Of a DNA stretch of 64,000 bases, positions 1-64,000 are shown one piece after another. The stretch is from the NCBI RefSeq assembly GCF_900156475.1, contig NZ_FTNR01000013.1:62001-126000 (forward strand), read 5' to 3'. The translations under genes and the position numbers were made by a program. The notes under the pieces are model-generated. The model saw only the letters and a list, made by a program, of their open reading frames with translations, was not told the DNA's origin and did no database searches. Numbering within the stretch: the first letter of the stretch is position 1; each line of letters opens with the position of its first letter. Origin of the DNA: Natronorubrum thiooxidans. Lineage in GTDB: Archaea > Halobacteriota > Halobacteria > Halobacteriales > Natrialbaceae.

Positions 1-39
1 CGGTTCCACCAGCTCGCTCAGGAAGCCTACAACTCGTGA
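1..39 (+). CDS. C-terminal tail of a ring-hydroxylating oxygenase alpha subunit (partial)
   Basis: Only the last 12 codons lie in the window: they read RFHQLAQEAYNS and end with TGA. The complete oxygenase at 1583-2593 ends KFHQLAQEAYNS, so this is the end of a close paralogue that begins before the window. In this family the final helix sits behind the catalytic iron domain. Whether the upstream copy keeps its Rieske centre cannot be seen from here. Confidence 0.75.
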   Translation, partial: RFHQLAQEAYNS

Positions 40-91
40 TCACAACAAAAGCCACCGACCGACCGAAACCAGTACACGATCGCAAAAACCT

Positions 92-469
92 ATGAGTACA
101 CAAGACCAATCACCAACACACGATCAGGCAGCATACGTCGCAACCTGTCCGGAGTGCGACGTCGAGTTCCAGACGGACATTGCGAACGAAATTATCGAGT
201 TTTACCGCCGTCACTACCGCGTGACGGGCCACCACGTAGTGTTCGACCGTACGCAGCTGGATCTAGACGAGGAAGTCACAGGCACGGATCTCAAGGACGT
301 CGTCTGGCAACTTCAAAACCAGTACGAAAACGGTGTTCCGATCGGCATCATCTCGGCGGTGATGAGCGAGCGAGGCACTTCGATCGGCGAGACGCTGGAC
401 GAGATTCACAAAGTGCGGATGACCGGTGGACTGTACGAACCACGGGACGACCATCTTGGTGCGTTCTAG
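92..469 (+). CDS. Small protein with zinc-finger-like N-terminus and winged-helix-like C-terminus
   Basis: 125 residues, beginning 52 bases after the upstream oxygenase tail and on the same strand. Residues 19-48 carry CPEC followed by spaced histidines (His41, His47, His48), which could bind one zinc. Residues 80-125 look like a winged-helix module of the kind at the C-terminus of archaeal MCM (PIGIISAVMSERGTSIGE, then a GGLYEPRDDHL tail). A DNA- or RNA-binding role is therefore plausible, perhaps regulating the flanking oxygenases, but this is inference. I do not recognise a named family. It could also be co-transcribed with the first oxygenase. Confidence 0.7.
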   Translation: MSTQDQSPTHDQAAYVATCPECDVEFQTDIANEIIEFYRRHYRVTGHHVVFDRTQLDLDEEVTGTDLKDVVWQLQNQYENGVPIGIISAVMSERGTSIGETLDEIHKVRMTGGLYEPRDDHLGAF

Positions 470-529
470 CAGGTTTGGCTGGTAGGTTGATGCTGGGTAG
501 CACCCGATCGGAGGGGTGTCTCGTGACGA

Positions 530-1327
530 TTAATCCTCCCGTCGGGGTTCGTCGTCCTGAGACCACTTGTCCGCCGGATCAACTGGCCTGACAGCGCGGG
601 CCAGTTCCTCCTCGGTGTACTCGCGGTCCTCGAGTTGCATACTCTGGAGGCGCCACTGGCGACTCAGTTCCGGCTCACCGTCAGGACCGACTCGTGCCCC
701 GTGGGTTCTGAAGAAGGCCCCATCTCGGCCAAGTCGCGTTCCCTCGTAGGTATGTTGGTCGAACGCAACATCGTACTTTCCATCAGGCTCGAGTTCGTCG
801 GCGGGGTGCTTATACCGCGGCTCACGGCCTTCCTCACGTGCGCTCGCGCGTTCTTCGGAAAGTTCGCCGAAGTAGTCGTCCGCGTGTGCAGACTCTCGAG
901 ATGACGGTGCTCGAGCAGCCGCAAGCGCAGCGTGAACTGCACAGAGACGTCCGCGCCAAGAATCTTCCGACCAGCGCTCGCGAGCCAGTTCCTCGTAGTG
1001 ACTCACTACGAGCGCAACGTCGTGACCGGCACGCAGGTCTTCGACGACGTAGAGGTTGATGCGATCCCAGAAGTTCCACGCATATCCCGATCGAACCAGT
1101 TCCCACGCAGCCCACGCCGCAGTCTCCTCATCCGACCGGCGAACCGCCTTCTGGAGCAGGCTAGAAACGGTATATCGGTTCACCCCCGATTTCGTCTCGT
1201 TTTCCGCAAGTTCGTCGCCGAAGTCGGTACGAGCGGCCTCTGAACTGTCGTCCGTGTCGTCGGACTCGTCTGTCTGGAGTTCGCCGCCGGAGCCGAACCG
1301 TGCCTGTTTTCGGTCGTCCATACACAT
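530..1327 (-). CDS. Protein resembling the C-terminal domain of RarA/MgsA, without the ATPase
   Basis: 265 residues. After an acidic, disordered first 50 residues comes a helical region (about 58-160) with AAWAAWELVRSGYAWNFWDR and AVHAALAAARAPSSRESAHA, then KYDVAFDQHTYEGTRLGRDG near 190-210. This pattern of helices and a late 'P-x-Y-D..H' segment resembles the C-terminal tetramerisation/clamp-loader-like part of RarA (MgsA, COG2256), a replication-fork ATPase. No Walker A or B motif is present, so this is an orphan domain or a partner subunit. The first codons read MCMDD, so ATG at either residue 1 or 3 is possible. It converges on the gene at 92-469 and has no operon partner. Confidence 0.6.
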   Translation of the reverse strand: MCMDDRKQARFGSGGELQTDESDDTDDSSEAARTDFGDELAENETKSGVNRYTVSSLLQKAVRRSDEETAAWAAWELVRSGYAWNFWDRINLYVVEDLRAGHDVALVVSHYEELARERWSEDSWRGRLCAVHAALAAARAPSSRESAHADDYFGELSEERASAREEGREPRYKHPADELEPDGKYDVAFDQHTYEGTRLGRDGAFFRTHGARVGPDGEPELSRQWRLQSMQLEDREYTEEELARAVRPVDPADKWSQDDEPRRED

Positions 1328-1512
1328 ACTGTCGACCGAGCCAATTTACAGTTTGGTGGTCTACGGCGGCTATATGTAACAACTGAAACGGATTCCACAC
1401 TACTCGCACAGCTGTCGTACGATCGGTATGCAGGGACTGTCAGTGGCTGCTATACTGATCGCCAACGGATCGATCACATCGCCCGACGACTTCTATCAGC
1501 CTGCTTAGGAAC

Positions 1513-1523
1513 TGAGATTATAT
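1513..1523 (+). promoter_or_regulatory. TATA-like promoter element of the oxygenase
   Basis: An AT-rich block reading GATTATATAAC stands about 60 bases before the chosen ATG (1583) in otherwise mixed sequence, giving an expected leader of roughly 35 bases. A second, weaker box (GCTATATCAC) lies just downstream. Confidence 0.45.
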
Positions 1524-1582
1524 AACAGTATGCTATATCACTGGCCAACCCTTTTTGCGAATTTACTCAATTGTGGTACCGT

Positions 1583-2593
1583 ATGACCCAATGGGATAGC
1601 GCTCAGACGAAGCCAGTAAGCCCAGACATCACGGCGAAATCGAACGCATTACCAGCGAGGTACTTTACCGAAGACGACGTCTTCGAGATGGAAAACGAGA
1701 AGATATTCGGCCAGTACTGGATGTACGCAGGCCACGCCAACAGCATCAAAGACCCCGGTGAGTTCTTCACTCGGACTATCGGCAACCGAGAGTTGCTCGT
1801 TGTTCGAGCCAATGATGGCACCGTTCGTGCCGTCAAAAACGTCTCAGCCCGCGACGGTTCAGCGATCGTGACTGACGTCCCGATGACTGATCCCGAACAC
1901 ATCGATCTCGATGAACTCGACAGCGCAGACGACGTCCACGTCGATAGTATCGGACCGTTACTGTTCGTGAACCCTCGTGACGATCCGATGCTGCTGGCCG
2001 AGCAGGCTGGCGTCATGAAAGACCGACTCGAGGCACTCCCACTCGAAGAGTACGAACATGCGTGTCGGATCAGTTCAGAAGTCGAATGTAACTGGAAGGT
2101 GTTCGCCAGCAACTACTCCGAGTGTGATCACTGCCAGGCCAACCATCAGGATTGGATCAAGGGTATCTCGCTCGACGAATCTGAACTCGAGGTCAACGAT
2201 TATCACTGGGTACTCCACTACACCCACGAAGCGGATATCGATGACGAGGTGCGCATCCACGACGAACGTGAGGCTCAGTTCCACTACCTCTGGCCGAACT
2301 TTACGATCAACATGTACGGCACTGCCGACGGCTATGGGACCTACATTATTGATCCGATCGACACCGATCAATTCAGACTTATTGCAGACTACTATTTCCG
2401 AGACAGTGAACTCACCGAAGACGAACGAGAGTTCGTCCGCACGAGTCGCCAGCTCCAAGAGGAGGATTTCGAACTGGTCGAACGTCAGTGGGACGGCCTC
2501 AAAACAGGAGCGCTTGCTCAGGCCCAGCTCGGACCCAACGAACACACTGTCCACAAATTTCATCAACTCGCCCAGGAAGCCTACAATTCGTAG
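1583..2593 (+). CDS. Ring-hydroxylating oxygenase alpha-subunit homologue lacking the Rieske cluster motif
   Basis: 336 residues from ATG 1583; a TTG four codons earlier is a less likely start. The C-terminal catalytic (SRPBCC-type) domain is intact. NYSECDHCQANH supplies the mononuclear-iron histidines (His183, His188), and LQEEDFELVERQWDGLKTG supplies the third ligand (Asp295). The N-terminal domain has the usual beta-strands (ELLVVRANDGTVRAVKNV) but the CxH ... CxxH pair that binds the 2Fe-2S cluster is missing: NVCRHRG is replaced by NVSARDG, and the second half-motif with its flanking loop is deleted, so that about residue 100 runs straight into an acidic linker. Family knowledge says the cluster delivers electrons to the iron. 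Without it the protein may use another donor, bind rather than oxidise a ligand, or be inactive. It is a paralogue of the gene cut by the window start. Confidence 0.85.
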   Translation: MTQWDSAQTKPVSPDITAKSNALPARYFTEDDVFEMENEKIFGQYWMYAGHANSIKDPGEFFTRTIGNRELLVVRANDGTVRAVKNVSARDGSAIVTDVPMTDPEHIDLDELDSADDVHVDSIGPLLFVNPRDDPMLLAEQAGVMKDRLEALPLEEYEHACRISSEVECNWKVFASNYSECDHCQANHQDWIKGISLDESELEVNDYHWVLHYTHEADIDDEVRIHDEREAQFHYLWPNFTINMYGTADGYGTYIIDPIDTDQFRLIADYYFRDSELTEDEREFVRTSRQLQEEDFELVERQWDGLKTGALAQAQLGPNEHTVHKFHQLAQEAYNS

Positions 2594-2958
2594 CGACTCG
2601 CATACGGTCTGCTGTACCGAGTTACCGCTGATCACCAGAGAGGGAGTCGGTTATCAGCAGTAACGGATTATAACAGTCCGTGTCAGTATTTCAGAATGCA
2701 TTCTCAGCTAACTGTTTAACACGTTGCCGATACCCAAGTCGATCGCGATCGAGGTGCAGTCTCAGTCGACTCAAAACAACACCGACTGGAGTTATCGGAA
2801 CAGACGCCTACAGGTCAAACCCTTCCTCTCGGAGACTCTCTTCGATATCATCAAGATTTTGCATTCCAGCGAGACAAATATCGCCGTCTCCACGGCATGT
2901 ATACAACCATTATTCATTTCGAATAAGCGCTATTACTGTAGAGACGTAACTATCTCTA
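2594..2958. other. Gene-free stretch with a possible minus-strand micro-ORF
   Basis: No standard gene is visible. On the minus strand 2906-2808 a TTG-started frame of 32 codons reads YTCRGDGDICLAGMQNLDDI and ends REEGFDL-stop. It has haloarchaeal codon and charge character, but there is a stop codon just before it. It could be a micro-protein or the relic of a longer gene. Confidence 0.3.
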
Positions 2959-3165
2959 ATGAGAGCAAGCAACAAAATTCACAATCAAAACACCCGAGAG
3001 AAATTGACTCTCTTCTGTTTCGAGTGCGATCACGAGGGAGAGATACCCAAAGACTGGCTCGAAGTTCAGAACGACAGCGTTCGTTCCCTCATTTGTCCCA
3101 GTTGTGGAGCGAAGATCGATCAGCGAACGTCTCGACACCCCCGTCCGCCTGCAGAGGCAGATTAG
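2959..3165 (+). CDS. Small zinc-ribbon protein
   Basis: 68 residues. Two Cys pairs (FECDHEG near residue 21 and CPSCGAKI near 48) are separated by about 25 residues, the spacing of a zinc ribbon. The middle is polar with a WL near residue 33. Many short haloarchaeal proteins of this layout exist (I believe DUF8106-like), and their function is unknown. It stands alone in AT-rich DNA, just after a TA-rich block (cgctattactgta) that may be its promoter. The last 15 residues are Arg/Pro-rich and probably disordered. Confidence 0.7.
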   Translation: MRASNKIHNQNTREKLTLFCFECDHEGEIPKDWLEVQNDSVRSLICPSCGAKIDQRTSRHPRPPAEAD

Positions 3166-3699
3166 TAACGACGCTCGATGAAATATAAATAGAATTGTAT
3201 TTTTCGGAGCCACAGTTGTGCTAGACACACGTTCTGCACCCTACTGCTTCGTATATAACACGTTCTATGACAAAAAAGAGCGTATGTCGGCACCGCCTCA
3301 GTCGGTCGAATCACTTGACGCTTCAACGGTGTTTGAATACCACAACCTCACGTCACCGACCGTAAACAGTAGGAACAAATACTATTTTATAATAGTTTGA
3401 ATGTTTTGAAATTCCAACGTTGTGAATAGTGCTAGCCAGTTACCAGCGGGACGGCGACGAAACGAATTCGACGCCAGCTACGGCGGTCAACGGCGGTCAA
3501 CGACAGTGTTTAGATAATGATAAAAAGGGAGAAGTCACATTTTCTGAATATCTATACCCGAAAACGCGTGTCTCGGTAGTAGTCTCAGCCAGACCGACCT
3601 GGATTTTGTATAGCGAGAAGCGACATCGCGACTGATAAAATTGAGTATTCAGCTATCTCTAGCAAAACTTTCTCTTTCAAATACTATCTCTATTTTTGA
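3166..3699. other. AT-rich stretch without a gene
   Basis: Base composition falls well below that of the neighbours (for example the run ending tttataatagtttgaat near 3390). The short frames here show no haloarchaeal codon use or motif. A tiny direct repeat, two copies of ACGGCGGTCA, lies at about 3479-3499. This looks like old mobile-element or decayed DNA joined to the IS6 relic that follows. Confidence 0.5.
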
Positions 3700-4124
3700 G
3701 AGAGTTACTGTCGAGCGTGCTCGATTGACTGTCCATAATTGGGTCCACAAGGCCAATCTACAGCTGGCAGATGAATGATCATCGGACCACATTGCGGTTG
3801 ACGAAACCGTGATCCAACTGAACGACGAGAAGTGTTAGCTGTACGCCGCTGTCGATCCACAAACAAACAAATTACTGTATACAAAGCCCGAAGCGACGAT
3901 AGCGAAGAATTTCGCTTATTTGTTTCTCACTGAATTTAGCGAGGAATACGAGGTCGACGACGCCGTGTTTCTTGTCGATGATTCGTACTCGTTACAAGAT
4001 ACGTATCATCGGCATGGCTTCGATTTCAGATGCGAAAAACACGGAAATCGGAACGCCATCAAATATGTCTTCAGAAATATATATTGCCGAACTATCGTAT
4101 TTTCAAACTATTTCGAGTGTTCCA
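3700..4124 (+). pseudogene. Relic of an IS6-family (ISH14/ISH29-like) transposase
   Basis: One reading frame matches the haloarchaeal IS6-type DDE transposase in order: VERARLTVHNWVHKANLQ, DHIAVDETVIQLNDEK, LYAAVDPQTNKLLYTK, VDDAVFLVDDSY, YHRHGFDFRCEKHGNRNAIK. The frame has a TGA at 3776-3778 and a TAG at 3836-3838, the latter where the family has Trp before LYAAV. The first and second Asp of the DDE triad are still readable. Similarity fades at about 4122 within the 3' end of the halocyanin gene, which runs the opposite way. No terminal repeats were found. It is inactive. Confidence 0.85.
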
Positions 4125-4642
4125 TCCATGAAGCCGGCGTGTGGCTCACAGTAGTAGTGCTGCGTTCCGGGTTCGTCGGCGTTCCATTCGTAACTGTCCC
4201 CCTCAGTCGAGACAGTTTCTCGGAAGGCACCGCTTGGTGACTTCTGCTCGAGTGAGTCTGTCGACGTGATCGTATGGAAGATATCGTGGGTGCTAATCCA
4301 GCGGACGGTCGTCCCCGCATCGATCTGCACGTGGTCGGGTCTGAACGCGAACGCGCCGTCGTCGCTTTCCTCACCATCGACCAGTTCGATTTCGATGGTC
4401 TCTTCGCCCGTCATGTCGACGAGTACGTCGCTTCCGTCATCGGCGTCGGCTGTCTCATCCGTCGCCGACGAATCGTCGTCCGAGTCGTCACTCTCGGCCG
4501 GTTCAGCATCATCGGTAGCCTCATTGGTCTCGTCAGTCTCGGAGTCGAGACAGCCAGCGAGCGCTGAGACAGCAACGACCGTGGCGGTTCCAGACCGACG
4601 GAGCAGTTTCCGTCGCGTCCACTCTGAACGCTTCGTTCCCAT
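4103..4642 (-). CDS. Halocyanin (type I copper lipoprotein)
   Basis: 179 residues from ATG 4642; a GTG at 4648, two codons earlier, abuts the stop of the upstream gene. Residues 1-31 form a Tat lipoprotein signal (TRRKLLRRSG, lipobox LAGC, Cys31). Residues 32-80 are an acidic linker typical of haloarchaeal surface proteins. The plastocyanin-like domain (about 85-179) shows the four copper ligands His123 (HDIFHTITS), Cys165 (YYCEPH), His168 and Met172. The protein should be a membrane-anchored one-electron carrier on the outer face. It is the last gene of a two-gene operon with the duplicated His-rich lipoprotein, so the two may exchange electrons or copper. Its last codons overlap the IS6 relic. 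Confidence 0.93.
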   Translation of the reverse strand: MGTKRSEWTRRKLLRRSGTATVVAVSALAGCLDSETDETNEATDDAEPAESDDSDDDSSATDETADADDGSDVLVDMTGEETIEIELVDGEESDDGAFAFRPDHVQIDAGTTVRWISTHDIFHTITSTDSLEQKSPSGAFRETVSTEGDSYEWNADEPGTQHYYCEPHAGFMDGTLEIV

Positions 4643-4648
4643 GTGCAC

Positions 4649-5722
4649 TCACTCCAGTGGCGTCGGCATGAAGTTCCGATCGACACCGACCGCAACGTCA
4701 CCCCACGGCATCTCGAGTGGCCGAACGGCGTGGTGGACGAGCCAGTAGCCGTGTTGGCCCTCCTGGCCGCCGTGGCCGCCATCCCAGGACTCGGCGTTCC
4801 ATTTGTGGAAGTGCGTGAAGTCGTCCTCGTGGGGCTGACTTTCCGCTGTGAATTCACCACGGACGCCGATACCGTAGTAGATGAGGTCGCTTGCCTCCCT
4901 GAGATCCGGTTCATCGAAGTGGAGGAAGACGAACACGTCCTCGGTAACCCATTTGGCGATATGGGCTGGCACGTTCGGATACCCGTCTTCGGCCTGTCCG
5001 CCTTCGAAGGGCTCGTCGTCGAAGAGTTCGATCAGCGTCTCGATATCGTCGTCATCGAGCCCGCCCTGCCCCTCGATCTCGAAATCCGCCACCGAGTCGC
5101 CGTCGAACGCTGCCGGCGGCGTGGGCATGAACTCGTAGTCGACGCCGGGTTCGGTTTCGCCGAAGGGGCTCTCGAACTCGTCGACAGCAATGTGCGTGAG
5201 CCAGTAGCCTTCGTCGCCGACCTCGCCGCCGTGCCCGCCGTCCCAGTCATCCGCCTCGTACTGGTGGAAATGCGTGAACTCCGGACCAGGCTGGCCCGCT
5301 TCCGAGAAGACGCCCTTGGTTCCGACACCGACCCAAAGCAGGTTGTTCGCCTCTTCGGGATTCGGCTCGTCGAAGTGGAGGAAGATGAACGTGTCGTCGC
5401 TTACCCACTTCGTCACGTGTGACGGCGTAAACGGATCGCTCTGTTCACCCTGGAACACTCTGTCGTCGAACGCGTCGACGAGTGTCCGGATTTCGTCGTT
5501 TGTCAGTGCAGCACCGGTCGGCGCTGGCTCGAGGTTTGGATCCTCGCTGTCAGCGCCACTCGTACCGTCATCCATATCGTCGGCTCCGGTACCGTCGTCG
5601 GATTCGGCTGGCTCATCGGACTCCTCATCACCCAGACAGCCCGCGACTGCAAGCGCCCCACTCGCACCTAGCACCTGCAGCAATCGACGGCGGTCGACGG
5701 ACCGTGATACATTGGTTGGCAT
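4649..5722 (-). CDS. Tat lipoprotein with two copies of a His/Trp-rich domain
   Basis: 357 residues from ATG 5722; an upstream in-frame extension of 36 codons lacks signal character and is rejected. SVDRRRLLQVLGASGALAVAGC is the Tat lipoprotein signal (lipid Cys29), followed by an acidic linker to about residue 65. Residues 75-203 and 224-356 are two copies of one domain, each with KWV-x2-D..F.FLHFDEP, FTHFH.(Y/W)-x2-(D/E)-x-WDGGHGG, GYWL.H-A and a closing FMPTP. The conserved HFH, GGHGG and L-x-H histidines suggest metal binding on the cell surface. I do not recognise a named family. Its TGA directly precedes the GTG/ATG of halocyanin, so the two are coupled. Confidence 0.85.
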   Translation of the reverse strand: MPTNVSRSVDRRRLLQVLGASGALAVAGCLGDEESDEPAESDDGTGADDMDDGTSGADSEDPNLEPAPTGAALTNDEIRTLVDAFDDRVFQGEQSDPFTPSHVTKWVSDDTFIFLHFDEPNPEEANNLLWVGVGTKGVFSEAGQPGPEFTHFHQYEADDWDGGHGGEVGDEGYWLTHIAVDEFESPFGETEPGVDYEFMPTPPAAFDGDSVADFEIEGQGGLDDDDIETLIELFDDEPFEGGQAEDGYPNVPAHIAKWVTEDVFVFLHFDEPDLREASDLIYYGIGVRGEFTAESQPHEDDFTHFHKWNAESWDGGHGGQEGQHGYWLVHHAVRPLEMPWGDVAVGVDRNFMPTPLE

Positions 5723-5792
5723 ACGAGTAGATGATTGGGAGAGTAGAAGTTGAGGGTATCTCGGGAGTGTATTACCGCCGCCGTACCGCGAG

Positions 5793-5804
5793 AGGATTAT
5801 ATAG
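5793..5804 (-). promoter_or_regulatory. TATA box of the lipoprotein-halocyanin operon
   Basis: On the minus strand the block reads GTCTATATAATCC, about 72 bases before ATG 5722. This implies a leader of about 45 bases. It is the only strong TATA sequence between the operon and the regulator gene upstream. Confidence 0.5.
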
Positions 5805-5924
5805 ACCCCGGTCCTCGCTGTACGTCCCATCGCGCGACGACCACGTGTAGAAGTGGAACCCGGGTCAGCTGTCGCTATCGCGGCTCACGAGTTGGCAGTC
5901 CGTACCTACTCGAGCGCGTCTTCG

Positions 5925-6296
5925 TCACGGATCGAACGACTCGATCCGCTCGTGGACCTGTGTCGCCCACCGATCGACTGTGTCGTGCATCAGGGCTTTG
6001 GCGTCCGGGATCGGCGTCGGAAAATACTGATAGACGTATCCACCACCGTCCAGGATCTTTCGGTCACGCTCGATCAGTTTCTTCTCAGAGAGTGTCGACA
6101 GGGAGCGATTCACGCTGCTTCGGTCGCGGTCTAGCTCGTCAGCGAGTTCGGTTACCGTGCTACCGGGTAGCTCGAGCAGCGCGAAGTACGTACGTCGTTC
6201 GTGGGCGTGGATTCCGAACACGCACTCGAGAACGCGGTCGAACTCCGGGTCGTCGATACGCATTAGCTCGTCTAGCTCCGGGTCGGGATCCGTCAT
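5925..6296 (-). CDS. Winged-helix transcriptional regulator (TrmB/MarR-like)
   Basis: 123 residues. Residues 30-100 form a winged helix: HERRTYFALLELPGSTVTEL, then the recognition segment DRDRSSVNRSLSTLSEKKL and a wing (IERDRKILDGGGYVYQYFP). The remaining 25 residues are a helix that could dimerise. It lies upstream of and codirectional with the halocyanin operon and faces the beta-propeller/DUF3179 genes, so it is the obvious local regulator of the envelope redox island; this is inferred from position. No effector domain or metal motif is visible. Confidence 0.8.
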   Translation of the reverse strand: MTDPDPELDELMRIDDPEFDRVLECVFGIHAHERRTYFALLELPGSTVTELADELDRDRSSVNRSLSTLSEKKLIERDRKILDGGGYVYQYFPTPIPDAKALMHDTVDRWATQVHERIESFDP

Positions 6297-6355
6297 TTCG
6301 GCTCATCCCTCCGAGTGTCTGATGTCATGCGTAGGTATGTATCGGTACTGATGAT

Positions 6356-6658
6356 CTATTTTGGGTTGTGACTGTCGCTGCGGCCGGATAACTCGAGTTC
6401 GTCCTCGCGGCTGGATTCGCCCTCCGGCTTGGCGAGTCGATATCGCTCGAGACAGGTTCGCATTTCCGCTTCGGTGTCGTATGTGAGCAGTTTGACCGGT
6501 GTATCACAGTAGTACGTCTCGTTTCGTTTCCGAATAGCCATTCGAATCGGTTTGCCAAGAAACTCGATTTCGATGACGATACGACTGCCAGCATCGACCG
6601 CGTCGATGATCTCCGTGGCGGTCAAATCCTTCCGTTCGATGTAGTGTGTGTCTGTCAT
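6356..6658 (-). CDS. Conserved small haloarchaeal protein (DUF8001-like)
   Basis: 100 residues. Residues 9-75 are a compact alpha/beta segment (DLTATEIIDAVDAGSRIVIE, FLGKPIRMAIRKRNETYYCD, EMRTCLERYRLAKPEG) followed by a charged, probably disordered tail. It resembles short haloarchaeal proteins that I believe are grouped as DUF8001, of unknown function. There is no signal peptide, so it is cytoplasmic. It lies 60 bases before the winged-helix regulator on the same strand, and the two may share a transcript. Confidence 0.7.
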   Translation of the reverse strand: MTDTHYIERKDLTATEIIDAVDAGSRIVIEIEFLGKPIRMAIRKRNETYYCDTPVKLLTYDTEAEMRTCLERYRLAKPEGESSREDELELSGRSDSHNPK

Positions 6659-6838
6659 TGTACAAAGTGGTCCGAATGGTGGCTGCCAGTAGTTGTCTCT
6701 CTTTTCGTACGCGGTCCATCGTTATAAACATTGCAAACGGAACCGGACGCTCTTCGAACGAGCAGTGCCGTCGCGCGGTACATCGGGACGACACTCGCAA
6801 GCGTCGAAGAGACCGACACCGACTGACGAGAGTCCGTA

Positions 6839-8146
6839 TCAGCCACAGTAACAGTTGTCGTCGGGACAGAACGTCGGCTCTCGCTCGCCAACTGTGAGTC
6901 CGAGGGACGCAAGCGAACTCTGGATCCGCTGGCTGGGAGTCGTCTCCGGTCGGACCATCCCACCGACGGCACCAGTCGGGGACTCCCCAGTCTCGATCGT
7001 CGTAAGCAACTCCCGCTGGGCGTGGTCGATTACGGCCACGTGGTTTGCTGTCTGCACCGGGACGTACAGCTTTTCACGAGATGGACCCCACGCACCTGAA
7101 ATCGCGCTTCCACCGACGTCGATGTCTCGCACGACCGCTCGCTCCTCGAGGTCGATCACTGTGACCGCGTCGATCGCCGGCGTGAAGAGATAGGCGACGT
7201 CGCTGTCGGGACTGACTTCACTCGTGATCGGGGGTGCCGATAACCCATCATCGCGGGTAATGCGTTCCAGCTCCACTGGCTGTTCGGGAGTCGAGATATC
7301 CCAGATGCTTTCGGAACCCTCGCGCGGAATCGCCGGATCGGAGCCCAGTTCGCCCTCGCCGTTTTCAACCAGGAGATACTCGCCGTCGAACGACGCCGTC
7401 GTCATAAACGGGAGCACGTTCCCGCGATCGGCTGGATCGCCGACGTCGACTCGACGGACGATTTCGAACGGATCGACGCGAACGACGCTTATCGTCTCGT
7501 CTGCGATATTCGGGACGAACGCGTACTCACCGTCGGGAGTGAGTGTCATATCACACGGGCCTGCGTAGCCGACCTCGAGTTCGCCCGTGACCTCGCCGAA
7601 CGTGTCGCTCTCCCGATCAGCGTCGATTCGAACGAGAACGTGGTCGTCTGGATCTGCCGGGTCGGGATCCAACGTCGTCGTCCCGCCGCTTGCGACGAGC
7701 AGCTGGGTCTCGTCCGGTGTCAGATTGGGGTAGTTCGGCCCAAATCCCGTCTCGATCGTCGCGACCTCGTCTACCGTTTGCTGATCGAGGGCTTTGACGC
7801 CGCCCGAGACGTTGAGCCAGAGCGTGTCGTACGTCGAATCGATGCCGGTCCCGTACTGATTGGCCGGGAACGACGCAGTCGTGCCGATGAAGACAGTCTC
7901 GATCACCTCGTCAGTATCCACATCGATGAGACTCAGCGTTCGATCACCGGTGTTGAACACGTACATCGTCGGTGCCCGTTGCCCGCCCGCCTCAGAAAGA
8001 CATCCGGCCAACGTTGCAGTCGCCCCAACGGCGGCCGATGACTGCAGTACTCTGCGTCGGTCGATCCCGTTTCGGAACGGATCCCGTGCCGTTGCGTTCG
8101 TTCGACCGCCGTCCGTTTCGGTGTCAGTCTCCTGAGTGCGGGCCAC
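6839..8146 (-). CDS. Tat lipoprotein with YVTN/YncE-type beta-propeller and C-terminal Cys motif
   Basis: 435 residues from a GTG at 8146. NGIDRRRVLQSSAAVGATAT followed by LAGC is the Tat lipoprotein signal. From about residue 58 there are seven blade-like repeats of the YVTN/YncE kind (MYVFNTGDRTLSLIDVDTDE, DGEYAFVPNIADETISVVRV, DVAYLFTPAIDAVTVIDLEE, KLYVPVQTANHVAVIDHAQR). Such propellers serve as surface scaffolds or as heme-free relatives of cytochrome d1. After the last blade the chain ends in FCPDDNCYCG, a C-x4-C-x-C cluster suited to binding copper or another soft metal. It is divergent from the DUF3179 lipoprotein, with 103 bases between starts. A short inverted repeat (CACAC CT GTGTG, 8144-8155) covers its start. 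Confidence 0.85.
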   Translation of the reverse strand: MARTQETDTETDGGRTNATARDPFRNGIDRRRVLQSSAAVGATATLAGCLSEAGGQRAPTMYVFNTGDRTLSLIDVDTDEVIETVFIGTTASFPANQYGTGIDSTYDTLWLNVSGGVKALDQQTVDEVATIETGFGPNYPNLTPDETQLLVASGGTTTLDPDPADPDDHVLVRIDADRESDTFGEVTGELEVGYAGPCDMTLTPDGEYAFVPNIADETISVVRVDPFEIVRRVDVGDPADRGNVLPFMTTASFDGEYLLVENGEGELGSDPAIPREGSESIWDISTPEQPVELERITRDDGLSAPPITSEVSPDSDVAYLFTPAIDAVTVIDLEERAVVRDIDVGGSAISGAWGPSREKLYVPVQTANHVAVIDHAQRELLTTIETGESPTGAVGGMVRPETTPSQRIQSSLASLGLTVGEREPTFCPDDNCYCG

Positions 8147-8155
8147 ACCTGTGTG
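8144..8155. promoter_or_regulatory. Short inverted repeat at the start of the beta-propeller gene
   Basis: CACAC-CT-GTGTG spans the GTG start codon and the bases before it in the divergent region. It could be an operator for the winged-helix regulator, but at 12 bases it may be chance. Confidence 0.25.
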
Positions 8156-8249
8156 TTCTATCGCCCGAGACTAAACACTGTCTCGCGGCTATGCGTTCGG
8201 CACACACAACCGACGGCAGGTTATCTGGGATGGGATCCTGCTAGTCCCT

Positions 8250-9350
8250 ATGCGAGACAGTCACATGACAAACGGCATATCCAGACGGCGCGTTCTCGGC
8301 GCGACGGGTGCTGTCGGTCTCTCTGCACTGGCAGGCTGTCTCGGTGGCCCCAGTATCCTCGAGCGCGGAACAAACGACGAATCCACGTCGATGAGTGGCC
8401 CACCGACAGCTGATCGGTCGCTCCCCGAGGAGTACACGGCCGACGAACTCGAGGCCGCGAGTCTCTCCGGCGGGCCGGGACAGGACGGCATTCCCTCCAT
8501 CGACGAGCCGCAATTCGCCTCCGCCGACGATCCACCGGCGACCCTTGAGGCGGACGATCCGGTCTTCGGCGTCGAAATGGACGGCGAAGCGAAGGCCTAT
8601 CCCCAGTACATTCTCGTCTGGCACGAAATCGTCAACGACGTCGTCGGCGGCGAGCCGGTCGCGGTCACGTACTGTCCCCTGACCGGGACGGCACAGGGCT
8701 TTTATCGCGGCGAGAGCGAATTCGGCGTCTCCGGCCAACTGATCAACAGCAATCTCGTCATGTTCGACCGCGGGACAGAGACGTGGTGGCCCCAAATACT
8801 TGCGTGGGGACTCAACGGCCCGCTCGAGGGGGCATACCTCGAGGAGTTTCAGGTAACCTGGACGACGTGGGGACGATGGCGCGAGCAGTATCCGGAGACG
8901 GTCGTGCTCACGGAGGAGACCGGCCACATTCGTAATTACGGTGACGACCCCTATGGAGAGTACAATCCCAGAAGCGGGTATTACGACAACGAGAACACGC
9001 TGTTTACTCCGTTGGCGACGGACGACCAGTTCCCACCGAAGGCGGTCGTCATCGGGATGCGAAACGCCGACGGCGCGATGGCCGTCCCCAAGGAGACGCT
9101 CCGCGATCAACTGGTCATCGAGGGGACAGTAAGCGACGTTCCGTACGTGACCGTCTACGACGAGGCGCTCGATACGGGCTACGTGTATCACAATCCCGCC
9201 ACGGAGGCAGTCGAATACGACGACGGGACGTTCACTGTCGATGGCGACGAGTACGACCCGGATGCGCTGCCACTCGAGCGCGAGATCGCGTTCGACGCGA
9301 TGTGGTTCGCGTGGTTCGGCTACTATCCGTCGACGGTGGTGCACGAATGA
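8250..9350 (+). CDS. DUF3179 domain lipoprotein
   Basis: 366 residues; ATG 8250 or ATG 8265 (MTNGISRRR) are both possible starts. GISRRRVLGATGAVGLSALA followed by GC is a Tat lipoprotein signal, then an acidic linker. The DUF3179 domain runs from about residue 95 to 350: VFGVEMDGEAKAYPQYILVW, then HEIVNDVVGG, VAVTYCPLTGTAQGF, NLVMFDRGTETWWPQ, and a long W/Y-rich C-terminal half. DUF3179 proteins are extracytoplasmic and the Cys of TYCPLTG is conserved; their reaction is not known to me. The stop codon overlaps the start of the next membrane protein (ATGA), so the two are translated together. Confidence 0.9.
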   Translation: MRDSHMTNGISRRRVLGATGAVGLSALAGCLGGPSILERGTNDESTSMSGPPTADRSLPEEYTADELEAASLSGGPGQDGIPSIDEPQFASADDPPATLEADDPVFGVEMDGEAKAYPQYILVWHEIVNDVVGGEPVAVTYCPLTGTAQGFYRGESEFGVSGQLINSNLVMFDRGTETWWPQILAWGLNGPLEGAYLEEFQVTWTTWGRWREQYPETVVLTEETGHIRNYGDDPYGEYNPRSGYYDNENTLFTPLATDDQFPPKAVVIGMRNADGAMAVPKETLRDQLVIEGTVSDVPYVTVYDEALDTGYVYHNPATEAVEYDDGTFTVDGDEYDPDALPLEREIAFDAMWFAWFGYYPSTVVHE

Positions 9351-9964
9351 GCACGGATACCCGGTTCAGCCCAAATCTGAAGCGCCGACTCGACGAGACG
9401 GGAGCTGCGACGGCGCTCGTTGTTCGCCGAGGCGACTCGCTGTCGGTCGCAGTCGGCATCGCGATCGTCTACCTCGCCGTTTTTCTCTGGGCGATCGGTG
9501 ACCTCGCCTTCCGACCGGACGTAGCGGCGAATCTGATCGTGGTCGACGAGCCGCTGGTCCGAATGTTCGACCGAACCGGCCCGGCATCGTTCGAGGCTGT
9601 TGCACTTCTCGACACCGGTGTCGTTCGCGTGCTGGTGTCGCCAGTCAACGTGGCGATCGGGCTCGTGATCGCTGGGCTCGTCGGCCTCAACCTCGGGCTG
9701 ACCTATCTCGCGGTCGTCCAGCCGGCAGCCTGCGGGATCGGCGCGGGATCCGGGCTGTTCGCGTCGGTGCCCGCACTACTATCTGGAACGGTGTGCTGTG
9801 GCCCCGTCATCTTGATCGCACTTGGCATTCAGGCGAGTGGCCTTCTGTTGACTATGTTCGCGTGGCTGTTGCCGCTCGGCGTTGTCCTGATGCTGCTGAG
9901 TCTCGTGTACGTTTCCGGACGGATCGACGTTGCCGGCGCTTCAGGCGAGACGCCATCGCTGTAA
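9347..9964 (+). CDS. Multi-pass membrane protein with CCGP motif
   Basis: 205 residues, starting at the ATG inside the ATGA overlap with the DUF3179 gene. Five hydrophobic segments are visible at about 35-55, 95-117, 122-145, 150-172 and 175-195. The central pair contains QPAACGIGAGSGLFASVPAL followed by GTVCCGPVI. A Cys-Cys-Gly-Pro in a membrane helix recalls MerT-type or DsbD-type ion/thiol carriers, so transfer of a metal or electrons across the membrane to the DUF3179 partner is plausible; this is inference. I do not recognise a named family. Confidence 0.8.
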   Translation: MSTDTRFSPNLKRRLDETGAATALVVRRGDSLSVAVGIAIVYLAVFLWAIGDLAFRPDVAANLIVVDEPLVRMFDRTGPASFEAVALLDTGVVRVLVSPVNVAIGLVIAGLVGLNLGLTYLAVVQPAACGIGAGSGLFASVPALLSGTVCCGPVILIALGIQASGLLLTMFAWLLPLGVVLMLLSLVYVSGRIDVAGASGETPSL

Positions 9965-10295
9965 ACCACCGCCGTGAGCCGATCGCCTGTGTGACGTAAT
10001 TGCGGACTCGCCTGTGTGATGTCATTACAGTCACATTATCTCGATGGGTGTTCGTAGCCAACGCCCAACCGGATAACATTCATACAGGTGTAAAACATCG
10101 AAATGTGAGGAGACTTACATGACGATCGGGTTTCAGGCTTCGTGTGGGTGATTAGCATAGTTCGAGTGGCGAGCATGATGAGAGTCTGGCCCAGTTCTCG
10201 TTCGTATGCGGAACCGTCCGGCTGTAGAACTCCTGTCGCCACACTTTCGAGAGTTGAACCAAACTCGATTTATTGGCCTACTACGGACAGGCCGT
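9965..10295 (+). other. Gene-free stretch before the His-rich lipoprotein
   Basis: No coding region can be supported. It contains the 25-base imperfect tandem repeat at 9984-10033 and, near its end, a TATA-like TTTATT about 26 bases before ATG 10296, which fits a leaderless promoter. Confidence 0.5.
9984..10033. repeat. Imperfect 25-base tandem repeat
   Basis: Two head-to-tail units begin CGCCTGTGTGACGTAATTGC and CGCCTGTGTGATGTCATTAC. They fall just after the CCGP membrane-protein gene, in non-coding DNA. They could be paired regulator sites or a trace of slippage. Confidence 0.6.
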
Positions 10296-10808
10296 ATGGA
10301 ACAGCGGAGTGCATCCGAACTAGCTAACGGGATTTCGAGACGAACCGTACTCGCTACTGCAACTGCCATCGGCGGCGGCACGCTCGCTGGGTGTATCAGC
10401 GACAGCGGCGACGGCGCATCGGACGACACCCACAGTGATGACGGCGATCACGACCACGACGAAAACAGCGAAACCGACGAGGACAGCGAGTTGGCAACCG
10501 AACTCGCAGCGGAGATGGTCGACGCCATCGACGACGAACTCTCGGTCTCCGGCTGGGAATTAAACGGGATGTTCGTTCCAGACTACACCGACAGCGGTGG
10601 CCCTGAGGCCGACATCGAAATCCTCGGACCTGCCTACGCCGACATCGTCGATCAGGGGTTCGATCGGCGAGCGATGCCGACCGCTCGTGATGACGATGGG
10701 AGTGTCGATTTCATGGTCTTTCTCGAACCCGAGTGGGCTCGGGAGTATCTCGACGGCAACTGGACAAAAGCGGAGTATTACGCGGAAATCGCCGACTCCG
10801 AACACTAG
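10296..10808 (+). CDS. Small acidic Tat lipoprotein with His/Asp-rich linker
   Basis: 170 residues from ATG 10296, placed about 26 bases after a TATA-like TTTATT; a longer in-frame start lacks a signal and is rejected. GISRRTVLATATAIGGGTLA followed by GC is a Tat lipoprotein signal. Residues 35-68 are almost entirely Asp, Glu, Ser and His (HSDDGDHDHDENSETDEDSE), a possible metal sponge. The folded part (about 70-165) has SVSGWELNGMFVPDYTDSGG and ends with EPEWAREYLDGNWTKAEYYA. No named family is recognised. It lies between the DUF3179 pair and the disulfide reductase, on the same strand. Confidence 0.8.
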   Translation: MEQRSASELANGISRRTVLATATAIGGGTLAGCISDSGDGASDDTHSDDGDHDHDENSETDEDSELATELAAEMVDAIDDELSVSGWELNGMFVPDYTDSGGPEADIEILGPAYADIVDQGFDRRAMPTARDDDGSVDFMVFLEPEWAREYLDGNWTKAEYYAEIADSEH

Positions 10809-10882
10809 CACTGGATGTTCGAGCAGCCGCTTTGCACCGCTGTCTCGTCGGTCGTGTCTCGGTGGTGAACACCCCCGGTCGC

Positions 10883-10890
10883 TATTTATA
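10883..10890 (+). promoter_or_regulatory. TATA box of the disulfide reductase gene
   Basis: CTATTTATAC stands 26-33 bases before ATG 10916, the spacing of a haloarchaeal leaderless promoter. It supports that ATG over a far-upstream in-frame start. Confidence 0.6.
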
Positions 10891-10915
10891 CCTTGCCGAA
10901 GTCGATACCGGTGGA

Positions 10916-12277
10916 ATGACCGATTTTGAGCTCATCGTCATCGGTGGTGGCACAGCCAACAACGTCGCCGCGGCGGCAGCGGAGCACGGCCTCGAGACCG
11001 CGCTCGTCGAACCCGGGCCGCTCGGTGGCACCTGTCTCAATCGCGGCTGTAACCCATCGAAAATCCTGATTCAGGCCGCAAACGCGGTTAGCCACGTCCG
11101 GGACGCAGACCAGTTTCACGTCGATGCCAGTCTCGAGGGCATCGACTGGGAACGTGTCGTCGACGAGATGGACGACCTGCTGGGCGGGATCGCCTCGGAT
11201 ATGGCAGCCCGCTACCGGAACATGGAGGGGCTCACGCTGTTCGAAGAGCGAACACAGTTCGTCGACGAACGGACGGTCGAACTCGACGGGCAGGCGGTAA
11301 CCGGTGAAAAGATCGTCGTTGCAACGGGAAGTCGGCCCGTCGTGCCGCCGATCGACGGCCTCGAGGAGATCGACTATCTGACGAGCAAGGAGGCGCTGTA
11401 CCTGACCGAGCCGCCGGAGAGTCTCGTCATCCTCGGCGGTGGCTACATCGCCGTCGAACTCGGCTACGTGTTCGACTCGATCGGCACAGACGTCACCATC
11501 ATCGAAAAGAACGACTCGCTCGTCTCACGTGAGGACGAAGCGGTCGCCACGACCCTGACGGAAATCGCAAGCGATCGCCACGACGTCCACACTGGCCATC
11601 TGGTGACAGCAGTCGAGGAGATCGGAGACGAGTACCGCGTCCACGCTGAGACCGACGACGGTGAGACGCTCGCTGTCGATTGGTCGGACGTTCTCGTTGC
11701 CCTCGGCCGACGGCCGAACACCGACGCGTTGAACCTCGAGGCAACCAGCATCGAGGTCGACGACCGTGGCTTTATCGAAACGGACGACTATCTCGAGACG
11801 ACCGCCGAAAACATCTGGGCGCAGGGCGACGTGGCTGGCAACGCGCTGTTCAAACACTCCGGCGACTACGAGACACGCCACGTGATCGATACCGTCGTCC
11901 ACGACGACCGCCGCCAGCTCGATCTCACGGCGATGCCACACACGATCTTTACCGAGCCCCAGATCGCTGGCGTTGGAGCCACCGAAGCGGAACTCGAGGA
12001 CGCTGGCCGTGAGTACATCGTCGGTCGCGCTGACTACGCCGACTCGGCGATGGGGCGAGCGAAGAAACTCGAGGACGGCTTCGTGAAAGTGCTCGCGACA
12101 CCTGACGGCGAGATCCTGGGCTGTCACATTATCGGCTACGAGGCGTCGATGCTGATCCACGAGGCAGTCGTCGCGATGCGAACCGGCGCCAGCGTCGACG
12201 AGGTGGCGAACACGATTCATGCCCACCCGACGCTGGGCAAAGTCGTTGAAGCCGCGTTCAGGGACGTCTCGATCTGA
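10916..12277 (+). CDS. FAD pyridine-nucleotide:disulfide oxidoreductase (Lpd/mercuric-reductase type)
   Basis: 453 residues. The FAD-binding start is LIVIGGGTANNVAAAAAEHG. The redox disulfide is GGTCLNRGCNPSK (Cys40, Cys45). The NAD(P)H Rossmann motif is VILGGGYIAVELGYV, a later FAD motif is NIWAQGDVAG, and the C-terminal dimerisation domain closes with HAHPTLGKVVEAAF. In dihydrolipoamide dehydrogenase the last motif is HPTLSE with a catalytic His-Glu pair; here the Glu position is Lys, so proton relay may differ. The substrate is unknown: lipoamide, mercuric ion, a low-molecular-weight thiol or a small protein disulfide are all possible. It closes the envelope redox island on the plus strand and has its own promoter. 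Confidence 0.88.
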   Translation: MTDFELIVIGGGTANNVAAAAAEHGLETALVEPGPLGGTCLNRGCNPSKILIQAANAVSHVRDADQFHVDASLEGIDWERVVDEMDDLLGGIASDMAARYRNMEGLTLFEERTQFVDERTVELDGQAVTGEKIVVATGSRPVVPPIDGLEEIDYLTSKEALYLTEPPESLVILGGGYIAVELGYVFDSIGTDVTIIEKNDSLVSREDEAVATTLTEIASDRHDVHTGHLVTAVEEIGDEYRVHAETDDGETLAVDWSDVLVALGRRPNTDALNLEATSIEVDDRGFIETDDYLETTAENIWAQGDVAGNALFKHSGDYETRHVIDTVVHDDRRQLDLTAMPHTIFTEPQIAGVGATEAELEDAGREYIVGRADYADSAMGRAKKLEDGFVKVLATPDGEILGCHIIGYEASMLIHEAVVAMRTGASVDEVANTIHAHPTLGKVVEAAFRDVSI

Positions 12278-12800
12278 TGAGAAACATCGAGATTGACCAG
12301 AATCAACAGTCCCGGACGTTATATGCGGAGCAGGCGCAATACCACGGTGTTTACGCCGTGGATACGCGCCGTCACTCCGTGTCACGTTCTACTGACGATA
12401 GCATAGTTGGACTTTCCAATCCGTACTTTCAAGTTGGGGGAACTCTTTCTCAGAAGTAAGGTCAGGTCGGAACGGAGCGGATTCCGAACGACCGTCGGAG
12501 GCGGTCCACCCGCCATCTAACGAGGCAATATCCGAAACGCCGATGCGGTGAACGCGAATCCTTGAAGGGTTCGTCACTGTGCCCGTCGGTCGAGCACGCC
12601 CACGATAACTCCGAGTCCGTTGACGCGTCAGCGACTCCTTGCTGGCAAAAACAACAGATGGGGACCACGACGCCGAGGATAGGAGTACCGGCGGTTTGGC
12701 ACCGCCAGTCAGCCACCGACCACGACGACTGGGTTAAACGGGTTCCCGTAAAGTGACGGCGTCCCTGGTTGCAAACCTGAAACTCCCACCGCTCGGGATT
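12278..12800 (+). other. Decayed, gene-free stretch ending in an IS200/IS605-type relic
   Basis: No intact gene. From about 12545 the plus strand shows short broken frames reminiscent of the C-terminal tail and 3' region of an IS1341/TnpB element, leading into the hairpin at 12799-12830. No recognisable catalytic TnpB motif survives, so this assignment rests mainly on the terminal structure. Confidence 0.4.
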
Positions 12801-12830
12801 CCTCCGCCTCCAGGCGGAGGAGGATGTCAA
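12799..12830 (+). mobile_element. Putative right-end hairpin of an IS200/IS605 (IS1341-type) element
   Basis: CCTCCGCCT-CCA-GGCGGAGG forms a near-perfect hairpin and is followed by AGGATGTCAA. I recall this hairpin-plus-GAGGATGTCA ending from right ends of haloarchaeal TnpB-type elements, which lack inverted terminal repeats and insert by single-strand transfer. The final TCA is also the reverse complement of the TGA stop of the zinc-finger gene 12827-13039, so the element ends exactly in that stop codon. Confidence 0.5.
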
Positions 12831-13039
12831 TCGGAGGACCACTCGCAGACGTTGCCTGCAGTCAGGTCGCTCTCGTCGATGTGCGCTGACAGACACGCGT
12901 AGTTGCAGAAGTACGTCGGCGAGCCACAGTCGGCGGTGCAGTCGCGCACACAGATGGGATCGTGATCGAAGATCCGCGACTCGCAGTACGCACAGGACGC
13001 ATCCACACTCGGTGTCGTAATTGTCGTCGACATACACAC
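12827..13039 (-). CDS. Small Cys-rich zinc-binding protein (DUF7576-like)
   Basis: 70 residues; ATG at codon 1 or 3 (MCMSTT). Cysteines lie in CAYC (residues 16-19), CVRDC, DCGSP and FCNYAC, and the chain closes with CEWSSD. The spacing suggests one or two treble-clef zinc sites, as in short haloarchaeal proteins I believe are called DUF7576. The function is unknown; it is probably cytoplasmic. It follows the carboxymuconolactone decarboxylase-like gene by 82 bases on the same strand. Its stop codon coincides with the end of the transposon relic. Confidence 0.75.
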   Translation of the reverse strand: MCMSTTITTPSVDASCAYCESRIFDHDPICVRDCTADCGSPTYFCNYACLSAHIDESDLTAGNVCEWSSD

Positions 13040-13120
13040 AGTGACATGGACGAGCGACGAAAGTGTTCCGCCCGCAACACCCGAAATCGTCCGTTCAGGT
13101 GTCTGGAGCGACCGAATTGA

Positions 13121-13690
13121 CTATGATGAGTCCCCGTCGAAAAGCCGGGCGACCGCCTCGTCGTCGGGCGTCCAGCCAACGAACTCGCCGCCTTCGAACG
13201 GGAGGTCGACCGAGGCGATGTAGTTACAGAGACCGACGTAGAAATCGATGAGCAGCCCGGCGACGACGATTTCGGCCGGCGAATACTCGCGAGCCAGCGC
13301 GTCGTGAATCTCGTCCGTCACCGTTCCCGATTCGACGGCTCGAGCGTACTGGAGCAAGACGTACTCAGTGTCGTCGAACAGCGAGAAGTCGTCGCCGCCG
13401 ATCGCCCGCATCTCCTCGAGTGTAACACCCTTCTCGCGAGCGATGTCGACGTGCTGGTGCCACTCGTAGCGCGCGCCACGCGCTCGAGCGACAGTGAGGA
13501 TGACCAGCTCTTTTCGTCGCTGGCCAAGCTGGTCGTAGAGCGTGTTCAGATACTCGAGGGTTGCCTCGAGCACCTCGGGGTTGTGCGCCCACGCACGGAA
13601 GATGTGGCGGTCGCCGAGATACTCGTCGGTGAACAGGTGGTGATACGCCTCGGGAATGTCGTCGAGTTCGAGTAGTGGTAGTCGTGACAT
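13121..13690 (-). CDS. Carboxymuconolactone decarboxylase/AhpD-fold protein
   Basis: 189 residues, all-helical. The conserved core is RRKELVILTVARARGARYEW followed by HQHVDIAREKGVTLEEMRAI and later VLLQYARAVESGTVTDEIHD. Family members with alkylhydroperoxidase activity carry CxxC in this helix; here it is EWHQHVD, so the protein belongs to the Cys-less group, where a His may act on a lactone or carboxylate. It begins 20 bases after the patatin gene and should be the third gene of the polyhydroxyalkanoate operon. The substrate is unknown. Confidence 0.85.
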   Translation of the reverse strand: MSRLPLLELDDIPEAYHHLFTDEYLGDRHIFRAWAHNPEVLEATLEYLNTLYDQLGQRRKELVILTVARARGARYEWHQHVDIAREKGVTLEEMRAIGGDDFSLFDDTEYVLLQYARAVESGTVTDEIHDALAREYSPAEIVVAGLLIDFYVGLCNYIASVDLPFEGGEFVGWTPDDEAVARLFDGDSS

Positions 13691-13710
13691 TGTGGTTTGG
13701 TTGTGATCGG

Positions 13711-14733
13711 TTAGTCGATTGGATGATTGTGGCGTGGCTCCGAGACAGTGTAGGCGCTCTCGTCGGGCGGGCCGACATCGAGAAACGCGGCTGCGCGCGT
13801 CTCACCGAGGTCGATCAGTTCCCGGATAAACGACGGGCTCCGATCGACTTTCGTCGAACAGTGGTAGTTCTCTTCCATCGGGATTCGTCGAACAGCGGTC
13901 CTCGAAAAATCGTCCTCGGGGAGGTGTCCGGCGTCGATCCACTCGTTGACGCGTTTGATGACGTGGAGCTCCTGATTCAGCGAAATATTCCCCGCGAGTT
14001 CGTTGCGCCGATCGGCAATCTCCTCGATGGAGGTGGGCTCGCCCTCGATCTCTTGGGGGTTGATCTGGATGACCCACAGTTCGTCCGGCTTGCGGCCGGC
14101 GTTGCCGGCCATGAGGTCGTCGATCGGTGGGTTCTGGGAGAACAGCCCGTCCCAGTGGAGGTGGCCATCGATCTCGACGGCCTCGAAAAGGGTCGGGACG
14201 GCAGCCGACGCGAGCACCGCCTGCGGCGTCACCTGTTCGTCGACGAACGTCTCGAAGATACCGGCGTTAACGTCGACCGTTCCGACGACGAGCTTCGGAG
14301 CGTTTTTTGTACAGAGGCCAGGAATTTCCGCGAACTCGATATGTCGTTCGAGCGTCTCCCGGATCCGATCTTTCCCAGCCTCCGAGCCGGGTGTCTGGTA
14401 CGGGCTGAGCTGTGGAATCGGAATTCCGTTGCTCTCGAGTCGCGAGAGCCCGGCAGCCCAGTTGTTCAGGAACCGATCGCCGACGTCGGTCGCCGACAGA
14501 TCGGTCCACAGCGCCTCGAGGAGTTCGATGGCGCGTGCCTCATCAGCCGTAACGAGCCCGTACCACGCCGCGAGGGCGTTGAACGCGCCGCCGGAGGTGC
14601 CGCTGATCCCGACCAGTTCGCAGTCGTCGGGCCACTCGCGGAACAGCCCCTTCAGAACGCCGGCAGTGAACGCGGTGTGGCTCCCCCCGCCCTGACAGGC
14701 GATCGCGACGTTCCTCGAACCGGCCTCACTCAT
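13711..14733 (-). CDS. phaZh1: Patatin-like polyhydroxyalkanoate depolymerase (PhaZh1-like)
   Basis: 340 residues. The patatin fold is shown by the oxyanion GGG (IACQGGGSHTAF, Gly15-17), the nucleophile elbow GISGTSGG (Ser47) and the catalytic Asp in HLHWDGLFSQNPP (Asp195). From memory, Gly16, Ser47 and Asp195 are exactly the residues found essential in PhaZh1, the patatin-like depolymerase on polyhydroxyalkanoate granules of Haloferax mediterranei. There too the gene lies beside a 3-hydroxybutyrate dehydrogenase. Here it overlaps the SDR gene by 8 bases. Expected role: release of 3-hydroxybutyrate from storage granules in the cytoplasm. A phospholipase role is the alternative. Confidence 0.88.
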   Translation of the reverse strand: MSEAGSRNVAIACQGGGSHTAFTAGVLKGLFREWPDDCELVGISGTSGGAFNALAAWYGLVTADEARAIELLEALWTDLSATDVGDRFLNNWAAGLSRLESNGIPIPQLSPYQTPGSEAGKDRIRETLERHIEFAEIPGLCTKNAPKLVVGTVDVNAGIFETFVDEQVTPQAVLASAAVPTLFEAVEIDGHLHWDGLFSQNPPIDDLMAGNAGRKPDELWVIQINPQEIEGEPTSIEEIADRRNELAGNISLNQELHVIKRVNEWIDAGHLPEDDFSRTAVRRIPMEENYHCSTKVDRSPSFIRELIDLGETRAAAFLDVGPPDESAYTVSEPRHNHPID

Positions 14734-15589
14734 ATGTCGTGGTGTAGCCGCCGTCCCAGAGCAAGTCGGCGCCGTTTAGGTGTTTCGCATGACTCGAGAA
14801 CCCGAAGACGAACAGGTTTGCAACCTCCGCGGGCGTCATCATCTCCGTAGTGCGAGCCTGCCCGAGCATGACGTCCTCGATCACCGCCTGTTCGGAGATG
14901 CCGCGCTCTTCGGCCGTGTCTTCGATCTGATCGACCATCAGCGGTGTCAGCACGTAGCCGACGCTCACCGAGAATCCCCGGAGTGATCCGCCACCTTCGG
15001 CCGCGATCGCTCGAGTCAGTCCGGTAAGCCCGTGTTTCAGCGTGATGTACGCCGGTTTGTTCTGCGTCGCGTAATGGCCGTGCACTGAGGACATGTTCCC
15101 GATCGCACCGACACCGTCGTCCGTTGCTTCGATATGGGGGATGACCAACTTCGACAGCAAAAACGGCGACCGAAGCATGAGATCGTGCATGAAATCGTAC
15201 GTCTCCATCGGAAAGTCAGCAATCGGCGCAATGTGTTGCATCCCGGCAATGTTCGCGGCATAGCGGATCGTCCCGAGGTCGGCGGCTTCGTCGATGGCTG
15301 CCTCTACGGCCTCGTCGTCGGTGAGGTCGCCCTCGAGCGGGACGACTCGCCCCTCTGCGTCGAGAGCCGTTGCAACGTCAACTGTTTCCTCGAGTCCTTC
15401 TTCGTCGATATCCACGGCAGCGACGGTTAGCCCGTTCAGTGCGAGTGCAACGCTCGTCGCTTGCCCAATACCTGATCCACCGCCAGTGACGACCGCGACA
15501 GTATCCGGTGTAAAGCGGTCGTCTGGAATCCGAAGAACGTCGTCGACTGTGAACTCCGGTGGCGTTAGTTCAGTGGAACCGTTCGTCAT
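14726..15589 (-). CDS. bdhA: Short-chain dehydrogenase, probably 3-hydroxybutyrate dehydrogenase
   Basis: 287 residues, classical SDR. The nucleotide motif is VVTGGGSGIGQATSVALA (near residues 33-50), Asp in AAVDIDEEG favours NAD, YAANIAGMQHIAP replaces NNAG, and the catalytic triad is Ser (GNMSSVHG), Tyr and Lys (AYITLKHG). It is the first gene of the operon with the patatin depolymerase, to which it is joined by an 8-base overlap. The product of depolymerisation, 3-hydroxybutyrate, is thus the likely substrate, oxidised to acetoacetate. This rests on context plus similarity to BdhA; another hydroxyacid cannot be excluded. Confidence 0.85.
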   Translation of the reverse strand: MTNGSTELTPPEFTVDDVLRIPDDRFTPDTVAVVTGGGSGIGQATSVALALNGLTVAAVDIDEEGLEETVDVATALDAEGRVVPLEGDLTDDEAVEAAIDEAADLGTIRYAANIAGMQHIAPIADFPMETYDFMHDLMLRSPFLLSKLVIPHIEATDDGVGAIGNMSSVHGHYATQNKPAYITLKHGLTGLTRAIAAEGGGSLRGFSVSVGYVLTPLMVDQIEDTAEERGISEQAVIEDVMLGQARTTEMMTPAEVANLFVFGFSSHAKHLNGADLLWDGGYTTTYE

Positions 15590-15608
15590 AGGGGGTCGTA
15601 CTCCGAGA

Positions 15609-15620
15609 AGTATTATATAA
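15609..15620 (-). promoter_or_regulatory. TATA box of the polyhydroxyalkanoate operon
   Basis: The minus strand reads GGTTATATAATAC about 20-31 bases before the SDR start codon, the leaderless spacing. It is the only strong TATA sequence in the 136-base gap to the exporter gene. Confidence 0.6.
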
Positions 15621-15725
15621 CCACAGCGGTGCTGCGTTCACAGTGCACGGGGGCGAAACCGGTGGTCCCTATTCGAGCACTTGTCTCGGATTTCGTCCGT
15701 TCGGTCGTCGGGGGGACACCACGAC

Positions 15726-16703
15726 TCACAACAGGAACGTCGTCACGAGAACGATCCCGCCGACGATGACGAAGATGACACCGAGACCGGCCTCCATGAG
15801 GTCGCTCGGGACGTACTTACCGACGCGAGTCCCGATCGTCCCGCCGATCAGGACGCCCGGGATCGACCAGGCAACGACATACCAGACGGGTGTCGCACTC
15901 AATGCATGGACGGCCGCTCCGGCAACAGCAGCCACGGCGAGGACGAAGACCGACGTCGCAATCGCAACTCGAGGCGGGACGCGACATCGAATCACGAGTT
16001 GTGTCGTGACGATCTCGGGGAGGCCAGCGCTGATGAGTCCAGTAATGAATCCGCCTGTTGTCGCCAGTGCCACGCCGGGTGGACGCCAGCAGGTGTCGAA
16101 CACGTATCGCTCGCCGTCGGCGGCTTCGACGACCGTCTTGCCACGTCCAGTGTTCTTCCGTTCCAGATACGGCCCCTCTCCCTCACCGGGAACGCACTTG
16201 TCGGGCGGCTCGTAGTAGACGAGAAATCCACCGAGGACGACCAGTCCGACGCCGAAGACCCCACGCAATACCCCTTCTGGGGCGTACTGCGCGGCGAACG
16301 CGCCGACGATGATCGATGGCACGGCACCGAGCAGAAGCCACTTGGCCGCCGCGTAGTCGACGAGGCCCTGCTTGACGTACGACCGGAGGCCGTTTCCCAT
16401 TCCGAACACTTCCGTTAGAAGTCCGGCACCGATCGCCTGTGCCGGTTGTAGCCCGACGACCAGCAGAAAGAACGGGCTAAAAAAGAGTGCTCCTGACACA
16501 CCCGATGCGAGTGCGATCGTCGAGAACAGGATCGATGCCGGAAACACCCACCAGTGGGCGAGAAACGCCTCCATTGGAAACGAACTGAGTAGCGAACTCA
16601 CCACGAGTGGGCTGTCGAACGAGGCTGCTGTTGTTCCGATCGAACTGGCGAGTAGCAACGACCCAAGCGTGACCCCGGCCGCAACGAGTACGAACCGTCT
16701 CAC
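15726..16703 (-). CDS. TauE/SafE family anion exporter
   Basis: 325 residues from a GTG. Eight or nine hydrophobic segments are visible. The first half has the family pattern HWWVFPASILFSTIALASGV followed by SGALFFSPFFLLVVGLQPAQ and AIGAGLLTEVFGMGNGLRSY. The second half repeats it (TTGGFITGLISAGLPEIVTT, ATSVFVLAVAAVAGAAVHAL), with a charged cytoplasmic loop of about 45 residues between. TauE/SafE proteins export sulfite, sulfoacetate or related organic anions. It is codirectional with the polyhydroxyalkanoate operon but separated by a promoter, so no link is implied. Confidence 0.9.
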   Translation of the reverse strand: MRRFVLVAAGVTLGSLLLASSIGTTAASFDSPLVVSSLLSSFPMEAFLAHWWVFPASILFSTIALASGVSGALFFSPFFLLVVGLQPAQAIGAGLLTEVFGMGNGLRSYVKQGLVDYAAAKWLLLGAVPSIIVGAFAAQYAPEGVLRGVFGVGLVVLGGFLVYYEPPDKCVPGEGEGPYLERKNTGRGKTVVEAADGERYVFDTCWRPPGVALATTGGFITGLISAGLPEIVTTQLVIRCRVPPRVAIATSVFVLAVAAVAGAAVHALSATPVWYVVAWSIPGVLIGGTIGTRVGKYVPSDLMEAGLGVIFVIVGGIVLVTTFLL

Positions 16704-17003
16704 AGTGATCGCCCTCCGATACCCCTATTCACGGGCAACAGTGTGAATCCGAGGGACTCGTCGCCGTTGACCGGCTGTTCAGCCACAACAGCGGGGACCA
16801 CATCCTTCGTTCGGGGAGTATGGGGTTCGATGGAACACGGCTCGAGTCTCTCTGGAGTGTGCACTGAGAGATCAGTCTCCCAGAAGTGGTTCGGAGACAG
16901 GTCGGCGCCGAAGTCTCGAGTCGCTACCGAAAGCGGCCCGTGATCGAGTATCGAGTGGTGTATCATCTGGTACAGTAGAGGGGCGCTGGATAATTTCGTC
17001 TTG
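16704..17003. other. Gene-free stretch
   Basis: Frames here on both strands lack haloarchaeal protein character. I see no transposon end or strong promoter apart from ordinary sequence before the exporter start. Confidence 0.4.
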
Positions 17004-17240
17004 TTACCGCTCTTGTGATCGATTCGACCAAGCAACGATCCCTGCGCCGAGAACGACGCCGTAGACGACGTGGGCCGTTCCAAACATCACCATCGTATCG
17101 AGATCGGAGTCCAGTCCGAGGACTATCCACATCTAGAACGCCATCCCACCAAGTATGAGGATCATGCCGTAGACGGGCCCCAACCCGATTGTGAGGGCGA
17201 GTGAGTCGGGGGTACCGTTGCCCGTTGCCACCGCGTTTCC
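17004..17240 (-). pseudogene. Remnant of a small membrane protein, interrupted by a stop
   Basis: One minus-strand frame reads LALTIGLGPVYGMILILGG, MAF, a TAG stop, then MWIVLGLDSDLDTMVMFGTA, HVVYGVVLGAGIVAW and a final TAA. Two hydrophobic helices are clear. The frame is also cut by a TAA just upstream of the readable part, so the N-terminus is lost too. The pattern of small residues in helices resembles haloarchaeal two- or four-helix membrane proteins (DUF6789-like), but the identity is uncertain. Confidence 0.65.
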
Positions 17241-17271
17241 TACTCGAAAGCAAGGTTACGCGTCTCGATGG

Positions 17272-17577
17272 TCACAGTTCGACTGGCGATGCCGATTCGA
17301 TATCAAATCGGGTGACTTCCGGTTCACCTGAAAGCAACTCCGGGAGTACCGCTTCGAACGCCGCGAAGTGGTCCGTCTCCGCATGCACGCCGAAGGCAGC
17401 CTCGTCCTCGTATCGTTCGAAGAAACGGAACACGTTCGAATTCTCGACGTCCGTCGTGACTCGGTAGTCGACGATACCGTCTTCCTTGCGGGAGTGTTCG
17501 GCTAAATCTTGCACGAGTTCGAGAGCTTCGTCACGGCTATCCGGATCGATCGGGAATGTCGCGTGGATAACGAGCAT
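17272..17577 (-). CDS. Antibiotic-biosynthesis-monooxygenase (ABM) domain protein
   Basis: 101 residues from ATG 17577. The ferredoxin-like dimeric ABM fold is indicated by MLVIHATFPIDPDSRDEALE, EHSRKEDGIVDYRVTTDVEN, NVFRFFERYEDEAAFGVHAE and the closing strand EVTRFDIES. The closest known group is the YgiN-type quinol monooxygenases and related cofactor-free oxygenases. The substrate is unknown. It stands alone; the next upstream gene is 300 bases away. An upstream in-frame extension of 16 codons is unlikely to be translated. Confidence 0.85.
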   Translation of the reverse strand: MLVIHATFPIDPDSRDEALELVQDLAEHSRKEDGIVDYRVTTDVENSNVFRFFERYEDEAAFGVHAETDHFAAFEAVLPELLSGEPEVTRFDIESASPVEL

Positions 17578-17888
17578 TATAATTACTCTGATGTATTGGT
17601 ATAAATTTCTGTCCCGGTTATGCACTGGCCGTGCACTATCCGCCGTTCCTGTACCGTCTCATCGACGATGTGGCCACTCGAGGCCGAATCAATGTTGCTG
17701 TGGATGTGTCCGGTTAGTCTCCGAACAGCGCCACGGACTACCGAACCCGTGGGAGACTCCTTTTCTCAAACGAGCTACTGATCTCTGAATGGTGTTGGAG
17801 ACGACGATCAGTCTACGTGACGGCTCATTGCCACCAGATCCCGGCGAAACGCTCGGTATCTGTTTGATTTATTTGCTCTCGAGAACGG

Positions 17889-18119
17889 TCAAACACGGAA
17901 CGTCGGTCCCCGTGATCCGTCGACAGTACAGATCGACTCGACCCCATAGCGGCCAGCGAATTCCGCCATCACGCGCTGATCCGAGAGCGTTCCGGTCATC
18001 ACGTACTCGTCGTGAAATCGAACGGCACACGACCAGGGTTCGTAGGGGATGTGTGATATTTTTCCGAGCGGAGTGTTCCTACTCGCCACGAATTTTCGGA
18101 CACAGAACGTCGATATCAC
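17889..18119 (-). CDS. Possible small protein coupled to the HalOD1 gene
   Basis: 76 codons from a GTG that overlaps the TGA of the HalOD1 gene (GTGA). The second half (PWSCAVRFHDEYVMTGTLSD, QRVMAEFAGRYGVESICTVD) has the charge balance of a folded haloarchaeal protein; the first 25 residues are more basic. No family is recognised. The overlap is the best argument that it is translated. It may instead be a decayed C-terminal part of a larger regulator. Confidence 0.4.
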   Translation of the reverse strand: MISTFCVRKFVASRNTPLGKISHIPYEPWSCAVRFHDEYVMTGTLSDQRVMAEFAGRYGVESICTVDGSRGPTFRV

Positions 18120-18394
18120 TCTTTGTCGGCACAGACACGCACGAAAATACGACCAGCGTTAGTGACACGGATGTGATACTCATCGAATTCGAACTCGATA
18201 CGTATCGGTTCGGTGCTCGTTCTCGAACCGACGATGTTGTCGAGCGCGACGGGATCAATGTGATCGTACAGAACCGAGTCCAATTCCGCCATGGATTTCG
18301 CCGGATCGATATTTTTGATAGTACAGATGGTTTCGACTATAGCCACGCTGGCCGGTGTTTCGTCGTCAAACGTATTCTGTACGATACAGGACAT
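18116..18394 (-). CDS. HalOD1 output-domain protein
   Basis: 92 residues. The HalOD1 pattern is complete: PASVAIVETICTIKNIDPAK, then SMAELDSVLYDHIDPVALDN, a strand pair (IRIEFEFDEYHIRVTNAGR) and a final hydrophobic strand (IFVRV). HalOD1 is a haloarchaea-specific module found alone or after PAS/receiver domains and is predicted to be a signalling output; its partner is unknown. The coupled small ORF downstream may belong with it. Confidence 0.82.
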   Translation of the reverse strand: MSCIVQNTFDDETPASVAIVETICTIKNIDPAKSMAELDSVLYDHIDPVALDNIVGSRTSTEPIRIEFEFDEYHIRVTNAGRIFVRVCADKE

Positions 18395-18721
18395 ACTGAG
18401 ACAGAACCGATGGTGGTCAGAGTAATAACCGTGTCGCGTCCGTGTAATCGGGCCGAAATGACGATTCGTATACGCTTAGGTCAAGTTGACCTGTGAGCAC
18501 TATACAGTTGGTCAACCCACCGGAAACGAAGAGGATTCAAGCGGTTGTCAACGACGTAGTTGGTAATACGTCTTTTAATCGAAGTTACATCGGCGCTGAT
18601 GTGTTCGCACTCTTCCACACCCACGCTACTGTTAATGTACCGACGCACATTGGGTTGACTCGTATTCGGTCGCTTCGCATCGCGAACGACGATGCAGTCG
18701 GCCGAGTGCGGACTGGAAATA
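18395..18721. other. Divergent intergenic stretch
   Basis: Separates the minus-strand HalOD1 gene from the plus-strand DUF7344-like gene. The short plus-strand frame through it lacks protein character. The TATA-like runs near 18560-18600 could serve either direction. I see nothing else in it. Confidence 0.4.
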
Positions 18722-19054
18722 ATGTCAACGAATAATCAGCCACAACGTGAGGGACGAACTGTTCAACCACTCTCTTCGTTTCAAGCGTTGGCGGATTCAC
18801 GATGTCAGTTTGTTCTCTCGTATCTCTCACAGCGTTCAAACACCGTCTCAGTCGACGAATTAGTCGAGCGGATACCGAGACCGAACGAAGAAACACCGGC
18901 AACCATCCGTCTGTCCCTGTATCACGCACAGCTTCCGAAGTTAGCGGACGCTGAACTGATTCAGTACGACGCCAAGCAAGAGACAGTCGAAAGAACGGCG
19001 ATGACTGGTCAAGTAGTGGCGATCCTAGATCGGGCGCGTTCGATCAAGCCCTAA
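18722..19054 (+). CDS. DUF7344-like winged-helix protein
   Basis: 110 residues from ATG 18722. The helical pattern ALADSRCQFVLSYLSQRSNT, VSVDELVERIPRP, TIRLSLYHAQLPKLADAELI followed by a short wing (QYDAKQETVERT) is that of the haloarchaeal winged-helix family I believe is DUF7344. Members are often encoded near HalOD1 or DUF7511-type genes and are presumed transcription regulators. A HalOD1 gene lies divergently upstream here, fitting that association. Confidence 0.8.
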   Translation: MSTNNQPQREGRTVQPLSSFQALADSRCQFVLSYLSQRSNTVSVDELVERIPRPNEETPATIRLSLYHAQLPKLADAELIQYDAKQETVERTAMTGQVVAILDRARSIKP

Positions 19055-19179
19055 AACGCTGCATCTCCCGCCGTTCGCTGAATCGAGGCGCTAAGTCCCC
19101 TATTTTTAAGCACGTACATTTCTTGAATCATTTGCCACCGCAGCAGTTGCTATCTCGCAGCGTGAGAAACTGACTGCCG

Positions 19180-19833
19180 TTACTCCGAGCCCTCGAACCG
19201 AGATCGCATCGATTCTTTCAATCGCTCCCAGATGAGCATCGGTTTTTCTTCGTCTTCAGTATTTGATCGCTCGTCGAGCTGTTGCTCTTTTTGTAGATTC
19301 GCTGCCTCGATCAGTTTTGCCGCTTCGCCGGCCCAGACGTAGAACCCGACGATCGTCTCCCGTTTCACGTCCTCTATCGGCAATCCCGTATAGACGTTGA
19401 CAACGCCCCCGTCCTCACGGTTGAGTTGATGACGGTCTAGCATCCCGACTTCGACCAGTTTGTTCAGGTATCGAGTTACCGTACTCCGATCGTATCCGAG
19501 CAGATCGGCGACCTGTGATGCCGACGCCGCGCGCTGGTTGATGACGCAGGTACAGATGTCGATTCCTGCCTTCGGCAATCCGAACGCCTCCAACAGCACG
19601 GATTCTACTTCGGGTGTCTGAACATCGATCGAACACGTCGTCACGCGACGCATCGACTCTCCGTGACACGTCATCGTCTCTGGCGGATCCCGAATCGTGA
19701 GACACACATTCGAACACGTCACACACTCGTAAATTCCGTAGAACTCGTCTTTGATCTGCCGTTCGTTCGTTTTCGAACGTTGCGACTCGAGTGCTTCAAC
19801 CAGTTCATCCTCACTCGGCTGCTCAGACGTCAT
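19180..19833 (-). CDS. Zinc-ribbon plus winged-helix regulator (paralogue 1)
   Basis: 217 residues from ATG 19833; a longer frame upstream is Arg-rich and rejected. Residues 32-60 hold CVTCSNVC and a third Cys in MTCHGESM, likely a zinc site. Residues 75-145 are a winged helix (VESVLLEAFGLPKAGIDICT, ASQVADLLGYDRSTVTRYLN, then a wing NREDGGVVNVYTGLP). A long helix follows (RETIVGFYVWAGEAAKLIEA) and the tail is charged. The gene at 33887-34444 encodes the same architecture with close similarity through AGxDVxx...SQVAD.LG.DRS.VTRYLN and RETI.G.Y.WAG. A cytoplasmic regulator is likely; the signal sensed by the zinc domain is unknown. Confidence 0.85.
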   Translation of the reverse strand: MTSEQPSEDELVEALESQRSKTNERQIKDEFYGIYECVTCSNVCLTIRDPPETMTCHGESMRRVTTCSIDVQTPEVESVLLEAFGLPKAGIDICTCVINQRAASASQVADLLGYDRSTVTRYLNKLVEVGMLDRHQLNREDGGVVNVYTGLPIEDVKRETIVGFYVWAGEAAKLIEAANLQKEQQLDERSNTEDEEKPMLIWERLKESMRSRFEGSE

Positions 19834-20591
19834 CGATGGAGGGGCGCTCGATTCGTTGCAGTCCACCGTCGGTCGGGACCAGCACTGACGCTCGGAACGG
19901 CCGATGGGGATTCGGTTCGATCGTCCAGTATGGGAACCATGTCGTCGTCTCTCGACCCCCTTGGCTTCCAAGACGGGAGCGCCACCGACGAGGGACGAGT
20001 ACGGATCACGGCCAGAGCGGTCCAGAAACGATTGGAGACCATGGCCGCAGCTACGAGGCCTGGGCCTGAACCACCACCCCGGTCGTGCACCGTCGCTGCA
20101 CAGGAAGCGGCCATTTTTTCTTCGAGCCGAGACACTGGTGTCTCCGGAACCGTCTCGAGTTTGCTCACGTCGACGAATCTATGGTAGTCACTGACGTCAC
20201 TGCAGGCCGCATCGGACGACAGCTGTGCGATGCGTGTGTCACTCGATTCAGTTGTTGCTGTCTCCTACGTCGAACGGCTACTCGATTTTCGGGTGGTATG
20301 TGACCGATAGCATGGCCTACGGCGAACGAACGGGTGCCGAAGTGCGTCATGATTCGTTTGCGGCCCGACACACGACGTCTCGATCGAAGTGTCTCCGGGA
20401 ACGAAAGAACAGCCTGCTGTCCTACCGAGGACTCCTCGCATTTCAGTTCGGAGTGGATAGCAGGCACGGTGTTTCTCATTAGCAACATGTGTGTCGAAAC
20501 CACGAAACGGAGTTGTTCCATCGAGGAAGTGGTAAGCTGGTGAGTCCCACGTCACCGAACGATTAAGTCCGCGCTAAACGCTCTTTTCATT
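19834..20591. other. Long gene-free stretch
   Basis: Several open frames cross these 758 bases on both strands, but each is Arg/Ser/Pro-rich with no helix or strand pattern, no motif and no ribosome-site context. No transposon relic was recognised. A promoter for the reductase gene at 20592 probably lies in the last 60 bases (cgattaagtcc). Confidence 0.4.
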
Positions 20592-21995
20592 ATGGAAACG
20601 CATGTTGCGATCGTTGGTGCGTACGGCAGCGCCGGCGTCGCCGTCGCACAGCAACTCGCAGACGACCCGACCATTCGGTTGACGCTCGTCGACGATGGTG
20701 AGCCCGGCGGCGGACTCTGTATCCTCCGTGGCTGTATGCCATCGAAAGAGGTGCTCTCGGCCGCCGAACACCGGTTCGCGGCTCGCCACGATCCGCGACT
20801 CGAGGGAGCGTTGCCGACTGTCGATCTCGAGCGTGTCGTGGAGACAAAAGACGAGCACACGGCTGACTTCGCCGCACACCGCCGGGCTGCAGTCGATCGA
20901 TTGGCCGACCGGGAGAACGTCACGTTGCTCCGCGAGACCGCGACCTTCGTGGACGGTCGAACGCTTCGAGTCGGTGAACAGACGCTCGAACCCGAGTACA
21001 TCGTCGTGGCGACTGGCTCGAACGTTTTCGTGCCGCCACTTCCCGGCATCGAGGATGTCCCGGTATCGACGAGTGCCGACGTCCTCGACGCAACCGAGTT
21101 CGGCGACTCGGGAATCGTCATGGGATTTGGCTACATCGGCATTGAACTGGTCCCGTATCTCGCCGAGGCCGGCGAAATGAACCTCACGGTGATCGAACAC
21201 GACTCCCGGCCGCTTGACGAGGCGGATCCGCCGTTCGGCGACGCGCTCCTCGAGTACTATCGCGAGGCGTTCGACGTGACCGTCCTCACCGAGACAGCTG
21301 AAAAACGCGTCGAGCCAACCGATGATGGCGGCGTTCGGATGTACATCGAGGAAGACGGGACCGAGCGAGCGATCGACGCTGACCAGTTGTTTGCTTTCAC
21401 TGGGCGGCGGCCTGCGGTCGACCGGCTTGGACTCGAGCACACTGAGCTCACGTCCGAACCCGGATGGGTTCGGGAGACGATGCAAGCACGGGCGGATGAT
21501 CGGGTGTTCGTCGTTGGCGACGCCAACGGGAAGGAACCGATCCTTCACGTCGCCAAAGAACAGGGGTTTACCGCCGCCGAGAACATTCGTTCCCACCGCG
21601 ATGGCGACCCGCTCTCGGCGTACGAGAACGTCCACCACCACGTCGTATTCTCGGGACTCGGCGTCCTGCCGTACGCGCGCGTCGGTCACTCGGCGGAGTC
21701 GGCCCGTGAGGGTGACATCGAACACCTCGTGGTGACCAGAGAGGTAACCAGCGACGGCGTTTTCAAGACCAAAAACGTGGCTGACGGACTCGGGCGGCTC
21801 GTCGTGGGAACGGATGGGACCGTCCGCGGCTGGCAGGGGCTACACTATCACGCCGACGCGATGGCCAAGACGATGCAGATCATCGTCGAACTGGGACTCG
21901 ACGTCCGCGAACTCCCCGACCGCGCGTACCACCCGACGACCCCGGAGATCCTCGACGGATTGTTCCGCGACGCTGCCGCCGACCTCGAGGAGTGA
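20592..21995 (+). CDS. FAD pyridine-nucleotide:disulfide oxidoreductase, second copy
   Basis: 467 residues. The dinucleotide start is VAIVGAYGSAGVAVAQQLAD, where GxGxxG has become GAYGSAG. The redox disulfide is GGGLCILRGCMPSKE (Cys43, Cys48). The NAD(P) motif is IVMGFGYIGIELVPYL and the FAD motif RVFVVGDANG. The C-terminal domain ends with YHPTTPEILDGL and so retains the catalytic His-x4-Glu that the reductase at 10916-12277 lacks. The two are only distantly similar. It may reduce a thiol, quinone or metal ion in the cytoplasm. It is followed after 68 bases by a 40-residue zinc-finger gene. Confidence 0.87.
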   Translation: METHVAIVGAYGSAGVAVAQQLADDPTIRLTLVDDGEPGGGLCILRGCMPSKEVLSAAEHRFAARHDPRLEGALPTVDLERVVETKDEHTADFAAHRRAAVDRLADRENVTLLRETATFVDGRTLRVGEQTLEPEYIVVATGSNVFVPPLPGIEDVPVSTSADVLDATEFGDSGIVMGFGYIGIELVPYLAEAGEMNLTVIEHDSRPLDEADPPFGDALLEYYREAFDVTVLTETAEKRVEPTDDGGVRMYIEEDGTERAIDADQLFAFTGRRPAVDRLGLEHTELTSEPGWVRETMQARADDRVFVVGDANGKEPILHVAKEQGFTAAENIRSHRDGDPLSAYENVHHHVVFSGLGVLPYARVGHSAESAREGDIEHLVVTREVTSDGVFKTKNVADGLGRLVVGTDGTVRGWQGLHYHADAMAKTMQIIVELGLDVRELPDRAYHPTTPEILDGLFRDAAADLEE

Positions 21996-22063
21996 ACCGG
22001 CGTGGACCCGGCGGCTACTCTGGACCGGCGTAGATTTACTGTGATACGGACCGTACAGGACGT

Positions 22064-22186
22064 ATGAACAACCACGAGGCAGACGAGAACGAGGCGGACG
22101 AGTTCGTCTGTGGCATCTGTGATGAACGATTCGACTCGGCGGATGCCCTGGAGAAACACATCCACGAGATCGGCCTCGTCGAGTGA
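22064..22186 (+). CDS. 40-residue C2H2-type zinc-finger protein
   Basis: Short gene from ATG 22064 to TGA 22184-22186. After an acidic first 14 residues comes one finger, CGICDERFDSADALEKHIHE, with C-x2-C-x12-H. The second histidine follows after one residue rather than the usual three to five, so the metal site is slightly unusual. Single-finger proteins of this size are common in haloarchaea and some are needed for stress or biofilm phenotypes, but this one is uncharacterised. It lies 68 bases after the reductase on the same strand. Confidence 0.7.
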   Translation: MNNHEADENEADEFVCGICDERFDSADALEKHIHEIGLVE

Positions 22187-22239
22187 ACCCCTCGGAGTCA
22201 CGCGCCGAGGCCGTTCACGAGAGATAGCGTCCCGTATAG

Positions 22240-22947
22240 TTACTCGCCGTCATCGCTCTCGTCGTCGTTCTCACTCGAGTCGTCGTCGAACGGGTCCGCT
22301 TCAGTTTCGTCGCCTTCGTCGTCCGCTTCGAACTCGTCGACAGCGTCGAGTTCGTCGATAGCGGTAGTTACCTGTTCGAACGCCGTCTCGAGGACGTCGG
22401 CTGCGTCGTCGAGGTCGGCCGTTTCGATATCCTGTGTGTCCTCGTCGATGAACTCTTGGAGTTCGCCGACGGCGGCTTCGGTCTCGGCATCTGCGGCGTC
22501 GGCTTCGTCCAGTGCGTCCTCAGCCTCATCGCTCAGGTCTGCGTCGTCCGCGATTGTGATCGCATCCTCGAGGTCGACCCGTGCGTCTTCGATTTCTTCG
22601 AGGTCGTCCTCGAGGTCGTCGATCGCGTCCGATCTGTCGTCATCGTCGTCCGCCTCACGTGCGTCGTCGAGGGTATCGTGGGCGTCTTCGATTCCGTCTT
22701 CGACGTCTTCCAGTGCGTCGGCAACGTCGTTCATCGCGTCCGTGGCATCGAGGTCGTCCTCACCCGCGTCGAAATCGGAGTCGGAGTCATGATGGTCGTC
22801 GTCACGTTCGAAGAAATCGTCGTCACTGTCGAACGGATCGTCGTCATCGTGGTCAAGCGTTGCGGCGACTGGGGCGATCGCCGACGTTACCAATACTACT
22901 GCGAGGAGTACCCCGAGTACTGTCGTCAGTGTGAATGCTCGTTTCAT
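22240..22947 (-). CDS. Secreted, extremely acidic coiled-coil protein
   Basis: 235 residues. A Sec signal peptide (MKRAFTLTTVLGVLLAVVLV then TSAIAPVAA) is followed by a mature chain made largely of Asp, Glu and Ala. Residues 30-65 include an Asp/His-rich block (DHDDDDPFDSDDDFFERDDD). Residues 70-205 have heptad-like spacing of Ala/Leu/Val (DAMNDVADALEDVEDGIEDA and similar), predicting long helices. It could be a surface spacer or a cation buffer. No family is recognised. The last 30 residues are again mostly acidic. Confidence 0.85.
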   Translation of the reverse strand: MKRAFTLTTVLGVLLAVVLVTSAIAPVAATLDHDDDDPFDSDDDFFERDDDHHDSDSDFDAGEDDLDATDAMNDVADALEDVEDGIEDAHDTLDDAREADDDDDRSDAIDDLEDDLEEIEDARVDLEDAITIADDADLSDEAEDALDEADAADAETEAAVGELQEFIDEDTQDIETADLDDAADVLETAFEQVTTAIDELDAVDEFEADDEGDETEADPFDDDSSENDDESDDGE

Positions 22948-23241
22948 AGTTTTGTCGATCGGTGTACCGCTCTCTCGATTCGTGATTTACGACGCTCGTT
23001 TACGGACGCGACCGATGCGATCGGTAAACGGTCGTGCAACACGATCATTCCGGGATACTGTCTCCGTCCCGGCTCTCATGGGCGTGGTCCGAGAGCGATA
23101 CCCGCAACCCACCGTCCACCGGACAGTGGGTTAAAATAGCGACGAAGATCTGGGGACTACGGCGACGATCGGTGTAGATTCTCGTCGGATGGCTCATTTA
23201 TTACGGAACGCGATCGAGTAGTTACAGTGTTGGTATTACTA

Positions 23242-24228
23242 CTAGAGGATCTCAGGAAAGCCCATATATTTTTGTGCGAGAGCATCGACTCCCCGGTGTT
23301 CGGCGACGAAATCGAGGATCGCGTCGGCTCCCAGATGGGGTTGGTCGACGAGGGCGAAATGGCCTGCCTGTTGCAAGGGCCGAATGCGAACCGGTGCGTT
23401 CGTGATGTCGTACCGGAACCGGAATCGGATCGCCGAATCCATCATGATGTCCTGTAGCCCCCACAGGAGCATGGTCGGCGCGGTGATCTCCTCATAGGGG
23501 ATCTCGAGCATCCAGTCCGGATCCAGCGAAGCGCCCCGGATCGCAAGCGCGCGAATAGCGTCCAGTTTCGGAGAGCCATACGCAGCATCGCCATTCCACT
23601 GTGAACCGCCCTCCGCGTAGTCGATCGTCTCGTAGGGTTCACGCAGTTTCCGTAGGTCGTGGGTGGTGCGGGCCGACGGGACGTCTTCTTTGATACTCCC
23701 ACCCCGGAAGACGCTAGGATCGTGGACCATCGTCCGGAGCGTCTGGACCAGTTTCATCGGAAAGTCAGCCACAGCCTTCCGGAACTCCTCGTCGTCTTCG
23801 ATGAACGCGAGGCGACCGATGGATTCGATCTCGGCGACGGGCCAGTTGTCGTAGGCGACCGGATCGACGGCAATACACAGATCCGTCCGATCGGGATATC
23901 GTGCGGCGAAATCCAGAGCGATGCCGCCACCCCAGTCGTCCCCAGCGACGATCATCGAGTCGAATCCCCACTCGTCCATCAGATCAGCCAAAATATGGGA
24001 GTCGTTTTCCCACGTATATTCCCACTCGTCTATCGGCTTGTCGCTTTTTCCCATGCCAAGTAGATCCATATTGTAGGTCTCGAGGTACGGTGAGAGCAGT
24101 TCCTGAACTGGCTCCCACTGGGCACTGTTCGTGGGGACACCGTGAATCATCACGATCGGTTGACCTTCGTCGCCGTCCTGTCGGTAATGGATCTCGTGGT
24201 CACGCACGGTGGCAAAGTGGCTCTCCAT
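23242..24228 (-). CDS. Alpha/beta hydrolase, haloalkane-dehalogenase/epoxide-hydrolase type
   Basis: 328 residues. The oxyanion segment is MIHGVPTNSAQW, close to the HGNPTSS of haloalkane dehalogenases. The nucleophile elbow GDDWGG gives Asp98 with the following Trp99, which in dehalogenases helps bind halide. The catalytic His is in QQAGHFALVDQP and the likely acid is in LLWGLQD. An Asp nucleophile rules out an esterase. A dehalogenase or epoxide hydrolase acting in the cytoplasm is therefore indicated; the choice between them is open. It stands alone with about 230-290 bases of empty DNA on either side. Confidence 0.85.
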   Translation of the reverse strand: MESHFATVRDHEIHYRQDGDEGQPIVMIHGVPTNSAQWEPVQELLSPYLETYNMDLLGMGKSDKPIDEWEYTWENDSHILADLMDEWGFDSMIVAGDDWGGGIALDFAARYPDRTDLCIAVDPVAYDNWPVAEIESIGRLAFIEDDEEFRKAVADFPMKLVQTLRTMVHDPSVFRGGSIKEDVPSARTTHDLRKLREPYETIDYAEGGSQWNGDAAYGSPKLDAIRALAIRGASLDPDWMLEIPYEEITAPTMLLWGLQDIMMDSAIRFRFRYDITNAPVRIRPLQQAGHFALVDQPHLGADAILDFVAEHRGVDALAQKYMGFPEIL

Positions 24229-24462
24229 GATCTGTCATCGAACCTCCCACCCCCCGTGTACTTAATTGTTGTACCACGGCTGCACTGAGTATCAGCTCTC
24301 GAGGATTCACTGTCTCCGTATAGATGCTAACATGGAATCTGTATCGATCACACAACAGTCGTACGGCCGTGAGTGAACTGACGGTCAGTAGCGCCCCTAT
24401 TCTCGTCGAACGTACGCCACTGTTCACCCGGTGTATAATTCAGCTGGCAGCCGTATATCGGT

Positions 24463-25482
24463 ATGAATCGTATTGATCGTCGAGCGTTTCTCGCGATCGC
24501 CGCGATGGGAACAGTCGCCGCAGCAGGATGCACAGAGGGCGGAGCCGATGATCGTTCCGAAACGGATACAGACGATGGCTCGGAGATCGAGTCACAGGAA
24601 CAAGAAGCCGTCGCTGCGTCCGCAAACGAATCGCTCGAGAACGAATTTGTGGTCGGAGAGCGCATCGAACGAGACGGGTGGCAGGCAGTCGTTCGTGACG
24701 TCCAACGCGGTTCGTCACCGCCCGATGCCGTCGCTGCGGAGGCAGCTGACGAGGACGCGATCGAAGAGACCGCGTATCTCGTGCTCGAGTTCGCTCTAAA
24801 AAACACCACTGCGGATATCGTCCCGACCGACGAACGGGAGGATGTCGAACTTCGCGACGCGGATGGAGACACGTATCCGCAGTTCACGACCGCGACGAAC
24901 GAAGCGATGCCCGCTCAGCTCGCGCCTGGCGAAGTCGACCGGGACGAGCTTATTTTTGAGGTACCCGACGACGCGTCTGCTCTCACGTTCGTGTTCGATG
25001 GGCTCGATGAGTCGGACACCGCTCCGGTTGTCGTCGACCTCGAGCAGGAGGCGGAGCCACGCTCCGATCTCGACCAGAAACTTGACGTCGACACCCATCG
25101 GTTCGGGGAGTCTGTCGAAGTCGACGGAATCGAGGTGACGATCTCTAATCTCCAACAGGGGAACAACCTCGGTGGGTTCATGCAGGCCGACGACGGGCGT
25201 GACGTCGTCGTGATCGAAGTCGAGCTTACGAACCAAAGCGGTCGTGAACGTAGTTCCGAACCGGCCCAGATGGCGCTCAAAGACGGCATTGGTCGCCGCT
25301 ATCGCGAAACCGATGCCGGAGTCGGCGCACTCGACCGATTCGAGGTCGAATCGCTCGGAACCGACGAGGAGACGCAGGGAAAACTCGCCTACGAACTCGA
25401 GGACGGCGTCTCGGAACTGTACTGGATCTTCGACTTTGCACCCTGGGGGAGCAACGAGAGAGCGTTCTGGCAACTCCGGTAG
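24463..25482 (+). CDS. Tat lipoprotein with two DUF4352-like beta-sandwich domains
   Basis: 339 residues. NRIDRRAFLAIAAMGTVAAA followed by GC is the Tat lipoprotein signal. Two immunoglobulin-like domains follow: residues 65-190 (VGERIERDGWQAVVRDVQRG, YLVLEFALKNTTADIV) and 205-335 (FGESVEVDGIEVTISNLQQG, DVVVIEVELTNQSGRE). Both have the DUF4352 pattern of 'V..G..I.V..V.......Y.VV.V...N.'. Such domains occur on cell-surface lipoproteins and may bind peptides or telomere-like partners in other lineages; here an extracellular scaffold is the safest statement. Confidence 0.85.
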   Translation: MNRIDRRAFLAIAAMGTVAAAGCTEGGADDRSETDTDDGSEIESQEQEAVAASANESLENEFVVGERIERDGWQAVVRDVQRGSSPPDAVAAEAADEDAIEETAYLVLEFALKNTTADIVPTDEREDVELRDADGDTYPQFTTATNEAMPAQLAPGEVDRDELIFEVPDDASALTFVFDGLDESDTAPVVVDLEQEAEPRSDLDQKLDVDTHRFGESVEVDGIEVTISNLQQGNNLGGFMQADDGRDVVVIEVELTNQSGRERSSEPAQMALKDGIGRRYRETDAGVGALDRFEVESLGTDEETQGKLAYELEDGVSELYWIFDFAPWGSNERAFWQLR

Positions 25483-25557
25483 CAACGGCTCGAGTCTCGG
25501 CTCGGTGTGGTCGTCGGTTCGTTCCAGACAAAAGTGGATCCGCGATCGACCTGCGTA

Positions 25558-25680
25558 TCAGAACACTGCTAACGTTCGAGGAGAACAGTGGAGGCAGCCG
25601 TCAACTTCGTTGTCGTTGTCGCCAAATACGAGGACATACCGCGGCGTGAGAGCGGCTGTACAGCGGCTACAGGCGGGCAT
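25558..25680 (-). CDS. 40-residue zinc-finger protein (DUF7563-like)
   Basis: Starts at ATG 25680, inside the last codons of the preceding small gene (14-base overlap in another frame). The sequence MPACSRCTAALTPRYVLVFG continues with DNDNEVDGCLHCSP, giving two CxxC pairs 25 residues apart. I recall the same plan (MP.C..CG...T.RF.RVF, then GC..C) in short haloarchaeal DUF7563 proteins. The function is unknown. The overlap suggests translational coupling to the gene at 25667-25840. Confidence 0.65.
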   Translation of the reverse strand: MPACSRCTAALTPRYVLVFGDNDNEVDGCLHCSPRTLAVF

Positions 25681-25840
25681 TGTCGAGTTGTAGTGGGCGG
25701 TCGTCAGTCTCATATGCCGCCATGATGAGCCCGACAACTTCGGGATTCGAGGGCTCGTATCCGAGTTGTTCCGCCATGTGTGTTTTGAGTTCTTCAAATC
25801 GATCGCTCTTCGAGCCGTACAGTTTGATGTGTGAGGTCAT
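25667..25840 (-). CDS. Small conserved protein, MTSHIKLYGSK family (copy 1 of 3)
   Basis: 57 residues from ATG 25840: MTSHIKLYGSKSDRFEELKT, MAEQLGYEPSNPEVVGLIMA, AYETDD and a variable tail. Copies 2 (30483-30668) and 3 (45788-45958) in this window share the first 47 residues almost unchanged. The helical middle followed by a PSNPEVVGL turn and helix could be a ribbon-helix-helix or small toxin-antidote type fold, but I recognise no family. The tail beyond residue 47 differs in each copy. It overlaps the DUF7563-like gene downstream. Confidence 0.8.
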   Translation of the reverse strand: MTSHIKLYGSKSDRFEELKTHMAEQLGYEPSNPEVVGLIMAAYETDDRPLQLDNARL

Positions 25841-26232
25841 GGGTACTGGTATCGTTTCGCTTGCATTTTGGGGGTGAGCGACGACGGGAACGTGCAACCG
25901 TCATCGGCCACCATCGATCATACCTTCGACCCGAAAGGTAGAGAATCATCACCCTAAGCAGTTGTTCGGGACGGACCTAGACATTTGGGTTCCGTTTCGA
26001 GACGGATCGTTCCAGCGCTCGTTCAGCGGGCGTGACGACCGTCTCGCTGGGCATAGTGAGACGTCTCACCGGAGAAATACCGGTCAATCGTGTCCGAAAC
26101 CGGATGCTCGGGAGCGGAGAACCGTTGGTTCTTCAAACGAGTGGTTTCACGACTGTCTTCAATGCCCTTCGGTGGCACTCACGCAACGACTTCGGCGCAC
26201 AGTCCATTATGTGTCCGCTCCTAGAGTAGTGT
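25841..26232. other. Divergent gene-free stretch
   Basis: Lies between the minus-strand small gene and the plus-strand MaoC gene. Frames through it lack protein character. No repeat or transposon end is seen. Confidence 0.4.
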
Positions 26233-26853
26233 ATGAGCAGCAACGAAACCGACGCCAGTTCGTTTGAACGCCAACCGACAAGACCCCGATGGACCGACGC
26301 GTCACGGCATGCGATCACCAGTTACCGACACGCCAACGATGCAGTCTTTTCCGCGTTTGGCCTTCCGACCTCGACAACGAGCGACGAGCGGATCGAAGCG
26401 CCGATCGGCGAACTGGCCTACGCAGTATCCGACTGGTCCATGGAGCGGTCGGCGGATACGGTCGACGAACTCGACGTGGGGGACTCCGTCCGATTCACAA
26501 AATCGCTTCCGGAACGTGATCTCGAGGCGTTCGCACGAGTTAGCGGTGACACGAACCGACTTCATCTGGAAGAACAGTTTGCCACCCACACGCGCTTCGC
26601 TGGCCGTATTGCCCACGGGACGCTCGTCGCGGGGACGATCAGCGCCGCTCTTGCCCGCCTTCCGGGGGTCACAGTATACCTCACCCAGGAGTTGCGATTC
26701 AACGCGCCGGTCTACCCCGGCGAAACCGTCACTGCAGAGTGTAAAGTCGTCGAGGTGCTGGGCACCGATCGCTATCGTCTCTTGACGACGGTCGTAAACG
26801 AGGACGGCGACTCCGTGATCGATGGCGAGGCGACCGTCCTTATCGAAACCTGA
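26233..26853 (+). CDS. MaoC-family (R)-specific enoyl-CoA hydratase
   Basis: 206 residues. The hydratase-2 signature is complete: FARVSGDTNRLHLEEQFATH followed by FAGRIAHGTLVAG, giving catalytic Asp106 and His111. The hot-dog fold ends with YPGETVTAECKVVEV. An N-terminal extension of about 75 residues (HAITSYRHANDAVFSAFGLP) precedes it, as in some haloarchaeal PhaJ-like proteins. The reaction would be hydration of crotonyl-CoA-type substrates to (R)-3-hydroxyacyl-CoA, which feeds polyhydroxyalkanoate synthesis. A depolymerase operon is 11 kb away, a loose contextual link. General fatty-acid metabolism is the alternative. Confidence 0.85.
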   Translation: MSSNETDASSFERQPTRPRWTDASRHAITSYRHANDAVFSAFGLPTSTTSDERIEAPIGELAYAVSDWSMERSADTVDELDVGDSVRFTKSLPERDLEAFARVSGDTNRLHLEEQFATHTRFAGRIAHGTLVAGTISAALARLPGVTVYLTQELRFNAPVYPGETVTAECKVVEVLGTDRYRLLTTVVNEDGDSVIDGEATVLIET

Positions 26854-27008
26854 ACCACTACCTGAACGATACGTTCGGAGACGTCCGAACTCCGTCGCGC
26901 CTCCGAGACCGCACTCTTCTCGACGCTTTCCCACACGGAGAGACCAGTTCTATCCCCATCGACGAGACACCGTGCCGAGATTGGGAACGCGATTCGACGA
27001 GATCACCC

Positions 27009-30000
27009 TCACTCGTCTTCGTTCTGGAAGAAAGACGAGAGGAGATGCCAGATGCCGTTCCGAAGATGCTGATGGAGCGTCGACGACGAGACACCCATCG
27101 AGTCGGCCAGTTCCTCGGCTGTGATTTCGCGCGGCCAGTCGTAGTACCCCGAAAAGTACGCCGATTCGATCGCCGTCCGCTGTTTTTCGGTGAGTTGAGC
27201 CTCGACAGCATCGCGAAACTCGTCGGCGGTATGGATCGATCGCTCACGTTCTCGCTTCGATCGGAGCTCAACGGTCGAGAACGCCTCCTCTAACCCGGCG
27301 ACGATCTCACGGATATCTGCAGACTGTGGCGCTTCGACAACTAATCGTCCTCTGCCGTCTTCGGCCACGGCTGACTGATAGGTTGCCCCGGCTTGCAACG
27401 CCGTTTCGGCTGGGGATTTTGATGTGGTCGACTGAAGGACGAAACCGTCGTCGCGTTTGGCAATTGCAGTCGCGTCCTCGATGTGATCGGAGTCGGCTGC
27501 GAGTTCGAGAACGGCCGCTGGTTGTACACCAGTAATCATGTGATAGTGCATGATCTTCCCGTCGTCGATGGGGATTGACCGCTCGAACTCACACCGGCAG
27601 TCGAACTCTTCTGTCACAGTGAGATAAAACACCCGTGGGTCCGTGACCTCGAACTCGAGTTCGACGACCGAATCGGAGAGTAAGATGGTCCGATTTTGTA
27701 TCGCACTTATCGCGAATCCAGTTATTTCACCGAGCAGCTCGAATCCTCGAACCGCCTTTTCGCTGAAGACGTCCTCGGTAGTGCCGTGAACCACCATCAC
27801 GTCGTATATTCGATCATTATAAGTAATGGGAACTGCAGCCGTTGCTTCGACCTGTTCGACCTGATCGTCCGACTCGACGTTGGTCACGTCCCCCTTGAGT
27901 CGGTACTGCCTGACGACCTGGACGTCACCCGTTTCGATCGCAGCTTCGACGGTTCCGTTTCCGAGGCTCGAGAGTGGCGTCTCGCCGATCGCTTCGAGAT
28001 TGGCCTCCGCTATTCCGGACCCGGCTCGCGGTTCGATTCGATCGGTGGCCACCTCGGTATCACCGATCCACGCGCTACTATACAGCTCGGATGCTGCCAG
28101 CTGCCCACAGATTGTCGCTTCCAGTTCGGATCGAGTCGTTGCCTCGACGAGTTGCTTTTCGATCAGTTGAATAAGGGTGTTGATTCGGTTCAGCGTTTCG
28201 AGCTGGTCGTGTTGCTGGCGTAATTCGCGTTCTTGCTCTCTGAGCAATTGCGCCCGTTCAGTCCGCTCGATCGCCGTCCGGACGGCAACCGCTAGTATCT
28301 CAGCAAGACGTACAGCACGGTTATCGATCTCATCGGTGTCTTCAACGATGATGGTCACGACACCGTCCGTTCCGATGGGGATATGAACGCTTGGATACTC
28401 AACCAGTGAGGAACGGTCGGCTTCGCCGGCTATCGGAATAGTCGAGACGGTCTCTGATACCCGAAATGCACGTCCAGCGAGCGTGGCCTCGAGATCGTAT
28501 GCAGTGTGAGAGGCGACCAACTCCTCGGCCCCTGCCGTCAGCACGGCTGGTTCGAGTATCGATCTCTCGTGATCAAACAGGCGAAGACACGCGATTTCGA
28601 AGCCGAGAACGTCCTCGACGGCGTCAACTCCGATTTCGGCAATTTCCTCTCGAGAGTTGGCTTTCATCAGTTGGTGTGCTACACCGTTGAGCATCTCCAG
28701 TTGGTGTTCCTGTGCCTTCTGATTCGTAATATCTCGAACGACACACACCAGTCCATCGGTATCGAGCGTGCTGAGCGAGATTTCCTGTGGAAACGTCGTG
28801 CCGTCGGTCCGTTTGCCGACCGCTTCTCCTCGCCACCATCCTCGTTGCTGGACGGTGGGAAGGATGTCCGATTCGAAGCGTTCGACCTCGTCGTCACTGT
28901 AGAGGCGGTCCCACGTCGTTCCGATGAGGTCGTCCGTCCCGTCGTATCCCCATAGATCAGCCAGCGCACCGTTCACGTACGTGAACTCGCCGTAGTGGTT
29001 GCTAATACCGATGCTGTCAGTTGCGGCATCAATCGCCGCAGACCGGTGGCGAATTGCACGGTCGTGGTCGAGGCGTTTGAATGCTGTTTGCGTCGTCTGC
29101 GCGAGGATGTCGACGAGATCTCGGAGCGGCTGGTCGATATCTGCGACCGTCGTTGATCCGATTGCAAGCAATCCGTACGATCCAAGTGGGACCACGAGGC
29201 GTGCCTGCAATGACATTTCCGGATGTGCAGGGTTATCGACGGCATCGTACGCTTCGAGTAGTTTCGGCTCGCCGTCGCAAAAGATTTCCATCTCGACTGT
29301 CTCCGACGTGATCGGGCCGATCGCGTCGACCGCACCGCCGCTCGACAGGAAAGATGCCTTCTCGCTCGCGGCTACCGGACGAAGAACGTCGGTATGGTCG
29401 TCATGAAGCCACAGTGCAGTGAGCGACCGACCGAAGACGGTCTGGACGACCTCGAGGACGATGTCGGCGATATCGCGGTTCGTCTCCGCGTCCATCAGCC
29501 GGCGACTGGCGTCGTTGATCGCCTCCAGTTGTTTCTCGTATGCGTCTCGTCTCGTACTGCCACGGACAGTCACGAGCAAGAACGGGTGGTCGTCGATTTC
29601 GATTTGCGAAATGAACGTTTCGGTCGAGATGGCATCACCATTACGGGTGTCATACGCTAGGTCGCCGTTCCACCCGGCCTCCGCCGTGACGTCCTGTTCG
29701 ATACGCTTACGGACTCGGTCGAGTTCGTCGTGAAAAAGATCGTTCGGATCGAGAGACACCAGTTCGTCGTACGGGTAGCCCAACAGTTCACAGAACTGAA
29801 AATTACATTCGACGATGTCGCCAGCGTCTGGATTGATTACGACGATGCCGTCGGTTGCTCGTTCGACGATTTTTTCGAGCGGCTGGTCGTCCCCGCCGAG
29901 CTGTCGTTCCTGTCGGTGTTCCGCCGCGCCTTCTCGAAGAGTAATCGCATAGTACCGTTGGTCGTCGTACGTCGTTTCAGTTACGGAGAGCCAGACGGGA

Positions 30001-30290
30001 ACATCGTCCTCGTGAGCGTCGACGAGCGAGAACGGAATCTCAGACCCACCGGACGTTACCGTGTCCGCCTCGCGATGGACCCACTCGAGCGACGACGACT
30101 GATCCTCCGGAAACACTTCCTCGAGAGAGCGATCGACGAGTTCCTCCGGCGTGTAACCCAGCAGTCCCTCGATCGAAGCGGTAGCAAAGACAACCAGTCC
30201 AGTTTCGTCAACTGCAAGGACCCCGTACGGTATTGCGGTCAACACCCCAGAAGGAAACGATTCATCGACCTGAGAGGAGACGGCGACCAT
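27009..30290 (-). CDS. Multi-sensor PAS/GAF bacterio-opsin-activator (HTH_10) regulator
   Basis: 1093 residues, soluble. In order: PAS (about 11-125, GVLAVDETGLVVFATASIEG), PAS (145-265, DGIVVINPDAGDIVECNFQF), GAF (270-410), PAS (415-535, DSIGISNHYGEFTYVNGALA), GAF (540-690), a third GAF-like region (705-860), then the bacterio-opsin-activator domain (870-1020) and a C-terminal HTH_10 (LTEKQRTAIESAYFSGYYDW, ADSMGVSSSTLHQHLRNGIW). There is no kinase or receiver domain: ligand or redox sensing is coupled directly to DNA binding. A TATA-like TTTATAC lies about 20-28 bases upstream, so the gene is probably leaderless and monocistronic. The ligand is unknown. Confidence 0.92.
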   Translation of the reverse strand: MVAVSSQVDESFPSGVLTAIPYGVLAVDETGLVVFATASIEGLLGYTPEELVDRSLEEVFPEDQSSSLEWVHREADTVTSGGSEIPFSLVDAHEDDVPVWLSVTETTYDDQRYYAITLREGAAEHRQERQLGGDDQPLEKIVERATDGIVVINPDAGDIVECNFQFCELLGYPYDELVSLDPNDLFHDELDRVRKRIEQDVTAEAGWNGDLAYDTRNGDAISTETFISQIEIDDHPFLLVTVRGSTRRDAYEKQLEAINDASRRLMDAETNRDIADIVLEVVQTVFGRSLTALWLHDDHTDVLRPVAASEKASFLSSGGAVDAIGPITSETVEMEIFCDGEPKLLEAYDAVDNPAHPEMSLQARLVVPLGSYGLLAIGSTTVADIDQPLRDLVDILAQTTQTAFKRLDHDRAIRHRSAAIDAATDSIGISNHYGEFTYVNGALADLWGYDGTDDLIGTTWDRLYSDDEVERFESDILPTVQQRGWWRGEAVGKRTDGTTFPQEISLSTLDTDGLVCVVRDITNQKAQEHQLEMLNGVAHQLMKANSREEIAEIGVDAVEDVLGFEIACLRLFDHERSILEPAVLTAGAEELVASHTAYDLEATLAGRAFRVSETVSTIPIAGEADRSSLVEYPSVHIPIGTDGVVTIIVEDTDEIDNRAVRLAEILAVAVRTAIERTERAQLLREQERELRQQHDQLETLNRINTLIQLIEKQLVEATTRSELEATICGQLAASELYSSAWIGDTEVATDRIEPRAGSGIAEANLEAIGETPLSSLGNGTVEAAIETGDVQVVRQYRLKGDVTNVESDDQVEQVEATAAVPITYNDRIYDVMVVHGTTEDVFSEKAVRGFELLGEITGFAISAIQNRTILLSDSVVELEFEVTDPRVFYLTVTEEFDCRCEFERSIPIDDGKIMHYHMITGVQPAAVLELAADSDHIEDATAIAKRDDGFVLQSTTSKSPAETALQAGATYQSAVAEDGRGRLVVEAPQSADIREIVAGLEEAFSTVELRSKRERERSIHTADEFRDAVEAQLTEKQRTAIESAYFSGYYDWPREITAEELADSMGVSSSTLHQHLRNGIWHLLSSFFQNEDE

Positions 30291-30482
30291 ACGAGGGATA
30301 TGTGCTTTGTAAGTATAAATCAGTAGTGGAATATTTAAATAAAAGTTATTATCTTATTAAATCAGAATGTCCGCGGTGTATTCGTGCCGCTGGTCCGCGT
30401 GATCGACACGTCCCAGTCGATCGCGCTGATCGAGAATCTATCATCGATATTGATTTTTCGTCTGTGAGTCTGATCTGCTGTC

Positions 30483-30668
30483 CTATCGGAAACGGGTGTT
30501 GGTGGTCGATTGCCGCATCGGTTGTGGCCTGTCCGTTTCGTAGCTGGCCATCAGCAGTCCGACAACTTCAGGATTCGACGGTTCGTAGCCGAGTTGCTTC
30601 GCGTAGTTTTCTTTGATTTGTTCAAATCGGTTACTTTTCGAGCCGTAGAGCTTTATGTGGGATGTCAT
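30483..30668 (-). CDS. Small conserved protein, MTSHIKLYGSK family (copy 2 of 3)
   Basis: 61 residues: MTSHIKLYGSKSNRFEQIKE, KQLGYEPSNPEVVGLLMASY, ETDRP and a distinct tail rich in Arg, Thr and Asn. It has no zinc-finger gene overlapping downstream, unlike copy 1. It stands between the HxlR regulator and the large HTH_10 regulator, in AT-rich DNA. Confidence 0.8.
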   Translation of the reverse strand: MTSHIKLYGSKSNRFEQIKENYAKQLGYEPSNPEVVGLLMASYETDRPQPMRQSTTNTRFR

Positions 30669-30719
30669 GTTGAATGGTTGTATTTGGGTCGCGTGACTGG
30701 TATGTTGTCGTCGGAATCC

Positions 30720-31142
30720 TCAATCGCAGCGGTCCGAACTAACAGGTCGTTCCGCGTCGATCCAGTCGAGACCATCGAAGTCATTTCGGATCGTCGCGAT
30801 GATTGGCTGAAACCGGTGACCATCGATCGTTAGTGAGTACTCGACACGGACTGGTCGTTCGCTAAGGACTGTGCGATCGACCAGTCCCTTCGATTCCAAC
30901 GCACAAAGGCTGTCCGAGAGTACTTTCGCCGAAATGCCGTCGATCGCACTCTCCAAATCGCAAAACCCCAGCGGTCCGGACGTCTGTAGCAAATCAAGGA
31001 TGACGAGATGCCATTTTTTGCCGAGCACATCTGTTGCGGCGACAAGACGGTCCTGTCGTTCGTACGAGTGGGAGACAGAGCTGGATGTCTTGGTCTTGAT
31101 ACCGATCTCCGTTCGGGGGGAACTGGCGTTGTTTCTGTTCAC
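30720..31142 (-). CDS. HxlR-family winged-helix regulator
   Basis: 140 residues from a GTG. The family core runs from about residue 30: RLVAATDVLGKKWHLVILDL, then LQTSGPLGFCDLESAIDGIS, KVLSDSLCALESKGLVDRTV and a wing with RPVRVEYSLTIDGHRF. HxlR proteins are dimeric repressors or activators that often respond to reactive aldehydes or oxidants through a Cys; a single Cys is present in the GFCDLE helix and another in the SLCAL helix. The target is unknown; the small MTSHIKLYGSK gene follows 50 bases downstream on the same strand. Confidence 0.85.
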   Translation of the reverse strand: MNRNNASSPRTEIGIKTKTSSSVSHSYERQDRLVAATDVLGKKWHLVILDLLQTSGPLGFCDLESAIDGISAKVLSDSLCALESKGLVDRTVLSERPVRVEYSLTIDGHRFQPIIATIRNDFDGLDWIDAERPVSSDRCD

Positions 31143-31370
31143 AGCTACTCACCACTAGTACAGTAGACCGCAATTATAGAGAATTACAACCCTATGCAAG
31201 TCGATCTCTCGAACCGAGGTCTCTAGGGCGGGTGCATCCGAACAGCTGGATACGACGACTCCCAACACTCGTAAACGACTCTGCGTCATCTCCCGAAGGA
31301 ACTCACTGGTAGTGGTACACAAATTGCACTACCGCAGCGAGTTCACGCCATCGCAACCCAACCCTTCCCC

Positions 31371-32484
31371 ATGGACGGAACGAACTCGACTCGACGGCGA
31401 TTTCTTGCAGTAGTGGGGTCCGGTGTAATGGCATCCTTTGCAGGCTGTTCATCCAGGCCCGTATTCGGTGCCTCCAGTGGCCCAAACACGACCGAAACCG
31501 ACGACGAAACAAAACAACGTAACTCGACAACCGAACTCTTTCAGCGGACAGTCGACTCTGTCACACTCGCCAGAGTGTTCGGCGTTGCCGACCCAATCAC
31601 TGGCGAAGACGGAGAATCACAGGGGCAAGGATCTGGTTCGTCACGGGGGATACACACGTTGTCACGAACAATCACGTCGGAAGCGGTGGCAAAGAGATCG
31701 ATCTCCAGTATACCACCGGTGAGTGGACGAGCACCGAGCTCATCGGTACCGACGTCTTCTCTGGCCTTGCCGTTCTCGAGGTCGAGACGGTGCCCGAAAC
31801 TGCGACGCCACTGTCGTTCAGCGAGACCCCGCCATCGATTGGGCAAGACGTCATCGCAATCGGCAACCCGTTCGGCCTCGAGGGATCGATGTCACGCGGC
31901 ACTATTAGTGGCGTCGGTCGGGACTACTGAATCCGCTAACGGGTGTTTCGATTCCGAATGCCGTTCAGACCGACGCCGCGTTGAACCCCGGCAACAGTGG
32001 GGCCCACTGGTCGATCTCGATGGAGACGTCGTTGGCGTCGTCAGTGCGGGTAGCAGCAACAACATCGGATTCGCCGTCTCTTCGGCGCTTTCGAATCGCG
32101 TGATTCCGCCGCTCATCGAAACGGGCACGTATCGTCACCCGTTCATGGGTATCAGTACGATTCCTGTCGATCCACTCGTGGCCAATGCGAACGACCTCTC
32201 CGAGGTGGACGGCGTTCTCGTGACGGACATCGACGACGACGGTCCAACGTCGGACATCCTCCAGTGCAGCGCTGACACGGTCGAACGACGTGGCGAAAGC
32301 GTTCCTGTCGGTGGTGACGTTATTGTCGAACTCGACGGCGACCCCATCCCAGACAGGAACGCGTTTACGGCGTTTTGGCGCTCGAGACCAGCCCCGACGA
32401 GACGATTTCCGTCGGAATCCGTTGTGATGGGGCCACCGATACCCTCGGTCTAACGCTCGGTGAACGTCCGACTCCATCGCAGAA
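31371..32484 (+). pseudogene. Wrecked HtrA/DegP-like serine protease (S1C with PDZ)
   Basis: The N-terminus is a normal Tat lipoprotein signal (TRRRFLAVVGSGVMASFAGC). The protease then has to be read in three frames. THVVTNNHV and the rest up to PPSIGQDVIAIGNPFGLEGS and GTISGVGRDY lie in a shifted frame that hits TGA at 31928-31930. VQTDAALNPGNSG is shifted again before PLVDLDGDVVGVVSAGSSNN. The PDZ part (VIVELDGDPIPDRNAF) shifts once more into ALETSPDETISVGI and LGERPTPSQ. The catalytic Asp position reads SGLAVLEV instead of TDLAVL. Three shifts, a stop and a lost catalytic residue make it non-functional. Confidence 0.88.
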
Positions 32485-32691
32485 TGAGCCGATCGGTCGA
32501 CGCGGTAGTGCTCTTCGCGCCTCGATTCAGCGAATCAGTTCAGAAGTGGATAGCCCAGAGTTGTGACCGGTGACGCCGGCTTTGGCATGTGTAGGTCTGG
32601 CAGGTCAGACGAACGCGAGACGGTGATGGCGATGTATTCCGTGAAACCACCCGTCTGAGTGCTCCTGAAACGAATCGCTGTTGCAGCCGGA

Positions 32692-32886
32692 TCAATCGTC
32701 GATCGGTTTCGTAACCTCTGAAATTTCGATATCGAAGTCGGGAAGTTCGACGTCACCACATCGATGCGTCCACATCCCCTCGGGGGAGACGTCGTTTATC
32801 GTCGCATTCAAAACGAGCGTACAGAGTGCGGTATGGAATTCCGCTTCGGTTGTAATGGGAAACTCGATCGATTGTTGGTTTTTCAT
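32692..32886 (-). CDS. Stand-alone copy of an unnamed small module
   Basis: 64 residues: MKNQQSIEFPITTEAEFHTA, LCTLVLNATINDVSPEGMWT, HRCGDVELPDFDIEISEVTK. The same pattern (T-(D/E)-F-x-x-(T/A)-L...GxW..R.G...PD(L/F)(E/D)(V/I).ISE(I/V)T.P) forms the C-terminal part of the HalOD1 protein at 38199-38705. So this is a real module that occurs both alone and fused, probably in signalling. No database name is known to me. It stands alone beside a decayed protease. Confidence 0.7.
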   Translation of the reverse strand: MKNQQSIEFPITTEAEFHTALCTLVLNATINDVSPEGMWTHRCGDVELPDFDIEISEVTKPIDD

Positions 32887-32999
32887 TTTTGGACTAGAGA
32901 TTATTCGACAAATAAAAGAACTGTTTAGATGCCGTTACTGACATGAAACCCGAAATTACTGGCATGAGACCCGGGACTGTATTCTGCATTCGCCTTGAA

Positions 33000-33208
33000 C
33001 TGTGTGTACGCATCCAACAGAAATAAACTAGCGCCATGATATGTAATAAACGCGCTTGCAACAGTTTCGACATCGAACTCGTGTTCGGGTGCTCGGCGCG
33101 TCGACCCGACGACCGCTTCGACAGGAAGAAAGCCTAGAAACGGTCGGCGTGAAGCAGTCCGATATTTCCGAGCCCGATGATTCCGCCTGTCGGATGTACC
33201 GATGTCAT
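33000..33208 (-). pseudogene. Relic of a Gfo/Idh/MocA-family oxidoreductase N-terminus
   Basis: From ATG 33208 the minus strand reads MTSVHPTGGIIGLGNIGLLH then ADRF and a TAG at 33134-33136. GLGNIGLLHADR is the Rossmann start of haloarchaeal Gfo/Idh/MocA dehydrogenases. After the stop, a neighbouring frame continues in family style (LPVEAVVGSTRRAPEHEFDV then ETVASAF) before losing similarity. Everything beyond the first 60-70 residues of the enzyme is gone. Confidence 0.6.
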
Positions 33209-33285
33209 GTCTGTAGGCCATCTTATATGTTCACGTCATATCTCATGTTTCGGATCCGAGGTCGTTGCCTGAGATCCGGCAGCGA

Positions 33286-33465
33286 TCACGGAGCCGATTC
33301 GATTGGAACGGGATGATCCGAGCTGATCCACGCAGTGGGTTGTCGTACATCGTAAATAACAGCGGACCCGTCTTCGACGGTGAACGAAACGAGACACGCG
33401 AGGCGATCCAGTTCGCTCGCGTGGGTGCTACACGACTGATCCTGATTGTGGTTTCCGTGATACAT
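33286..33465 (-). CDS. Possible small DUF7511-like protein
   Basis: 59 residues from ATG 33465 (or 75 from an upstream ATG at 33513). LACLVSFTVEDGSAVIYDVR then QPTAWISSDHPVPIES resembles the pattern of haloarchaeal DUF7511 proteins (C-V-V-x-Y-x-D...T-W-(I/L)-(S/T)-A). It lies in AT-rich, decayed surroundings, so it may also be a relic. The match is weak. Confidence 0.4.
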   Translation of the reverse strand: MYHGNHNQDQSCSTHASELDRLACLVSFTVEDGSAVIYDVRQPTAWISSDHPVPIESAP

Positions 33466-33513
33466 TAGCAAGTCACAACGAACAGTAGGAGCGCTCGTAG
33501 AATGACGTTTCAC

Positions 33514-33886
33514 CCCAACTGTGTCTCTCGTTACAACCTATTCGCATAGCTAGTACGCGGGAGTTCCGTGTTGACACCCCAGTAAGTAGGTGCGACAGGA
33601 CACGTCGCTGCTGGCAAAGCCAGTCAACCGTTGGTTATAGAATATGATGCTCTTCGGTGCTCTTCAAAAAGACGGTGAGCGTCTCGGAGCCAAGCCCTGT
33701 GAGATAGTAACAACTCAAACGAGTACACACAGATTGCACTGTCCACAATTCTCGCTCGAGTCCTCGCTCACGGGTCGCGCACGCTCCGAACCGCGCTCCC
33801 ATCGTGCGAGAGGATGTGCAGTGACGGGCAGTGGGTGTACGATACTTCACGAATGACAGACTGCGCGGCATCGTGCGTCTCGACGG
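33514..33886. other. Gene-free AT-rich stretch
   Basis: Short minus-strand frames (for example one ending TGLGSETLTVFLKSTEEHHI near 33638-33700) could be traces of an old gene, but no family is recognised. No transposon end is seen. Confidence 0.35.
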
Positions 33887-34444
33887 CTACCAGAACATCA
33901 CAGCGAGCTTTTCTGTCCCGTGTTCGCTGTGTGCTTCGAGTGTTGCGTGTTCTCGATTCATTTCGTCCAGTAAATCCGCAGCCATGCCCGCCCACGCATA
34001 GCAGCCAAGTATCGTTTCGCGCCTCATTTTCGTGGGTGGAATCGGATAGTAGACGTTCACGTCGCCGCCCTGTTTCCGAACGCGTCTCGTTTTCATAAGC
34101 ACACCGACATCAACCAGTTGATTGAGATAGCGAGTGACGACTGACCGATCATTTCCAAGCACGTCGGCAACCTGAGCGACAGTTGCTGCTCCGATTTCGC
34201 TCGTACGAAGGGATACATCGAATCCCCGCTTCGGTAGCCCGAACATCTCGCTACTGACCGTCTCAAGCGTCGGCGTCGCGACGTCAGGTGTGGCCACCTC
34301 AGAAAGCGACTCGTCACAACAGCGCAGTCGATCAGCGTGGTCGTTCCGACTGAGGATGACTGTGTCACAGGATTCACAGGCGAAGACGCTGTGACTGAGA
34401 TTCCGTCCACCGTGGTCATCGTCCAGTTCTCGAGTCATACTCAT
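33887..34444 (-). CDS. Zinc-ribbon plus winged-helix regulator (paralogue 2)
   Basis: 185 residues from ATG 34444 (ATG 34438 is equally possible). The N-terminus has CESC and a later CC pair (RLRCCDES). The winged helix reads TVAQVADVLGNDRSVVTRYL then NQLVDVGVLMKTRRVRK with wing GGDVNVYYPIP, and the following helix RRETILGCYAWAGMAADLLD. It is a clear paralogue of 19180-19833, diverged mainly in the zinc region, where the first CxxC keeps its place but the other Cys differ. It probably regulates a nearby or distant promoter; no operon partner is seen. Confidence 0.82.
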   Translation of the reverse strand: MSMTRELDDDHGGRNLSHSVFACESCDTVILSRNDHADRLRCCDESLSEVATPDVATPTLETVSSEMFGLPKRGFDVSLRTSEIGAATVAQVADVLGNDRSVVTRYLNQLVDVGVLMKTRRVRKQGGDVNVYYPIPPTKMRRETILGCYAWAGMAADLLDEMNREHATLEAHSEHGTEKLAVMFW

Positions 34445-34826
34445 CTGGATAACGGTTCCTAAAGTAAGTCCCGGGTGTAGCATCGACCCGATCACTCGCA
34501 GTCGTTGTCTTGTCGAGAACGACCGACGCAATCCTTTCCCGACCGTTCGAGAACTCGGGTACGCGGACGGAGAGGTAGCCACAGTCGATTTGCTCGAGTT
34601 GTCGCGGTCAGTCTCTCTTTACTCACGAAGCATGGCTCTGCATCGAGTCTACCAGTATTGTCAACGATATACTATTGTTCCGATGGTTTTCTGCAGACGA
34701 ATATCCGACATCGCGATCCGCTTGGCCAACCGATATCGGTGAGAAACGACCCGAGAGACGTTGCGAGTGATGTGTGAGCGGTTTGATTCGAGTCGACAAC
34801 AGTTCCATTGGTTCGTCTCGAGACGG
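34445..34826. other. Gene-free stretch between two regulators
   Basis: Both neighbouring genes are on the minus strand. Frames here lack protein character. A promoter for the winged-helix gene should lie in the first 60 bases. I see nothing else. Confidence 0.4.
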
Positions 34827-37799
34827 TCAATCCAACCCAGTTAACCCTTCGTCAAAAATCATTGATAGTAGCTTTCGCTGTGCTGCTCGCAGATGATGAT
34901 TGAACGTCGGTTGTGCGATTTCGAGCATGGCAGCAACGTCCGTTCCAGTGGTCTCGCGTGGAACCGTAAAATACCCGCTCGCGTAGGCCGTTTGCAAAAC
35001 CTCTAGCTGGCGATCAGTAAGACGACGTTCGAGTTCTGCACCGAATTCATGCTGTGAGATGGCGGTTCGCTCACGATCCTGTTGTCTAACGACCGTCGAA
35101 CGTGGGTAAGTTCGCGTGAATGTGGTGACAAATCTGCGAACGTCGGCATCGGTCGGAAGATGGACGACGATAGACCCTCGACCCTCCGATGCCGTTATTC
35201 GTTTCGGAACAGCACCGTAATCGAGCAGTCGTGCGATAACACTCTCATCGGTGAGCGTACACTCGAACAGGTGTCTGTCGCCACGTTCTGTAACGAATCG
35301 CATATCCGTTATGACAGTAGCCCGCTCCGTCAGCGCTTGTATCTCATCTACTGTCGCTCCGGTGACGGTGAAAAACCCACGCAAAGAGCCGTCAGGACGG
35401 GTCGTCATGCTCTCGAACGTGATCGTACAATCCGTCTCTGTCGTCCATTCGAGGAACTGGAACTGTTCGTCCTCGATCTGGAACTCGAGTTCAACAACGT
35501 CGGTACCGACGAGCGTGCGTTTCGTTTCAATTGTGTTGATTGCATGCCCAATCCACAAGCCCAGATACTGGAACAACTCGTGGTCGAGGTCGCTGAAGAC
35601 TCCTGGTCGCTCGGCGTACATCGCGATCCCGCCATAGCACACTCCCCGAAAGACAAACGGAAAAGCACAGATCGATCGAAAGCCACGTTTCAGCGCTTCG
35701 GTACGCCACTGTGCCGACGACGAATCAACTATCAGACGGTCGACCGTCTGCGGTTTACCGGTATCGATCGCCGCTACCAACGGCTCTGTTTCTATTGCCC
35801 AGTCGTCACCGCCGGTTCGAAGCCGCTCTAAATAGTCGTTTTCGAGGCCGGCACGTTCTCGTGGAACGATCGTCTCCCCTGCTTCATTGTTTTCGCCGAT
35901 CCAGACGAACGTGCAGGAATCGTCCGTGACGAATCGCTCACAGAGAGCACTCTCGAGTGCGTCACGCGTCCGTGAGTCCTCGATTAGTTTCCCGACGTCT
36001 TGCATCAGTTCGATACCGTCGACGAGCCGATCGATAGTTGCAGTGTCCGTAGCACGTTCACGTTCGATCGATTCGAGCCGGTCGTTTCGGCCAACACCGT
36101 CGAGTAGTAGCCTCGTAACCATCGCTAAGACGTGTGCAATCGCGAGCTCCGGGGCGGTCGGTCGGTCCCCTTTACAAGCGCCAGTAATGAGGATTCCGTG
36201 GCCAGACAGTGGCAAGACGATTCCGCGACCGAGAGCAGGGTCGTCCACGGGGCGTGCCGGCTGCGGGAGCAGGGTGGCGACAGAGACTGGTTCACGTTCG
36301 AAAAACGTTTGCCAGCACGGATCAGTGCCGCCGTCGTCGAACGGGAGTTCGTCGGATGCAGTGTCGAACCGTGACGTTTTCCCGGCGAGTCGGAGTACGT
36401 CGTCAGCTTCGTCGTAGAGGTACACTGCAGCAACAGACAGCCCTCGAATCCTCGCACAGACGTCGACAACCAGTTCACAGATCGTCTCCAGTGTGTCACA
36501 ATCACCGGCCGTCTGGAGACCCCGCTCGAGTGTCACCAGGTTTTGCCTCGTGGCTTCCATCTCGACAGCGATGGTGAGGAGGGTTCCAACCGTTTGAAGG
36601 AACTCGGTTTCGCCGACCGAAAACTCGCGTGGTTCTGCCGTGTAGACGCCGATAACCCCCCAGGGACGGTTATCTATCCCGATTTTAGCGCTGATTCCGC
36701 CCGCGATGTCGTGAGCAGTGAGGATCCTCGAGCGGTCGAACGGTGACTCCGGCCGACCGGTTTCGAAAACCACAGGCTCGTCCGCAGCTATCGTCCGTTC
36801 GACGTGTGGATCCGCCGAACCGTCCAGCTGTCGTGCGATCGCTGATTGCTCCCATCCGACCCCCGCCCGAAGTGTGATCGTCTCCTCGTCGGCTCGTCGC
36901 TCGAAGATGCCCACGTACTCGCAGTCGAGTTCGGTGGCTGCGTACGAGACGATTCGCTCGAGTCGAGCCTCGAAGCTGTGGTTCTTGTTTGACGACGGAA
37001 CGAACTTGGAGACGATCTGTCGAGGGTCGATCGAACGAAACGGTCCGATCCCGTTGAATTCCCTCCCGCCAGCCACCGAGGAGAGGCACAAATATTCGCC
37101 GTCTATGCGATCTATTACTCGTCGCGTGAGGACTCTGGTACCGTCTTTTCGAACGGCAGTTACGTTACGGGACGTCCGTCTGTACGGGCCGTCAGACGTG
37201 GCTTTCCGTTTGATTCGTTTCGGATCCTCGTCCGGCCAGAGGTCAGTCCACGGGTTTCCAACCAGTTCCTCGACGCCGTATCCAAGCGGGTTTGCAAACC
37301 CCTCACTGACAGCGACAAAGGAACACTCCTCGTCCAACAAACAGCTACCAGCGGGCGTTGGTGGCTGGCTTGGCGGGTGTTCGTCGTCTCCTCTCCGTTC
37401 GACCGTCCTGACGATCCTCGAGGCCAGTAGCCGATAATACCGATCGCCGCTGTTTGTAGAGACGTAATCGGTCGCACCTGCTTCGAGAATTCGGTTGACG
37501 GTATTCGCCGCGGTAACGTCCGTAAACACGAAATATGGGAGCGTCGGATACATCGAACGAACGGCCGTCAGTAACCGTTCACCGGCGTTATCGGGAAACC
37601 GGCCATCGCTAACGATACAATCGAGCGACGCTTCCTCGAGAACAGCAAAAACGTCCGCGACGGTCGTCGCCGTCACGACGTCCATTCCGTACTCGTCTTC
37701 GAGAACGGAGCCCACATTCACACCCGCAGTCGGATCGGTGCCAACGAGAAGAACAGTTATTGGTTCCTCAGCACCCACCGTACCCTGTCTCGAGTCCAT
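34827..37799 (-). CDS. Receiver/PAS/GAF bacterio-opsin-activator (HTH_10) regulator
   Basis: 990 residues from ATG 37799; a GTG two codons earlier is possible. Order: receiver-like domain (about 15-140; acceptor Asp in DCIVSDGRFPDNAGE, but the usual C-terminal Lys is replaced in ATDYVSTNSGD), PAS (150-260), GAF (280-430), GAF (435-590), a third GAF-like region (615-775), bacterio-opsin-activator domain (780-925) and HTH_10 (LTDRQLEVLQTAYASGYFTV, AAMLEIAQPTFNHHLRAAQR). It is a distant relative of the 27009-30290 regulator with the first PAS exchanged for a receiver. The missing Lys suggests that phosphorylation signalling is altered or absent. The signals and targets are unknown. Confidence 0.92.
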   Translation of the reverse strand: MDSRQGTVGAEEPITVLLVGTDPTAGVNVGSVLEDEYGMDVVTATTVADVFAVLEEASLDCIVSDGRFPDNAGERLLTAVRSMYPTLPYFVFTDVTAANTVNRILEAGATDYVSTNSGDRYYRLLASRIVRTVERRGDDEHPPSQPPTPAGSCLLDEECSFVAVSEGFANPLGYGVEELVGNPWTDLWPDEDPKRIKRKATSDGPYRRTSRNVTAVRKDGTRVLTRRVIDRIDGEYLCLSSVAGGREFNGIGPFRSIDPRQIVSKFVPSSNKNHSFEARLERIVSYAATELDCEYVGIFERRADEETITLRAGVGWEQSAIARQLDGSADPHVERTIAADEPVVFETGRPESPFDRSRILTAHDIAGGISAKIGIDNRPWGVIGVYTAEPREFSVGETEFLQTVGTLLTIAVEMEATRQNLVTLERGLQTAGDCDTLETICELVVDVCARIRGLSVAAVYLYDEADDVLRLAGKTSRFDTASDELPFDDGGTDPCWQTFFEREPVSVATLLPQPARPVDDPALGRGIVLPLSGHGILITGACKGDRPTAPELAIAHVLAMVTRLLLDGVGRNDRLESIERERATDTATIDRLVDGIELMQDVGKLIEDSRTRDALESALCERFVTDDSCTFVWIGENNEAGETIVPRERAGLENDYLERLRTGGDDWAIETEPLVAAIDTGKPQTVDRLIVDSSSAQWRTEALKRGFRSICAFPFVFRGVCYGGIAMYAERPGVFSDLDHELFQYLGLWIGHAINTIETKRTLVGTDVVELEFQIEDEQFQFLEWTTETDCTITFESMTTRPDGSLRGFFTVTGATVDEIQALTERATVITDMRFVTERGDRHLFECTLTDESVIARLLDYGAVPKRITASEGRGSIVVHLPTDADVRRFVTTFTRTYPRSTVVRQQDRERTAISQHEFGAELERRLTDRQLEVLQTAYASGYFTVPRETTGTDVAAMLEIAQPTFNHHLRAAQRKLLSMIFDEGLTGLD

Positions 37800-38198
37800 A
37801 GTCACTCCAAAGTGAGATGATGACCGACAGGACTCTCAGAGCGGGACTGACCGCTCAACGAGGGGTGATCGACCACGTGCCAGTGGCAGAGACGGGAGAG
37901 TGTCATTGCTGTACCTCGGTCGACACCATGCCGGTGCTGGATTCGATGCAGCCACTACATCGGCACGGCTGGGATACCAGAGACAACATTACTGTGTATC
38001 TGAGAGCCGGAGCCGTGAGAATCAAGTACCTATGAACGTTGGATCTATCGACCGACGTGGATAGAATTTACTGACTGATAGGTCAACTCCGGTTCGAACA
38101 CCCTTCCTCGGAGGAAATCTCGATCGATAGTGATCGAAATCGCTCGGTACTACTCACCAAGCGACCATCGTTATTCTCGCAGCGACCGTGGTGCAGAG
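37800..38198. other. Divergent gene-free stretch
   Basis: Separates the large regulator from the HalOD1 gene. A short plus-strand frame holds CHCC but lacks other protein features, and I do not call it. The plus-strand frame just before 38199 is an in-frame extension of the HalOD1 gene and is probably leader. Confidence 0.4.
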
Positions 38199-38705
38199 AT
38201 GGTTATGTACACAGCCCCACTGTACGAGGAACGACAGCTAATGACGTCTGGTCGGTTGGTAGCCACAGTCCGAAATGCCGTCGCTGCGGTAGAGTGTGCT
38301 ACTCCGAATTCGATCGAACCAGTTAGCGAGGTCGTCGACAAAGAAGCGTTACGGACCCTCGTCGAAACGAGTCCCCAGTGCACTACCGAATCGTCGGTGT
38401 GCGTGAGTTTCGAACTGTCGAGATGTGCAGTGTTCGTCTACCAGGACGGGCGCATCGTCGCCTTTCCCGTCGAACTCGTTCCCGATCGGCCCGCCGGAAT
38501 CGGCCTCGCTAACTGTCCCACTGATTTCGAACGGACCCTTTCGAACGTCGTTCAAACTGCTCATCAAACCGGAATTGACGTCTGTGGAAGTTGGTCGCTT
38601 CGCAACGGGTCTGCGGGTCCGGACTTGGAAGTCGCGATCTCCGAGATCACGAACCCCGCTCACGAGAAAGATGGAGAGCGCACTGTAAGAACGGACCGAT
38701 TTTGA
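38199..38705 (+). CDS. HalOD1 domain fused to an unnamed C-terminal module
   Basis: 168 residues from ATG 38199 (ATG 38205 also possible). Residues 15-95 are a HalOD1 domain (VATVRNAVAAVECATPNSIE, VSEVVDKEALRTLVETS, VCVSFELSRCAVFVYQDGRI). Residues 110-160 (PTDFERTLSNVVQTAHQTGI, SWSLRNGSAGPDLEVAISEI, TNP) match the stand-alone protein at 32692-32886. A signalling output role is inferred from HalOD1. The divergent neighbour is the receiver/PAS/GAF regulator, a natural functional partner. Confidence 0.8.
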   Translation: MVMYTAPLYEERQLMTSGRLVATVRNAVAAVECATPNSIEPVSEVVDKEALRTLVETSPQCTTESSVCVSFELSRCAVFVYQDGRIVAFPVELVPDRPAGIGLANCPTDFERTLSNVVQTAHQTGIDVCGSWSLRNGSAGPDLEVAISEITNPAHEKDGERTVRTDRF

Positions 38706-38724
38706 AGACCACCTTCTCGTGGAT

Positions 38725-40191
38725 TCACAACACGACGACGAGAACGAACATGCCGAGACCGAGGATGAATAGCCACGCTGCAGGTGCGGGAGTCCCTGCC
38801 GTGCGGCGACGGTCACGTTCTCGGTCGGTGAATCGGGGATGGAGTCGTCCCCACTTCCGTTGGCGTCGTTCGAGCAAATAGAATACGCCGCCGGTCGCGC
38901 CACCGTAAGCGAGATGACCAATCAACGACGGAAAGGCGGCCGCCATAGCAGTCCCACTCCACGCGAGTGGTGCGCCCAAAAGCGCCGGAAAGAGCGTGAG
39001 TGCACCGACGAACCACCAGATGAGTCCGTACAGAAAGCCCCATGCAACGCCAGAACCGACGGTCCACGACTCGTAGCAATAGAGCTGTCCATACGTAACC
39101 CCGATGATCGCGCTGATCGCGATGTGGACAAGAAATCCCACGGTGGGAGACGGCTGGCCTACCAACTCTGCGACCGCGACCAGGTCTCCGGTCGTCCACA
39201 TGATACCCCCGAAGATAAGCCCCCCGACGAGACTTGCCAGGAGACCCCACCCTGTGCGCTGGAGCACCGTGATGCCGGGCGCAGTCACCGACCGGTTCAG
39301 TGGATCGGATTCGTAGAACAACGTGAGCCACGTCCGGTCTACGATCGAGTAGAGGACGCCGAGGAGAATGCCATACACCGCATGACCGACGAACGAACCC
39401 AGTTGTCCACTAACCGCCGCTCCCGTCCACGTGACCGTCGAGCCGAGAAAGAACGGGAAGAGCGTGAGTCCTCCGAGAAGCCACCAGAACAACCCATACG
39501 CCAATCCCCACGTCATGGACGAGCCGTGACCACGCGCGTCCCGCTGGAAGAGCAGTCCGAACGTGACGCCGATGAAGACGGCAATGAGAAAGTGAACAAG
39601 CCGCCCGAGACCCGGACTGGTCGTGCCGACCAGTTCGGCGACGAGTGGAAACATCCCGACGTCGGCCATCCAGATACTGAATCCCCATCCACCGACGACG
39701 CCGGCGATTCCACCAGCGAACAGCGCCCGAACGGGATCGATTGGCTCGAGCGGGCCGTCGGTTCGTCGCGTCTGCCACAGTCCAACGGCCAGACCAACCG
39801 GCGCTCCCAGACCAAGAAGGATCCGTATCAGGGTCGGAACGTGAGTGTCGACAGTCGTCAGTTCGACGAATCCGAGGAGTGACGAAAGAGAGAGGAACGT
39901 CCCCACGGAGAGCACCCACGCGAGAACTCCCGTTCCGAGACCCCAGATCAACCCTCGTCCCGGATCAGTCGCTCGGGACCCGATCACGACCGTCACGACG
40001 ATCCCGTAGAGAACTCCGAGAGGAAGCCAGTATACACGTCCCTGACCGATACCGATCAGCCAGAGAACGCCGAGGAGACCAGCACTCCCACCGATCATCG
40101 ACGTCGACCCGTCCACCGAGACCGATCCCCGTCGTCTCCTATCGGCTTCGGTTATCCAACCACCCACATCGACTGCCGGAGTCAGTCTCAT
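38725..40191 (-). CDS. Multi-pass membrane protein with internal duplication
   Basis: 488 residues with about 12 hydrophobic segments. Two homologous halves are visible at about 155-290 and 310-445. Each has a Gly-rich helix (GGIAGVVGGWGFSIW / GGLIFGGIMWTTG), 'VAELVG..SP..G.LVH..I...IGVTFG' and 'W-G-L-A-Y-G-L-(F/I)-W-W'. They continue with GGLTLFPFFLGSTVTWTGAA / GALTLFPALLGAPLAWSGTA and end in a G-H-x-x-Y-G helix. The conserved His and Trp in both halves suggest a symmetric channel or cofactor site. The family is not recognised. Its ATG overlaps the stop of the NDH-2-like gene (ATGA), so it is translated with it. Confidence 0.85.
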   Translation of the reverse strand: MRLTPAVDVGGWITEADRRRRGSVSVDGSTSMIGGSAGLLGVLWLIGIGQGRVYWLPLGVLYGIVVTVVIGSRATDPGRGLIWGLGTGVLAWVLSVGTFLSLSSLLGFVELTTVDTHVPTLIRILLGLGAPVGLAVGLWQTRRTDGPLEPIDPVRALFAGGIAGVVGGWGFSIWMADVGMFPLVAELVGTTSPGLGRLVHFLIAVFIGVTFGLLFQRDARGHGSSMTWGLAYGLFWWLLGGLTLFPFFLGSTVTWTGAAVSGQLGSFVGHAVYGILLGVLYSIVDRTWLTLFYESDPLNRSVTAPGITVLQRTGWGLLASLVGGLIFGGIMWTTGDLVAVAELVGQPSPTVGFLVHIAISAIIGVTYGQLYCYESWTVGSGVAWGFLYGLIWWFVGALTLFPALLGAPLAWSGTAMAAAFPSLIGHLAYGGATGGVFYLLERRQRKWGRLHPRFTDRERDRRRTAGTPAPAAWLFILGLGMFVLVVVL

Positions 40192-42008
40192 TGCTCCTCC
40201 GGCGGGCGTCGTCGCTCCCCCATCGTCTGGACGAACTCTCGTGGAAAGACGAGTTCGATGAGCCAGCTAACGAGCACTCGAATCTTTCGATCCGTTCCGG
40301 GAAGTTTGCTCAAATAGACGAGTCGCCACAACACCCACGCGAGTAGTCCCGAGAACTGCCTCCCCCAGAGTTCCGCACACGCCGTCTGGTAGCCGACGAC
40401 GGCGAGCGATCCCGGCGACCGGTAGTCGAGTTCTGAAACGGAGCCGCCGGTTACCGACGCGTAGATATTGTCCGCGAGCACGGTCCCCGCCCGGGTCGCG
40501 TGTTCGGCGGTCGGAGGCGATCGCGTGCCGGTTTCCGGATCGGGTACGGCCGCACAGTCCCCGGCGGCCCACACGCCGTCGTATCCCGGAACGGACAGCG
40601 AGGCGTCGACGGTGATGGCACCCGGTCGCTCTGCAGGCACGCCGAGCAACTCGACGAACGGATTCGGTCGATTGCCGGCGGTCCACACCAACGTCTCAGT
40701 CCCGATCGATTTCCCCGTCGAGAGGGAGACGACTCCCGTTCGTCGATCTGCGGTCTCGAGGTACGTTTCGAGTTCGAAGCGAACGCCACGGTCTCGCATT
40801 CGCTCGAGGGCGTACGCTGCGAGCGTGTCGCTCAATTCGGGCATGATTCGGTCGCGGGAATGGACGACGACAACCTCGACGTCCGCCGAAGAGATAGTCG
40901 GATAATGAATGAGCGTTCCGCGGACGAAATCGTTGAGTGCGCCCGCGAACTCCGCCCCGGCGAATCCCGCACCGGCGATGACGAACGTCAGCAACCGCTC
41001 TCGAGTCGCCGGATCAGCCGTTCGTTCGGCCCGTTCGAAACAGCCGATGACATGGTTTCGGATCGCCATCGCATCCGCAAGCGTCTTGAAATCGAACGCG
41101 AACTCGCGAACGCCTTCGAGCCCCTTGTAATCGGCGACAGAACCGAGGGCTACCACCAGGTGATCGTACGGGACCAGATCTCGACTCGCTGAATCCCCGA
41201 TCGACCGGGTCTCGTTGGCGGGAATGTCGGTGCTTCGTCCGTCGACTGGACAGTCGTCATCCGTGTCGAGAACGACGTATCCCTCCTCGAGGTCGACGTC
41301 GACTGCCGTTCCCATGAGTACCTCCGTTCGTTTCAAACTGGTTCGAAGTGGCGTAGTGACGTGCGTCGGCTCGAGACCGCCGGCAGCCACTTCGGCGAGT
41401 AGTGGCGTGAACAGAATTGCGTTCGTCTCACTGACGAGTGTAAATTGGACTGTCGGATCGGGTCCGAATCGCTTCTCGAGTCGTTTTGCGACGGTCAGAC
41501 CGGCGAAGCCACCACCAAGAATAACGATCCGCGTTTCGATTGCCGGCTGCCGAGGCTTCCGGCTCACGCGACCGTATCGCACCTCGAGCACAGACGACGC
41601 CGCCACCAGCAACAGACCAACGAGCGTCCCGGCGACGGTCCAACCCACCAGCGTGGGCGCGAGGGCAGTACTCCCCTCGAGCCCCCATTCTGGCTGCCTC
41701 GAGTGAACAAGGGGGAGCCCGATTACGTGGACCAGCAGCCACGCTGGGACACTCATTGCTGCAGCACTGACTGCGTGGTCAAGATACGAGCCCGTGCTCG
41801 GACCGAATCCGAGTCCGTACAGGAGTCCAAAAACCGGCCCGAGAGCGACCCCCAGTATCCACGGCTCGATAATCGTCGAAAGGATGATACCGGGAACGAT
41901 ACCGGCCACAAACCCGGCGAGCAGCGTGCGCTCGAGAACTGGATCTCTCCCCGCAGACAGTGTTCTTCGAACGCCGGAACCGAGTGTGACCAGTGAAACG
42001 ACGGTCAT
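40188..42008 (-). CDS. NDH-2-type NAD(P)H:quinone oxidoreductase with N-terminal membrane domain
   Basis: 606 residues. Residues 25-160 contain about four hydrophobic helices (LLAGFVAGIVPGIILSTIIE, WILGVALGPVFGLLYGLGFG, WTVAGTLVGLLLVAASSVLE). From residue 172 a complete NDH-2 follows: FAD motif RIVILGGGFAGLTVAKRLEK, NADH motif LLTFVIAGAGFAGAEFAGAL, FAD motif GVWAAGDCAAVPD and the typical C-terminal YQTACAELWG region. Ordinary NDH-2 enzymes are peripheral and bind the membrane by a C-terminal amphipathic helix; the added N-terminal domain would anchor this one. It should pass electrons from NADH to menaquinone. It overlaps the duplicated membrane protein by 4 bases. Confidence 0.9.
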   Translation of the reverse strand: MTVVSLVTLGSGVRRTLSAGRDPVLERTLLAGFVAGIVPGIILSTIIEPWILGVALGPVFGLLYGLGFGPSTGSYLDHAVSAAAMSVPAWLLVHVIGLPLVHSRQPEWGLEGSTALAPTLVGWTVAGTLVGLLLVAASSVLEVRYGRVSRKPRQPAIETRIVILGGGFAGLTVAKRLEKRFGPDPTVQFTLVSETNAILFTPLLAEVAAGGLEPTHVTTPLRTSLKRTEVLMGTAVDVDLEEGYVVLDTDDDCPVDGRSTDIPANETRSIGDSASRDLVPYDHLVVALGSVADYKGLEGVREFAFDFKTLADAMAIRNHVIGCFERAERTADPATRERLLTFVIAGAGFAGAEFAGALNDFVRGTLIHYPTISSADVEVVVVHSRDRIMPELSDTLAAYALERMRDRGVRFELETYLETADRRTGVVSLSTGKSIGTETLVWTAGNRPNPFVELLGVPAERPGAITVDASLSVPGYDGVWAAGDCAAVPDPETGTRSPPTAEHATRAGTVLADNIYASVTGGSVSELDYRSPGSLAVVGYQTACAELWGRQFSGLLAWVLWRLVYLSKLPGTDRKIRVLVSWLIELVFPREFVQTMGERRRPPEEQ

Positions 42009-42014
42009 TCGTCG

Positions 42015-42179
42015 TCACTCGCTGTCGGCGTTGTCGTCCGAACCGTTTTCATCTCCCCTCTCTCTACCCTTTCTCTCGCTCTCTGTCGATTCAGTCTCCG
42101 TCTCTGGTAGGGGTTCGTCCTCGTCGGGACCTGCAATTATCACTCCGGCAACTGCTATCAGCAGCGTTCGACGACTCAT
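42015..42179 (-). CDS. Small single-helix protein with acidic tail
   Basis: 54 residues from ATG 42179. MSRRTLLIAVAGVIIAGPDE has one hydrophobic segment after two Arg, followed by a tail of Glu, Asp, Thr and Ser (ETETESTESERKGRERGDEN). It could be a membrane-anchored subunit or a short exported peptide. It ends 6 bases before the NDH-2-like gene and should be the first gene of that operon. Confidence 0.6.
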   Translation of the reverse strand: MSRRTLLIAVAGVIIAGPDEDEPLPETETESTESERKGRERGDENGSDDNADSE

Positions 42180-42573
42180 ACCCGTACATGACTCGCGATC
42201 GTTTTGAAGCCGGGAGGAACAATGACGACGAACGGTGAAGAGACAGGGAGATGCGCCCCCTAAAATCAAATTCTCAGTACGTTTCGAACAATATGGTCCC
42301 CAGATACCCACACAGTTATGACAATATTAAGACAGTATCGATACGATACACGCCCGAAGGCGATTCGTAGTAAACACTGTGACCAAAACAGTATCAATGG
42401 AGTTGTATCGGGAAACTTGCCGAATATATTTCTAACTATCTACTTCATGAATTTAAATGTCCAGGAATCCAATGCAAAACAGGGCGGGCCTACATATGAC
42501 AGATAACACGTGATAACGACAAATGACCGAAATCACAGCAATTGTCTTCGTAGTCCCGTCTCGAGTGATAACA
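42180..42573. other. Divergent AT-rich stretch
   Basis: Separates the membrane operon (minus) from the repeat protein (plus). TA-rich blocks such as gccgaatatatttctaac (42418-42435) can hold promoters. No gene is seen. Confidence 0.45.
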
Positions 42574-43065
42574 ATGGATAAAAAACTCTATAAATCGATA
42601 GAATCATCCGATGAATCACGACGTTCCCTCTTGACGAAGGGATTCCTCACAGCAGGCGCACTCGTATTCGGACTGGCCGGGACTGGACCCGTCGCAGCGA
42701 CCTCTCAGCCGAGGACGAACACAAGAGGCTCTGGTGGAAGGAGTTCCTCGGAAACGTCTTCCAGTTCGAGTTCGAGTAGCACCAACACTAGCCGGACCGG
42801 CACTACCGGAACGACCAGCAGCAACACGACTGGAACGAATACCACCGGGATCCGAACCGGCCGAACAGGGACCAGTGGAATCCGTACTGGGAGGACCGGA
42901 GCGAGCGGCATCAGAACCGGAAACACCCGCACTGGTCGAACAGGTACCAGCGGAATCCGCACTGGGAGAACTGGAACAAGTAGCATCAGGACCGGAAACA
43001 TCCGCACTGGTCGAATAGGTACCAGTGGTATTCGGAGGCCCAACACGGGTACCACCGGCCGATAA
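42574..43065 (+). CDS. Tat-exported low-complexity Gly/Thr/Arg repeat protein
   Basis: 163 residues from ATG 42574. ESRRSLLTKGFLTAGALVFG with GPVAA is a Tat-type signal without a lipobox. The mature part starts with a Ser-rich stretch (SSSETSSSSSSSSTNTSR) and then repeats a 9-10 residue unit such as GRTGTSGIRT about a dozen times, with GN or GA variants. Arg is present and acidic residues are nearly absent, opposite to the usual haloarchaeal surface protein, so the exported chain would be strongly basic. It could bind acidic surface polymers or nucleic acid. The N-terminus is ordinary in codon use while the repeat uses near-identical codons, a sign of recent expansion. Confidence 0.75.
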   Translation: MDKKLYKSIESSDESRRSLLTKGFLTAGALVFGLAGTGPVAATSQPRTNTRGSGGRSSSETSSSSSSSSTNTSRTGTTGTTSSNTTGTNTTGIRTGRTGTSGIRTGRTGASGIRTGNTRTGRTGTSGIRTGRTGTSSIRTGNIRTGRIGTSGIRRPNTGTTGR

Positions 43066-43123
43066 TCGCGACATCGCGGCCGCTCGATTTCGAGCGTACG
43101 CAGTACGAATTCGGTGGATCGTC

Positions 43124-44458
43124 TCAAAGAACCGTTCTGGCTTCCTCGAGAACCGCCGTGTCGACGAAAACCACGAGACGATCGCCAGGGTTGACGACCG
43201 TCGCTCCGCGAGGCGTCACAAGTTCCCCGTCTCGAGATATCGCGCCGATCACGACACGCTCAGGGAGCTCCAATGTCGACTCGGCGAGTTCACGACCGGC
43301 GAGAACGCTGTCCGCGTCGACGACGACTTCGATGACCTCTGCACGGTCGTGTTCGAGAAAGGCGATTTTCTCGGTGAGGTCTGTACGGGTGAACCCGACG
43401 ATTTGCTCGGCTGTCTCCTCTCGAGGGTTGATCGTGACGGTGACACCGACGGTCTCGAACAGTTCGAGGTATTCGATCTTCTCGATGACGGCAACAGTTC
43501 GCTCGACACCAGCTTCACGCGCGAGCAGCGAAACCAAGAGATTCTTTTCGTCGCTGTCGAGGGCTGCGACGACGATGTCGGCTTCGGCAATGTGTGCACT
43601 GGCGAGAAATTCGGTGTCGGTTGCGTCGGTCTCGAGAACCAGTGTCTTCGGAAGCGCCTCGGCGGCCTCACGGGCTCGCTCGTGGTCGTGTTCGATGAGT
43701 CGAGTACGGTACTCGTGGGCTTCGAACTCCCGGGCAACGTGGAAGCCGATCACGCTCGCTCCGAGAATGACGATTTCCTTGGCGGCCTCGTGGTCGGGTA
43801 TCGTGAGATCGTCGGCGAAGGTATCGATCGCGTCCGGGCTCCCGATAACGACGATTCGATCACCAGCCTCGATAACCGACTCACCCGTAAGAATGAGCAT
43901 CTCGTCGCCTCGAAACAGCGCAGCGAAGGTCAGCGAGTCGTAAATATCGATTTCCCGGACAGCGCGGTTGGCGATCGAAGAGCCTGGCTTGACGTCGAAC
44001 TCCGCCATTCGAACGAGCCCACCTGCAAAGATATCCACGTCCTGGACGGCCGGAAGCCCCGAGATACGGCAAATCGCTTGGGCAACGAGAATATCCGTAC
44101 AGACCATGAAATCGACGCCAAGCCAGCCCTCTGATAAGCCCCACGTCTCGAGGAGGGAGTAGCGACTGACTCGAGCGATGGTAAACGCGTCACTTTCGAT
44201 CTTTGCAGCCCCACAGATGACGATATTGGTTTCGTCGTTGTCGGTACAGGCAACAACGAGATCGACATCGTCGAGGCCTGCGGCACGGAGTGTGTCGATC
44301 TCGGAACCGTCACCGTGGACCGCGAGGACATCCATGGAGTTGGTGAGTGCCGCCACAACGGTTCCGTCCCGATCGATGACAGCGACGTCGTGTGATTCCT
44401 GGAGAGTGGCAGCAATCGCCCAGCCAACCTCGCCGGCACCGACAACGATCACGTACAT
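43124..44458 (-). CDS. trkA: TrkA potassium-uptake regulatory protein
   Basis: 444 residues with the duplicated TrkA plan: RCK-N (MYVIVVGAGEVGWAIAATLQ, residues 1-125), RCK-C (about 135-215, FDVKPGSSIANRAVREIDIY), RCK-N again (VILGASVIGFHVAREFEAHE, 225-345) and RCK-C again (355-440). In the second half GxGxxG has become GASVIG, so nucleotide binding there may be weak. The protein is the cytosolic NAD(H)/ATP-binding gate of a TrkH-type potassium channel, essential to salt-in osmoadaptation. No trkH gene lies next to it. It is alone between the repeat protein (convergent) and the IS630 element. Confidence 0.93.
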   Translation of the reverse strand: MYVIVVGAGEVGWAIAATLQESHDVAVIDRDGTVVAALTNSMDVLAVHGDGSEIDTLRAAGLDDVDLVVACTDNDETNIVICGAAKIESDAFTIARVSRYSLLETWGLSEGWLGVDFMVCTDILVAQAICRISGLPAVQDVDIFAGGLVRMAEFDVKPGSSIANRAVREIDIYDSLTFAALFRGDEMLILTGESVIEAGDRIVVIGSPDAIDTFADDLTIPDHEAAKEIVILGASVIGFHVAREFEAHEYRTRLIEHDHERAREAAEALPKTLVLETDATDTEFLASAHIAEADIVVAALDSDEKNLLVSLLAREAGVERTVAVIEKIEYLELFETVGVTVTINPREETAEQIVGFTRTDLTEKIAFLEHDRAEVIEVVVDADSVLAGRELAESTLELPERVVIGAISRDGELVTPRGATVVNPGDRLVVFVDTAVLEEARTVL

Positions 44459-44602
44459 AGAACGATCCCGCTATTCGGTTCGAAGTCGCACGAAACGATA
44501 GCGAAGTCGACTGGAGCAAACGTCGAGGAGAATGATCGAAAGGGTTCGTGTCTACAAGTCTTATAACAGCGCATTATTGACCTTGAGCGCACTAGTACGG
44601 CT

Positions 44603-45268
44603 TCAATCATGATTTGTTGGATATAGCTGGCGGAGCTTGATTCGAGCGTTGTCGGTCGTGAATTGCCAGTCAATCGTGGATTCGTCCTCGTTTCGAGTAC
44701 GTTCCCACGCAGCGACCTCCGCACGGAGTGTCGCTGCGTCAGGAATGCGCCGATCAAGACATTCCGTCCACAGGGCGCTGAACTCAATCTCTGCCATGTT
44801 CAGCCAACTCCCGTGTTCCGGCGTGAAGTGAAATTCGAGCTTGTTGAGCAATCGACGAGCTTCTTCTGGCGGGAGATGTTCATAGAAGGCGTACCGTTGG
44901 TGCGTGTTCAGATTGTCCATTACTACCCGGATGCCGACTGCATCCGGGTAGTGATCATCCACGAGCGATTGCATTTGCTGGACGAACTCCTGTTTGCGCC
45001 GCCGCTTCGTTACCTCGACGTGTCGCCAGCCGGTCAGCGGTTCGCTCATCACGAAGAGGTTGCGTGTTCCATTCCGTTCGTACGTGTAGTCGTACCGAGC
45101 GACCGCTCCCGGACGTGCCGGGAGCGGGTCGCGGACCTCTTTGTGCAGTTCCTTGTTGGACTCGTCAAAACAGACGACCGGGCGGCGTGGATCGTATGGT
45201 TCGTGATAGAGATCGAGGACTTCCTCCATCTGGCAGACAAAGGCGGCGCTGTTTTCAGGCGTAATCAC
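44603..45268 (-). CDS. IS630-family transposase, catalytic (DDE) part
   Basis: 221 codons from a GTG at 45268 inside the end of the HTH frame. It holds the DDE residues: RRPVVCFDESNKEL (first Asp), IRVVMDNLNTHQRYAFYEHL (second Asp) and HGSWLNMAEIEFSALWTECL (Glu). The intact family protein reads ...KSWVITPEN across the junction, and here the frame change falls at GATCAAAATCATGG. A -1 slip on CAAAAT would fuse the two frames into one transposase. Both frames look intact, so the element may be active. Confidence 0.9.
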   Translation of the reverse strand: MITPENSAAFVCQMEEVLDLYHEPYDPRRPVVCFDESNKELHKEVRDPLPARPGAVARYDYTYERNGTRNLFVMSEPLTGWRHVEVTKRRRKQEFVQQMQSLVDDHYPDAVGIRVVMDNLNTHQRYAFYEHLPPEEARRLLNKLEFHFTPEHGSWLNMAEIEFSALWTECLDRRIPDAATLRAEVAAWERTRNEDESTIDWQFTTDNARIKLRQLYPTNHD

Positions 45269-45732
45269 CCATGATTTTGATCGGTGAGGGTGCAGTCGTG
45301 TTTTTTCAGAACCTGTCGAACAGTCTCGTGAGAGATCGACTCGACGTCGATCTCGGTGAGGGCGACAAAGCGCTCGGCTAGAAGATGCAGCGACCAGCGA
45401 GACCGTCCTTCCGGTGGGTCGCTGCAGGCCAATGCAATGAGATGTGCTTCTTCATGTCCGTCGAGTTTACGCTCGTAGACGCGGTCGGCCTTGCGGCGAG
45501 TGATCGCCGCGAGGCCGTCCTCAGTGTAGCGTTTCCGGACGCGTCCAACTGTGCCGGGATGACAGCCGACGGCTTCACTGACCTGCTGGTCAGTCAAGCC
45601 GTCATCCGAGTGCAAGAGACACCGTGCGCGTGTGAGTTCCCGCGTTTTGTACGTGCCCGCTGAAAGCATTGCATTCAGCTCCGCTCGTTCATCGGCAGAC
45701 AGATCGACAGAGTACTGTTGTGTTCGTGGCAT
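45265..45732 (-). CDS. IS630-family transposase, N-terminal HTH part
   Basis: 155 residues. A helix-turn-helix is visible at GLTDQQVSEAVGCHPGTVGR followed by VRKRYTEDGLAAI and a second DNA-binding segment ending SISHETVRQVLKKHDCTLTD. This is the standard N-terminal half of IS630 transposases, which bind the terminal repeats. Its stop overlaps the start of the DDE frame by 4 bases. Confidence 0.9.
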   Translation of the reverse strand: MPRTQQYSVDLSADERAELNAMLSAGTYKTRELTRARCLLHSDDGLTDQQVSEAVGCHPGTVGRVRKRYTEDGLAAITRRKADRVYERKLDGHEEAHLIALACSDPPEGRSRWSLHLLAERFVALTEIDVESISHETVRQVLKKHDCTLTDQNHG

Positions 45733-45787
45733 GATTTACTTCAGAAAATTTCTGAACACACTCTAGAGGCGCTCTACGCAGATAAAG

Positions 45788-45958
45788 CTAGCAGTTCAGG
45801 GCTGAAGCCGCACTAGATTCGTCGGTTTCGTAGGCAGCCATGATGAGGCCGACGACCTCTGGATTCGACGGCTCGTATCCGAGTTGTCGTTCGATACTGT
45901 CTTTGATTTCCTCGAATCGGTCACCTTTCGACCCGTACAGTTTGATGTGGGATGTCAT
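45788..45958 (-). CDS. Small conserved protein, MTSHIKLYGSK family (copy 3 of 3)
   Basis: 56 residues from ATG 45958: MTSHIKLYGSKGDRFEEIKD, IERQLGYEPSNPEVVGLIMA, AYETDE and a tail ending ALNC. It is nearly identical to copies 1 (25667-25840) and 2 (30483-30668) over the first 47 residues. The IS630 element lies just downstream of its stop. No zinc-finger gene overlaps its end. Confidence 0.78.
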   Translation of the reverse strand: MTSHIKLYGSKGDRFEEIKDSIERQLGYEPSNPEVVGLIMAAYETDESSAASALNC

Positions 45959-46097
45959 CTACGTGGGTACAAACGACACGGATTGTTGTGAGTTGTCTCC
46001 CTCTGTAGTTTGATGCAATAGGACCAACGTCCATTGGGTGGTCGCTCGAGGAACTCGAATACGCATCACGATCGACGGTACGGATGATCGAGGTACC

Positions 46098-47177
46098 TCA
46101 CTCGAGACTCGGAATCTCGACGGTTTTTCCCGACGCTGCTGCACCGTAGGTTGCCTCAACGGCGACGATATCTCGAAGACTATCTTCGCCGTCCGGTTCG
46201 GGCTCGGTTCCAGTGAGTATGCAGTACCCGAAGTAGTCGAACTCTTCGAGTACTTCGTCGCCTGGAGCCCCTCCGTACTCCATTCCAACGTCGCCACACT
46301 CGACATAAATGTCGTGGGGAACGACGCCGCCAAACGGCGAGGAAACCGAGACCAGACCCTCGGTTCCGATTACTCTGAGCCCACTCGTCGGGTGTGAGTT
46401 GTAACTTGCCGTACACGATGCCGTCACTACACCGGGAAACTCGAGTTGAAACGCGACGTGCTCGTCGACATCCGCGAACGCCTCGTCGGTCGAGTGGGTC
46501 GTCGCAGTGACCGCGATCGGGTCACGTTCGAGCAAGAACCGAATCGTGTTCAGCGGATAGACGCCCAGATCGACGAGTGCACCACCACCGGAGAGATCGG
46601 GATCGAGTCGCCACGACTCTGGGCCAGCCTGCTCGAGGAGTGGATTCGAAAACCCAGCGTGGATCTGGACGACGTCCCCGATAACGCCGTCTTCGATCAG
46701 TTCGCGAGTGCGTCGAACTGACGGCTCGAGCTGGAGTCGGTAGGCAGTCATCAGCGTGACGCCCGCGTCGTCGCAGGCATCGATCGTCGCTCGAGCGCGC
46801 TGGACGGTCGTATCGAGCGGTTTCTCACAGAGGACGTGTTTGCCACGATCGGCTGCGGCGACGGCGTACTCACCGTGGGTCGCGTTCGGGGTTGCGACGT
46901 AGACGGCGTCGTACGCATCCGTGGCATCGCCCTCGAGGAAATCGTCGTAGCTACTGACCGTTTCGACGTCGTACTCGTCCGCGATCTCGAGGGACGAGTC
47001 GGGCGAACCGGTCACCAGCACAGTCGTCTCACAGTAGTCGCTCGCGTCGATGGCGGGTAAGGCGCGATTGCGCGCAAACCCGCCGATTCCGACAATCGCC
47101 AGTCGAACGGTCCCGTCTGGAACAGTCTCTTGCCAGTCTCGGCGCGCGAAATCCTCGAAGTAGGATTCGAGTCCCAT
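46098..47177 (-). CDS. Gfo/Idh/MocA oxidoreductase, D-xylose 1-dehydrogenase (Gfo6/XacA) type
   Basis: 359 residues. The start FEDFARRDWQETVPDGTVRL then AIVGIGGFARNRALPAIDAS matches, as I recall it, the haloarchaeal D-xylose dehydrogenase XacA/Gfo6 (F.RRDWQ...). The shared features are AVYVATPNATHGEYAVAAAD, the EKP motif (HVLCEKPLDTTV), YRLQLEPSVRRTRELIEDG and GGALVDLGVYPLNTIRFLLE with the conserved Asp and Tyr. It would oxidise a pentose or related sugar at C1 with NADP. No other xylose-pathway gene is next to it, so the actual substrate is uncertain. Confidence 0.85.
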   Translation of the reverse strand: MGLESYFEDFARRDWQETVPDGTVRLAIVGIGGFARNRALPAIDASDYCETTVLVTGSPDSSLEIADEYDVETVSSYDDFLEGDATDAYDAVYVATPNATHGEYAVAAADRGKHVLCEKPLDTTVQRARATIDACDDAGVTLMTAYRLQLEPSVRRTRELIEDGVIGDVVQIHAGFSNPLLEQAGPESWRLDPDLSGGGALVDLGVYPLNTIRFLLERDPIAVTATTHSTDEAFADVDEHVAFQLEFPGVVTASCTASYNSHPTSGLRVIGTEGLVSVSSPFGGVVPHDIYVECGDVGMEYGGAPGDEVLEEFDYFGYCILTGTEPEPDGEDSLRDIVAVEATYGAAASGKTVEIPSLE

Positions 47178-47527
47178 ATCGAATGAACGATCCCCACTGG
47201 TAAGGTCGTATGGTAAGCATGAACAGTGTGTCTTGTGCTAGAGACGCGATCAGTTGCGGACTACCGCGCAGTTTCGAGCGTCTCCGATTCAGGGACGGCC
47301 GACTGAGACGGGCACCTGGAAACGGATGGTCCTCGAGGCAGTTCACAGAATTGCACGACGGATGTGCTGAGACAACGTCTCACAGATCGGAAGCGGATTT
47401 GAACCCCCGAGGACGAGGGTCGCGACTCGCACGTTCTGTATGAGCCATGGAACATCACTGCACCATCCATCGATGGCGAACGCGAGTGCACCGATAGGGC
47501 TACTGTCGGACGACGTGAAGGGAGTCT
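47178..47527. other. Divergent gene-free stretch with a tRNA T-arm-like segment
   Basis: No gene supported. On the minus strand, about 47387-47415 reads CCTCGGGGGTTCAAATCCGC, which looks like the T-arm of a tRNA, but no acceptor stem, D-arm or anticodon loop in register is found. It may be a fragment left by an integrated element. Confidence 0.3.
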
Positions 47528-48508
47528 GTGACCAGCTCGAACGCCGACCGATCGACCACTGACTCGTGGGTTGTGGATCGGTTCCCGAGACTCTGGACGC
47601 TCTGGACGGCTGCCCGACCGAGCCAACTCGCGCTCATCGTGGTGGTCTACATGTTCGGCGTTGGAATGGCGACGACTGGTCCCCCACTGATTGCGGCCGA
47701 TTCAGCACCCGCTGGCGTACACTCTGTCCATTTCCTCGAGACGGTTCTGATGGGAGTAATCGCTCTTCTACCGGTCGCGGTAGCGATCCACTCCGCCAAC
47801 GAGTACGCCGACGTCGAGACAGACGCGCTGACGACTCGAACGCCGTTTTCGGGTGGAAGCGGCGCAATCGATCGGGCGGGGGTGTCGCCGTCGGTCCTGC
47901 GATCGGCGACAGTGGGCTCGGCTGCGCTCGCGGTGGTCGTTGTGGCAGGTGTCGATTTGATCGGCGGTTTTCCACTCGATGCCATCGCGTTGCTCGCGGC
48001 GATCTTCGGACTCGGACTTGCGTATTCGCTGCCGCCGATCGCGTTCGTTCGACGCGGTGTTGGGGAAGTCGTCAACGCCGTCCTCGGTGGTGTGTTGCTT
48101 CCGTTGTACGGTGTCGCAGTCGTCGCGTCTCCACGACCTACCGTCGTACTCGCGGTCGTCCCGTTCACATTACTGGTCGGCTGTAACCTCCTGGCGACAC
48201 ACTGGCCGGACAGAGCTGCAGATGCTGCCGTCGGAAAACGCACGCTCGCGGTTCGGTGGTCGCCAACGCGTATTCGCCGAGCGTTCGCCACACTCGCTGC
48301 AACTGCAGCAGTTGTCACCGTCATCCTCTGGCTCGAGGAGATCCTTCCTGACGCGGTCGCTCTCGCGCATCTCGCTCCGGTCCCGTTCGTCCTCTGGAGT
48401 TGGGCTGTTCTCACGCGACAGCGGTCGCCGCTCCCGGCCGTCCTCGCGATGGTCGTTCTCGCGGTGACGGGAACGATCGCGTGGTGGTGGACGGGCGTCG
48501 TCACGTAG
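47528..48508 (+). CDS. UbiA-family prenyltransferase
   Basis: 326 residues from a GTG. About eight hydrophobic helices are visible. The first Asp-rich motif is HSANEYADVETDALTTRTPF then SGGSGAI, and the second is THWPDRAADAAVGKRTLAVR, the pattern of UbiA enzymes that join a polyprenyl chain to an aromatic or other acceptor. In haloarchaea such enzymes make menaquinone or archaeal lipids; the long GxxR-rich loop and the MenA-like TRTPFSGGSG favour a quinone-type acceptor. There is no clear operon; the DUF547 gene follows 79 bases later on the same strand. Confidence 0.9.
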   Translation: MTSSNADRSTTDSWVVDRFPRLWTLWTAARPSQLALIVVVYMFGVGMATTGPPLIAADSAPAGVHSVHFLETVLMGVIALLPVAVAIHSANEYADVETDALTTRTPFSGGSGAIDRAGVSPSVLRSATVGSAALAVVVVAGVDLIGGFPLDAIALLAAIFGLGLAYSLPPIAFVRRGVGEVVNAVLGGVLLPLYGVAVVASPRPTVVLAVVPFTLLVGCNLLATHWPDRAADAAVGKRTLAVRWSPTRIRRAFATLAATAAVVTVILWLEEILPDAVALAHLAPVPFVLWSWAVLTRQRSPLPAVLAMVVLAVTGTIAWWWTGVVT

Positions 48509-48558
48509 CGCGTTGCCGGCCTCCCGTTCCCGCGACGCCGGTGCCAGACCGCACAACG

Positions 48559-48566
48559 ATTTTATA
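48559..48566 (+). promoter_or_regulatory. TATA box of the DUF547 gene
   Basis: GATTTTATATCATG has its TATA about 22-29 bases before ATG 48588, fitting a leaderless transcript and supporting that start. Confidence 0.55.
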
Positions 48567-48587
48567 TCATGATGGCCGTTGTCATGT

Positions 48588-49367
48588 ATGGTAAACCCCC
48601 CAGATGGGGATTCCGAAACTGCTTCCGCAGCTGCTCCTGTAGACGGGTCGACGCCGACGCATCTGTCGCTGACGACAGCCGCCTCGCGGCTCCTCGAGAG
48701 CGTCAAATACGAGACGCCGCCCAAGCCGTTCCTGAACCGTCTCGCAGGCGCCACCGACGACGATCTTACTACCGTCCGAACCGACCGGCAAGCGGGACTG
48801 GCGTTCTGGCTCAACGTCTACAACGCAGCCACTCAGCTCCTGCTCGAGCGCCGTCCAGAACGCTTCGAGTCACGCCTGCGATTCTTCCGTGCACACGCGG
48901 TAACCGTCGGCGGCACCCACCTCAGCCTCGACGACATCGAACACGGCGTTCTCCGCGGCGGAAAATCAAAGTACGGACTCGGGTATCTTCCGCGACTCGA
49001 GTCGACGGGGCTCGGTCGGTCCTACCGGCTCGAGGTGGATCCACGGATCCATTTCGCACTCAATTGTGGGGCCGCGAGCTGTCCGGCAATTCTCACATAC
49101 GATCCCGACACGATCGACGAAACGCTGGACTACGCGACGCAATCGTATCTCGATGAGACGGTGACCTACGACGCCGACCGAAACCGCGTTCGGGTCCCAC
49201 GGCTGTGTCTGTGGTTCATCAGTGATTTCGGCGGTCGATCGGGCGTTCGACAACTCCTTCGTGAGTTCGAGCAGATTCCGCCTGAATCGTCGCCGTCGCT
49301 TCGGTTTCACGGATACGACTGGACGAAAGCGGGTCGGAAATTCGGGAAAACCGATCGAACCGAGTGA
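48588..49367 (+). CDS. DUF547 domain protein
   Basis: 259 residues from ATG 48588. The DUF547 region runs from about residue 65 to 230: AFWLNVYNAATQLLLERRPE, HLSLDDIEHGVLRGG, DPRIHFALNCGAASCPAILT and a late LCLWFISDFGG. The NCGAxSCP motif, with two conserved cysteines, defines the family, whose reaction is unknown; plant and bacterial members are linked to membrane or cell-surface roles. No signal peptide is seen. A leaderless promoter lies just upstream. Confidence 0.88.
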   Translation: MVNPPDGDSETASAAAPVDGSTPTHLSLTTAASRLLESVKYETPPKPFLNRLAGATDDDLTTVRTDRQAGLAFWLNVYNAATQLLLERRPERFESRLRFFRAHAVTVGGTHLSLDDIEHGVLRGGKSKYGLGYLPRLESTGLGRSYRLEVDPRIHFALNCGAASCPAILTYDPDTIDETLDYATQSYLDETVTYDADRNRVRVPRLCLWFISDFGGRSGVRQLLREFEQIPPESSPSLRFHGYDWTKAGRKFGKTDRTE

Positions 49368-49707
49368 CGGGACGGCGCTCGAAGCATTAGAACCGTCGCG
49401 TCGTCGAGCAGATAGACGATTTCACGGCTGTACGAGGAGTGGCAGGAACCAACCGACAGCACGACTGGTCGGATCAGCACGGCATTCTTTCGAGACGATT
49501 CGTCGGCCCCGGGCGGTGTCGTCTGGCTCGATCTCCAGGAAACCTGGCTCGAGAACGGTTCGAACTGATAGTGACACGGCTGACGTCCTCGAACTGCCAC
49601 CACAGCTTGTCCGTATCGGAACGTGAGGGACACGTCTGGACGATCCGATCGTGTATCGTACGCCCCCCAACCGAACGGTTTTGCGTCGCCGACCCCTGAA
49701 TCTAGCT
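49368..49707. other. Gene-free stretch
   Basis: 340 bases between two plus-strand genes without a supported frame. A TA-poor sequence with no repeat. A promoter for the peroxiredoxin gene should lie within the last 60 bases but is not obvious. Confidence 0.4.
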
Positions 49708-50202
49708 ATGACCGACCCGGTCTCGGAGTTTTCCCGACCGAACGTGGCAGCGGGACCGAATCCGTTTTCGCTGTCCGCGCTCCCTGACAACGTCGCGTTC
49801 GTCGCGCTGTTCTTCCAGCGCGACCACTACTGTACGAACTGCCGCAGTCAGGTACAAGACCTCGCAGATCGCATCGAGGAGTTTCACGAGCGAGACACCG
49901 AAGTCGTCTCGATCGTCCCGGAGTCGGTCGACCACGTCGAGGAGTGGCAGTCCCGGTACGACCTCCCGTATCCCCTGCTCGCGGACCCCGATGCGTCGGT
50001 CGGCGACGCCTACGATCAGCCCGTTCGGTTCGGAATTCTCGGCGCACTCAGCGATTTCTTTGGCCGAATGCCCGCAGTCGTCATCGTCGACCGGCGCGGT
50101 GACGAGCCAGTGATCGCCGCCACCCACCGGGGCCGATCGACGTTCGACCGACCCGACATCAACGAATTAATCGCAGAGTTGGACGAGCTGCGATCGGCGT
50201 GA
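49708..50202 (+). CDS. Peroxiredoxin-like (AhpC/TSA) protein
   Basis: 164 residues from ATG 49708. A thioredoxin-fold redoxin: NVAFVALFFQRDHYCTNCRS, VQDLADRIEEFHERDTEVVS, then YDLPYPLLADPDASVGDAYD and a late strand pair (MPAVVIVDRRGDEPV). The active segment is YCTNCR with a CxxC pair, unlike typical peroxiredoxins that carry a single peroxidatic Cys here; this suggests an atypical peroxiredoxin or thiol-disulfide exchange protein. It is cytoplasmic (no signal). It probably protects against peroxides. Confidence 0.85.
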   Translation: MTDPVSEFSRPNVAAGPNPFSLSALPDNVAFVALFFQRDHYCTNCRSQVQDLADRIEEFHERDTEVVSIVPESVDHVEEWQSRYDLPYPLLADPDASVGDAYDQPVRFGILGALSDFFGRMPAVVIVDRRGDEPVIAATHRGRSTFDRPDINELIAELDELRSA

Positions 50203-50218
50203 GTTCCGGTAAAATAAA

Positions 50219-50479
50219 TCAGGCGCTTGTACCGACGTCGAAGACTCGCTTGCGGGTGGTGTAGGCGAAAACCAACGTCGTTTGCCGTGCGGGTGAAGCC
50301 GTCACTGCTGCCATCAGGTACGGAAAGAAGCTAATCTCTATCAGATCCCCCTCCCGTCGGACGTTTGTGTCAGCTAGTCGACTGTCCACTTCCTCACAGC
50401 GCTCGGCTACGATCAACGCTCCCTCGAGGGGGCCGTCGACGTCCAGTGCCATTGGGTACAGTTCTGCAGTACGTTCCAA
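50219..50479 (-). CDS. Small hypothetical protein
   Basis: Up to 86 residues from a TTG; the first ATG gives 77 (MALDVDGPLEGALIVAERCE). A compact alpha/beta core (RREGDLIEISFFPYLMAAVT, TTLVFAYTTRKRVFDV) suggests a real folded protein, but no family is recognised. The weak start makes it possible that the 5' end has been lost or lies elsewhere. It converges on the peroxiredoxin gene, 16 bases apart. Confidence 0.5.
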   Translation of the reverse strand: MERTAELYPMALDVDGPLEGALIVAERCEEVDSRLADTNVRREGDLIEISFFPYLMAAVTASPARQTTLVFAYTTRKRVFDVGTSA

Positions 50480-50621
50480 TTCCTCTCGCGTGGCCGTATT
50501 GAAACCCTTAATCGATGATAGGTTTCAGCAGCCATACTGAATCTAACATGGATGTCGTCATACTGACGGACAACTGAGGAGGTCAGATAACAACCCGTTC
50601 TCTTGGGTTAGTGACCGGAAT

Positions 50622-51035
50622 TCAACACTGGTCGACAACCGTTACACACCCGTCTGAGAGTGCTTCAGTTCGACACTCCGCTGCCGTGTCGGAGCAGTCG
50701 TCAGTCTGATGATCGTCTGCCGTCTGGTTGTGCAGTTCGACCAGCGACTCTAGTTTCCGAAGGTGTGTAGCGATCTGTTCACCCCGGTCGCTGAGTGAGT
50801 AGGTGGTGGTCGGTGGTGATGTCTCTGCAACGGATCGCTCGACGAGGCCATGACACCTGAGTTCTTTGAGCCGTTTGGAAAGCATCGGCGCAGTCAGACC
50901 GTGGAGTTCGTTTTGGATTGCGTTGAACCCGTACGACTCCTCAGAGAGGAGACGGAGGATGTGTAGAGTCCACTTCGGCCCAAGAATGTCCTGTAACCCG
51001 TGCCATTTTGCCTGCCATTGCTCGCTCTCGCTCAT
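50622..51035 (-). CDS. HxlR-family regulator with a cysteine-rich tail
   Basis: 137 residues. The winged helix is LQDILGPKWTLHILRLLSEE, YGFNAIQNELHGLTAPMLSK, RLKELRCHGLVERSVAETSP and wing TTTYSLSDRG. After it comes a 35-residue tail with four Cys (DDCSDTAAECRTEALSDGC and a final C), not usual in HxlR proteins. The tail could bind a metal or sense thiol oxidation. It is divergent from the DUF2703 gene, and a perfect 13-base palindrome lies 8-20 bases upstream of its start, so it probably regulates itself and the DUF2703 operon. Confidence 0.87.
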   Translation of the reverse strand: MSESEQWQAKWHGLQDILGPKWTLHILRLLSEESYGFNAIQNELHGLTAPMLSKRLKELRCHGLVERSVAETSPPTTTYSLSDRGEQIATHLRKLESLVELHNQTADDHQTDDCSDTAAECRTEALSDGCVTVVDQC

Positions 51036-51042
51036 TACCTCA

Positions 51043-51055
51043 ATAACAGTGTTAT
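51043..51055. promoter_or_regulatory. Palindrome in the HxlR/DUF2703 intergenic region
   Basis: ATAAC-AGT-GTTAT is a perfect inverted repeat, 8-20 bases before the HxlR start codon and about 120 bases before the divergent DUF2703 start. Its place and symmetry suit an HxlR dimer operator. The other HxlR gene (30720-31142) has no obvious equivalent. Confidence 0.45.
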
Positions 51056-51142
51056 AACTTCATATACGTTCGTGGTTCCTCGCTGTATCTCACTCTGGCA
51101 GTTTCGATACGCTAACCCCGTTTGTGTCTGATTACTGATCAA

Positions 51143-51150
51143 TGTATATA
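51143..51150 (+). promoter_or_regulatory. TATA box of the DUF2703 gene
   Basis: AATGTATATACC lies 26-34 bases before ATG 51176, the leaderless spacing, and decides for that ATG over an earlier in-frame one. Confidence 0.55.
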
Positions 51151-51175
51151 CCGCCGAGACGTATTGCGAACTGCG

Positions 51176-51736
51176 ATGAACGACCCGACAGACAGCACTA
51201 TCGTCTCGATTGTACAGCCACCAGCCGAGGAGTACACACAGCGGACGGTCACCGTCGATTTCCTCTATCTGGACAACGAATCATGTGACCGGTGTATGGG
51301 GACTGAAGATGCCCTCGAAACGGCACTCGAACGTGTAGCACCGATTCTCGATGCGCTGGATGTCGCCATTACCGTCAGAGACATTCATGTCTCAACACTC
51401 GAGGCTGCTAAAACGACGCAACTCGCCGTGTCACCGACGATCCGTATCGATGGACAAGATATCCAGCCCGACTATCTCGAAAACACCTGCGAATCGTGTG
51501 GAGAGTTCTGTGCATGTGAGGGTGATGTCGATTGTCGTCTCTGGCGGTACCGTGGTGACGAGTACACGACGGCACCTGTTGAGTTACTCGTCGAATCCCT
51601 AGTGCAGGCCGTTACACCGAAACAGATGCAGTTTGATGGCGCACGTGAGACGCAGGCCTATCAGCTCTCGTCGAACGTGAAAAACTTCTTTACCGACACA
51701 GAAGACGACACATCGGAGTGTGGCTGTGATTGCTAG
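51176..51736 (+). CDS. DUF2703 domain protein
   Basis: 186 residues from ATG 51176. VTVDFLYLDNESCDRCMGTE (CxxC in a thioredoxin-like strand-helix), VSPTIRIDGQDIQ, then CESCGEFCACEGDVDCRLWR and the family's YRGDEYTTAP. The C-terminus is also Cys-rich (SECGCDC). DUF2703 proteins are small thioredoxin-like, metal-related proteins often near arsenic or mercury genes in bacteria; the Cys clusters suggest soft-metal binding. It is divergent from the Cys-tailed HxlR regulator, with its own TATA box, and followed closely by the saccharopine-dehydrogenase-like gene. Confidence 0.85.
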   Translation: MNDPTDSTIVSIVQPPAEEYTQRTVTVDFLYLDNESCDRCMGTEDALETALERVAPILDALDVAITVRDIHVSTLEAAKTTQLAVSPTIRIDGQDIQPDYLENTCESCGEFCACEGDVDCRLWRYRGDEYTTAPVELLVESLVQAVTPKQMQFDGARETQAYQLSSNVKNFFTDTEDDTSECGCDC

Positions 51737-51804
51737 CCAGTAGACCACGAGGATCATAACTTGTGTGACCATGTCCGTTTTGCCACTCGACAGCGTACCG
51801 TGCA

Positions 51805-53073
51805 GTGATATACGTGTCAGATACGGACCGGCAGTACGATCTCGTGGTGTGGGGCGCGACCGGCGTTGCAGGCAGCCTCGTGGCCACATACCTCACAGAA
51901 CAGTATTCGCCAGACACCCTCTCGTTGGCGCTCGGTGGACGGAACGCAGAGCGACTCAAAGCGCTTGTCTCGGACCTCACCCGCCAGAGTGAGTGGAGCG
52001 AGATCCCGATTGTGCTCGGTGACGCAACTGATCCCGAAAGCCTCCGGGAGATCGCACACAGCACTCGCGTCGTCTGTACGACGGTTGGACCGTACACGAC
52101 GTACGGAACACCGCTCGTGGAGGCGTGTGTCGAGACCGAAACTGATTATTGTGACCTGACTGGGGAGGTGACCTGGGTTCGTGAGATGATCGACCGCTAC
52201 CACGAGCCAGCGGTCGACGCCGACACGCGTATCGTGCACAGTTGCGGCTTCGACTCCGTCCCCGCGGATCTCGGCACCCTGCTCGTCCAGTCGGACGCGG
52301 CTGATACGTTCGACACCACTTGTGACATGGTCCGGATCTACGCCGAAAGTGCTCGTGGTGGCGTCAGCGGCGGCACGCTGGCTAGCATGGTCGAACAGTT
52401 CGAGGCCGCATCGACCGACCCGCTTGCCCGCCAGACGCTTCGACACCCGTATTCGCTGGCCCCGCCTGGGGAGCGGTCCGGCATCGACCCGGGCACACAG
52501 CGTCGTCCGCGAAAAGATGGATTACGGAAAGCCTGGACCGCCCCGTCACCGATGGCTCCGGTCAACGAACGCGTGGTCCGCCGAAGCAACGCTCTCCTGG
52601 GATATCCATGGGGACGTGAGTTCCGCTGTACGGAGGTCATCCCGACTGGACCTGGACTCAAAGGTGCCGCCGGTGCAAGCCTGATCACGGGCGGTCTCGG
52701 GCTGTTTATTGCAGCGATGTCCATCGGGCCGGTCCGGTCAGCGATCAGTGAGTACGTGTTTCCAGAGCCCGGTGAGGGCCCGACGGCCGAACAGGTCAAG
52801 AAGGGCCATTTCACCGTACGCGTGCTTGGGCGGGGAACCACCAGAGACGGCCCCTTCACCGTGGAAGCCGAGTTCGGTGCCGACTGGGACCCGGGCTACG
52901 GCGCCACCGCACGCATGCTCGGCGAATCCGCGATGTGTCTCGTCGAGGACGACACCAACTCGCCACTGGACGGTGGCGTGTTAACTCCTGCTTCGGCGAT
53001 CGGCGACCCACTCGTCGACAGACTCCGCGATGTCGGGTTCACCGCCACCGTCGGCCGGGCGACTGAAAACTAG
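51805..53073 (+). CDS. Saccharopine-dehydrogenase-like (trans-acting enoyl reductase type) protein
   Basis: 422 residues from a GTG; a second GTG three codons later is possible. A Rossmann start YDLVVWGATGVAGSLVATYL, then LALGGRNAERLKALVSDLTR, TTVGPYTTYGTPLVEACVET, DYCDLTGEVTWVREMIDRYH and the family's HSCGFDSVPADLGTLLV. These are the marks of the group that includes mycobacterial trans-acting enoyl reductases. A hydrophobic segment (ASLITGGLGLFIAAMSIG) near 290 could touch the membrane. It starts 68 bases after the DUF2703 gene and may share its promoter. The substrate is unknown. Confidence 0.87.
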   Translation: MIYVSDTDRQYDLVVWGATGVAGSLVATYLTEQYSPDTLSLALGGRNAERLKALVSDLTRQSEWSEIPIVLGDATDPESLREIAHSTRVVCTTVGPYTTYGTPLVEACVETETDYCDLTGEVTWVREMIDRYHEPAVDADTRIVHSCGFDSVPADLGTLLVQSDAADTFDTTCDMVRIYAESARGGVSGGTLASMVEQFEAASTDPLARQTLRHPYSLAPPGERSGIDPGTQRRPRKDGLRKAWTAPSPMAPVNERVVRRSNALLGYPWGREFRCTEVIPTGPGLKGAAGASLITGGLGLFIAAMSIGPVRSAISEYVFPEPGEGPTAEQVKKGHFTVRVLGRGTTRDGPFTVEAEFGADWDPGYGATARMLGESAMCLVEDDTNSPLDGGVLTPASAIGDPLVDRLRDVGFTATVGRATEN

Positions 53074-53101
53074 AGCCAGTAAGACGCCGACAGCACTGCT
53101 T

Positions 53102-53320
53102 TCAATCGACCGGGCAGCGATCGATCCCGAGCACACGATACAACAGACATCGCCGCATCACCCCTTCAACGATCAAAACGACCGCGATGATTCCGAGCCC
53201 GAGTGCCGAGACGACCGGCACGGTCACCACCCCGAATGCGGCAAGTGCAGCGAAGACTGCCAGTGCCACCCCTCCCACGACCCGAACCATCGCGTCGATG
53301 CGTCCGACATTACGGTTCAT
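53102..53320 (-). CDS. DUF2892 two-helix membrane protein
   Basis: 72 residues. NRNVGRIDAMVRVVGGVALA then VFAALAAFGVVTVPV and ALGLGIIAVVLIVEGVMRRC give two hydrophobic helices joined by a short loop, ending in CLLYRVLGIDRC. This is the DUF2892 (YgaP-like) pattern, where the domain is often fused to rhodanese. The two Cys after the second helix may be functional. Its ATG overlaps the MsrB stop (ATGA), so the pair is coupled. Confidence 0.87.
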   Translation of the reverse strand: MNRNVGRIDAMVRVVGGVALAVFAALAAFGVVTVPVVSALGLGIIAVVLIVEGVMRRCLLYRVLGIDRCPVD

Positions 53321-53751
53321 TCCTGCGTGGCCCCTTCGCTATTCGTCGCGGTGAACGTGAGCGCAACGCCGTTGAGACAGTAGCGCTTCCCGGTCGGTTC
53401 TGGCCCATCGTCGAAAACGTGTCCGAGATGTCCGCCACACTCGGCACAGCAGATCTCGAGTCGCCTATCCAAGAGGCCTGTCTCGCGCTGGGTGACAACC
53501 GCATCGTCGTCAGTTGGATCCCAGAAGCTCGGCCAGCCCGTCCCTGACCTGTATTTTTGGTCAGTGTGAAACAGCTCGCTTCTACAGCCAGCGCACTCAA
53601 ACACACCGTCCTCGTCGGTGTGGAGGAGCTCAGACGTACCAGCAGGTTCCGTTCCAGCCTCACGGAGCACATGGTACTCTTCGTCGGAAAGCACTGTTCG
53701 CCATTCGGATTCGGTCTCCGGTTGCCCGTCGTCTGTGAGTCGCTTGCGCAT
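53317..53751 (-). CDS. msrB: Peptide-methionine (R)-S-oxide reductase
   Basis: 144 residues from ATG 53751; an upstream in-frame extension is unlikely. All family motifs are present: zinc Cys53/56 (ECAGC) and Cys102/105 (CAECGGHLGHVF), the SGTGWPSFW segment and the catalytic Cys125 in RYCLNGVALTF. It reduces methionine-R-sulfoxide in proteins using thioredoxin. The stop codon is shared with the start of the DUF2892 gene, and the pairing suggests membrane-linked oxidant repair, which is inference. Confidence 0.94.
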   Translation of the reverse strand: MRKRLTDDGQPETESEWRTVLSDEEYHVLREAGTEPAGTSELLHTDEDGVFECAGCRSELFHTDQKYRSGTGWPSFWDPTDDDAVVTQRETGLLDRRLEICCAECGGHLGHVFDDGPEPTGKRYCLNGVALTFTATNSEGATQE

Positions 53752-53870
53752 ACGTAATTGCAGGTCGTCGACTCCATGAACGTTGTGCGTCCACAAAAGG
53801 TGGTTTAGACTCGAGGAAGTCGGACGCTCTTATCTCGGTGGAAGCACAGACGGACAGTAGTAGATTGAAT

Positions 53871-54758
53871 ATGGGAGTGGATCAGAATGTTCACATCGAT
53901 CAGGAAGTGGTTGATGCCATCAATGCGCTCGGAAATTCCAAACGATTAGAAATATTACTCGCGTTGGATAAAGTGGAGGAAGAACATCAGAAACCGTGGC
54001 ACACGATGTCTTTTACGGAACTGTATGGCGCAGTAGACGTGGATAGTTCGTCCCAATTTTCGTATCATTTGGATCAACTCGTCGGACAATTCGTCAGTGA
54101 AACACCCGATGGATACCGGCTTACGTATAGTGGAAACAAAATCGTTCGGACGGTCGTCTCCGATGTGTACGAAAGTACTTCAGCATTCGAAGACAGCGAA
54201 GTCGCCGGTACCTGTTTGTTCTGTGAAGAGGCGTCACTTCTAGCAACGCTTGACGCCGAACAATTCCGTATTCGCTGCACCTCGTGTGACGCGATCCTCG
54301 TAACCGATTTCTTTCCTAAAAGTCAAACGCGTGGCCGGACGACTGCAGAGATCATCGAAAGTTTTGGCTACCGCATCTGGAGTATGTACATCCAGTTACG
54401 AGGGGATGTTTGCCCGGAGTGTTTTGGCCGCGTCGATACGACTGTTGACGTGTACGAGTACGATGGAAAAACGATTTACCTCCATGTTAGCTCGTGTCGT
54501 GAGTGTCAACATGTAATCACCATACCAATTGAAGTGACTGTTGCGTTTCACCCAGCAGTTCTCTACCTATTCTGGGAACACGGCATTTCGCTACTTGACG
54601 TGCCGCTGTGGGAATTTTTCGAGTTTATGACGTCCGATGTGATTGTAACGGATACCGTCTCCGATGATCCGTTTACAGCTACTTTCGAAATCACGCTGGA
54701 TGATGAGGTGATTCGTCTCAAAATGGACGACACAGAAACAGTGTCAATTGGACTGTGA
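53871..54758 (+). CDS. ArsR-type winged-helix regulator with zinc-ribbon domain (DUF7351-like)
   Basis: 295 residues from ATG 53871; a GTG 11 codons earlier is possible. Residues 10-100 are an ArsR-like winged helix (VVDAINALGNSKRLEILLAL, SFTELYGAVDVDSSSQFSYH, LDQLVGQFVSETPDGYRLTY). Then come a zinc ribbon (GTCLFCEEASLL, RCTSCDAI), a helical linker and a second CPEC...CREC pair (DVCPECFGRVDTTVDVYEYD, VSSCRECQHV) in the C-terminal domain. This ArsR plus C-terminal zinc layout is common in haloarchaea (I believe DUF7347 plus DUF7351). The codon use is noticeably more AT-rich than that of the MsrB side, hinting at a separate origin. Confidence 0.85.
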   Translation: MGVDQNVHIDQEVVDAINALGNSKRLEILLALDKVEEEHQKPWHTMSFTELYGAVDVDSSSQFSYHLDQLVGQFVSETPDGYRLTYSGNKIVRTVVSDVYESTSAFEDSEVAGTCLFCEEASLLATLDAEQFRIRCTSCDAILVTDFFPKSQTRGRTTAEIIESFGYRIWSMYIQLRGDVCPECFGRVDTTVDVYEYDGKTIYLHVSSCRECQHVITIPIEVTVAFHPAVLYLFWEHGISLLDVPLWEFFEFMTSDVIVTDTVSDDPFTATFEITLDDEVIRLKMDDTETVSIGL

Positions 54759-54793
54759 GAAGGCAGTTTATATGCTACCTGGTACTCTCAGCA

Positions 54794-54985
54794 TCACTCC
54801 GGAAGCGATACCGGTTCGAACTCTTGTAACCCGAAGTACGTCAGTACGACAGCACTCAGTCCTGTCAGGAGAAGCCCGCCCCCGGATCAGGTCCCCGAGA
54901 ATCGGAATCACTCCGAGTACCTGTAACAATACCATGATACCAACGACTCCGAGACCGGTCGCCAGTCCGACTCGTGAGGTGTTCA
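54794..54985 (-). pseudogene. Frameshifted relic of a membrane protein
   Basis: The minus strand reads TSRVGLATGLGVVGIMVLLQ, VLGVIPILGDLIRG, then after a frame change GLLLTGLSAVVLTYFGLQEF with EPVSLPE and TGA. Two hydrophobic helices of the last part of a multi-helix protein remain; the upstream part is missing. The family is unclear. Confidence 0.65.
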
Positions 54986-55033
54986 GTTGTTGCGGAGCTA
55001 ACCACTACTGTCTCCAAGACTGTACTAATAGCT

Positions 55034-55210
55034 ATGGCCACAGAACAGCGATCGACTTGTTCCGCACGTACCTCCCGGCCGCTTGCAGTCTAGCTCTATG
55101 TGCTCTGTGCGGTCTCGTTGGGTATCAGCGCAGTCTACGGCGGAGTGATCCTGATCCTCGAACGGGCGAACGATCCGCTGGGGCTGCCGCTCCATTGGGG
55201 GTATGTCAGA
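55034..55210 (+). pseudogene. Relic of a small membrane protein with an internal stop
   Basis: From ATG 55034 a frame runs 19 codons to TAG (55091-55093), then continues LYVLCAVSLGISAVYGGVIL, ILERANDPLGLPLHWGYV. The hydrophobic helix followed by a 'LGLPL' loop resembles small haloarchaeal membrane proteins. Downstream the frame loses similarity. It ends before the CPBP protease gene. Confidence 0.5.
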
Positions 55211-55293
55211 TCATCAATTGCGTCGGCGGGTGATCGTCATCTCGAGCTCTACGCCCCTCACTGTATTAACTACGTTCAGCCCGTACATGGAGT

Positions 55294-56181
55294 ATGGAAC
55301 AGGCGACATATCGACCGATCTGGAATACGTCCGTCTCAGCCGGCAATCCATGGCTGTTCTTTGCCGTCACATTCGCCATCACGTGGGGGTTCTGGTTGAC
55401 AGCGATCATTCTCGGGGTGAGCTTCGACAGCGCTGCAGGACTCGTGTTGCTCCTGATTGGGCTTGTTGGTCCTGGAGTTGCCGGTATCGGGTTCGTGTAT
55501 CTTGTGTACGATGACCGAGGACGGGCAGATTTCTGGGATCGCCTGAAACAAGTTCATCGAATCGGCGTTCGATGGTTCCTCGTGATTCTTCTCCTTCCAG
55601 TAGTAGTGACTGTCACAGCTGCGATAGTGAGTTTGCTATTGGGCGGGTCAGGTGCGTCATGGGGCGAAGGAGTACAGGAATTTGGCGTGAATCCACTTGC
55701 GATCCTGCCGGCGCTATTTTTCGCTACACTCCCGCCGATCCTCGAGGAATTAGGATGGCGAGGTTATGCGTTAGACCGACTGCAGATGAACTGGTCCGCG
55801 CTGAGCGCCAGCGTGCTGTTAGGCGTGGTCTGGGCTGTCTGGCATCTCCCGTTATTCTTTATTGAGGGGTCGTTCCAACGCGAGGAAGTTGGATTCGCCA
55901 CACCCGGGTTCTGGCTGTTTATGATCGGAATTGTCGCACTGTCAGTCATATTCACGTGGGTCTATAATCACACCTCACGAAGCATCCTCGGCATTATTCT
56001 TCTTCATGGATGGATTAATTTCGTCTCGGAAACTATCGAAGTCGGAGACGTATTCTATTACGTTCACTGGATGTTACTCGCAGTGATACTTACAGCAATC
56101 TGGGGGGCGGCGACGCTCACAAATACCGAAGCGGTGCCTCACCCACCTCTTGGGAGCGATCACGACCGCAGATACAGCTGA
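55294..56181 (+). CDS. CPBP-family intramembrane metalloprotease
   Basis: 295 residues. About eight hydrophobic helices are visible. The catalytic motifs are PPILEELGWRGYALDRLQMN (the EExxxR), GVVWAVWHLPLFFIEGSFQR (FxxxH with WHLP) and a late HGWINFVSE. CPBP/Abi proteases cleave prenylated or membrane-inserted substrates; in bacteria some confer immunity to bacteriocins. The gene is intact while its two neighbours on the left are decayed. The start ATG is the first codon after a divergent-looking stretch, with no clear promoter. Confidence 0.9.
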   Translation: MEQATYRPIWNTSVSAGNPWLFFAVTFAITWGFWLTAIILGVSFDSAAGLVLLLIGLVGPGVAGIGFVYLVYDDRGRADFWDRLKQVHRIGVRWFLVILLLPVVVTVTAAIVSLLLGGSGASWGEGVQEFGVNPLAILPALFFATLPPILEELGWRGYALDRLQMNWSALSASVLLGVVWAVWHLPLFFIEGSFQREEVGFATPGFWLFMIGIVALSVIFTWVYNHTSRSILGIILLHGWINFVSETIEVGDVFYYVHWMLLAVILTAIWGAATLTNTEAVPHPPLGSDHDRRYS

Positions 56182-56922
56182 CACAGATCGTTCTGTGCGA
56201 TAGCTTCCCGCGCTCGATCGACCACGTGCGGAGAGCATACGAGACACGCGTTTTGAAGGCAGCACAACCGGTGAACTACCTACCTACTCGCTGCCCTTCG
56301 GCGGCTCCTTGAGGAAGGGGGCTTCACGCCTATGAGTAGCTAACAGCACACAATTTTTCATGGAGTGATCTTCTCGAGCATCACTCCAACGTTTCACAGA
56401 AGACAAGCCGTCAGCAGTTATTACTGGTATCTCCGTCCCCGCTCGGAAGCTTGTGAGGTCGTCAATACGGTCTTCGAGTGCTTCGATTTCCTGTTGCAGT
56501 TCCTCGGCTTCGGTCTCCTCGCTAGCAGCAAGTCGATGCTGCAATCCCTGAGGGCAGACTCCTTGACGTCGTCGTCGACCTTCTGTTGGTCAACACCCAT
56601 ACCCGCTCACGGTCGATCCTTTCTGTCTCGAGCATCGAGCGGACGTCCTCGTCGTCTTTGAGCGAACGGTTGCGGCGACTCGTGCGCTGGACTGAGCCGT
56701 ACGGACCGGCAGTAGGACGGTCGTGATGCAGCGCACCTCTCTGCGGTATAGCGAACGAAGCGCTCGCTTCGCTCGCGCTGAGCGAGTTATCTCCACTGAG
56801 ACTGAGAGCGTTTTTGGCCGTCACCGAAGTGTACTAGTTTTCAGATGAGTTTCGTGTGTCGGTGCAGAACCATCGGATTGAAGCAGCTAGTCGTGAAAAG
56901 CTGTCACATACCCATTGAATCA
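56182..56922. other. Stretch of decayed coding DNA with a hairpin
   Basis: No intact gene. It holds the relic at 56284-56760 and, at about 56751-56778, the inverted repeat CGAACGAAGCG-CT-CGCTTCGCTCG, able to form a hairpin. The GCGAAGCGAGC-type unit recurs here as GCTCGCTTCGCTCGCGCTGAG. Confidence 0.45.
56284..56760 (-). pseudogene. Unidentified decayed gene with coiled-coil part
   Basis: Two minus-strand frames have to be joined: an upstream piece (SLKDDEDVRSMLETERIDRE, RVWVLTN) and a downstream piece (EETEAEELQQEIEALEDRID, DLTSFRAGTEIPVITADGLS, HRREAPFLKEPPKGSE and stop). The middle is a coiled coil. A frameshift near 56535 separates them. No family is recognised; a transposon accessory protein is only a guess. 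Confidence 0.45.
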
Positions 56923-57936
56923 ATGAGCGAATCAGACCAACCGTCAACGTCCGACCGCCTGACCGACCTCCTCGATGAGGGGGACAACGAAAAGATGGTA
57001 GCATATCTCGACCGGCTCGGAACGGTTGATGCTGATACCCGCAAGCGTGCGCTACGGGCAGTTCGGAATGGAGCCGAAGACCGTCCGACCGCCTTCGAGG
57101 GACTGGCGACGCCACTGGCGGCGTTCCTGACCGACGACAACCGGGCGGTCAGGCTGACAACTGCGAAACTGTTCGTCACGCTGGGCCAGTCCAAGCCGGA
57201 GACTGTCCTGCCAGTCGTCGACACACTCGCGGACCGGCTCGCCGATGAAAAGGAGTTCTACTACGTGCGGGCGCGGTGTGCCGAGGCGCTCGGGTACGTC
57301 GCGCTCGACCATCCCGAGGCGGTGAGCGACCCAGAAATCATGGCGGATTTCCGTATTGGCCTCTCGTTCGATGAGCCGGAGGTCAAAGAGAAGCTCGCAA
57401 AGGCACTGGAGTTCGTCGCACTGGGTGATCCGTGGCGACTCCGCCATCAGGTTGACTCGCTGGCAGAACATCTCGACGACGAAAACGAACTCGTTCGATA
57501 CCATTTGACGACGACGCTGGTGGCCCTCGGCTGTGAGCACCCAGAAAAGCTCACGGACGCTGGCGACGCGCTAACGGCCCGATTGGACGACGAGGAAGAT
57601 AACCTGTACACGCGCGGCCGTGCTGCGGAGGCGCTTGGTCTGCTCGCACGCGCCGAGTCGGACGCGAGCTCCGTGGACGGTGTGCCGGAAGAAGATGACG
57701 AGGAAGAGTCGTTCCTGGCCGAACGGGTGCGCTTTGCGCGACAGGCGCTTGCAGGGAGAGAGCCAGACGAGACGATACCCGATGAGGTTGGCACTGTCGA
57801 AGCGGTTCGTGAGACCACCAAAGAGGCCGTCGCGGAGATCACCGCACCAGACGGCGAAGGCGAGTGTCCACACTGCGGGCTCGTGTTACCGGAAAACGGC
57901 CCGCCAATGTGTCCCCGATGTGGGGCACCGTACTGA
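56923..57936 (+). CDS. HEAT-repeat protein with C-terminal zinc ribbon
   Basis: 337 residues from ATG 56923. Residues 15-260 are helical repeats of the HEAT/Armadillo type, about five or six units (for example DADTRKRALRAVRNGAEDRP, NRAVRLTTAKLFVTLGQSKP, YVRARCAEALGYVALDHPEA, RYHLTTTLVALGCEHPEKLT). After an acidic linker the chain ends in a zinc ribbon: CPHCGLVLPENGPPMCPRCG. This plan suggests a scaffold that binds protein partners and perhaps nucleic acid. A single promoter region precedes it, and it is separated from the iron operon by the iron boxes. Confidence 0.87.
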   Translation: MSESDQPSTSDRLTDLLDEGDNEKMVAYLDRLGTVDADTRKRALRAVRNGAEDRPTAFEGLATPLAAFLTDDNRAVRLTTAKLFVTLGQSKPETVLPVVDTLADRLADEKEFYYVRARCAEALGYVALDHPEAVSDPEIMADFRIGLSFDEPEVKEKLAKALEFVALGDPWRLRHQVDSLAEHLDDENELVRYHLTTTLVALGCEHPEKLTDAGDALTARLDDEEDNLYTRGRAAEALGLLARAESDASSVDGVPEEDDEEESFLAERVRFARQALAGREPDETIPDEVGTVEAVRETTKEAVAEITAPDGEGECPHCGLVLPENGPPMCPRCGAPY

Positions 57937-57948
57937 GTAAGACAGATT

Positions 57949-57962
57949 TTAGGCCAGCCTAA
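57949..57962. promoter_or_regulatory. DtxR/IdeR-type iron box 1
   Basis: TTAGGCCAGCCTAA is an inverted repeat that matches the half-sites of the DtxR/SirR iron-box consensus (TTAGGTTAGSCTAACCTAA). It lies 36 bases before an almost identical copy, upstream of the iron-transport operon. Confidence 0.75.
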
Positions 57963-57984
57963 GATTCGAAAGTGCTTTAGCGTT

Positions 57985-57998
57985 TTAGGTCAGCCTAA
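57985..57998. promoter_or_regulatory. DtxR/IdeR-type iron box 2
   Basis: TTAGGTCAGCCTAA ends six bases before the ATG of the substrate-binding protein gene. A repressor bound here would cover the transcription start of a leaderless mRNA. With box 1 it implies iron-dependent repression by Idr/SirR-type proteins. Confidence 0.78.
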
Positions 57999-58003
57999 TT
58001 CGT

Positions 58004-59206
58004 ATGTCGAAAGACGGCACACGGAACGAGGCACCGACGCGGCGTGACTACATGAAGTACGGCGGGGCGGTCGTCGGCGGTGGGTTGCTCGCCGGCTGCA
58101 CTGATGACAGCGGCCAGTCAGCGTCGGATACGACTGGGTACGAGGTCACCATCGAACCCGCCGGAACCGTTCGGTTCGATGACGTTCCCCAGACATGGGT
58201 CGCGGAGGGTGGTGCGTGGGTCGATATGGGTGTCGCCCTCGGCGTCGAAAACGGACTCCTCTCCACGGGATCGTATCCCGCGCCGCAGTTCTTTTACGAT
58301 GAACTCGGCGTTTCGTTCAACCGAGACGCGTCTGTCGAGTTCTGGCGCGATGGCGGGTATGACAAGGAGATATTCTATGAGACAGACGCGAACGTCCATT
58401 TTCTTGATCCGAACGCGATCAAATACTGGGATGACAACTGGGACGACGACGATATCAATGAAATATCTCAGGCGGTTGGGCCGATCTGTGGCAACAACTG
58501 TCGGCGTCGCCGCGACTTTCGAAACGAACTCGACTATCCGCTATATTCCCTATACGAGGCCTTCGAAAAAGTCGCACAGGTGTTTCAAAAGGAGGATCGG
58601 TACGAGGCGCTCGCGGATGTCCACGACGAGGTTCTCGACAAAGTGCAGTCGCGGCTCCCTCCTGTTGACGAACGTCCCAGAATAGGACTTATAAATGGTG
58701 GATCTCGACCTTTAGAAAACCTGTTTTATCCCATGGATCTGCTCGCTGACGGCTACGAATTAAAGACGTACCGTGATCTCGGTGCAGTCAGCGCGTTCGA
58801 GGATACAGACGGCGGCGGGAGTGAAGCAGATTACGAATATATGCTTGAGGTCGACCCGGACGTGCTGATGATACATTGGGGCATCGGCAATGGGAGTACC
58901 GTGGACAAGGCGCCCGAAAACGGACGCCGATTCGACCATGAATTGTTTAATGAAACGTGGCTCGAGGTGATGCAAGACCACCCGCTCGGTCGACAACTGG
59001 CAGCAGTCCAAGATGAGAATATCCTCCCGGGCGCGTGGGGTGAACAGGGTCCGATCGTCAACCTATTCCAAACAGAACTGACAGCGAGACAGCTGTACCC
59101 TGAGGAGTTCGGCGAGTTCGATCCTGAACGGTATCCGAACGTCCCGGAAGAGGAACAGCTGTTCGACCGCCAGCGAGTCGCCGATATCATCAACGGAGAC
59201 ATCTGA
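58004..59206 (+). CDS. Iron/siderophore ABC transporter substrate-binding lipoprotein
   Basis: 400 residues. TRRDYMKYGGAVVGGGLLAG followed by C is a Tat lipoprotein signal. Two lobes of a class III (BtuF/FhuD-type) binding protein follow: EPAGTVRFDDVPQTWVAEGG, then KEIFYETDANVHFLDPNAIK, a long linking helix (YSLYEAFEKVAQVFQKEDRY) and a second lobe with RPRIGLINGGSRPLENLFYP and DPDVLMIHWGIGNGSTV. GPICGNNCRRRRDFR in the middle adds two Cys and an Arg run, perhaps for siderophore binding. It is the first of five tightly packed genes and carries two iron boxes at its promoter. Confidence 0.9.
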   Translation: MSKDGTRNEAPTRRDYMKYGGAVVGGGLLAGCTDDSGQSASDTTGYEVTIEPAGTVRFDDVPQTWVAEGGAWVDMGVALGVENGLLSTGSYPAPQFFYDELGVSFNRDASVEFWRDGGYDKEIFYETDANVHFLDPNAIKYWDDNWDDDDINEISQAVGPICGNNCRRRRDFRNELDYPLYSLYEAFEKVAQVFQKEDRYEALADVHDEVLDKVQSRLPPVDERPRIGLINGGSRPLENLFYPMDLLADGYELKTYRDLGAVSAFEDTDGGGSEADYEYMLEVDPDVLMIHWGIGNGSTVDKAPENGRRFDHELFNETWLEVMQDHPLGRQLAAVQDENILPGAWGEQGPIVNLFQTELTARQLYPEEFGEFDPERYPNVPEEEQLFDRQRVADIINGDI

Positions 59207-59208
59207 GT

Positions 59209-60132
59209 ATGAGTACTACGGATACACCCCAAACAAGTCCTCACCACGATGTCGTCATCGTCGGCGGCGGCCCGACAGGCTGTGCGGTCGGCGTCTTCAC
59301 TGCCCGGTATGGTCTGGACACGATCATCTTCAACCGCGGACGGTCATCGATCCAGCGGTGTGCATACCTCGAGAACTACCTCGGGTTTCCCGCGGGTGTC
59401 GATATCGAGACACTGTACGGGTTGATGCACGATCACGCCGAGGAAGCAGGCTGTGAGATTATCCCCGACCTCATCGAGTCGGTCGAACGACCAGACGACG
59501 GCCGAGGATTCCTTGTTACACCTCAGGAGGGCGATCCCATTACCGCCCGTCGGGTCGTCGCGGCGACGCGCTACGACGGCGAGTACATGCGTGGTCTCGA
59601 CGACGACGCGGCGATGTTCGAGACGTACGAACACGACGGTGAAACGCACGAGCATTTCGACGGAGAGTATGCGGCCCACGACGGCTCGACGCCGGTCGAA
59701 GGGCTGTACGTCGCGTCTCCCTCTACCGAAGACAAGCAGGCGCTGATGGCCGCCGGGCGCGGGGCACGCGTCGGTCTTCGAGTCGTCGAAGACACTCGTC
59801 AAACGCGTGGTTATCCAGAGGCGGTCGCTGATCACTACGACTGGATGCGTCAAGCGTCCGAACTGGACGATGAGTGGGGTGACCGTGATCGCTGGCGCGA
59901 GTGGTTCGACGACCGACTTCCCAGCGACCACGATCTCGACGAAGAGCGTCGTGTCGAGTTGCGCGAGCGGGACATCGACCGATCGCTCGAGACGTACCTA
60001 TCCGACGAAGAAATCAAGCGGCGTAGAGTACACGGGCAGCAGCGGCTACTCGAACACATCGATGACGAACTCATCCTCGAAGCGGCGCGCGATATCGAAT
60101 CTGAGCGGCAATCGACCGAGGTGAGCAACTAA
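59209..60132 (+). CDS. FAD-binding protein of the iron operon (thioredoxin-reductase-like, reduced)
   Basis: 307 residues, starting two bases after the binding-protein stop. DVVIVGGGPTGCAVGVFTAR is the FAD motif and GLYVASPSTEDKQALMAAGR stands where the second FAD contact occurs. The separate NAD(P) domain and the CxxC of thioredoxin reductase are missing, and the last 100 residues are a charged helix bundle (WREWFDDRLPSDHDLDEERR). It may reduce ferric siderophore in the cytoplasm with an external donor, or act as a flavin-binding subunit. Its place between binding protein and permease suggests a dedicated role in iron release. Confidence 0.8.
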   Translation: MSTTDTPQTSPHHDVVIVGGGPTGCAVGVFTARYGLDTIIFNRGRSSIQRCAYLENYLGFPAGVDIETLYGLMHDHAEEAGCEIIPDLIESVERPDDGRGFLVTPQEGDPITARRVVAATRYDGEYMRGLDDDAAMFETYEHDGETHEHFDGEYAAHDGSTPVEGLYVASPSTEDKQALMAAGRGARVGLRVVEDTRQTRGYPEAVADHYDWMRQASELDDEWGDRDRWREWFDDRLPSDHDLDEERRVELRERDIDRSLETYLSDEEIKRRRVHGQQRLLEHIDDELILEAARDIESERQSTEVSN

Positions 60133-60134
60133 CG

Positions 60135-61265
60135 ATGGCTGGTGAACCCGTCACAGAGACCACGACCACCACGCGCCGGGAACGCTGGCTTGACTGGTTC
60201 GACGGCTCACTGATTACGCTCTGTCTGGGGAGCATCGCCGTAATCGTCGCTGGTGGACTCATTCAGGTGAGTTTTGGTGCGTTTTCGATGAGCATCGTCC
60301 AGGCGTGGCAGGCCGTATTTAACCCAGAGGTGATTTTCAATGTTCGGGCGTGGGAAGCGTTCCTACTCGGGGCGGACGTCCCGGAGATGAACACACAGAG
60401 CCTCATCGTCTGGAATATCCGCCTGCCGCGGGTGTTCGTCGGCATCCTCGTCGGAATGAACCTTGCCGTTTCAGGCGCGATCTTCCAGGCAGTCACTCGG
60501 AACGAGCTCGCCAGTCCGTTCATCCTTGGGGTCTCCTCCGGAGCGGGACTGATGATCCTGCTGACGCTCGTCGTTTTCGGCGGGTTAGCGGCGTTCCTCC
60601 CACTCATCGCGTCCGTTGGCGGCGCGCTCGCGTTCCTCATTGTCTACGCTATCGCGTGGAAGAACGGCACTTCACCGGTTCGACTCGTGTTGGCAGGTGT
60701 CATTGTCGGGACGGTGTTCGGGTCGCTCCAGACAGCGCTGTTCTTCTTTGCGGACGACATCGGCGTGGTCCAGTCCGCCATCGCGTGGACCACGGGTTCG
60801 TTGACTGGAACTGATTGGGACCAGGTTCGAATGGCGTTGCCGTGGACAGCCGTGGCGATGCTGCTGGCGCTGATTAGCTCCCGACAAATGAACGTGTTGC
60901 TTCTCGGAGAGAATACGGCAAAATCGCTTGGCATGTCGGTCGAGAAGGTTCGGTTCGCGCTGTCGGGTGTGGCTGTCCTGGCGGCTGCTGCGAGTATTGC
61001 CGTCGCCGGTATCGTCGGGTTTGTCGGGTTGATCGTCCCGCACATGGTCCGCAACATCGTCGGGAGCAACTACAAGAAACTCGTCATCGGCTGTATCTTC
61101 GCCGGACCAGCGCTGATGGTCGCTGCGGACGTCGGCGCGCGCCTTGGGATGGCGGTGATCGCCGGCTCGGATACGCAAATCCCTGTCGGCATCGTCACCG
61201 GTCTCATCGGCGGACCGTACTTCCTCTACCTGATGCGCAGGCAAGACAAGATGGGTGAGATCTGA
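60135..61265 (+). CDS. FecCD-family iron-siderophore ABC permease
   Basis: 376 residues, two bases after the flavoprotein. About ten hydrophobic helices. Family motifs: WNIRLPRVFVGILVGMNLAV (cytoplasmic entry), FQAVTRNELASPFILGVSSG with AGL, the long central helices, and the ATPase-contact region LLGENTAKSLGMSVEKVRFA. The C-terminal half reads GIVGFVGLIVPHMVRNIVGS, a hallmark of vitamin B12/iron permeases. It would form a homodimer in the membrane. Its TGA shares the A with the ATPase ATG (TGATG). Confidence 0.93.
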   Translation: MAGEPVTETTTTTRRERWLDWFDGSLITLCLGSIAVIVAGGLIQVSFGAFSMSIVQAWQAVFNPEVIFNVRAWEAFLLGADVPEMNTQSLIVWNIRLPRVFVGILVGMNLAVSGAIFQAVTRNELASPFILGVSSGAGLMILLTLVVFGGLAAFLPLIASVGGALAFLIVYAIAWKNGTSPVRLVLAGVIVGTVFGSLQTALFFFADDIGVVQSAIAWTTGSLTGTDWDQVRMALPWTAVAMLLALISSRQMNVLLLGENTAKSLGMSVEKVRFALSGVAVLAAAASIAVAGIVGFVGLIVPHMVRNIVGSNYKKLVIGCIFAGPALMVAADVGARLGMAVIAGSDTQIPVGIVTGLIGGPYFLYLMRRQDKMGEI

Positions 61266-62242
61266 TGCGCGACGAGCAGACACTCGAGACTGACAGCGGA
61301 CTCGAGACGGTTCTCGAACGTGAATCGACGCTGACAAACGGCCAGCACGACCCTGATGCGGAATCGAACTGCAGCGCCAGCGAATTTGCTGGTCAAGATC
61401 TCGTCATCGGGTATCCGTCGTCCGACGAGCCGGTCATCAATAGAGAATCAATTCACGTCATGCCTGGCGAAGTGACTGCGCTCGTCGGGCCGAACGGTAG
61501 CGGTAAGAGTACTCTTCTGAAGGGGCTCGCGGACCAGCTCGCACTCGAGGATGGGACCATCATGCTCGATGGGAAGGATATCCACTCGCTCAAAACAAAG
61601 GAGCTCGCTCGGGAACTTGGCCTGCTCTCTCAGGAGAACGTCTCGCCCAATAGCATCTCCGTCGAAGAGCTCGTCGGGCACGGTCGCTATCCACATCGCG
61701 GCTTCTTTGACTCGCTCACCGATGAGGATCGACGGGCAATCGATCGTGCAATCTCGCTGGCTGGTGTGGATCACCTCCGCGAGCGCGAAGTCGGAAGCCT
61801 CAGTGGTGGGCAGAAACAACTCGTCTGGATCGCTATGGTGCTTGCTCAGGAGACGAACGTCCTCTTGCTCGACGAGCCGACGACGTTCCTCGACCTGCAC
61901 CACCAGCTCGAAGTGATGGAAATCGTCGAGACGCTCCGCGACCAGAGCGATATTACGGTCGTCGTTGTGTTGCACGATATCGACCAGGCGGCCCGATACG
62001 CCGACCATATGGTCGCTCTCAAAGACGGCTCGATATACGCCAACGGGTCACCAGAAGAGGTGGTGACCGAAGGGTTACTCGCGGACGTCTTCGAGATCGA
62101 CGCCGACGTTCAGCCGACCGAACGGGGGCCCCAGATTACGCCGATCCGTCCCCGTCACGACGATGATGATGACCAGGACAGCACGGAGACGGGAACCGAC
62201 ACGGAATCGTCACCAGACAACGCTACGAAGACGGACCGATGA
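61265..62242 (+). CDS. Iron-siderophore ABC transporter ATPase
   Basis: 325 residues. Walker A GPNGSGKST (75-83), Q-loop region LGLLSQENVSPNSISVEELV, signature LSGGQKQLVWIAM, Walker B NVLLLDEPT and switch His in VVVLHDIDQAARYADHMVAL. The first 40 residues are an acidic extension and the last 45 a disordered acidic tail (DDDDDQDSTETGTDTESSPD). It forms the motor with the FecCD permease: it overlaps the permease stop by one base, and its own TGA overlaps the next ATG (ATGA). Confidence 0.94.
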   Translation: MRDEQTLETDSGLETVLERESTLTNGQHDPDAESNCSASEFAGQDLVIGYPSSDEPVINRESIHVMPGEVTALVGPNGSGKSTLLKGLADQLALEDGTIMLDGKDIHSLKTKELARELGLLSQENVSPNSISVEELVGHGRYPHRGFFDSLTDEDRRAIDRAISLAGVDHLREREVGSLSGGQKQLVWIAMVLAQETNVLLLDEPTTFLDLHHQLEVMEIVETLRDQSDITVVVVLHDIDQAARYADHMVALKDGSIYANGSPEEVVTEGLLADVFEIDADVQPTERGPQITPIRPRHDDDDDQDSTETGTDTESSPDNATKTDR

Positions 62243-64000
62243 CCGAGAGTGAGGAGGCGTTCGAGACGGAACTCGACGCCTACCGTGATCGCGTGTCGAA
62301 ACCGTTGCTCCGGTTGTTCAGCGCGTACGGTCTCGACGAGTGGCGATGGCTCGTACTCGGGCTCGTCGTCAGCGTACTCACGTACGGCGCGGTGCTCGTG
62401 ACGCCACTCGTGCTCGGGACGACCATCGACGCTGTGTTCACCGGCGAAGCAGCGTACGCGCTCCCGTTTGTCCCGAGCGCGTGGCTGCCGACTGAACCCG
62501 CGACTCAGTTCTGGTTGTCGGCAACGATCGTCGGTGTCGCACTCGGCGGTGGAGCGGTACTCCAGTGGGTTCGTGGGGTGGCTATCAACTTCTTTGCACA
62601 CGGCGTGATGTACGCGATTCGCGTGGATGCCTACGAGAAGATGCAGCGTCTCGACATGACGTTCTTCGACAACAAGGAGACCGGCGAGATCATGTCGATA
62701 CTCAATAACGATACCGGTAACTTGGAGGTGTTCTTCGATAACGCGCTCGGCGACAGCGTCCGGATCGGCGTGATCGTCATCGGCATCACTGCCGCCCTCT
62801 TCTATACGAATTGGCAACTCGCGCTCATCACGCTCGGGGCGGTTCCATTACTCGTCGGGTTCACGTGGTGGTTCGTTCGAGTGATCGAACCCCGGTACGC
62901 GACGGTTCGTTCGACCATCGGTGACCTGAACACGCGCATCGAGAACGGGCTCAGTGGAATCGAACTCGTCAAGACCACCAGTACTGAGGACTACGAGAAC
63001 GACCGGGTCCGCGATGTCTCTCGTAACGTGTTCGACGCCGAAATGGACGTACTGAAACTGAGTTACTTCTACCGGCCGGGGATGGAACTGATCACCGGTA
63101 CAGCACTCCTCGCTACGTTCGTCATCGGCGGACTGTGGGTGTTCTCCGGGCCGCCGGTGTTCTTTTCTGGTGAGCTTACGACCGGGGATTTCGTCGTGTT
63201 CATGCTCCTGACCCAGCGACTCACGGGGCCAATGGCGCAGTTATCGAATATTGTGGATTGGTACGAGAACGCACGCGCCTCCGGCAAGCGGATCTGTGGA
63301 TTGATGGACGTGCCCGTCCGCATCGAGAACGCGCCCGATCCGATCCCACTAGCCGACGTGGATGGGCAGATCGAGTACGACAATGTGACCTTCGACTACG
63401 AATCCGGTGATCCGGTACTAGACGGCATTGATATCGCAGCAAAAGCGGGTGAGACGGTGGCCATCGTCGGGCCGACCGGTGCTGGAAAGTCGACCGTCGC
63501 CAAACTACTCTTGCGGCTGTACGATGTCACCAACGGAGCAGTTCGAGTTGACGGCCACGACGTACGCGACGTGCGACTGTCGGATCTGCGCTCGTCCATC
63601 GGCTACGTGAGCCAGGACACGTTCCTCTTCGACGGGACGGTCGCGGAGAACATCCGCTACGGCCGGTTCGACGCCGACCGCGAGGACGTGATCGCAGCGG
63701 CGAAGGCCGCCGAGGCGCACAGCTTCATCGAGGGGCTCTCGGAGGGGTACGACACGCGCGTCGGAGAGCGCGGGGTGAAGCTCTCAGGTGGCCAGCGCCA
63801 ACGCATCGCCATCGCCCGGACGGTGTTGCAGGACCCGTCCATCCTGTTGCTCGACGAAGCGACCAGTGCGGTCGATACGGAGACGGAGTACCTGATTCAG
63901 CGATCACTCGAGAGGCTTGCAGCTGATCGAACGACGCTGGTGATTGCCCACCGTCTCTCGACTATCAAAGATGCCGACACGATCGTCGTGCTGGACGAAG
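62239..64000 (+). CDS. ABC transporter with fused membrane and ATPase domains (partial at window end)
   Basis: At least 587 codons, open at the window end. An N-terminal six-helix type I exporter domain (about 35-330: WLVLGLVVSVLTYGAVLVTP, LVLGTTIDAVF, MTFFDNKETGEIMSILNNDT, ALITLGAVPLLVGFTWWFVR) is followed by an ATPase domain with IVGPTGAGKSTVAKLLLRLY, SIGYVSQDTFLFDGTVAENI, LSGGQRQRIAIARTVLQDP, ILLLDEATSAVDTETE and the switch His in VIAHRLSTIKDADT. In bacteria paired exporter-type ABC proteins (YbtP/YbtQ) import ferric siderophores, so import, or export of a siderophore, are both possible. It overlaps the ATPase gene by 4 bases and so belongs to the iron operon. Confidence 0.9.
   Translation, partial: MTESEEAFETELDAYRDRVSKPLLRLFSAYGLDEWRWLVLGLVVSVLTYGAVLVTPLVLGTTIDAVFTGEAAYALPFVPSAWLPTEPATQFWLSATIVGVALGGGAVLQWVRGVAINFFAHGVMYAIRVDAYEKMQRLDMTFFDNKETGEIMSILNNDTGNLEVFFDNALGDSVRIGVIVIGITAALFYTNWQLALITLGAVPLLVGFTWWFVRVIEPRYATVRSTIGDLNTRIENGLSGIELVKTTSTEDYENDRVRDVSRNVFDAEMDVLKLSYFYRPGMELITGTALLATFVIGGLWVFSGPPVFFSGELTTGDFVVFMLLTQRLTGPMAQLSNIVDWYENARASGKRICGLMDVPVRIENAPDPIPLADVDGQIEYDNVTFDYESGDPVLDGIDIAAKAGETVAIVGPTGAGKSTVAKLLLRLYDVTNGAVRVDGHDVRDVRLSDLRSSIGYVSQDTFLFDGTVAENIRYGRFDADREDVIAAAKAAEAHSFIEGLSEGYDTRVGERGVKLSGGQRQRIAIARTVLQDPSILLLDEATSAVDTETEYLIQRSLERLAADRTTLVIAHRLSTIKDADTIVVLDE

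Follow-up and report, generated by a model that had tools for sequence, protein, structure and literature searches.

We describe here a haloarchaeal Rieske oxygenase subunit that has lost its [2Fe-2S] cluster, keeps its mononuclear iron site, and is accompanied by a cluster-bearing paralogue in every genome in which we found it. The gene lies in a stretch of 64,000 nucleotides from Natronorubrum thiooxidans (called the window here). The cluster-less subunit is called R- and its complete paralogue R+. We consider it likely that R- and its partner make up a heteromeric oxygenase of group V (the CntA/GbcA type), in which R- would be the catalytic chain and the cluster of the partner would supply the electrons. 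The physical assembly of the two chains, the electron path, the activity and the substrate are what we infer.

Anatomy of the cluster-less subunit

The frame of R- is intact, with an in-frame TTG 12 bp upstream (Table 1). The C-terminal half matches the Ring_hydroxyl_A profile of Pfam (PF00848) above its cut-off of 24.9 bits. The Rieske profile reaches 18.5 bits, which is below its cut-off of 20.3, and only positions 2-42 of 88 are matched. These scores bear out the sequence-only reading of this DNA, which had called the gene a ring-hydroxylating oxygenase that lacks a Rieske centre. The iron ligands had been given as His183, His188 and Asp295. This numbering is exact. None of the three residues varies across our alignment, bacterial relatives at 20-25% identity included, whereas the cluster ligands do vary.

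Table 1. Features of the R+/R- locus in window coordinates
Feature	Position	Strand	Remarks
R+, last 12 codons and stop	1..39	+	remainder outside the window, L004:8906-10039 = G000:C23:60906-62039
HVO_B0008-like small protein, 125 aa	92..469	+	PF25214/PF25215; between R+ and R-
265-aa protein, family unassigned	530..1327	-	no Pfam match; between R+ and R-
Operator-like element	1531..1549	+	about 52 bp before the R- ATG (-52); TATA-like box just upstream
R-, cluster-less Rieske oxygenase alpha subunit, 336 aa	1583..2593	+	intact ORF; PF00848 74.7 bits
Truncated former [2Fe-2S] core, residues 86-118	1838..1936	+	Cys to Ser88, His to Arg90, CxxH half deleted
Catalytic domain, residues 150-336	2030..2590	+	96% aa identity to own R+; dN/dS 0.05 (indicative)
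Bridging Glu180 (CntA Glu205 equivalent)	2120..2122	+	invariant in 20/20 R-; role from PMC7948474
Iron ligand His183	2129..2131	+	invariant
Iron ligand His188	2144..2146	+	invariant
Iron ligand Asp295	2465..2467	+	invariant

At residues 86-92, R- reads NVSARDG where the adjacent R+ has NVCAHRG, and about 41 residues, including CPYH, are missing relative to R+. The loss of the cluster motif had thus been described correctly, both the NVSARDG sequence and the deleted second half-motif; the ancestral motif had been guessed as NVCRHRG, which the neighbouring paralogue contradicts. The first cysteine position is a serine in all 20 R- sequences, the first histidine position is His, Asn or Arg, and the second cysteine and histidine are absent. 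The canonical CxH...CxxH ligands are therefore missing from R-; they are present in R+ and in the Fe-less partner described below. No replacement Cys or His is conserved among the R- sequences at residues 85-125, and an alternative cofactor site that had been proposed for this segment is not supported. The 2-His-1-Asp site is complete in R-, and the E-C-x-H-C motif of the group V (quaternary-ammonium) oxygenases is represented by E180, C181 and C184 in 20/20 sequences.

The structure of R- predicted by AlphaFold has a mean pLDDT of 84.7 and a pTM of 0.87. The shortened Rieske part is predicted to be an ordered domain, with pLDDT values of 92-98 at residues 81-150. AlphaFold and Foldseek agree on the two-domain Rieske oxygenase fold with a shortened Rieske part. 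The best fold match in the PDB is CntA (E 2e-24, TM 0.80), followed by stachydrine demethylase.

The complete paralogue and the locus

R+ consists of 377 residues and has both centres (PF00355 68.7 bits, PF00848 72.4 bits). The usual gene order is a gene of unassigned family, R+, the HVO_B0008-like gene and R-. The HVO_B0008-like gene lies 3' of R+ in nearly all loci, including those without R-. The 265-aa gene is kept between R+ and R- in several Natrialbaceae and is absent from this place in other lineages. The first gene of the series (L004:7515-8684) encodes a protein of 389 aa, immediately precedes R+ in almost every R+/R- locus (36-54% identity), and ends about 1.3 kb before the first base of the window. 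The protein has no Pfam or NCBIfam match; it may be a regulator of the R+/R- pair.

The neighbours of the pair include DAO-GcvT fusion oxidases, a formaldehyde dehydrogenase, a BCCT transporter and p-aminobenzoate genes. The last of these, PabA/PabB-like genes for aminodeoxychorismate synthase (L004:5209-7367), adjoin the amine-oxidation genes and are also present in Natronococcus CG52, Halocatena and Halogranum. They apparently provide a dedicated folate supply for demethylation. Further along the window, the fragmentary frames at 3690-4080 (+) look like the remnant of a broken transposase, and at 4103-5830 (-) a gene for a cupredoxin-like lipoprotein adjoins a gene for a protein with two internal repeats.

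An element near TTCWATATMACTGGTKAAC is found at the same distance in nearly all promoters of R-, R+ and the Fe-less partner, and in none of five single-copy outgroup genes. In the genome of the window, the only match with at most two mismatches lies before R+, and the R- copy has three. The element is matched poorly in two R- copies, those of Halogranum and Haladaptatus halobius.

Distribution and co-occurrence

The R- form is present in at least 20 haloarchaeal genomes of four families. The sample comprised 391 genomes of Halobacteria, with a close oxygenase encoded in 72 of them and R- in 16 (one copy is broken by assembly gaps); four more genomes came from family and order searches. Orthologues with the same length and the same deletion occur in Haloterrigena, Natrinema, Natronococcus, Haloprofundus, Halocatena, Halostagnicola, Natronolimnohabitans, Halegenticoccus, Halogranum and Haladaptatus, on plasmids and on other contigs. 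With an identical length and deletion in no fewer than 20 genomes, R- cannot be a product of chance or of faulty sequencing.

A Rieske-bearing partner is encoded in 20/20 genomes with R-, usually in tandem and 0.2-3.6 kb upstream. Haloterrigena, Halostagnicola and Natrinema versiforme differ in that about 10 kb or more separate the two genes. Among the sampled Halobacteria, many genomes have the complete oxygenase alone and none has R- alone. Two odd-length copies from Haloterrigena salina (L029 and L050; JCM 13891, contig_57) were left out of the trees for their assembly gaps (X). Their oxygenase frames are chimeric or gapped, with X inside and repeated segments, and probably reflect mis-assembly between near-identical copies.

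The co-occurrence bears on how R- would obtain its electrons. A separate catalytic subunit could be fed by a soluble Rieske or ferredoxin protein or by a reductase, with no assembly with R+. The full iron site of R- is compatible with this, and NdmC offers a precedent as a non-heme iron monooxygenase without a Rieske cluster, the cluster being carried by the reductase NdmD (PMC4408171). However, neighbourhood, copy number and promoter link R- to a single Rieske protein, its own paralogue, and no other reductase is conserved beside R- in the neighbourhoods examined. Moreover, the Rieske core of the partner is strongly constrained exactly where the partner no longer has an iron site, and this fits a role of the paralogue as the donor. 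We judge an independent donor to be unlikely.

Reciprocal loss in the Natronococcus clade

Six genomes of the Natronococcus clade (L017, L018, L019, L022, L023 and L116) encode an upstream partner that lacks the iron site. This Fe-less partner keeps a perfect NVCAHRG...CPYHLWTYDL Rieske motif, with all four C/H/C/H ligands, and has none of the iron ligands; both the NYSECDHCQANH iron motif and the Asp ligand are gone. Its Rieske domain scores 68.3 bits, and its catalytic domain, at 22.4 bits, falls below the Pfam cut-off. R- in the same six genomes shows the opposite pattern, with Y178, E180, H183, H188 and D295 kept and C/H/C/H lost. At the threshold applied, no further close oxygenase was found in these genomes; cluster and iron are thus shared out between the two proteins of the pair. 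This reciprocal division is confined to the six genomes; in the genome of the window, only R- is reduced.

The catalytic domain of the Fe-less partner is predicted to be still largely folded. The pLDDT is mostly 74-90 and lower near the lost motif and at the end, and CntA is the best fold match here too. A folded domain is as expected if it has been retained for assembly. In a separate observation, lone Fe-less homologues seemed to be present in four genomes (scores of only 43-46%), and all of them turned out to be complete oxygenases of another subfamily.

These genomes also weigh on the idea that R- is a structural or regulatory subunit with no catalytic role (a pseudo-enzyme, a beta-like subunit or a substrate sensor), whose iron site would serve folding or ligand binding. 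Many Rieske oxygenases are stabilized by subunits without a catalytic role (PMC12445004), and the confident predicted fold throughout the former Rieske domain of R- would suit such a function. Against it, the iron ligands, the bridging Glu and the Cys pair of group V are invariant in 20/20 R- sequences. In the six genomes R- has the only iron site of the pair, so that no oxygenase would remain if R- were not catalytic. We find a non-catalytic R- rather improbable. The same fact disfavours the suggestion in the sequence-only reading that the protein binds a ligand without oxidizing it; the other suggestion, that electrons arrive in another way, is probably right, and a Rieske-bearing partner does exist, upstream and outside the window.

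Selection and gene conversion

The dN/dS values given here are pairwise Nei-Gojobori estimates from few, related sequences and are indicative only. The Rieske core gives 0.09 both for the Fe-less partner and for the complete R+; the catalytic domain gives 0.60 for the former and 0.05 for the latter. The catalytic domain of R- gives 0.03-0.10 overall and 0.10 in the genomes with a Fe-less partner; for the window copy, the comparison with its own R+ over this domain gives 0.05, from 12 replacement and 41 synonymous changes. The residual Rieske part of R- evolves faster, at 0.19-0.30. The constraint tracks the division of labour, domain by domain.

These ratios also speak to the possibility that R- is a decaying duplicate or a pseudogene. 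The destroyed cluster and the faster evolution of the residual Rieske part could be read in this way. Set against this are the low ratios in the catalytic domain, an open frame whose length does not vary among the intact assemblies, and a single origin across genera and families. We give decay practically no credence. An isolated decay of the window copy, which was considered separately, is ruled out by the presence of the same form in at least 20 genomes and by its low catalytic dN/dS. The sequence-only reading had argued from the intact frame and the good conservation of the remainder that this was not simple decay, and the value for the window copy (0.03-0.05 in the catalytic domain) agrees. 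It had asked whether orthologues in other genera share the deletion, and the common 336-codon form shows that they do. A lone exception under relaxed selection, which it had named as the outcome that would speak against it, is not what we see.

The catalytic domains of R+ and R- are 93-100% identical inside most genomes. In the DNA tree of this domain, 9 of 12 R- genes are the exact sister of the R+ of their own genome, and forcing R- to be monophyletic costs 613 log units (AU p 3e-64). In the tree of the N-terminal part, R- is one clade with a support of 97/99, and no R+/R- pair is sister. The median synonymous distance between R- and R+ within genomes is 0.30 for the catalytic domain and 1.27 for the cluster core; between the R- catalytic domains of different genomes, the median dS is 1.21. 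The contrast between the trees and between the distances indicates that gene conversion has repeatedly homogenized the catalytic domains without restoring the cluster. On the 5' side, conversion often extends to about residues 31-60. It has stopped in the clade with the Fe-less partner. The catalytic-domain tree taken alone would suggest an independent loss of the cluster in each genome; this was rejected, as the N-terminal tree and the shared deletion give a single R- clade. The deletion interrupts the homology, and a mechanical barrier to conversion could contribute to the sparing of the core. The persistence of the cluster loss is therefore not by itself a proof of selection.

It could also be argued that R- and R+ are independent enzymes with different substrates and their own electron donors, as there are two promoters and the N-terminal domains have evolved apart. 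Conversion has kept the catalytic domains nearly identical in most genomes, however, which is the opposite of substrate divergence, and one promoter element is common to both genes. We regard two independent enzymes as very unlikely.

Proposed mechanism

Within one CntA chain, 44 Å separate the two centres; across the border to the next subunit the distance is approximately 12 Å, and the transfer depends on Glu205 (PMC7948474). As electrons cross the border in this way, R- would need no cluster of its own and could be catalytic if its neighbour has one. We propose that a tandem duplication gave rise to R- and R+ as two subunits of one oxygenase. R- would fold as a normal subunit and bind Fe(II) and the substrate, and the Rieske cluster of an adjacent R+ subunit would pass electrons to it by way of Glu180. 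The shortened Rieske domain of R- would serve the ring as a structural element. R+ is complete in most lineages, that of the window among them, and the assembly there would be a mixed one. In the Natronococcus clade, the partner that lost its iron site would only deliver electrons, which would make the division complete. The reaction is most likely an oxidative N-demethylation, with a betaine or another quaternary or tertiary amine as the substrate, and the product would feed the folate-linked oxidases of the sarcosine/dimethylglycine type next door. The neighbouring DAO-GcvT oxidases, formaldehyde dehydrogenase and PabA/PabB fit a demethylation of amines into folate.

At the sequence level, the shared promoter element, the 20/20 co-occurrence, the homogenized catalytic domains and the pattern of selection all point to a heteromer. 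The reciprocal losses are predicted by electron transfer between subunits, and the other readings do not predict them. Against a heteromer, a complete R+ could work alone as a homotrimer, and R- is not directly beside R+ in Haloterrigena, Halostagnicola and Natrinema versiforme. We lean slightly towards viewing the genomes as a natural series, from a single gene to an asymmetric mixed ring that is kept compatible by conversion and on to reciprocal loss. The mixed rings would contain fewer clusters than irons, leaving some active sites with no cluster of their own, and conversion would have stopped once the chains had specialized.

Transfer between subunits in Rieske oxygenases has so far been deduced from structures and mutants. 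Here, evolution would have separated the two functions into a relay-only and an iron-only chain. With the half-split forms, it becomes possible to study the number of clusters that a ring requires and the reason for which a cell drops one. They also suggest that conversion can keep two subunits alike and yet leave a functional difference between them untouched. Genes now annotated as 'SRPBCC family protein' would become recognizable as one half of a two-chain oxygenase.

Comparison with known systems

The carnitine monooxygenase CntA (PDB ID: 6Y8J, 6Y9D) is the nearest solved structure to R- both by sequence and by fold. The two have in common the N-Y-x-E-C-x-H-C motif with the bridging Glu and the Cys pair (PMC10952381). 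CntA is a head-to-tail trimer with electron transfer across subunits (PMC7948474, PMC10952381). It differs in that each chain of the homotrimer has both centres, whereas R- has no Rieske cluster. The best NCBIfam match is the glycine betaine monooxygenase GbcA (NF058607), with 77.8 bits for R-, 144.2 for R+ and 114.3 for the Fe-less partner. The pathway context is similar, but all three scores are far below the family cut-off of 670 bits, and the proteins are thus not members of this family.

NdmC, of the caffeine N7-demethylase NdmCDE, resembles R- in having an iron domain and no Rieske cluster of its own, and it receives electrons from the cluster of another protein (PMC4408171). In that system, NdmD combines the Rieske domain and the reductase in one fusion protein and the GST-like NdmE is also required, whereas the haloarchaeal cluster is carried by a tandem oxygenase paralogue. 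Neither a Rieske-reductase fusion of the NdmD type nor a GST-like NdmE was found among the neighbour genes of R+/R- that were examined. NdmA and NdmB (α3α'3) are a precedent for a hetero-oligomer of two paralogous α subunits (PMC12445004), but both of their chains have the Rieske cluster (PMC4408171), which R- lacks.

The chlorophyllide a oxygenase of Micromonas pusilla (MpCAO) is one Rieske oxygenase made of two chains that jointly carry the cluster and the iron, and it is active in vitro (PMC9615114). It belongs to an unrelated family, in a eukaryote, and has a tetrapyrrole substrate. Compared with MpCAO, the haloarchaeal case has both half-split and fully split states and gene conversion between the chains. 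Kunugi et al. reportedly described reciprocal motif losses in Micromonas CAO in 2013. In the open-access literature that we searched, no archaeal split oxygenase is described. The splitting itself has precedents in NdmC and MpCAO; new here are the family, its occurrence in archaea, an intermediate state in which R+ is still complete, and the conversion between the chains.
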